Positions 1-23,275 of a stretch of 23,275 nt of DNA are shown here, piece after piece. The notes below the pieces were generated by a model that saw only the letters and a program-made list of their open reading frames with translations, searched no databases and was not told the DNA's origin. A program made the translations under genes and the position numbers. Position 1 is the first letter of the stretch. Each line of letters opens with the position of its first letter. Source of the DNA: a virus; the IMG/VR virus record IMGVR_UViG_3300009180_000221, positions 1 to 23,275 of that record. One strand, given 5' to 3'.

Positions 1-607
1 GAGCCTCAATAGTCTCATCTGTTGCGTCTGTGTTTCTGCAGAATTTCTCTATTGCCTGTTGTCTAGCATAGATGTAATCTGCATCAATCTCATTCTTAAG
101 TGATGTAACCGGAGTCAATGGATTGGCACCCCATGAAGTAAGTGAGCTGCCCTCATACAATTTAACCTCAGTAATCTCATACCATCCCTTAGATGGAGTA
201 TTCATGTAGTCTTCATAAGATTGTAGCTGATTCTGTTTAACCGTCTTAAATCCGATTGAATGCTCAGTGATCAGTCCTGACTCTACCATCTTAATGAAGT
301 CCTGCCCTAGTGTATGTGTACCTATCTGACTCTCATATTTCAATCCCATTGCATCCTCCTTAAGTGAAGTAAGCTTGCCTAATGGCTGAGATGAGTCATG
401 ATTGATTAAATGCTTTATTCTAGGTTGAGCACTGTTAGGCCCCTGCTCTCTGATGGTTTTAGTAAAGGCTCCTTTGCGGATAATATCCCCATCACTATCG
501 ACATTGTCAAAGTGTGAGAAATAACCTTGTATTATACCTTTCTTAGGATCAGCATTAACTACCTCTCCTCCTATCACTACATCCTTAAATTTGATTATAC
601 TTTCCAC
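1..607 (-). CDS. HK97-type prohead protease, C-terminus cut by the left edge
   Basis: About 202 codons are open from 607 to the left edge without a stop; the C-terminal end lies outside the window. The product resembles the serine protease (peptidase family S78/U35) that cleaves scaffold and capsid N-termini during prohead maturation. Visible family features are the strand GYFSHFDNVDSDGDIIRKGA near residues 28-47, the segment HLINHD (catalytic His region) and EHSIGFK (catalytic Ser region). The start chosen is GTG at 607, because an in-frame TAA lies 12 bases upstream and no ATG fits. It lies 31 bases downstream of the Mu F-like gene. The usual neighbour, a major capsid gene, should follow beyond the left edge. 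The family call is confident; the exact start is less so. Confidence 0.88.
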   Translation of the reverse strand, partial: MESIIKFKDVVIGGEVVNADPKKGIIQGYFSHFDNVDSDGDIIRKGAFTKTIREQGPNSAQPRIKHLINHDSSQPLGKLTSLKEDAMGLKYESQIGTHTLGQDFIKMVESGLITEHSIGFKTVKQNQLQSYEDYMNTPSKGWYEITEVKLYEGSSLTSWGANPLTPVTSLKNEIDADYIYARQQAIEKFCRNTDATDETIEA

Positions 608-638
608 AATATAAAGTTAATATATTTTTATTAATAAA

Positions 639-1412
639 TTATACTCTTCTAATTAATTTCCCATTAGCATCTCTTCTAGCCCTAAACCCTACAGCACATC
701 TGCAGTTCACTACCTGGTCAGCCGGTACACTCAATCCGTTAGGCTGTTGCCTTGCTCCTGGCTGCATCATTTCAACTGTGCCACTAGCTAGACTGAATGG
801 CTCATCAATAGGTAGCTTTGTTCCGTTCACTATCAGATGATCCTGTCTCGTTCTGTTATCTGTTGCTGCAATCCAAATCTTATCCATTACATTTATTGAT
901 GTCTGAGCATATATCATGGCTGCTCCATTAGCAGCCGTTACCGTCTCAGTCCTAGCAATCCTCCGAGCTCTCATGCCTCCTAGCTCAGAGCTAGCTGTCA
1001 GCTGTCTCACTATCTCATCTATACTCCATCCCTGCACAGCTGCCTCCTGCAATATCCTGACAATAACCTGTCTAGTGTATTCTGTTATTCCCTGAGCATC
1101 ATTAAGCAAGTCTATGCCGTAGTATTGCTGCATCAGCTGTACTATCTGTTCATTAAATGACATTTGCCCCATTGCCTTCTCGTTTGTATCCATCCTTACC
1201 ATCCTTGCCCATTGTGGCCCTACAGTTGTGTATAGTTCTAGCAGCACCTCATAGATGGGAAATGCAGGCACCGACATTATATCCTGTGTCTTTATAAATG
1301 CATTAACCTGAATAGTCAGAGCTTTCTGAAATTTCTTAGTAAAGAGATTTTCTTTCTTTAACTGGAACTGATGCCATGTCTTACTATATTGCTGCTGCTC
1401 CTGACTTGTCAT
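639..1412 (-). CDS. Mu F-like phage head morphogenesis protein
   Basis: This 257-residue protein is a minor head protein of the Mu gpF/SPP1 gp7 type, which associates with the portal and helps build the procapsid. The C-terminal half carries the family signature: RIARTETVTAANGAAM near residues 150-165, the segment DNRTRQDH, and a closing VVNCRC motif before the basic C-terminus RARRDANGKLIRRV. The N-terminal half is helical and poorly conserved, as is usual. It sits between the portal and prohead protease genes, the standard position. Its start overlaps the preceding 64-residue ORF by 29 bases. The family assignment rests on the recognised motif pattern; no catalytic role is claimed. Confidence 0.88.
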   Translation of the reverse strand: MTSQEQQQYSKTWHQFQLKKENLFTKKFQKALTIQVNAFIKTQDIMSVPAFPIYEVLLELYTTVGPQWARMVRMDTNEKAMGQMSFNEQIVQLMQQYYGIDLLNDAQGITEYTRQVIVRILQEAAVQGWSIDEIVRQLTASSELGGMRARRIARTETVTAANGAAMIYAQTSINVMDKIWIAATDNRTRQDHLIVNGTKLPIDEPFSLASGTVEMMQPGARQQPNGLSVPADQVVNCRCAVGFRARRDANGKLIRRV

Positions 1413-1578
1413 GTGTCTGTAGTGTGTTGATTATTTTGACTAGCACTTGTTCTCTTCTCCATTCAACCCTCTGCCTCTTGATGGGGCATGATGGTAATGG
1501 TAACTCTGTTAAAAGAGTCATGTTAATCTTTTTATTGATTGCCGTTGCTATCTCTTCTATGCTCTTTTCGTTATTCAC
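1384..1578 (-). CDS. small hypothetical protein between portal and Mu F-like gene
   Basis: A 64-residue ORF starting with GTG and overlapping the portal stop by 8 bases (GTGAATAA). The same 8-base overlap geometry occurs between the genes ending at 4876 and starting at 4883, which supports its being real. It overlaps the next gene by 29 bases. The sequence begins MNNEKSIEEIATAINKKIN, has a basic centre (RQRVEWRREQVLVKI), and shows no membrane segment or recognised domain. Function unknown. A later start at an internal ATG (MTLLTEL) is possible. Confidence 0.6.
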   Translation of the reverse strand: MNNEKSIEEIATAINKKINMTLLTELPLPSCPIKRQRVEWRREQVLVKIINTLQTHDKSGAAAI

Positions 1579-2902
1579 CTGGTACCGGTATATTGATTGC
1601 CACTAAACCTAAATCAGATAATAATTGTTTTCCTGAGTCTATTATTATTGAGTCCATCAATGGATCATCTAGCTCCTCGAAATCTTGGATGTCTCTCTTC
1701 TCATTCGGAGTGATCCACCACATAGCTGACAATGCATCCGCTTGCATCTTCATATCCTCCTGCAGTGCAGGTATATCTGATAAGTCTATCTCAATCGTTC
1801 TTTTAATATTATCATTGTATAATGGAGTAATGCCGGTTAAGATGGCATCCTTAAGTAGATAGATATTCGGTAATATCGAATTTGTGTACAGCATCTTAAG
1901 AGCTGTGTTCATGTTGTTAAATGTGCTGCTGTCCTGATTATTAAGTAATATCTCAGGCACTTTGTAAGCATTACAAAGCTTTGTAAAGTCCACCCCTGAT
2001 AAGTTACTCACATCTAAATCAGCTAAACTTAATCCCATCTTAAGATAGCCCATCTCACCAGCTGCAAAATAAGGAGCTCCCTTATTGCTGCTGTTGCGTA
2101 GATAGGATGCAAAATCATTCTTTCTCTGTCCTAGTGACTCGATAGCATAGTCAGACTTCTCGTACACAATACCAGGCACGCCACCGTTCTGCATCTGTGC
2201 CACTGAGGCATCCATACCGGCATTGAGTCTCGTTATTCTCTTACTAAGCACATACAATGGAGATAAGCCCCTCCACTGCAATCCATTGGTAATGGTAGGA
2301 TTGTAATACTTTACATGGATAATCTCATCTGTTGTGAAGGTACCATCATAACCAAAATCAAAGTACTTATAACCTGCCACTCTTTGTGGGAATGAGTCTG
2401 TAATGATTACAGTTATATTCTGACTGTTTAATGCATGCAATATAACCTTACCTCTGTTAGGCCCTAGCTCAATGACTTCTTTATATAGGAATAACTCACC
2501 TGTAATGTACAGCAGTGAGTAGTATTTTATCTTATCCTCATAAGTGATGGATTCTAGGAACTGAACAAACTTATCTTTGTCAGGTAAATCCATCATAGCT
2601 TTACGCTTGTAGTACTTACCTAAAATGCTATTCTGTGAATGCTTTTTATATTGCTTCATGGAATTATCCTGCACTACCTCGTATCCATACCATTCAACTC
2701 TAGCCGCTGTGTCTGCAAGTAATGAGATGATAGAGTAAACATCATCTACATTTGTGTATGTGTCAATATTCTCCAGTGTCTGCCACGTTGGGAATATTGC
2801 TGTACTTAGATTGATTGATGCTGATGTTGTTGACCTGGTCTGTAGTGCCTTCTCTTGCTTTACTTTAGTTTTCTTACCAAAGATTCTATCCATTATTCCC
2901 AT
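1571..2902 (-). CDS. HK97-family portal protein
   Basis: The portal forms the dodecameric ring at the capsid vertex through which the terminase pumps DNA. The open frame can be read from a TTG at 2908, but the ATG at 2902 is preferred because MGIMDRIFGKK matches the usual start of HK97-type portals. An ATG at 2893 is also possible. Typical portal features follow: an early variable region, VYSIISLLADTAARVEWYGY (helical wing start), IIHVKYYNP, GLSPLYVLSKRI and a late helix before PEILLNNQDSSTF. About 443 residues is a normal size. It overlaps the large terminase stop by 17 bases and lies between terminase and head morphogenesis genes, as expected. Confidence 0.93.
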   Translation of the reverse strand: MGIMDRIFGKKTKVKQEKALQTRSTTSASINLSTAIFPTWQTLENIDTYTNVDDVYSIISLLADTAARVEWYGYEVVQDNSMKQYKKHSQNSILGKYYKRKAMMDLPDKDKFVQFLESITYEDKIKYYSLLYITGELFLYKEVIELGPNRGKVILHALNSQNITVIITDSFPQRVAGYKYFDFGYDGTFTTDEIIHVKYYNPTITNGLQWRGLSPLYVLSKRITRLNAGMDASVAQMQNGGVPGIVYEKSDYAIESLGQRKNDFASYLRNSSNKGAPYFAAGEMGYLKMGLSLADLDVSNLSGVDFTKLCNAYKVPEILLNNQDSSTFNNMNTALKMLYTNSILPNIYLLKDAILTGITPLYNDNIKRTIEIDLSDIPALQEDMKMQADALSAMWWITPNEKRDIQDFEELDDPLMDSIIIDSGKQLLSDLGLVAINIPVPGE

Positions 2903-4397
2903 ATGCAAATACCATTTTAGGTTTTAATTCAAATATCTCTCTCATCATAAACATGTCCATAAGATCCGGCGAATCCCCTCCGAGCTTCACCTTCATCTCA
3001 TCCTTTCCTATTATCTTTAATTTACCGTCATTGTCAGCCTTATCCCTTCGGATGGCCTTTCTCTCAAATAGGAATCTTTGCCTCACCGTCTGACTCTGAT
3101 CGTACATCTTATCAGCCACTCTCTTACTTATCTTCATCTCTCCTCTAGCCACCCTGTCACCTGTCCTGTAGTAACATTGTGTCTTTAGGTTGAAGTAGTT
3201 TTCTTTTATCAGCCTACCTGATGTCTCATCCTTAATTGGCATCGGTGTAGCTCCACCATTAAATGGTACAGCACCGCTAATAAATCCATCTATGTAAGAG
3301 CCTACGCCATCACTGTCATAACAAATATACCTATTTTCTACTGAATATCTACGAGCCATGTTAGAGATTAATTCTATAACCTGCTTGCCGTCACTCTTAT
3401 CCATGATCTCAATGTCCATCAACTCCATGCCTTCCCAATATCCTACCACTAGCTTATTACTGCCCTTCATGGCTATATCAGCTGTAATGTAACGCCCTAC
3501 ATGATTGACATTAGACAGATTCTCAAACATGCCCATAAATGGCTCGTGCTCATAAACATCATTAGGCGAATTGCTGACTTTCCATCTGCCCTCCAGTAAT
3601 GTCCGCCTAGTGTCTTCGTCTTGGGATAATAAGTTACCTGGATAAGATGGATCTCCCTCCAGTCCTTTTTTGTTATCGTATATGCTGCCACTTACAAAGG
3701 TGATAGATTTTATAAAGTCTTTAGCATTGAGTCCTGACTGCTCTATCATTGGAGCAATGATGTGCCTAGCCTTCTCTTCTACCTCCTCATAACTATCTCC
3801 CCATATGTATGAATCACCGTACTTTATAAAGTATCTGAGCTTACCTCTTCTTTCTAGTATTGGATAGCCTGTGTCCTTATCTATCCACCACTCTACAAGC
3901 TTAAACACCCAGCTCTCAGGATCAGGATTGCACGTTGCCCTAACATAAGGCTTAACACCACAGCTGCTACGATTCCTACTAAGCAAATAAAAGAACATGC
4001 TCTCAGTAAAGTGAGTAAGCTCATCAAAGCCGAGAAAAGGAATCTGGGAGCCCTGCCAATCATATTTATTTTTCTCATATTCGAGATGTCTAAATGATAG
4101 CTTTGCTCCTGATGGGAATTTCCAGTCTAGTGATGACTCTCTAGGCTCTGCTCCGACTGATTGGTAAAGCTTCAATGACGTGTCCCATAGTCCGCCCTCG
4201 TTCCTGATCTGCACAGATGTGCGTCTAAATATTACCCCTCCAAAGTCTGCTATCTTAATGTGTCTCAATGGATCTAGCAACAGAGCAAACGTCTTACCCA
4301 CAAAAGCAGCTGCCCCACCGATTACAATATCTGCAGGGCTGCTCAGTGCTATCTGTTGGTAGCCTGGTTGTGGGGCTATATAGTCTAGTTTTCTAAT
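2886..4397 (-). CDS. terL: terminase large subunit, no canonical start codon
   Basis: The packaging motor ATPase and nuclease. The N-terminal ATPase shows a Walker A-like GGAAAFVGKT and a Walker B-like segment IPFLGFDELTHF. The C-terminal RNase H-fold nuclease is suggested by YITADIAMKGS, CYDSDGVGSYIDG and the late GDSPDLMDMF. The odd point is the start. The first GTG (4301) lies inside Walker A and cannot be right. The frame stays open upstream to a TAA at 4407-4409, and the extra residues NFIRKLDYIAPQPGYQ look like a normal terminase N-terminus. No ATG, GTG or TTG exists there. ATT at 4397 is used here as the best guess; ATA at 4406 overlaps the small terminase stop, and CTG at 4346 is internal. 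A sequencing error is also possible. Confidence 0.9.
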   Translation of the reverse strand: MRKLDYIAPQPGYQQIALSSPADIVIGGAAAFVGKTFALLLDPLRHIKIADFGGVIFRRTSVQIRNEGGLWDTSLKLYQSVGAEPRESSLDWKFPSGAKLSFRHLEYEKNKYDWQGSQIPFLGFDELTHFTESMFFYLLSRNRSSCGVKPYVRATCNPDPESWVFKLVEWWIDKDTGYPILERRGKLRYFIKYGDSYIWGDSYEEVEEKARHIIAPMIEQSGLNAKDFIKSITFVSGSIYDNKKGLEGDPSYPGNLLSQDEDTRRTLLEGRWKVSNSPNDVYEHEPFMGMFENLSNVNHVGRYITADIAMKGSNKLVVGYWEGMELMDIEIMDKSDGKQVIELISNMARRYSVENRYICYDSDGVGSYIDGFISGAVPFNGGATPMPIKDETSGRLIKENYFNLKTQCYYRTGDRVARGEMKISKRVADKMYDQSQTVRQRFLFERKAIRRDKADNDGKLKIIGKDEMKVKLGGDSPDLMDMFMMREIFELKPKMVFAYGNNG

Positions 4398-4402
4398 AAA
4401 GT

Positions 4403-4693
4403 TTATTTATAGATAAGCTCTCCATCTCTACCATTATCAGGAAGTTGTATTATCTGCACTTGCTCTACTACTGATGTCATATCAATCTCAATGTTATCCT
4501 TTGGATTGCCGATTGCATGGCCCCATGCAAACTTAATAAGTGCAGGCTCACCACTATTCAATAGGAATTTTAGGCCCTCTGTTATGGAGCCGTATTGCTC
4601 CTCGATGGCCTTAATAGCCATTTCTCTGATGCCGTATTCCTCAGCATAAGACTTCCTGCCGGCTCCTGGTCTATATCCGCCTTTACCTGCCAT
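4403..4693 (-). CDS. terS: putative terminase small subunit
   Basis: A 96-residue protein directly before the large terminase. The N-terminal GGYRPGAGRKSY matches the basic start common in small terminase-like DNA-binding proteins of Bacteroidota phages. Residues 20-60 are helical (MAIKAIEEQYGSITEGLKFL) and could be the DNA-binding and oligomerisation part. Small terminases recognise the packaging site and hand DNA to the large subunit. The assignment relies on position, size and the N-terminal motif; sequence conservation in this family is weak. The stop at 4403 is a few bases from the presumed start of the large subunit, so coupled translation is likely. Confidence 0.72.
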   Translation of the reverse strand: MAGKGGYRPGAGRKSYAEEYGIREMAIKAIEEQYGSITEGLKFLLNSGEPALIKFAWGHAIGNPKDNIEIDMTSVVEQVQIIQLPDNGRDGELIYK

Positions 4694-4716
4694 ATCAATG
4701 ATTTTTATCGATTATT

Positions 4717-4724
4717 CAAAGTTA
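4717..4724 (-). promoter_or_regulatory. candidate -7 box upstream of small terminase
   Basis: TAACTTTG on the minus strand fits the Bacteroidota -7 consensus TAnnTTTG and lies 23 bases before the small terminase ATG. It overlaps the stop codon of the preceding 53-residue gene. No TTTG or TTG is present at the expected -33 distance, so this is only a weak candidate, perhaps read by another sigma factor. Confidence 0.25.
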
Positions 4725-4883
4725 GTATTTTTTCTTATAAACCTCTGACGTAATTTTAAGCGAATTAAGACGTCTAAATTCTTTGGAAAGGCTTTCCATC
4801 AATTCAATCCTTAAAGTCAAAGGAATGTGGATTAAAATGCGTCTAATGTCATTCTTTAGTAGTTCTTTGTTCTCATTATTCAT
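4722..4883 (-). CDS. small hypothetical protein (53 aa)
   Basis: A short ORF starting with ATG at 4883 and overlapping the stop of the preceding gene by 8 bases (ATGAATAA), which supports coupled translation. The product MNNENKELLKNDIRRILIHI... is charged and helical, with IPLTLRIELMESLSKEFRRL in the middle and a lysine-rich end (YKKKY). No recognised domain. Its position right before the small terminase suggests a packaging or regulatory accessory role, which is inference only. Confidence 0.6.
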   Translation of the reverse strand: MNNENKELLKNDIRRILIHIPLTLRIELMESLSKEFRRLNSLKITSEVYKKKY

Positions 4884-5238
4884 AAATGTATCTGTTTTTA
4901 TGTTTTTTTAGATGGTATCTAGCATTCATTGGGACTTTCTCAATGCTCTTAGCAAATTCTTTAATGGATGTCCATTTCTCACCGGTAAGCTTGTCTGTGA
5001 TGGTTTTCTTAGTCACATACTTACAGCCCCATGTCTTTAGTTTCTCACCATTGCAAATCAAATGGTAAATTACTCTAGTATTTCTGTAACGTTCATCCAT
5101 TAGAACAACAGCCTCCTCAGGAGTAACCGTTGTGGATGTGAACTGGTAAATCAGATTGTTGCAGTTTGACTTCACAGTGTATCTGTAAATCTTTCTGCCA
5201 AACCACAAGCTTTTATCATTATTATCGTAAGTACGCAT
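4876..5238 (-). CDS. hypothetical protein with possible NUMOD-like C-terminal module
   Basis: A 120-residue basic protein preceded by an A-rich leader (AGAAAAAATGCG). The C-terminal third, TGEKWTSIKEFAKSIEKVP then ARYHLKKHKNRYIYE, resembles the short helix-turn-helix NUMOD1-type modules seen in homing endonucleases and related phage proteins (a token for residues to be looked up, an amphipathic helix, a second basic helix). No nuclease motif is present. It is the first gene after the ATCGAT-rich dyad and so may be the first gene of the packaging/head transcript. The domain suggestion is low confidence; the gene itself is well supported. Confidence 0.65.
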   Translation of the reverse strand: MRTYDNNDKSLWFGRKIYRYTVKSNCNNLIYQFTSTTVTPEEAVVLMDERYRNTRVIYHLICNGEKLKTWGCKYVTKKTITDKLTGEKWTSIKEFAKSIEKVPMNARYHLKKHKNRYIYE

Positions 5239-5295
5239 TTTTTCTGTTTCTTATTTATATATATATATATTTTATTACTATAGAGAAAAAGTATA

Positions 5296-5368
5296 AAAAA
5301 TCGATACTATCGATACTACGACATATTAACTCATTGATTATCAATGCTTATGAATAGTATCGATTTTT
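5296..5368. repeat. ATCGAT-rich dyad with tandem repeat, candidate origin or regulatory site
   Basis: A perfect 15-bp inverted repeat (AAAAATCGATACTAT at 5296-5310, its complement at 5354-5368) encloses 43 bases. The left arm begins a tandem direct repeat, ATCGATACT at 5300-5308 and 5309-5317. Inside the loop is a second dyad, CATTGA-TTA-TCAATG at 5332-5346. Further ATCGAT copies follow at about 5395 and in the primase-helicase tail near 5487 and 5496. The flanking stretch 5239-5295 is almost pure AT. The site sits between the primase-helicase and packaging genes. It could be a replication origin, a repressor-binding region, or a transcription end on the minus strand, where a T-run follows. 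Confidence 0.6.
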
Positions 5369-5385
5369 AAATAAATCGGTCTTTT

Positions 5386-7740
5386 TTAGAATAAATCGAT
5401 ATTATCGGTAATAATTTCGGTATATCCATTAGATTTAATTGTAATCTTAAACTCCTTTAACCCATTATTTTGTAGATTTTTCCTATCGATAAAATCGATT
5501 TCTAAAGTTTTATAACCAATTTCTAACCCTTTTTTGAATCTTTTTATTGAATAATCTTTCCTATCAAGCTCGTATTTTGCCAAAAATCCTTTCCATTCAT
5601 CATTCAAATTGAGCCATTGATTAGGATAATTTTCAATCATATTGTCAATATAATCTAGCATATCCTCACCGAATTGCTGTTTAATTTGTTTGCGTTTTAA
5701 CTTGTCAGAATTACCAACCTGTTGCACTCCTTTATTAAGATAATACTTCACACAATAGAATAGAAAATTATAGAATTTCTGCCACTCATCATTATCCCAG
5801 TCATCAAATAGCTTGTGTCCAAAGTGATCAATGGGTGTAAATTTAGAGCTAAAAAATGGAGCAAATTCTAGTACTCTTTGTCTACGTTTAGCATGCTCTG
5901 CATTACTAGCAATACTATAATTAGTAGTAAATGATATTTTAGGAGATTCAGCATAGCTTAAGAATAGCTCATCCTGATTCTTTTTCTCTACTGTCATACC
6001 TTCTGTAATAGTTGGATAATACTTCTCAAAATCTACGTTCTTAGGGCAATCTTCAATCACTACCATCTTTGTTCCTAAGCTAACACGCTGAAATGCAAAA
6101 GTCTTATCAGGTCTGAAATTCTTTCCATCTATTCTAACTGTAGGAATCAATTTACTAACTGCCTGAAAGAATATCCCTTTACCAGTTCCGCCACCTTTAG
6201 CCTCATCATCAGTCTCCTCAGCTAAGATTGGAGCAAATGGCTTGGATGGATCCTTATAGCTATGCAGAATGTAACCTATTAACGATATTGCATAGTTTAT
6301 ACGTTCTAAATCATCCCCTGATATCTTACAGATAAATTCATAATAATCGCATCCAATGGGAGCAAAATCACGATTTACATAGACATCAAAGTCAATAATT
6401 TGAGACTCCCATATAGCCTGGTCAATGCCTCCATAATTAATAACCTCAATCTTATCTTTAGTGATTGTTACGATGCCATTACGGAATGGGAAATAACATT
6501 TGTTTGCTTCATCATGCAGGATCTTAACGTCTGACCTCTCAATATATTCAAAGAATGAATCTGTAAAGATTGAATTGGTTTGCTTTATAATTGCCTCCAT
6601 TACATCTATATGACCGGCTTCAATAAGCTTCTTTTTTATAAATTTCTTTATATTCTCAGGGAATACTTCTCTTACTTTCTTATTGTCAATCTGAATAAGC
6701 CTGTAAATACCTGACTTAGCATCATGGAAATAAAGCTGAAACTGATGTGAGTATAACCATTCCAATAGCTGATATTTTTGTATAGTAACGCCACCATTAC
6801 GGTTATATGTCCAAAACCATCCATCAGTATTTTTTGTGCCGTAAATATCTGATAGCTGTTTAGCTGCCTTTTTATAATCGTTGCCACATTCTAGCATAGC
6901 ATAAACACCGAAAGGATTATATCCTTTGTTCTCGAACTGCGAACTGGTAGTGTGTACATAAAATATCCTAGTATCAGTGAAAAAAACTGCAGATGTTGCA
7001 CTGGTAGTGTTACCTGGTCTTAGAAATAGAATCTTGTTTCCTGATTCTATAACTTTAGTCCATCCATGCTTCTCTAGTAGTGCCACAACATCACCTCTTT
7101 TATTATAATCATCCCAAGTAGTAAGCTTGTCATTATTATGAGCAATGATAGGCTGTTTAACCTCTTCAATTATCTGATTAAATTCTCTAGCACAGCTGAG
7201 CAGTGTATCTCGTTCATCTGAACTGATAATAGGTATCTCATTAATTTGATATGGCTGATATCCTGCAGATGGAGGAGCCACTACATAGCCGCCCTCACCT
7301 CTTGTCTCAATAAGTACACATTGCTTTATGTTAGGATTGTTGTTCAGCTCATCATCATTAGCAGGGCGTTCTGCAAGCTTTTGATTTCCTTCTATGAATT
7401 CGCATCTATAGTAAATATGGTAGCCGTTTGACTTAGTCTCAACTATTAATAATTTAGAGTAGAGCACAGGATTAGCATTGATAATCTTATCAGCATAGTG
7501 ATTGAAGTTTACACCATACTTGCAATCTACGTCTATTATCTCTAGGTTGCCACTTACTGCACCGGCAATGACTGCAATTCCCTGAGCCTTAGGATTGTTA
7601 AACATTAAAGACAGCTGATCATCACTGGCTATATTAGATTGATATTGTTTCCATTGTCCGATGGATCTCTTTGAGCTATCAGTTGAGATTACTGATAATC
7701 CTTTGCTCTTGTATTTGAGTGCCGATTGTAATAAGTTCAT
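5386..7740 (-). CDS. primase-polymerase / SF3 helicase fusion
   Basis: A 784-residue replication protein. The N-terminus looks like an archaeo-eukaryotic primase-type prim-pol domain: LEIIDVDCK (metal-binding D70, D72), GYHIYYR at 106-112, and ETRGEGGYVVAPPS at 145-158. A middle region (about 210-300) resembles the linker found in related phage primases. The C-terminus is a superfamily 3/D5-like helicase with Walker A GGGTGKG (516-522), Walker B MVVIEDCPK (559-567) and an SFTTN sensor segment. Such proteins prime and unwind DNA at the origin. The start overlaps the VRR-NUC gene by 62 bases; no later Met fits the conserved N-terminus (LQSALKYKSKGLSVIS), so the overlap is probably real. The ATCGAT dyad lies immediately downstream. 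Confidence 0.88.
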   Translation of the reverse strand: MNLLQSALKYKSKGLSVISTDSSKRSIGQWKQYQSNIASDDQLSLMFNNPKAQGIAVIAGAVSGNLEIIDVDCKYGVNFNHYADKIINANPVLYSKLLIVETKSNGYHIYYRCEFIEGNQKLAERPANDDELNNNPNIKQCVLIETRGEGGYVVAPPSAGYQPYQINEIPIISSDERDTLLSCAREFNQIIEEVKQPIIAHNNDKLTTWDDYNKRGDVVALLEKHGWTKVIESGNKILFLRPGNTTSATSAVFFTDTRIFYVHTTSSQFENKGYNPFGVYAMLECGNDYKKAAKQLSDIYGTKNTDGWFWTYNRNGGVTIQKYQLLEWLYSHQFQLYFHDAKSGIYRLIQIDNKKVREVFPENIKKFIKKKLIEAGHIDVMEAIIKQTNSIFTDSFFEYIERSDVKILHDEANKCYFPFRNGIVTITKDKIEVINYGGIDQAIWESQIIDFDVYVNRDFAPIGCDYYEFICKISGDDLERINYAISLIGYILHSYKDPSKPFAPILAEETDDEAKGGGTGKGIFFQAVSKLIPTVRIDGKNFRPDKTFAFQRVSLGTKMVVIEDCPKNVDFEKYYPTITEGMTVEKKNQDELFLSYAESPKISFTTNYSIASNAEHAKRRQRVLEFAPFFSSKFTPIDHFGHKLFDDWDNDEWQKFYNFLFYCVKYYLNKGVQQVGNSDKLKRKQIKQQFGEDMLDYIDNMIENYPNQWLNLNDEWKGFLAKYELDRKDYSIKRFKKGLEIGYKTLEIDFIDRKNLQNNGLKEFKITIKSNGYTEIITDNIDLF

Positions 7741-7990
7741 TTTGTAGATGTGTTAGTGAGTGAGTAGTTATGACTATGAAACCATGATCTTGTAATTGTT
7801 TGTGTCGATATTTCTGCAGTTCAGATAATTTGCCAGTTGGAGTCTTGACTTCTATAAAAAAAAGCACTCCATTCTGTAGGGCTTGTAGGTCAGGCCATCC
7901 ATTCTTATTAGTCTGAATGACCTTAACTACATACATCCCTAGTGACTCTAACCAAATTATAATATCATGCTGAATGTCTGACTCTTTCAT
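7679..7990 (-). CDS. VRR-NUC domain nuclease
   Basis: A 103-residue stand-alone VRR-NUC protein of the PD-(D/E)XK superfamily. The core is GWPDL (active-site Asp), then FFIEVKTPTGKLSELQ (E-x-K) and QDHGFIVI. Small phage VRR-NUC proteins act on branched or structured DNA in some systems, and are often found beside primase and helicase genes, as here. The size matches the single-domain family. A 7-bp hairpin ends one base before the start codon. The 3' end overlaps the primase-helicase by 62 bases. Confidence 0.88.
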   Translation of the reverse strand: MKESDIQHDIIIWLESLGMYVVKVIQTNKNGWPDLQALQNGVLFFIEVKTPTGKLSELQKYRHKQLQDHGFIVITTHSLTHLQNELITIGTQIQEQRIISNLN

Positions 7991-7991
7991 A

Positions 7992-8010
7992 ATGCCTCCA
8001 GTTGAGGCAT
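7992..8010 (-). promoter_or_regulatory. hairpin abutting the VRR-NUC start codon
   Basis: On the minus strand ATGCCTC-AACTG-GAGGCAT forms a perfect 7-bp stem with a 5-base loop and ends one base before the VRR-NUC ATG. It would cover the ribosome entry region. A TATATTTG box (8018-8011) lies just upstream, but without a -33 element. Translational control is an inference. Confidence 0.45.
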
Positions 8011-8018
8011 CAAATATA

Positions 8019-8237
8019 CTACTTCTCTGAGAGTCTCGGATTCTCAGGGATAAAATTAGTGCCCCTGCCTCCTATCTTATTCATGAAGTCAATCTCAACT
8101 TTAGCACTGTTAATAATGACCTGTGCAATGTCTGCCACTGCTTTAGCTTTCTCTATTTCTAGAGGTTTCTCATCATCCATGATGCCTTCGATTGCTGCAA
8201 ATAGATGGTTTCTCAAATCTTCAATTTTGTTTTTCAT
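8019..8237 (-). CDS. conserved phage hypothetical protein (72 aa)
   Basis: A 72-residue, mostly helical protein beginning MKNKIEDLRNHLFAAIEGI and containing LEIEKAKAVADIAQVIINSAKVEIDF. The arrangement is familiar from small proteins beside replication genes in phages of many hosts, but I know no established function. It has no Cys or membrane segment. Its start overlaps the HNH gene stop by 17 bases, indicating a continuous operon. Confidence 0.75.
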   Translation of the reverse strand: MKNKIEDLRNHLFAAIEGIMDDEKPLEIEKAKAVADIAQVIINSAKVEIDFMNKIGGRGTNFIPENPRLSEK

Positions 8238-8838
8238 TGATTTTCTTTTTTAGTTTAGAATTTAAGTTTATTAATGATCGTAGTTCCGGAGGATAATTAC
8301 AGATTGAATTAGACATCATTAACTCAGTCCTGGTTATTTTTATTAGGTTGTTAATTTCAAAGTTTAGCTTATTATGGTCGGCAAAGATAATGACATCATC
8401 TGTATGTAATTTTACTTTGTGATGCTGTTCATAAATAAGCCTGTTTTTTAGCTTAAATTTTCCTTTCCTTATTCTGACCTCAACATAGCCATCCTTAGTG
8501 ATCCTTTCATATCCATCATATTTCTCATTATGTACATCTTGCCCTTTTTTAAACATGGTAGGCTTAATTTTATCATACATTTCTTTGGACATTTTTTGTC
8601 CTAAATTAGCCGGTTTATGACCTTTGGTAAATCTAGCTTTGACACCGACAATCTTTAACCGTTCAGCCTGACGCTGGAGCTCCATGCGTCTGAACTCAGG
8701 ATCCTTTTTAAGCTTCAACTTTGTTGACATTCTATAGACTGAGCCGATGTCCATATCCATCATTATGGCTATGTCTTTAGCGTAGTGGAAAGGGTAGAGC
8801 TCAGTAAATTTCTTTATATTTTCCTCGTTCCAAATCAT
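8221..8838 (-). CDS. HNH endonuclease with N-terminal helix-turn-helix
   Basis: A 205-residue protein. Residues 1-45 (WNEENIKKFTELYPFHYAKD... VYRMSTKLKL) form a helical DNA-binding module. A basic middle segment carries FTKGHKPANLGQKM, typical of phage HNH endonucleases. Residues 108-165 (GYERITKDGYVEVRI... NRLIYEQHH... FADHNKLNFEINNL) match the HNH_3-type nuclease fold. These are usually free-standing homing endonucleases, or helpers in packaging or replication. The first His of the classical motif is not obvious, so activity is uncertain. The start overlaps the stop of the 48-residue gene by ATGA. Position in the middle of the replication operon fits a mobile intruder gene. Confidence 0.82.
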   Translation of the reverse strand: MIWNEENIKKFTELYPFHYAKDIAIMMDMDIGSVYRMSTKLKLKKDPEFRRMELQRQAERLKIVGVKARFTKGHKPANLGQKMSKEMYDKIKPTMFKKGQDVHNEKYDGYERITKDGYVEVRIRKGKFKLKNRLIYEQHHKVKLHTDDVIIFADHNKLNFEINNLIKITRTELMMSNSICNYPPELRSLINLNSKLKKKINEKQN

Positions 8839-8981
8839 TTGAATTGCTTTATAAGTTTTTCGATTGTTTCGTTTGCTATCCTGTAATATTCTTTTTTGAC
8901 GCAGTAGTAAATCTGTACAGATTTATCCTCAGGTTTTAATCTAGGCTTTATAGGTACTTTTTTTGCGGTTGTTTTTGCCAT
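8835..8981 (-). CDS. small basic hypothetical protein (48 aa)
   Basis: ATG at 8981 after an A-rich leader, reading MAKTTAKKVPIKPRLKPEDK and ending in an amphipathic basic helix (ANETIEKLIKQFK). Its 5' end overlaps the helix-turn-helix gene by 34 bases in another frame and its stop overlaps the HNH start (ATGA). Lys-rich and without a recognised domain; it could bind nucleic acid, but that is only a guess from charge. Confidence 0.6.
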   Translation of the reverse strand: MAKTTAKKVPIKPRLKPEDKSVQIYYCVKKEYYRIANETIEKLIKQFK

Positions 8982-9226
8982 TTTTTAATAGTTTTTAGTA
9001 TTAATTTTTTTGCTTCTTCTTTGTGCTTAGCTTTGACTGAGCAGAAACACTGGACCATCTTTTCTTTTTTTGGTCGTGTGTATCCGAGCTTATTTGCCAT
9101 CTGATAAATGGCATTTTCACTCCTGCCAATTTGCTTAGCTAGTGCAGGCACTGGGATGGTGTTATAAAGATTCTTAAAATGCCTAATTTGATTAATCTCC
9201 CATCTAGTAGCTCTGTTCTGTTCCAT
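8948..9226 (-). CDS. small helix-turn-helix protein
   Basis: A 92-residue basic protein starting at ATG 9226, inside the helicase 3' end (23-base overlap). The frame is open upstream to 9412, but those codons are a shadow of the helicase. Residues 7-50, RWEINQIRHFKNLYNTI then PALAKQIGRSENAIYQMANKLGY, form a Myb/SANT- or sigma-like helix-turn-helix with an invariant-looking Trp and a recognition helix. The rest is a Lys-rich tail with KEEAKKLILKTIKKWQ. The same pattern opens the adjacent HNH protein. Likely a small DNA-binding regulator; its target is unknown. Confidence 0.7.
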   Translation of the reverse strand: MEQNRATRWEINQIRHFKNLYNTIPVPALAKQIGRSENAIYQMANKLGYTRPKKEKMVQCFCSVKAKHKEEAKKLILKTIKKWQKQPQKKYL

Positions 9227-10487
9227 TGTGTAGTGATTTTTCCTCATGTTTAAAGTATGATAAAGTATAGTTCTTTTTATTGCTGACTGCATTGTAAATA
9301 CGTTGCTCAATACCAATGTTTGAAAATATCCAATGAAGCATTGCCGGTGTGCTTCTATCCTTAGATTGCATACGAGCTCTAGCCTGCCAGTAGGTAACAG
9401 CTGAAAAGTCAATGTTATAACAGATAAGACAGTCAGCAGTAGATAAATTTATGCCTTCTCTACCTGATTGGAACTGACTGACAAATATTGTTTTGTTATC
9501 TGTATTGTTAAACTCCTCAGGTGATTCTGTGATGGTGTATCCGGCTTTTACTGCATAGATTCTAATCATGTGCAGCTCAGCTCTAAACTTGTAAAATATT
9601 GCCATTTTTTGACCGGCAAATGTGCTGATAATATAATCTATCTTTGAATTATCCATCATGGCACCGTTTGAAGTATTGTGAGGATTGACATCGAATAAGA
9701 CAGTGCCACTTGCTAGCTGATGCAATTTTCCGAGTAGTTTTACCTCTGTGTCTGCCTCAATGACCTGACCATCTTTGCCGGTCATAACCTTATCTATCCT
9801 TAATCTGTTACAAATTTTGTGAATTTTATCACTCACTTTGACAATATGTACCTGCTCCTCTACTAACTGGGTGAATCCTGCCTCCTGTTGTGTGTAAGGG
9901 ATAAATAGATGTTTGACAGCTTTGTCAATATCATCCTTTTTAGCATTGCTATAGTCAGGGATTGACCTGTTAAAAACATACTTCATTTTTGGAGTAACAA
10001 AGTACTTAGCCCACTGATAGAAGTTGCTGTGTTGAAATGGGCTGTATGAGCTCACATAAAACTGATGAAATAGCTGAGAATAAGACTCAGGAGATGGTGT
10101 GCCACTAAGATAAATAATAGGTAGTTTGTAGCAAATATCCTTTAATACCTTTGTTCGTTCTGATGCTACTGGATATTGACCTAATGAGTGAGCCTCATCT
10201 ATTATGATTAAATCAAAGTTATCATCTAGTTTGTGCATTGCCTCAAAGTTTGTCACAGTTAAATCAAAATATGTGACATAATTGGAATTATAATCATCCA
10301 TGATTGAGCTAATTGCTTTCTTTTTAGTAACAAACAAAACGTTTTTTGCTTTGTACTTTTTAGCTGTTTCTAGGCTAGTGATTGTCTTACCAGTTCTGAC
10401 TTGCATTGATAAATAGGCTATTTTAAACTCTTTAAGTAAGCTGCAGGCTTTGTCTGAGATGTCTATCTGATATTGTCGTAATTGCAT
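9204..10487 (-). CDS. SF2 (SNF2/DEAH-like) helicase
   Basis: A 427-residue superfamily 2 helicase. Motif Q-like MQLRQYQ starts it, Walker A is MQVRTGKT (28-35), motif II is DEAH (97-100), motif III SGTPSP (129-133), motif V SGREGINLS (341-349), and motif VI-like QARARMQ (368-374). The order and spacing match single-subunit phage SNF2-type helicases that remodel DNA for replication or recombination. A 54-base hairpin-forming region precedes the start. It lies between the SSB-like gene and the VRR-NUC/primase genes. Function in replication is inferred from context; strand polarity cannot be told. Confidence 0.9.
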   Translation of the reverse strand: MQLRQYQIDISDKACSLLKEFKIAYLSMQVRTGKTITSLETAKKYKAKNVLFVTKKKAISSIMDDYNSNYVTYFDLTVTNFEAMHKLDDNFDLIIIDEAHSLGQYPVASERTKVLKDICYKLPIIYLSGTPSPESYSQLFHQFYVSSYSPFQHSNFYQWAKYFVTPKMKYVFNRSIPDYSNAKKDDIDKAVKHLFIPYTQQEAGFTQLVEEQVHIVKVSDKIHKICNRLRIDKVMTGKDGQVIEADTEVKLLGKLHQLASGTVLFDVNPHNTSNGAMMDNSKIDYIISTFAGQKMAIFYKFRAELHMIRIYAVKAGYTITESPEEFNNTDNKTIFVSQFQSGREGINLSTADCLICYNIDFSAVTYWQARARMQSKDRSTPAMLHWIFSNIGIEQRIYNAVSNKKNYTLSYFKHEEKSLHNGTEQSY

Positions 10488-10519
10488 GGTGAGTAGTTTA
10501 ATTTGTGTATGTTATAACA

Positions 10520-10573
10520 CACATTAAGTACAATAAAGTGTAAAAATGTACACTTTACTGTACAAATAATGTG
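10520..10573. repeat. long imperfect hairpin/cruciform upstream of the helicase
   Basis: Nested inverted repeats: CACATTA (10520-10526) with TAATGTG (10567-10573), GTACA with TGTAC (10528-10532 with 10559-10563), and TAAAGTGTA with TACACTTTA (10534-10542 with 10549-10557) around a 6-base loop. Only small internal mismatches separate them. It lies in the 132-base gap between the SSB-like gene and the helicase, the largest gap inside the early operon. A second dyad around TGTTATAACA (10510-10519) is next to it. Candidate operator, origin or RNA structure. Confidence 0.65.
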
Positions 10574-10619
10574 CTTTGGTGGATTAGTAGCAGTTCTGAT
10601 GGTATGCTAAAAATCACAT

Positions 10620-11357
10620 TTAGAATGGTATCTCATCTAGATCATCAGTATCAATACTTGCAGAATCTGCCACTTTTGATAACTTATCTTTCACCATTTG
10701 CTCTAGGAATTCCATCATGTCTGAATCATCCCATGTGAGCACTCCCTTAACCTTAACCTGTTGTAGGCTTGGACATCCGTTCTGATTGTCTTTAGTGTAG
10801 TACCATTTAACAGCCTTGCCATCCTGGTTTAAAAAAATAGTTGTTCTTTTCTTTTCACCGTCAATGGTCACTTTTGGGGTAATGGTTACCTCTGATGCCA
10901 GGTTAACATTAGGCAAAGCTTTAAGAAATGATGAAGCATAGCCGCTAGAATACTTAAAAGACAGCTGAGCTGTGCAATCGTTGTCTTTAATGCTAACTAT
11001 CCACTCTTTGCCATAATCAGACTCTCTAGTCTGAATGTCTGTGATGATTCCCTTCCATCCAGTGTAGTACTCTTCATTGACTAATTTGCCATCTTTAGTG
11101 TGACGTTCTACGCTGTTTAATGTGGGTGATTTTACACGTCTGCAGATTTTGCCATCACTGATGGTCAAATAAATTACAGCAGAATTTGATTGAATTGCTC
11201 CCATGATATTAATTGGCAGTAACTTACCAGGTTTTTTCTTTATGAACTTTATACGGTTACCACATTCGATGCACATTGCTTCATCATGTGGGCCATTAGT
11301 TATTGTATGATATTCTACGTCTTTTAGACATTTTTTGTGACAGAATAATTTATCCAT
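10620..11357 (-). CDS. zinc-ribbon ssDNA-binding protein with SSB-like acidic tail
   Basis: A 245-residue protein. The frame is open to 11486, but the upstream part is the shadow of the preceding gene, and ATG 11357 (MDKLFCHKKC) gives a natural start. Residues 6-32 hold C-x3-C and C-x2-C pairs (CHKKC, CIECG) in a zinc ribbon, with GPHDEAMCIEC as a recurring phage motif. The middle (about 95-190) is beta-rich, as in an OB-like fold. The last residues, DTDDLDEIPF, copy the acidic tip of bacterial SSB (DDDIPF), which docks replication and repair partners. The best reading is a phage ssDNA-binding protein serving the nearby helicase, nucleases and primase; the fold is inferred, the tail is seen directly. 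Confidence 0.68.
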   Translation of the reverse strand: MDKLFCHKKCLKDVEYHTITNGPHDEAMCIECGNRIKFIKKKPGKLLPINIMGAIQSNSAVIYLTISDGKICRRVKSPTLNSVERHTKDGKLVNEEYYTGWKGIITDIQTRESDYGKEWIVSIKDNDCTAQLSFKYSSGYASSFLKALPNVNLASEVTITPKVTIDGEKKRTTIFLNQDGKAVKWYYTKDNQNGCPSLQQVKVKGVLTWDDSDMMEFLEQMVKDKLSKVADSASIDTDDLDEIPF

Positions 11358-11370
11358 TTGATTGTAAATT

Positions 11371-11586
11371 TTAACATGAACTGCAGGCACTGCCGTCAAA
11401 CATTCCCTGTCCTGATCCATTGCATGCTGGGCAATAGCCATCATCATCCTCCTCATCCTTTTCATCCTCTTCATTTTCAAAATCATCTTTTAGGTCGAAT
11501 GATGGAGCACATTTAAAACAAACATATTTCCTCTCTTTAGGTAGGCTGTTTTTGCAGATAATGCAATGTGATTTCTTTGTAAACAT
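11371..11586 (-). CDS. small two-zinc-finger protein
   Basis: A 71-residue protein with four C-x2-C pairs: C8/C11, C23/C26, C52/C55 and C68/C71. The second half carries CPACNGSGQG, the DnaJ-type CxxCxGxG repeat. Between them is a very acidic run (about 38-49). It starts in a TAATG overlap with the preceding gene. Small zinc-ribbon proteins like this are common in phage early operons; the role is unknown. The acidic/zinc layout suggests a protein-interaction function. Confidence 0.7.
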   Translation of the reverse strand: MFTKKSHCIICKNSLPKERKYVCFKCAPSFDLKDDFENEEDEKDEEDDDGYCPACNGSGQGMFDGSACSSC

Positions 11587-11816
11587 TAGAAAAATAGATT
11601 TAATTGGGTGAGTACTGTTGTGTCTTTTTTGGCTGTCGGAGGATTTAGCACCTCTTTATTCTTTACAGCTAGTATCTCTCTTTCAATGTCAGGAGCATTA
11701 TAAAATTGTAGAGTAACTAATGCTGACTCTATAGCCTCCTCCCATGTTAATGAGCCGACCTGAAAGTGCAGGTGAAGTAAACGCTTGGCGATGTTTTTAG
11801 GAGTCATTCTGTTCAT
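11586..11816 (-). CDS. hypothetical early protein (76 aa)
   Basis: A 76-residue ORF with a TAATG overlap onto the next gene. The sequence has RLLHLHFQVGSLTWEEAIES, an amphipathic helical region, then DIEREILAVKN, and ends hydrophobically (LTQLNLFF). No recognised domain or membrane segment. Position in the early operon between zinc-ribbon and Cys-rich small genes is the only context. Confidence 0.62.
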   Translation of the reverse strand: MNRMTPKNIAKRLLHLHFQVGSLTWEEAIESALVTLQFYNAPDIEREILAVKNKEVLNPPTAKKDTTVLTQLNLFF

Positions 11817-11863
11817 TTTTGTTATTGTGAAGTAAAAGTAAATTAATTTTCTGAATCTTTCTA

Positions 11864-12061
11864 TTATTTTTTATTAGGGTTCAATATATCTGTTAATTGA
11901 TCCCATATAGACTGTGATTTCTCACCCCAAAACATCTGGCAGTCACCATCATGGTAGGGCACATGAGCAAAGAACTCCTGAGGATATTCTATCTCTTTAG
12001 TGTATCTTTTACAGTCAAATCTTAATAGGCAATCAGTGCCCTCACATTTAGTTAGTTTCAT
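11864..12061 (-). CDS. small Cys-containing hypothetical protein (65 aa)
   Basis: A 65-residue protein with Cys at 6, 11, 17 and 41 (TKCEGTDCLLRFDCKRYT... DGDCQMFWG), which could bind a metal ion. The start overlaps the end of the membrane-protein gene by 14 bases. The Cys spacing is not one I can assign to a family. Ends in a basic NPNKK tail. Confidence 0.62.
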   Translation of the reverse strand: MKLTKCEGTDCLLRFDCKRYTKEIEYPQEFFAHVPYHDGDCQMFWGEKSQSIWDQLTDILNPNKK

Positions 12062-12179
12062 TGTCGTTATTGTTTATGTACTTATCCCATGATTTAAAGG
12101 CTAATAGAAAATATATTAAAGTAAATAATCCTTTAGCTAATATTATACCTAGTGCAATCTTAAATACTAATGAGTCCAT
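12048..12179 (-). CDS. small single-pass membrane protein (43 aa)
   Basis: ATG at 12179, product MDSLVFKIALGIILAKGLFT followed by LIYFLLAFKSW, a long hydrophobic stretch that would span the inner membrane once or twice, then a polar Asn-rich tail. It overlaps the following gene by 14 bases. Early phage membrane microproteins often alter host functions, but there is nothing specific here. Confidence 0.55.
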   Translation of the reverse strand: MDSLVFKIALGIILAKGLFTLIYFLLAFKSWDKYINNNDNETN

Positions 12180-12218
12180 ACGTTTATAAAATTTAATTGT
12201 TTGCGTTTTCGTAAAATA

Positions 12219-12278
12219 AGGCCCAGCGTTAAAAATTACTTACTTACCAGGTTTATAATGATGAATGATACTGGGCCT
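12219..12278. repeat. 8-bp perfect inverted repeat with 44-base loop
   Basis: AGGCCCAG (12219-12226) and CTGGGCCT (12271-12278) bracket 44 bases, beginning 6 bases after the stop of the 12285-12491 gene. On the minus strand the 3' arm is followed by TATTTTACG, not a clean T-run. A CCTGG inside the loop could pair with part of the 5' arm instead. It fills the 105-base gap before the membrane microprotein gene and could act as a weak terminator or leader structure. Confidence 0.5.
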
Positions 12279-12284
12279 ATGTCG

Positions 12285-12491
12285 TTAGTCAATTATTTTG
12301 AAATCTGCACATATTGAATCATAAGCATCACAAATGACTGCATCCCATGACTCTTGTTGATAGCCGAGCCCTATTGCCAAGCTCTTAAATAGGCCGAGTA
12401 GTTCAGTTAGATCTGCCTCAGGTTTGGTCAGCTCGATTGTGATTTTTATATCATAATGCTCAGCTGTTAATTTTAGGTTTTTGTGTTCCAC
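12285..12491 (-). CDS. hypothetical early protein (68 aa)
   Basis: A 68-residue acidic protein: a beta strand (HYDIKITIELTKPEAD) then amphipathic helices (LTELLGLFKSLAIGLGY, WDAVICDAYDSI). No membrane segment and no recognised domain. It lies 5 bases after the PD-(D/E)XK nuclease gene, clearly in the same operon, and is followed by the inverted repeat at 12219-12278. Function unknown. Confidence 0.65.
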   Translation of the reverse strand: MEHKNLKLTAEHYDIKITIELTKPEADLTELLGLFKSLAIGLGYQQESWDAVICDAYDSICADFKIID

Positions 12492-12496
12492 TTGTT

Positions 12497-13240
12497 TTAC
12501 TTTTTATGGGTTAATGAATAAGATAATTTCTTTGGTTGCATTGTGCCGTTCTGTGCTAGCCATAGCTGTTGAGTAGCTAGGAATAATCTCCAGTCATTGT
12601 CTGTGTCTGCAGGCTTTCTATTTATCATCTGCCATCCTATGCCCTGTAACACTCCATCTTTGCCATTAGTCCTAGTTTTAGCATTAAGCCATAGTATTGC
12701 CACCTCATCTATAATAGTGCCGTAAACCTCCTCTAATAGCTTCTTATAGGCTGCTAGTTGTAGCCAGTAGGAATCATAAACAGCATTAGATGTCTTAATA
12801 TCTACTAAGATTGTTTTGCCATTGATATTTATCACTCTGTCCACTGTACCGGCAAAGCCTAAATTTTGACTTATAAAGTTATACTCAGAGTAAAGCACAT
12901 CAAATTGGAATCTACTGCAGAAATCTACATATCTCTCAAACATTGACCATTCACTAAGCTTGTAGCCTATATAGCCGTTATCATCCATTAATTTTACCTC
13001 CATGCCTGCATCATACTTCTCAGTAAGCTCATGCACTACTGATCCTCTACGGCCTGCCTCATCTCTGATGGTGTCAGCATCTTCTCCCACTGATTTTAAC
13101 CACTGGAAGTAACCTGCATCCTTAGGATAGGCATTAAGAATAGTTGTGACAGATGGCACATAACCTCCATCATCTGTGGAGTAGAATCTGTTGTCTAGGA
13201 ATGTAATTTGCTTGCTTGTTGTGTCGATAATGTAGCTCAT
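12497..13240 (-). CDS. RecB-like PD-(D/E)XK nuclease
   Basis: A 247-residue nuclease of the RecB/Cas4-like PD-(D/E)XK type. Signature segments are GRRGSVVHE (H70, E71), GFAGTVDRV (D134), ILVDIKTS (D147, K149) and the closing QLAAY (161-165). Such proteins act as phage exonucleases in recombination or end processing. No helicase domain is fused, so it is a stand-alone nuclease. ATGA overlap with the upstream gene. It is the first clear enzyme of the early operon downstream of the promoter. Substrate and polarity cannot be told. Confidence 0.87.
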   Translation of the reverse strand: MSYIIDTTSKQITFLDNRFYSTDDGGYVPSVTTILNAYPKDAGYFQWLKSVGEDADTIRDEAGRRGSVVHELTEKYDAGMEVKLMDDNGYIGYKLSEWSMFERYVDFCSRFQFDVLYSEYNFISQNLGFAGTVDRVININGKTILVDIKTSNAVYDSYWLQLAAYKKLLEEVYGTIIDEVAILWLNAKTRTNGKDGVLQGIGWQMINRKPADTDNDWRLFLATQQLWLAQNGTMQPKKLSYSLTHKK

Positions 13241-13392
13241 TTGTTATTGGTTTTTTTATATTGTTGACGTAAATAATACATTTGTTTTTTTCTCTCTTGT
13301 TTCCTTTGCTCCTTCTCATCTATATCCTCTACAATGTAGCCGTAATAGATGTAAATGGCTGCAAATACGGAAAGCATAACTACTGCAATCAT
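13237..13392 (-). CDS. small membrane-anchored protein (51 aa)
   Basis: ATG at 13392 (ATGA overlap with the previous gene) and a stop overlapping the nuclease start the same way. The product begins MIAVVMLSVFAAIYIYYGYI, one membrane-spanning helix, followed by a very basic cytoplasmic-like tail (KEQRKQERKKQMYYLRQQYK). The coupled overlaps on both sides support a real gene. Unknown function. Confidence 0.6.
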   Translation of the reverse strand: MIAVVMLSVFAAIYIYYGYIVEDIDEKEQRKQERKKQMYYLRQQYKKTNNK

Positions 13393-13664
13393 ATGGCTGA
13401 ATTTAACTTGTCAATAATCTTGTTATAGTTCTCGATAAATTCCTCTCTAGTGATTTCTACAGAGTCCATATAGTCACGAGCTGCAGAGATCTCATTGTAC
13501 TCATTAAATGTGTTGCTGTAGATGGAATTAGGGCAAATCTCCATGATTGTTTTGTCAGTAAAGTAAATATATTTAGTTAAATACTTACTTTCTATTTTAC
13601 AATAATGTGGTGTTGGGATGACTACTTCAGCTGTAGTCTTTTTTTCGATGTTAACTGTTCTCAT
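13389..13664 (-). CDS. hypothetical early protein (91 aa)
   Basis: A 91-residue protein starting MRTVNIEKKTTAEVVIPTPHY, with a mainly beta N-terminal half and a helical acidic C-terminus (ITREEFIENYNKIIDKLN). No recognised domain. It has an A/T-rich leader with no Shine-Dalgarno. In the early operon, next to two membrane microproteins. Confidence 0.65.
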   Translation of the reverse strand: MRTVNIEKKTTAEVVIPTPHYCKIESKYLTKYIYFTDKTIMEICPNSIYSNTFNEYNEISAARDYMDSVEITREEFIENYNKIIDKLNSAI

Positions 13665-13687
13665 TTTAGTTAAAGTTTAGTTTAGAT

Positions 13688-13768
13688 TTAATTAATAAAG
13701 TTTTCGATAAATAATGCCACCAGGATGATGATGGTAAATGTGATTGAGTCTTTAGTTCTTTGTGTCAT
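13688..13768 (-). CDS. membrane microprotein (26 aa)
   Basis: ATG at 13768, overlapping the end of the previous gene by 17 bases. The product MTQRTKDSITFTIIILVALF then IENFIN is almost only one transmembrane helix. Too short for certainty, but its in-operon overlap and clean hydrophobic helix argue for a translated membrane microprotein. Confidence 0.42.
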   Translation of the reverse strand: MTQRTKDSITFTIIILVALFIENFIN

Positions 13769-13916
13769 GGTTGATTAATTTAGATAAATGGTTATTGATA
13801 ATGTTTCTTACTTTCTCTTTGCCTCCTAGCTGTTTCAGTTCGGAGGCTGTCCTGTAAACTCCTACGAGTTCTTTTTTATCAGGAATAGGCTTGCGGCCTG
13901 CTTTCATTTTTTTCAT
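13752..13916 (-). CDS. small basic protein (54 aa)
   Basis: A 54-residue ORF reading MKKMKAGRKPIPDKKELVGV then YRTASELKQLGGKEKVRNII. The two-part basic helical pattern looks like a small DNA-binding protein (the GRKP tract resembles an AT-hook core), but this is a suggestion from composition. Ten bases downstream of the first early gene and overlapping the membrane microprotein gene. Confidence 0.58.
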   Translation of the reverse strand: MKKMKAGRKPIPDKKELVGVYRTASELKQLGGKEKVRNIINNHLSKLINHDTKN

Positions 13917-13925
13917 GTGTTTTAG

Positions 13926-14141
13926 TTAAAATAAATTGATAAAGTTATTTCTAGTTTCTATTTTCTTTCTTAAACATACCCAGTATAAATCACCCATAAA
14001 CATGTCATATTCATATTCATTAATGATGTTATCATTTTTAGCAGTATTTACATTCTTAGCGAATTGGAAAGCATCTGAAGTATTTTCAATCTCAGATAAT
14101 TGTAAGTGAAGTTCTCTTTTAGTTAGATTTAAAGTTGTCAT
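13926..14141 (-). CDS. first early-operon protein, hypothetical (71 aa)
   Basis: A 71-residue protein whose ATG follows the promoter by a short A-rich leader (AAACCAAAAAAAATG) with no Shine-Dalgarno. Sequence: MTTLNLTKRELHLQLSEIEN, then acidic helices and a C-terminal IETRNNFINLF. No recognised domain. As the first gene of the early transcript it may be a regulator or host-takeover factor, which is inference. Confidence 0.68.
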   Translation of the reverse strand: MTTLNLTKRELHLQLSEIENTSDAFQFAKNVNTAKNDNIINEYEYDMFMGDLYWVCLRKKIETRNNFINLF

Positions 14142-14169
14142 TTTTTTTGGTTTAATTGTTATTGATAGA

Positions 14170-14202
14170 GCAAATATATATCGACTTTTGACACAAACAA
14201 AA
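14170..14202 (-). promoter_or_regulatory. Bacteroidota-type early promoter
   Basis: TTTTG (14202-14198) and TATATTTGC (14178-14170) are separated by 19 bases and lie 28 bases before the first early ATG (14141). This fits the known Bacteroidota housekeeping pattern (-33 TTTG, -7 TAnnTTTG). The 5' leader would be about 20 bases. The TTTTG overlaps a perfect palindrome, the likely operator. The match is read from the sequence; activity is inferred. Confidence 0.8.
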
Positions 14203-14220
14203 TATTTTATAAAATATTTT
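14199..14220. repeat. perfect 22-bp AT palindrome at the early promoter
   Basis: Half-site AAAATATTTTA reads identically on both strands across 22 bp and covers the -33 element of the early promoter. A repressor or activator site, or an AT-rich UP-like element, are the alternatives. Confidence 0.6.
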
Positions 14221-14277
14221 TCATTTCGGATAATTATTAATGAAGTAAATAGGCTGAAAGGCCCTAGAATTATAAGT

Positions 14278-14289
14278 GCAATCGATTGC
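14278..14289. repeat. 12-bp palindrome GCAATCGATTGC
   Basis: A perfect 12-bp palindrome about 60 bases upstream of the early promoter palindrome, centred on ATCGAT, the same core that recurs in the dyad at 5296-5368. Between it and the terminator lies a small GTCAG/CTGAC hairpin (14307-14323). Candidate regulator-binding site. Confidence 0.45.
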
Positions 14290-14334
14290 GTAAATAAATC
14301 TTACACGTCAGCTTTAAACTGACAAAATAGATAT

Positions 14335-14364
14335 AAAAAAGAGGCCCCTGTAGAAACAGGAGCC
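14335..14364 (-). terminator. intrinsic terminator after the endolysin gene
   Basis: On the minus strand GGCTCCTGT-TTCT-ACAGGGGCC forms a 9-bp stem followed by TCTTTTTTATA. The single imperfect position is a G-U wobble on the minus-strand RNA but an A/C mismatch on the plus strand, which supports minus-strand use. It lies 66 bases after the endolysin stop and ends the lysis transcript before the early promoter. Confidence 0.85.
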
Positions 14365-14429
14365 GACAATAACAAAAATTTCCCTTTAACTAAACTATAA
14401 ATCTGAGAAGAACAATGCGAAGATAATTA

Positions 14430-14879
14430 TTATTTGCTAAAATACAAATCTGCCTCAGCTTTTCTCCTTTTAACTAGACCTGGTATCTCTGTAAGCTTAC
14501 CATTAACTCTAGCTTTAGTCCACTTCATAAACTCATCTCTAATAGATAGATCATTATGATTTAGCCTAACCTTTTTAAATAGCGTAGAGTCTCTTAGTGC
14601 TCCAATGCCTAGATTGAATACAAAGCTTACTAGGCTGTCAAATTTATTCTGTGGAATCGAAATTAATCCGATAGCCTTCGCTTTATTTGACACTTCCCAA
14701 TACAGCAGATTAGTTGCCTGCTGCTCTGTTATTACATCACCCATTTTTATCTTTGATCCATCCATGTTCATAGTTGAGCCCCATCCAATGGTGACAATAT
14801 TTGCAGGGCACTTATAAGCTTTTAATTGTAGCCCTTCAAATTCCTTTATTAAGTCAATGCACTTTTGTGATGGTATCAT
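14430..14879 (-). CDS. GH24 phage endolysin (lysozyme)
   Basis: A 149-residue muramidase of the T4/P22 lysozyme family (GH24), cutting the N-acetylmuramic acid to N-acetylglucosamine bond of peptidoglycan. The catalytic triad spacing is exact: E15 (EFEG), eight residues, C24, five residues, T30 (VTIGWG). Cys instead of Asp at the second position also occurs in the family. Later conserved segments are FDSLVSFVFNLG and PGLVKRRKAEADLY. There is no signal peptide or SAR helix, so it needs a holin for release. It overlaps the spanin candidate by ATGA and is followed by a terminator. Confidence 0.95.
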   Translation of the reverse strand: MIPSQKCIDLIKEFEGLQLKAYKCPANIVTIGWGSTMNMDGSKIKMGDVITEQQATNLLYWEVSNKAKAIGLISIPQNKFDSLVSFVFNLGIGALRDSTLFKKVRLNHNDLSIRDEFMKWTKARVNGKLTEIPGLVKRRKAEADLYFSK

Positions 14880-15376
14880 TTTCTAGCTTGTATAAAATTG
14901 ATTAATATTGATACACAAAGAATAATTAACAGCCACTTAATCCAATCATTTTTATCATTTATGGTCATGCTTAGATTTTTATTTTCATTGATTAAATTCT
15001 CTGCCTGTACATAGCAGGCTGAATCAATAACATCTCTTACCACCTCTTTAGTGATTGTCTTTACAGTTATCACTTTTATAGGTTGTGGTTTTACAATTTT
15101 TGACAAGTCAGTTTTTGACCTTACAATCTTGTAAATAGTGTCAGGCGATGGGCTGACAAAATCAGGGCATTGAATCTCTACAAATTCATACGATGTATCT
15201 AGTTTGACAATGCTGTCAACTAAAATGCATGGATATTTATCCCTCGCATATTTAGCCACTACTTCAGGATGGTATAAATCAGCCTTTTTAACCTTATTTA
15301 AGGCATTCTTTGCAGTGTGACAGCTACTAACTAGCATCACTAATAAAATGGCTAGAATCGTTTTATTTTGCTTCAT
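14876..15376 (-). CDS. candidate unimolecular spanin (lipoprotein with C-terminal membrane helix)
   Basis: A 166-residue protein with a lipoprotein signal (MKQNKTILAILLVMLVSSC, lipobox VSSC, lipidation at C19), a polar linker of about 125 residues rich in beta segments (VKPQPIKVITVKTITKEV), and a C-terminal transmembrane helix (about 146-163, WIKWLLIILCVSILINF) ending in a basic tail (QARK). This is the topology of one-piece spanins such as T1 gp11, which fuse outer and inner membranes in the last step of lysis. It is four bases from the endolysin. No homology is claimed, only topology and position. Confidence 0.65.
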   Translation of the reverse strand: MKQNKTILAILLVMLVSSCHTAKNALNKVKKADLYHPEVVAKYARDKYPCILVDSIVKLDTSYEFVEIQCPDFVSPSPDTIYKIVRSKTDLSKIVKPQPIKVITVKTITKEVVRDVIDSACYVQAENLINENKNLSMTINDKNDWIKWLLIILCVSILINFIQARK

Positions 15377-15728
15377 GTTGCACAGTTAAATTTTTCAGTG
15401 TTATAAATTTATACATTTTTTCTGTGATTATACCGGCAAGCCATGCCTGGCTCTCTTCATCCACGATGTCTCTATCCTCAGTCACCCTCACCACGACATG
15501 ATAAATCTCATGTGCAATGGTATTGTGAGTCAAGTAATGGCTGTCAATAAGTAGATAATATTTGTCAATGTTTAGATTTATCACTAGCCCCTCAGCTGCA
15601 CCATCAAAAAAGAATTGCTGATCTAGTTTCTTATAAATCTTTTTAGCCTCTGTGATAATATCATCTGAGATATTAATCACTACATCACAGTTATAAGTGT
15701 CTAATTTAACTACTTTTTGGTGTCTCAT
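15363..15728 (-). CDS. HExxH metallopeptidase-like protein
   Basis: A 121-residue protein with AHEIYH (H73, E74, H77), the zinc-binding and catalytic motif of zincin metallopeptidases, followed by DIVDEESQAWLAGI (E91/E92), a plausible third ligand. Upstream strands (LVINLNIDKYYLLID) fit the small minimal zincin fold found in many phages. Substrate unknown; it may be a protease acting on a host or phage protein. It overlaps the spanin candidate by 14 bases and the exonuclease by ATGA, so it belongs to the lysis transcript. Confidence 0.7.
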   Translation of the reverse strand: MRHQKVVKLDTYNCDVVINISDDIITEAKKIYKKLDQQFFFDGAAEGLVINLNIDKYYLLIDSHYLTHNTIAHEIYHVVVRVTEDRDIVDEESQAWLAGIITEKMYKFITLKNLTVQHEAK

Positions 15729-16465
15729 TTGATTGTCTGTTGATGTATTTTATGACAAGTATTACAATACATTTTTTGCTTTCTGAGTCCTGTTGCTGTG
15801 ACTCTTATTCCATACTTATGTAAAGCATCTGAGCCGCATTCTGGGCAGTTTGACCTTTCGCCACCAAATACTACACCGAAGTGTGTTTTTGGCTCTATAT
15901 GGTTGCGTAATTTGTTGTAGACCTTCTCTAGTATTATGACATCATTCTGACAGTATTTAATCATCTTCTTTAGTGCCACTTCATCACTATCTAAGAGGAT
16001 TTTTTTCCACAAAGAGTAGTCTGTTTTGATTTTTTTTCCAACATGCAGAAATTGGCTGATGTAATCTAGCTTATTGCTATTGAATTTAAACTTTGACCGG
16101 CTGATCTTAAGTGTGTCTATTGTAGTGTAAGTTGGGAATATTGGCACCCCATGAAATAGACATCTCGTTCTGATCCATGCTAAATCGAATCTATCTCCAT
16201 TGTGGCCTACAAGCTCGTCTGCAGTATTGGCAACATCAACAAAGCTAATGAGCATCTCTTTATCGTTCTGCTTCTCATCCCAGTGCAGATATAACACCTC
16301 TTTAGAATCCTCCCACTTATAGCAGATGCATATTATTGCACGTTCTTTTATTATTGACTCGTAGCCGATATTCTTTTTATACCCAGCCTCAAAAAACAGC
16401 CCAATGTTAGGGCTAGTCTCGATGTCAAAGAATAACCTCTTTCTTAAAGTGCGGATTTTTTTCAA
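15725..16465 (-). CDS. DEDD-type 3'-5' exonuclease with C-terminal zinc ribbon
   Basis: A 246-residue exonuclease of the RNase H-like DEDD superfamily. Motif I is FFDIETSP (D14, E16), motif II HNGDRFD (D94), motif III YCQND (Y171, D175). This resembles the predicted 3'-5' exonuclease family (RNase_H_2/YprB-like). The last 40 residues form a zinc ribbon, C207-x2-C210 and C234-x2-C237 (CPECG, CNTC). The start overlaps the sigma factor gene by 41 bases. Why it lies in the lysis block rather than with replication genes is not clear. Confidence 0.85.
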   Translation of the reverse strand: MKKIRTLRKRLFFDIETSPNIGLFFEAGYKKNIGYESIIKERAIICICYKWEDSKEVLYLHWDEKQNDKEMLISFVDVANTADELVGHNGDRFDLAWIRTRCLFHGVPIFPTYTTIDTLKISRSKFKFNSNKLDYISQFLHVGKKIKTDYSLWKKILLDSDEVALKKMIKYCQNDVIILEKVYNKLRNHIEPKTHFGVVFGGERSNCPECGSDALHKYGIRVTATGLRKQKMYCNTCHKIHQQTIK

Positions 16466-16913
16466 TGTGTCGTTTTATGTTGTTAATGCCTTTCCAATAT
16501 GATCCTATACATGTGTTGTGTTTTGTGTTGAGTAGTGTTGAGATTTCTTTGAATGTCAGCCCTTTTAGTTTCAATAAAATGACTTTTTGTTGAAGTGGTT
16601 GTAGTAGTGGTAATATCTGTTCTAGTAAATTATATCTTTTCACGTATAAATAGTCGTAATTATCCGTATTTATATGTATTTGCATACGCTTTACAGCATG
16701 TGCTCTCCTGTAATCATCTATAACTATTGCTCTGATTATTGAGTAGCTCCATTTGCCAAAGCTTTGCCCTTTATATTTATCTAAGTTCCTCCAGATCTTC
16801 AGCCATATATCCTGCTCTAAATCGTAGAAATAAGCTGTGTCGTTTAATGCTTTTTGTAGCTGTGACCTTACTAATAGCTTATTATCATGGTATAACTTAT
16901 CAAAGCTAGTCAT
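16425..16913 (-). CDS. ECF-like RNA polymerase sigma factor
   Basis: A 162-residue sigma-70-family protein with only regions 2 and 4, like ECF sigma factors. Region 2 (about 25-72) shows DLEQDIWLKIWRNLDKY and FGKWSYSIIRAIVIDDYRR; region 4 (about 100-150) shows LLQPLQQKVILLKLKGLTFKEIS, then TLLNTKHNTC as the helix-turn-helix. Residues 129-140 are a bit unusual. Phage-encoded sigma factors redirect host polymerase to middle or late promoters. It overlaps the lipoprotein gene by 8 bases and lies behind a terminator, which could restrict its expression. No anti-sigma factor is seen nearby. Confidence 0.78.
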   Translation of the reverse strand: MTSFDKLYHDNKLLVRSQLQKALNDTAYFYDLEQDIWLKIWRNLDKYKGQSFGKWSYSIIRAIVIDDYRRAHAVKRMQIHINTDNYDYLYVKRYNLLEQILPLLQPLQQKVILLKLKGLTFKEISTLLNTKHNTCIGSYWKGINNIKRHIEKNPHFKKEVIL

Positions 16914-17070
16914 GATAATTTCTAACTATAGAATCTAAAAGGATTGAATCTGCATGAGTCATCTCCACAACTTGCCATCCTTCACCTGGTATAAAGTTCA
17001 CTTGTTCTTTATGCTTAATTTTCACTACTGAACAGGAAACGAATAAGACTGCTATTAATAGATATTTCAT
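16906..17070 (-). CDS. small lipoprotein (54 aa)
   Basis: ATG at 17070, product MKYLLIAVLFVSCSVVKIKH with a signal peptide and a lipobox-like FVSC, Cys at 13, then a hydrophilic tail of about 40 residues. It overlaps the sigma factor gene by 8 bases (ATGACTAG). Its T-rich leader is the tail of the terminator at 17074. It could be an outer-membrane spanin component or exclusion lipoprotein, which is speculation; a one-piece spanin candidate is further along the same transcript. Confidence 0.6.
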   Translation of the reverse strand: MKYLLIAVLFVSCSVVKIKHKEQVNFIPGEGWQVVEMTHADSILLDSIVRNYHD

Positions 17071-17073
17071 AGA

Positions 17074-17103
17074 TAAAAAAATTAAGGAGCCTTTCAGCTC
17101 CTT
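17074..17103 (-). terminator. intrinsic terminator between holin and lipoprotein/sigma genes
   Basis: On the minus strand AAGGAGC-TGAAAG-GCTCCTT forms a 7-bp stem with a GAAA-like loop (a U-G closing pair), followed by AATTTTTTTA. It lies 17 bases after the holin candidate stop and its T-run ends 4 bases before the lipoprotein ATG, so the genes beyond it depend on read-through or on an internal promoter. Confidence 0.8.
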
Positions 17104-17120
17104 TGGGTTTTCATAGGAAT

Positions 17121-17345
17121 TTATTTCTCTTTGCTTAGGAATGTGTCTGAGCTGTTAGTAAGTAGGTTTTTTATGATGTAACCTATACCTGCACTTAGTG
17201 CTGCCGTTCCTATTGCTTTCCAATCAAATGTGAGGCTGCCAGCTTGAACTACTGAGTAAATGATAGAGATCACTGCTGTGATAACTGTCAATAATAAACC
17301 TTTTACGAAGTCTGCTGTGTTTAGACTTAAAAAAACTGATTTCAT
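17121..17345 (-). CDS. candidate holin (two membrane helices)
   Basis: A 74-residue protein with two predicted transmembrane helices (about 13-34, VKGLLLTVITAVISIIYSVV, and about 43-62, WKAIGTAALSAGIGYIIKNL), an intervening short polar turn and a charged C-terminus (SKEK). This is the size and topology of class II holins, which make the inner-membrane lesion that releases the endolysin. It starts in an ATGA overlap with the preceding gene and is followed by the terminator. Holins are poorly conserved, so the call rests on topology and location before the lysis genes. Confidence 0.62.
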   Translation of the reverse strand: MKSVFLSLNTADFVKGLLLTVITAVISIIYSVVQAGSLTFDWKAIGTAALSAGIGYIIKNLLTNSSDTFLSKEK

Positions 17346-17611
17346 AATATGTACTTTTTTATGTTATAAAATTCTTCATGTTTAAAATACTTGTCATGCT
17401 CATAGCCTATAATCATGGCTGTAGACTTTCTGCCGTACATTATCCTCTCTAGATTCTCAATCTTAGTCTTATCTACACTAGACTGCTGTAATAGCATCTT
17501 AATGTCTGACTTCATCTCTGTGATGTCACGATATATAAACATCCATAGAATACTGAGTACTGTAGGAAAGGCATAAGCCTTAATCTTATCTATTGTCGAA
17601 GTTGCAGCCAT
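17342..17611 (-). CDS. small membrane-anchored coiled-coil protein (89 aa)
   Basis: An 89-residue protein with one likely membrane helix near 12-27 (AYAFPTVLSILWMFIY) and a following helical, heptad-like stretch (DITEMKSDIKMLLQQSSVDK). It overlaps the holin candidate (4 bases) and shares one base with the upstream gene (TAATG). The topology resembles small phage lysis-control or spanin-like accessory proteins. No recognised family; the role is unknown. Confidence 0.55.
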   Translation of the reverse strand: MAATSTIDKIKAYAFPTVLSILWMFIYRDITEMKSDIKMLLQQSSVDKTKIENLERIMYGRKSTAMIIGYEHDKYFKHEEFYNIKKYIL

Positions 17612-17796
17612 TACCAGTTGATATATTGAGCATGTTCAGGAATATCATCCTCCACTATCTCAAATATTTGAGGATTCTCAACTACTGCCGGATGCTTATG
17701 TAAGTCCTTTTCTTTCCATTTATCAGTGATTATTACTGTATAATTGGAATGCAGACTTTTGCCGGTTGCTGTTGACTTTTGTCTAATGTGTAGCAT
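17611..17796 (-). CDS. small hypothetical protein (61 aa)
   Basis: A 61-residue polar protein (MLHIRQKSTATGKSLHSNYT...) that shares single bases with the genes on both sides (TAATG overlaps), evidence that it is translated. No hydrophobic helix and no recognised domain. It lies in the small-gene block between the fibre-like protein and the holin candidate. Confidence 0.6.
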   Translation of the reverse strand: MLHIRQKSTATGKSLHSNYTVIITDKWKEKDLHKHPAVVENPQIFEIVEDDIPEHAQYINW

Positions 17797-18074
17797 TATT
17801 TAGCAGTTGGAATTAAAGTTAAATTAAGAGCTGATGCTACATAAGTAAATATTATCTCATCACTCTCACCCCATTGCTGAACTACTGACGCTGGAATCTC
17901 TACATTCCCTGAGATGATATCTAGCCCATTAGATTGGATGGTGTAAGATACTTGACCACTGCCACCATCAAAAAAGTAATGAAAAAAATCCTTTAGACAT
18001 AAAGCATCTAAGGTAGTGTTACCTGATTCTACTGACCAGGTTGTAATTGGTTGTATTTGTCTTGAATTGCTCAT
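17796..18074 (-). CDS. hypothetical beta-rich protein after the fibre-like gene (92 aa)
   Basis: A 92-residue protein with alternating strands (SGQVSYTIQSNGLDIISGNV... IFTYVASALNLTLIPTA), consistent with a small structural or tail-associated protein. No signal peptide. It starts 2 bases after the fibre-like gene stop, so it is likely co-translated with it. A structural role is inferred from position and beta-rich look. Confidence 0.62.
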   Translation of the reverse strand: MSNSRQIQPITTWSVESGNTTLDALCLKDFFHYFFDGGSGQVSYTIQSNGLDIISGNVEIPASVVQQWGESDEIIFTYVASALNLTLIPTAK

Positions 18075-18076
18075 AA

Positions 18077-20203
18077 TTATTGAATTATTATTGTTCCGTA
18101 AATTGTTGTATTACCTGCTGCTGTTGTCCATGCAGGGGTAGTAGTAATTATCTCAATATAATCTCCTGCAACTACTGCAATATTAAGTCCTGTATTGGAG
18201 AAAACCTTATCTGTAGAGGCATTAGCTACTGTCGCAAATGTTGTAGATGTTGTAGCATTTAATCTTATAGATAAAGTCCAGTTTTCTGTAGAAGTTGTAC
18301 CTGTAGTCTTAGCATAAATATATCCTGATTTAATTGTTCCTGATTGTGGGATATAAATACGTCTAATAGATTGAGTAGTTGATGCAGCTACTACTGGAGT
18401 ACCAAAATAGTAGGTAGTAGATGCTGCGAAATTTGATAATATACATCCTAAATTAATTCCATAACCTTTAGCATCTATTCTGGTACTTAATGATGTAGTA
18501 TCTGATTTTCTTAAATACTTAGAAAGCATTGTTGTAGTATCTGATATACGAACATATTTAGTAGATAATGTAGCACTATCAACACTAATTACTTGTCCTG
18601 ATTTAGATAAACCATAACCATTTAAATTAAAATATTTAGAAAGCATTGCAGTTGTATCGGCTTTTCTTAAATAAGGAGTAAGCATTGTTGCTGTATCTCC
18701 TGCTCCTATTTTAGAGTTAAATGTATTGTATTGAGTATTGCTTATTAATCCTCTTGTCACTCCAGAAGTAGCAGCATCAGGAATATTGAATTTATGTGAA
18801 GTTCCGGTAGAAGTAATTTTAAACGTGCTATTACTTGAATCTACTGCAAACGTTTGTACTGCTCCTGTTAATCCATTCATAGCAGTTATTCCTGTGCCTG
18901 CCATTATCCCACTTTGTTGAGTAACAGTTAATATTGCTGATGGTATAGCAGGATGTGGCGAAGATGCTACAGATGCTACTATTTCAACATTCACATTTGA
19001 TGTAGACCACATTAATTCATAATAATAACCACCTACAACATTAATTACATAATTCCATGATGCTATTACTGGTGATGCATTAGCACTTCCTGTCAATACA
19101 ACTTTACCTGTTGAATTTGGAACATCAATACCATTTTCCCTTAACCAAATATCTGCTGTCATATTCCCACTACCACCAGTTTTTTCTAGTTGCAATGAAA
19201 ATTGAATGTTATAAATTCCACTATTGTTAATTGTTATTCTAGTAGGTTGCCCACTTCCATTATTCGCAATAGTTACAGCATTAGATAATGTTGTTCTATT
19301 TAATTTAATTGGATATGCAGTATTGATTACAGCAGCAGATTGTGTAGTACTATCATCAAACGCCCCATAATAACCTACAGGAGCTGGATTAGTTCCTACT
19401 GAATCTTTGATGGCAAATCTACTAGAGCCTTTATAGAAGATTATAGAATCCTTACCGGCAATCCTAACAATGTTATTGATAAACTTATTTGATGTATCTA
19501 TAGGGCTTATTTCAGCCTTTCTAGCATAAGGATTAAGCATTGTAGCAGTGTCACTGATATTTAGCTTAAGGTTGATTCTATTAGAAAGGCTTGTCGTGTC
19601 ATTTGAATTACCATTAACTGCTCTTACATCACTTAGCTTAGCTATTGTATCTGTTGCATCTGTAGTTTGTGATGGCAGATAAATAATAGCTCTTATACTA
19701 TCTTGCTGCTTTAACTTTTGTGACATGTTTTTATTGATAAATTCAATAGTAGTCTGAGGATATGTGTACTGATATATTCCACCACCAATAGAATCAGCTA
19801 AAGCCATAAATGGCATATAGTTATTATCCATACCTGATAAATATATCTGATTCTGTGATGTTCTGCCGTAAAGATTAATGTCTTTATTATATGAGAAATT
19901 GCCGCTGTCTAGAACACTTTGTAAATCTTGACTGCCGCCTCCACCGCCTGACACCTCACTCCATCCTGCAGCCCTAGTCCATTTGTAAAGCTTATTATTA
20001 CATGTGTCCATAGCTATAGCTCCCTGAATAGCTGTGCTGTTTCTAAGTGTAGGCACGCCACAGAATGATGGGATATGTAATGAGCTATCTACTTTTAATC
20101 TCTTCTCCTGGTAGCCTGTAGCTGTCATGGGAGTATATTGTGACTGAGAATAACTCACAAAAGTAAGAACTAATAAGCAAAGTAATATTATTGTTTTTTT
20201 CAT
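18077..20203 (-). CDS. phage fibre-like protein with Sec signal peptide and internal repeats
   Basis: A 708-residue protein. It begins with a clear Bacteroidota-style signal peptide (MKKTIILLCLLVLTFVSYSQ), which is unusual for a virion protein. Residues 40-90 resemble a common Bacteroidota phage tail region, and a glycine run (86-90) follows. Residues 200-235 and 500-580 contain several degenerate copies of DTxxMLxxYxRKxDT. Residues 278-428 look like a jelly-roll (GYYGAFDDSTTQ... IWLRENGIDVPNS), and the last 120 residues are a second beta-rich domain, a possible receptor-binding end. Likely a tail fibre or host-binding protein; no chaperone or peptidase domain was seen. Confidence 0.75.
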   Translation of the reverse strand: MKKTIILLCLLVLTFVSYSQSQYTPMTATGYQEKRLKVDSSLHIPSFCGVPTLRNSTAIQGAIAMDTCNNKLYKWTRAAGWSEVSGGGGGSQDLQSVLDSGNFSYNKDINLYGRTSQNQIYLSGMDNNYMPFMALADSIGGGIYQYTYPQTTIEFINKNMSQKLKQQDSIRAIIYLPSQTTDATDTIAKLSDVRAVNGNSNDTTSLSNRINLKLNISDTATMLNPYARKAEISPIDTSNKFINNIVRIAGKDSIIFYKGSSRFAIKDSVGTNPAPVGYYGAFDDSTTQSAAVINTAYPIKLNRTTLSNAVTIANNGSGQPTRITINNSGIYNIQFSLQLEKTGGSGNMTADIWLRENGIDVPNSTGKVVLTGSANASPVIASWNYVINVVGGYYYELMWSTSNVNVEIVASVASSPHPAIPSAILTVTQQSGIMAGTGITAMNGLTGAVQTFAVDSSNSTFKITSTGTSHKFNIPDAATSGVTRGLISNTQYNTFNSKIGAGDTATMLTPYLRKADTTAMLSKYFNLNGYGLSKSGQVISVDSATLSTKYVRISDTTTMLSKYLRKSDTTSLSTRIDAKGYGINLGCILSNFAASTTYYFGTPVVAASTTQSIRRIYIPQSGTIKSGYIYAKTTGTTSTENWTLSIRLNATTSTTFATVANASTDKVFSNTGLNIAVVAGDYIEIITTTPAWTTAAGNTTIYGTIIIQ

Positions 20204-20210
20204 AGTTTTT

Positions 20211-21197
20211 TTAATCTTGAACTAATCTTATTGAATAACCATTAGCTGGATCTACTGTTACTACATTATAAGATAAATTTAAATCTATAGTAAAAATAGT
20301 AGGAGTTAAATCTAATGTTTTTATATGCAATTTAAACTCTTGTCTTTTACCTCCGCCGGAAGTTGAATTCATAAATCCTGATCCTATTAATGTTAGTCCG
20401 CTTGCATTTGTACCATTAACTGCCTCCCAATAAGTTATATCATCAGATAATAAACTAGCTGCCCCATTTGTAGTAATGTAAGCTAATAAATCATCAGAAT
20501 CATCATCATTAGGAACATGCCATCCTGGATAACCTACACCTCTAGCATCATTTACAACATGATAATTATAAAGCTTTCCAAAATTAGCAAAGTCAGGATT
20601 AAATTGATAGTAACACCATGCTCCTGTCTCAGCTATTGCATAATTATTCCAATCAGTTTGATTTGTTGCCTGTGGAATGTTATCTCCGTTTACATATGTT
20701 TCACCTGCAAAGTTTTCTGTTGACCATGTTCTGCTGCCTATTGTTACTCTAGGTATATCTGTACCAGTTGTCACTATTGGAGCTCCAATGCCTCTGAAAT
20801 TAGCTGAAAATGTTACCATATTGTCAAAGCTTGCAGTCTCATTTAATGATTCTAAAATAACTGTTAATTCTTTTTGTAAATAAGTTACTCCATCAATATC
20901 ATTCTCATAGTATTTTATATTAAAAACAGTCCCACCAATGATTAAATCATAAAGACTTTTCATTGTAACTAAAGTACTTTCTATCGTCTGTATAAATACA
21001 ATACCCTCAATAGTTCCGGTAACACTGCCGGCACCTGGTACATAAGTCTTAAATATGCCATTTCCTGAGATTGATGTTTCCACCATTTCTCTAGAGATGT
21101 CCAAAGTAATAGACCGAGCACAGCCGAAAGGCACCCATTCAAGAGTAGTCTCGTTGTATTTATATAATATTGCGTCTTTGCCGTTAACTTTAGACAT
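20211..21197 (-). CDS. tail-tube-like protein fused to a FISUMP domain
   Basis: A 328-residue protein. Residues 1-145 match phage major tail (TP901-1-like) tube proteins: SITLDISREMVETSISGNG, PGAGSVTGTIEGIVF and LTVILESLNETASFDN. Residues 150-328 match the Fibrobacter succinogenes major paralogous (FISUMP) domain: VTIGSRTWSTENF, GAWCYY, FGKLYNYHVVND, GWHVPND and the closing YSIRLVQD. In the usual FISUMP domain the C-terminal part is better conserved; here it is degenerate. The gene lies downstream of a large tail protein, between it and the fibre-like gene, so the FISUMP part may decorate the tail surface. Domain order is clear; binding target unknown. Confidence 0.82.
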   Translation of the reverse strand: MSKVNGKDAILYKYNETTLEWVPFGCARSITLDISREMVETSISGNGIFKTYVPGAGSVTGTIEGIVFIQTIESTLVTMKSLYDLIIGGTVFNIKYYENDIDGVTYLQKELTVILESLNETASFDNMVTFSANFRGIGAPIVTTGTDIPRVTIGSRTWSTENFAGETYVNGDNIPQATNQTDWNNYAIAETGAWCYYQFNPDFANFGKLYNYHVVNDARGVGYPGWHVPNDDDSDDLLAYITTNGAASLLSDDITYWEAVNGTNASGLTLIGSGFMNSTSGGGKRQEFKLHIKTLDLTPTIFTIDLNLSYNVVTVDPANGYSIRLVQD

Positions 21198-21199
21198 TC

Positions 21200-23275
21200 T
21201 TATGACTTTTCGTAAAGATACTTAAATTCGTACAAATCTAGAGCATTCAAAGTACTATAACTTTCACCCAATGCCGTTATTTCCCAAAGTGTTACATCTG
21301 CAGTATTTGCCTTATAATCGATGGCTATGGCTCCAGGTACATATCTCATGTCTGTTTGAAGCTTCAATCTTATGACTGCTAAATTAGATAAATAATAGCC
21401 TTCATCTTCTCCCTGATGGATGTCTAATAACTTACCATTGTATTTAGTTCTAGGGATGTAACGTTGAAATAGCTCCTCAAAGGTTGTGATTTCTCCTAGC
21501 TTTATATTTGATGGAAATGAAGCTGTCTGATATTGCCAAAGTGTAGTTCTATCTCTACTTATTCCTGTTGAACTATAAAGAAACTGTGTCCCTGCTATAG
21601 TTGATCTAGGAGTATCATCAACGACAATATCAGTAGAAAGATTATTTTTTAATGTTACACTTTGTGAGTCTTTATGTGTATGTCCAATTATTTTAGTACT
21701 GCCATTAATAGAATAAATAACATTAAAAGACAAATCTTTATATTGACTTTCGAAATCTGAATCTGCTACTATTGTTGCTAAATGGACAGTTATAATTCCA
21801 TTAAAAGGCACCTGATTAGATTTAATAGATACAGTATGCCATTGATTAGTATTATCTCCTGATAAAACATTAAATGTAAAACCTCTACTTGAAGTCCATT
21901 CACCATTATTATTTAAATATCTATTTGTTGTTCCATCTCTTAGCCATACTGTAAATACATTAGTTACTACACCAGGTTGAGAGTTATTACTTCTATAAGT
22001 AAATGACCATTCGATAACATCATCCTTACTTATTGTAATATCTGAGGATTGAATACCACCACTATCATCCCATGTAGGCCCTACAACTACTACATATCTA
22101 GCTAACTCTTGACCTGCACTATCTGACTCAACTCTAATAAATCTAGATGGATATGGGCCAGGTGATGGAGAATAATTATACCATGATGGCAATTCATATT
22201 CTCTGTAAGTTATATCACCCACTAAATATTCATTTCTTAAAGCCCCTAAATCTGTAAAATTGCCATTGACTAAAATATCTGCAGGTTGATTATAATTAAA
22301 TGTCTCTTTAACGTATTGATAAGGTCTTAAAATTGACCTTAACAATCCTGCCTCTATATCACTACCTTCACCGTAATAAAAGTTTCTGATGGTCGTAATA
22401 TCAGAAACATAGTTCATGTCGTAGTCATATCTCCATCCGAGTAGTTCTGCACCTGTGCTTATGCGTCTATCCCAAAGCTCACCCCATCTCACTATTACCC
22501 AAGCACCAACACTTTGAAAGCATGATGCATAAAATCTACTCATAATCTTCTCTAATACATCGTAACAACTATCCCATCCATTAGTCGTTTTAAAAGTTGT
22601 TCCTAGTACAAAAGTATCATCTATCCATCTGCCATAATCTCCACCTATCGGATATAATTGTGAATAAACATCACATCCTAGCTCTAACTGAGTAGCCCTT
22701 AGACATAATCTAATAAGCTCACCATAAGTAAGATAAGTAGTTAAATCTACCGGAGTAACCCAGCTTAAATCACCATCAAATCCAGTGAATGTAGGAACAA
22801 ATTCTACTACATAATATCTAAATCCAATAGGAGAGCCAGGAATAACTTCTACATTATTAACAGTATAATTATTATCATTGACAGTAATTATAGATCCTAC
22901 ATTAATAACTGGAGGAGTCTCAAATGTGTAAAAGTATATTGAATTTGTTCCTGCTCTAGAAATACTACCATAAGTAGTATTTACTTGACCAAATCTAGTA
23001 GCCGCCTGACTAAGTGAAATATCTTTTAATAGCCCTAGATTATCTGTTGCGACAATTTGTATTTGATGGTAGTAATCTACTTGAATCTCTTGACAATCTG
23101 ACTGCAGTAAATACCCTATAAATAATGTATCATCTGTCTCAATCCTCTTTAACTCAACTAAGAAAGTATCATCTTCATTAGAGTAAAAATCAAATAACTG
23201 CACTACACCGTTATTAATGATGCTCACTGATAATGTGCAGCCTTTAATCGGTTTCTTTGGATCATCATCCTGCCA
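21200..23275 (-). CDS. large tail protein, N-terminus cut by the right edge
   Basis: About 691 residues are visible, open to the right edge; a GTG at 23227 is only an internal Val, because the upstream codons (WQDDDPKKPIKGC) continue the family-like sequence. Early segments NGVVQLFDFYSNEDDTFLVE and TLFIGYLLQSDCQEI, then VATDNLGLLKDI, match large tail-tip or baseplate proteins of siphoviruses. A long insertion at about 340-530 (GNFTDLGALRNEYL... WTSSRGFTFNVLSG) is a beta-sandwich-like domain. It is next to the tail-tube fusion gene. The role in the tail tip is inferred from sequence pattern and order. Confidence 0.75.
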   Translation of the reverse strand, partial: WQDDDPKKPIKGCTLSVSIINNGVVQLFDFYSNEDDTFLVELKRIETDDTLFIGYLLQSDCQEIQVDYYHQIQIVATDNLGLLKDISLSQAATRFGQVNTTYGSISRAGTNSIYFYTFETPPVINVGSIITVNDNNYTVNNVEVIPGSPIGFRYYVVEFVPTFTGFDGDLSWVTPVDLTTYLTYGELIRLCLRATQLELGCDVYSQLYPIGGDYGRWIDDTFVLGTTFKTTNGWDSCYDVLEKIMSRFYASCFQSVGAWVIVRWGELWDRRISTGAELLGWRYDYDMNYVSDITTIRNFYYGEGSDIEAGLLRSILRPYQYVKETFNYNQPADILVNGNFTDLGALRNEYLVGDITYREYELPSWYNYSPSPGPYPSRFIRVESDSAGQELARYVVVVGPTWDDSGGIQSSDITISKDDVIEWSFTYRSNNSQPGVVTNVFTVWLRDGTTNRYLNNNGEWTSSRGFTFNVLSGDNTNQWHTVSIKSNQVPFNGIITVHLATIVADSDFESQYKDLSFNVIYSINGSTKIIGHTHKDSQSVTLKNNLSTDIVVDDTPRSTIAGTQFLYSSTGISRDRTTLWQYQTASFPSNIKLGEITTFEELFQRYIPRTKYNGKLLDIHQGEDEGYYLSNLAVIRLKLQTDMRYVPGAIAIDYKANTADVTLWEITALGESYSTLNALDLYEFKYLYEKS

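Follow-up and report, generated by a model that had tools for sequence, protein, structure and literature searches.

A phage large terminase gene that lacks a canonical start codon and may be re-initiated at an ATA overlapping the small terminase stop

Co-directed neighboring genes whose stop and start codons overlap by 4 nt can be translated by termination-reinitiation (PMC6728339, PMC10666635, PMC12548453), which is efficient when the intergenic distance is between about -8 and +6 nt (PMC10666635). In E. coli re-initiation depends on initiator tRNA and IF2, and an excess of IF3, a factor that likewise disfavors non-canonical starts, inhibits it (PMC2268962). Bacteroidota rarely use Shine-Dalgarno (SD) sequences, even at such overlaps (PMC6728339). 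Isoleucine codons also serve as starts in a few bacterial genes; AUA and AUU starts in S. aureus give about 10–30% of AUG, and the infC, ccpN and cvfC1 sites of that species have extended SD motifs (PMC13009471). The junction between the small (TerS) and large (TerL) terminase genes described here has features of both kinds of system.

We analyzed an IMG/VR virus record of 23,275 bases (the window), whose minus strand carries, in order, genes for TerS, TerL, a portal, a Mu F-like head protein and a prohead protease. TerL matches Pfam Terminase_6N (PF03237; 1e-22, 81.3 bits against a cut-off of 22) and phrog_979 (1.7e-91); its translation holds both Walker A (GGAAAFVGKT) and Walker B (FLGFDELTHF) of the ATPase domain, and its C-terminal residues 380–488 match the nuclease of 'Gene 2 protein' (5c10_A / 4idh_A, E 2e-4 to 6e-4). 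TerL relatives are present in Sphingobacteriaceae and Chryseobacterium genomes (Bacteroidota), and the phage group is related to Bacteroidota prophages. TerS has no match in Pfam or PHROGs, and a search with TerS as the query returned the same phage alone; its tail, QIIQLPDNGR, recurs in the gene that relatives have upstream of TerL. In one relative, L080 (IMGVR_UViG_3300009163_003408), the N-terminal part of TerS (MIDALVKSLGVVTTAAKIAGIDRSTHYDWLN...) is unlike that of the others and the C-terminal tail is kept as QIIQIPYNGR, so that the body of TerS may have been swapped and the tail, putatively TerL-binding, retained.

An earlier note on this DNA held that TerL has no ATG, GTG or TTG ahead of its Walker A motif, and this is borne out: the TerL frame is open from the in-frame TAA at 4409–4407 to the stop at 2886, its translation is the INFIRKLDYIAPQPGYQ given in that note, and its first canonical codon is GTG 4301, within Walker A. 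After the TAA the frame reads ATA AAC TTT ATT AGA AAA CTA GAC TAT ATA GCC CCA CAA CCA GGC TAC CAA. The candidates named in the note (ATA 4406, ATT 4397 and CTG 4346) are correct as far as they go, and the list is completed by CTA 4388, ATA 4379, ATA 4352, ATT 4328 and ATC 4322 (Table 1). Since the three canonical codons make up 6.4% of codons inside TerL, 35 codons without any has P = 0.10; the run by itself is thus not improbable, and the oddity is that a conserved gene has no start, as is the case in 3 of the 88 distinct junctions that we compared, the window's included. A gene caller limited to NTG starts would call this TerL from GTG 4301 and lose half of Walker A.

Table 1. Positions of the features of the TerS-TerL region in the window.
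Feature	Position	Strand	Remarks
Small terminase (TerS)	4403..4693	(-)	96 aa, MAGKGGYRPGAGRK...QIIQLPDNGRDGELIYK; stop TAA 4405-4403
Large terminase (TerL)	2886..4406	(-)	506 aa if ATA 4406 is the start; ATPase and nuclease
ATAA: proposed ATA start (4406-4404) over TerS stop TAA (4405-4403), 4-nt overlap	4403..4406	(-)	22 relatives have TTGA here
TAA closing the TerL frame directly before ATA	4407..4409	(-)	Many relatives have TAA, then TTG (TAA TTG A)
ATT, rival start, 5 nt past the TerS stop	4395..4397	(-)	Gives the N-terminal length of L011 (ATG) and L008 (TTG)
CTAG: CTA in TerL frame, TAG in TerS frame (AAC TAG)	4385..4388	(-)	Gap-free alignment with L007/L013
PQPGYQ motif, upstream of Walker A	4356..4373	(-)	Kept in relatives; lost with any start downstream
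Walker A GGAAAFVGKT	4290..4319	(-)	Holds the sole early GTG (4301)

On balance, we favor the reading that TerL is translated by termination-reinitiation from TerS at the near-cognate ATA 4406. TerS and TerL would be translationally coupled through a 4-nt stop/start overlap like that of most relatives with the same relative frame, ATAA taking the place of NTGA. The ribosome would terminate on the TerS TAA and move back one base, and initiator tRNA would re-initiate on AUA with a C-A mismatch at the third position, to give a product that begins (f)M-NFIRKLDYIAPQPGYQ, presumably at a low level relative to TerS. Between ATAA and a standard ATGA there is only one G/A exchange, at 4404, and it is silent for TerS because TGA and TAA are both stops; at a junction of this kind a start can thus erode without harm to the upstream gene. 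The downstream frame is -1 with respect to TerS, as in described 4-nt pairs; the codon at the overlap is ATA and there is no ATG, GTG or TTG within re-initiation range. Measured from the TerS stop, ATA lies at -4, ATT at +5, CTA at +14, CTG at +56 and GTG at +101, and the range of -8 to +6 nt therefore leaves ATA and ATT as candidates. Short overlaps (-4 and -1) are frequent among this phage's gene junctions. Relatives lie in Bacteroidota genomes, where SD sequences are little used. Against ATA, AUA is a weak start: the S. aureus infC, ccpN and cvfC1 cases have an extended SD, whereas here GGAGAG ends 11 nt before ATA 4406, a spacing too long to be ideal, and position -3 is T and not the favored A. 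No notable RNA structure was found at the junction (z = 0.01). A phage-encoded initiator tRNA was considered and rejected, as no tRNA gene lies within the window.

We prefer ATA 4406 chiefly because starts track the TerS stop across relatives. In 55 of the 88 junctions TerL is in the other relative frame and has an ordinary ATG, GTG or TTG start; two have no identifiable TerS, and the remaining 31 share the window's relative frame. (The window's junction is represented by L001. L019, IMGVR_UViG_3300021247_000267, was left out of the count, since its junction lies 44 bases from the contig end and looks corrupted; its bases 1–80 have GTC where relatives have TTG, together with other odd bases, and are probably a poor contig end.) The earlier note suggested looking in relatives for an ATG at the same place, and what is found there is mostly TTG: among the 31, TTG overlaps the TerS TGA by 4 nt (TTGA) in 22, and an ATG overlapping by 1 nt (TAATG) occurs in 5. 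Thus 27 of the 31 start exactly at -4 or -1 relative to the TerS stop, irrespective of the position of that stop, which ranges from -56 to -23 relative to GYQ. One misfit, L074, has its GTG 13 nt ahead of the nominal stop of an upstream ORF that is only putatively TerS. The last three keep the -4 geometry without a canonical start: ATAA in the window, CTGA in L013 and CTAA in L007. Whenever a TAA or TGA stop falls in this frame, NTA or NTG arises at -4, so that ATA there, about a one-in-four outcome, is no signal by itself. Separately, no start is available to TerL more often than TTG: ahead of the GYQ motif, 43 of 80 proteins have this codon and lack ATG, a predominance that seems unusual for a packaging gene.

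An 80-protein TerL tree places the window in a clade with L007, L013, L008, L011, L022, L026 and L028 (support 90/86, under the starred level), in which L007 and L013 are sisters (100/100) and junctions are TTGA, TAATG, CTGA, CTAA, ATAA, or ATG in the other frame. Neither L007 nor L013 has a canonical start before PQPGYQ, the start having apparently eroded to CTAA and CTGA through changes silent for TerS, as is the difference between these two. An ATC 9 nt upstream of their overlap codon was rejected as a start: it is a by-product of the coding of TerS 'PSAN' (CCA TCA GCN AAY), and a TerL-frame TAA separates this ATC from the TTG in TTGA relatives, L002 for instance. If read on past its stop, the window's TerS frame gives T L L E N and reaches AAC TAG exactly where L007 has AAC TAA and L013 has AAC TGA, which suggests that the window's TerS stop was shifted 18 nt upstream and that CTAG is a remnant of an older junction.

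The CTA at -4 in L007 counts against an ATA start, as the -4 geometry may persist for reasons other than starting, and CTA is not known as a start codon. Taken the other way, these junctions permit a broader and quite tentative idea for the clade as a whole: that the upstream stop and not the codon sets the start position, that re-initiating ribosomes accept ATA, CTG and even CTA, and that starts erode by changes silent for TerS. If this is correct, NTAA junctions would be a class of coupled genes that is invisible to annotation programs.

The alternative that survives best, though we think it doubtful, is that TerL starts at ATT 4397, either by short-distance re-initiation or by de novo AUU initiation as in infC and pcnB. 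The resulting N terminus would equal in length those of L011 (ATG) and L008 (TTG), +5 nt falls within the re-initiation range (PMC10666635), and AUU starts have precedent (PMC13009471). However, a start at +5 is found in no same-frame relative, where starts follow the TerS stop (-4 or -1) and not a fixed N-terminal length, and the bases before this ATT are T-rich (ACTTT), with T at -3. The earlier note had raised a rare start and re-initiation after the TerS stop as separate possibilities; together they fit best, with ATA 4406 likelier than ATT by virtue of a 4-nt overlap like that of the relatives' TTG.

The same note also raised an error in the bases. A second contig, IMGVR_UViG_3300027763_001753, the only other one found with this junction in a pattern search, carries it identically and makes an isolated error of sequencing or assembly unlikely; this contig is a distinct assembly, though the two libraries are possibly not independent. 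The two match over 5,793 bases and are identical over 477–5793, with 17 differences, all synonymous and all in 320–476. That ATAA is an error or minority variant of a population whose true junction is ATGA (G at 4404) is accordingly improbable: one base would yield a standard overlap, and ATG or TTG is found in many relatives, but the second contig agrees at the junction and has only synonymous changes elsewhere, and L007 and L013, of a related lineage, show the same loss of a start. The cluster of differences is a curiosity of its own. Against L001/L082, it puts 17 synonymous differences in 157 bases of the prohead protease gene between identical flanks (over 5.3 kb and 319 bases), and it looks like local recombination or mixed assembly.

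A shortened TerL, begun further downstream at CTG 4346 or GTG 4301 or at CTA 4388, is very unlikely. GTG 4301 is the first canonical codon, and CTA 4388 is homologous in place to the CTG of L013 and the CTA of L007; the CTG and GTG starts nevertheless run against selection on the codons that they would leave out. IMG/VR relatives (the closest at 84–88% amino-acid identity) match the TerL frame from about residues 1–10 on. Changes in these codons would be about 79% nonsynonymous under neutrality, yet over the 13 codons D8–A20 the synonymous and nonsynonymous codon differences of the window number 9 and 2 against L022, 5 and 2 against L028, and 5 and 3 against L011, and its differences from L008 between the proposed start and Walker A are mainly synonymous. 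Between L007 and L013 there are 5 synonymous and 1 nonsynonymous codon differences in D8–A20 and 3 and 0 in the ten codons that follow (8 and 1 in total). For TerL, dN/dS against L002 is 0.04, with dS saturated in the other four comparisons. Judged by these codon comparisons, purifying selection acts on the codons that immediately precede Walker A, which are hence translated, so TerL translation would start upstream of them, and starts at CTG 4346 and GTG 4301, which lie 56 and 101 nt beyond the TerS stop, are not credible, as they cost the conserved PQPGYQ or half of Walker A. CTA 4388 is 14 nt from the stop, and CTA is not known to serve as a start codon. Finally, the earlier note named a frameshift among its alternatives. 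A -1 shift at the TerS stop to make a low-level TerS-TerL fusion is the least probable reading of all and is unsupported, for although TerL is in the -1 frame of TerS and a Lys-tRNA paired with AAA could conceivably move onto UAA at the price of one mismatch, there is neither a slippery heptamer nor a homopolymer run, the TerL-frame TAA 4 nt upstream of the TerS stop leaves one codon position for the slip, RNA structure is not notable, and the TAA directly before TTG in relatives argues against it family-wide.

Returning to re-initiation at ATA 4406, we found no direct precedent in the open-licence literature for AUA starts in re-initiation or for a TerL with a non-canonical start. TerS-TerL junctions constitute a natural series of codons (ATG, TTG, CTG, CTA, ATA) in equivalent places at the stop/start site. 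Such a series could help to gauge how far a re-initiating ribosome depends on the identity of the codon in a phylum not reliant on SD pairing.

The window's pair resembles the 4-nt termination-reinitiation pairs of PMC6728339, PMC10666635 and PMC12548453 in its co-directed genes, -1 downstream frame, 4-nt overlap and cooperating products (TerS and TerL). It is unlike them in that the overlap is ATAA and the start would be ATA, whereas those papers give NTG starts only. With the AUU- and AUA-start genes (E. coli infC and pcnB; S. aureus infC, ccpN, citZ and cvfC1), it shares an isoleucine codon as the probable start; however, S. aureus infC, ccpN and cvfC1 have an extended SD, overlap with an upstream stop is mentioned for none of these genes in the accessible part of PMC13009471, and none of the E. 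coli or S. aureus genes is a phage packaging gene, as the window's TerL is. The closest comparison is with relatives' TerS-TerL junctions (TTGA, TAATG), which have the same genes and geometry but start with TTG or ATG, only the window, L007 (CTAA) and L013 (CTGA) being without a canonical start. The ATAA junction, to which a related lineage adds CTGA and CTAA, represents a variant within the -4 class.
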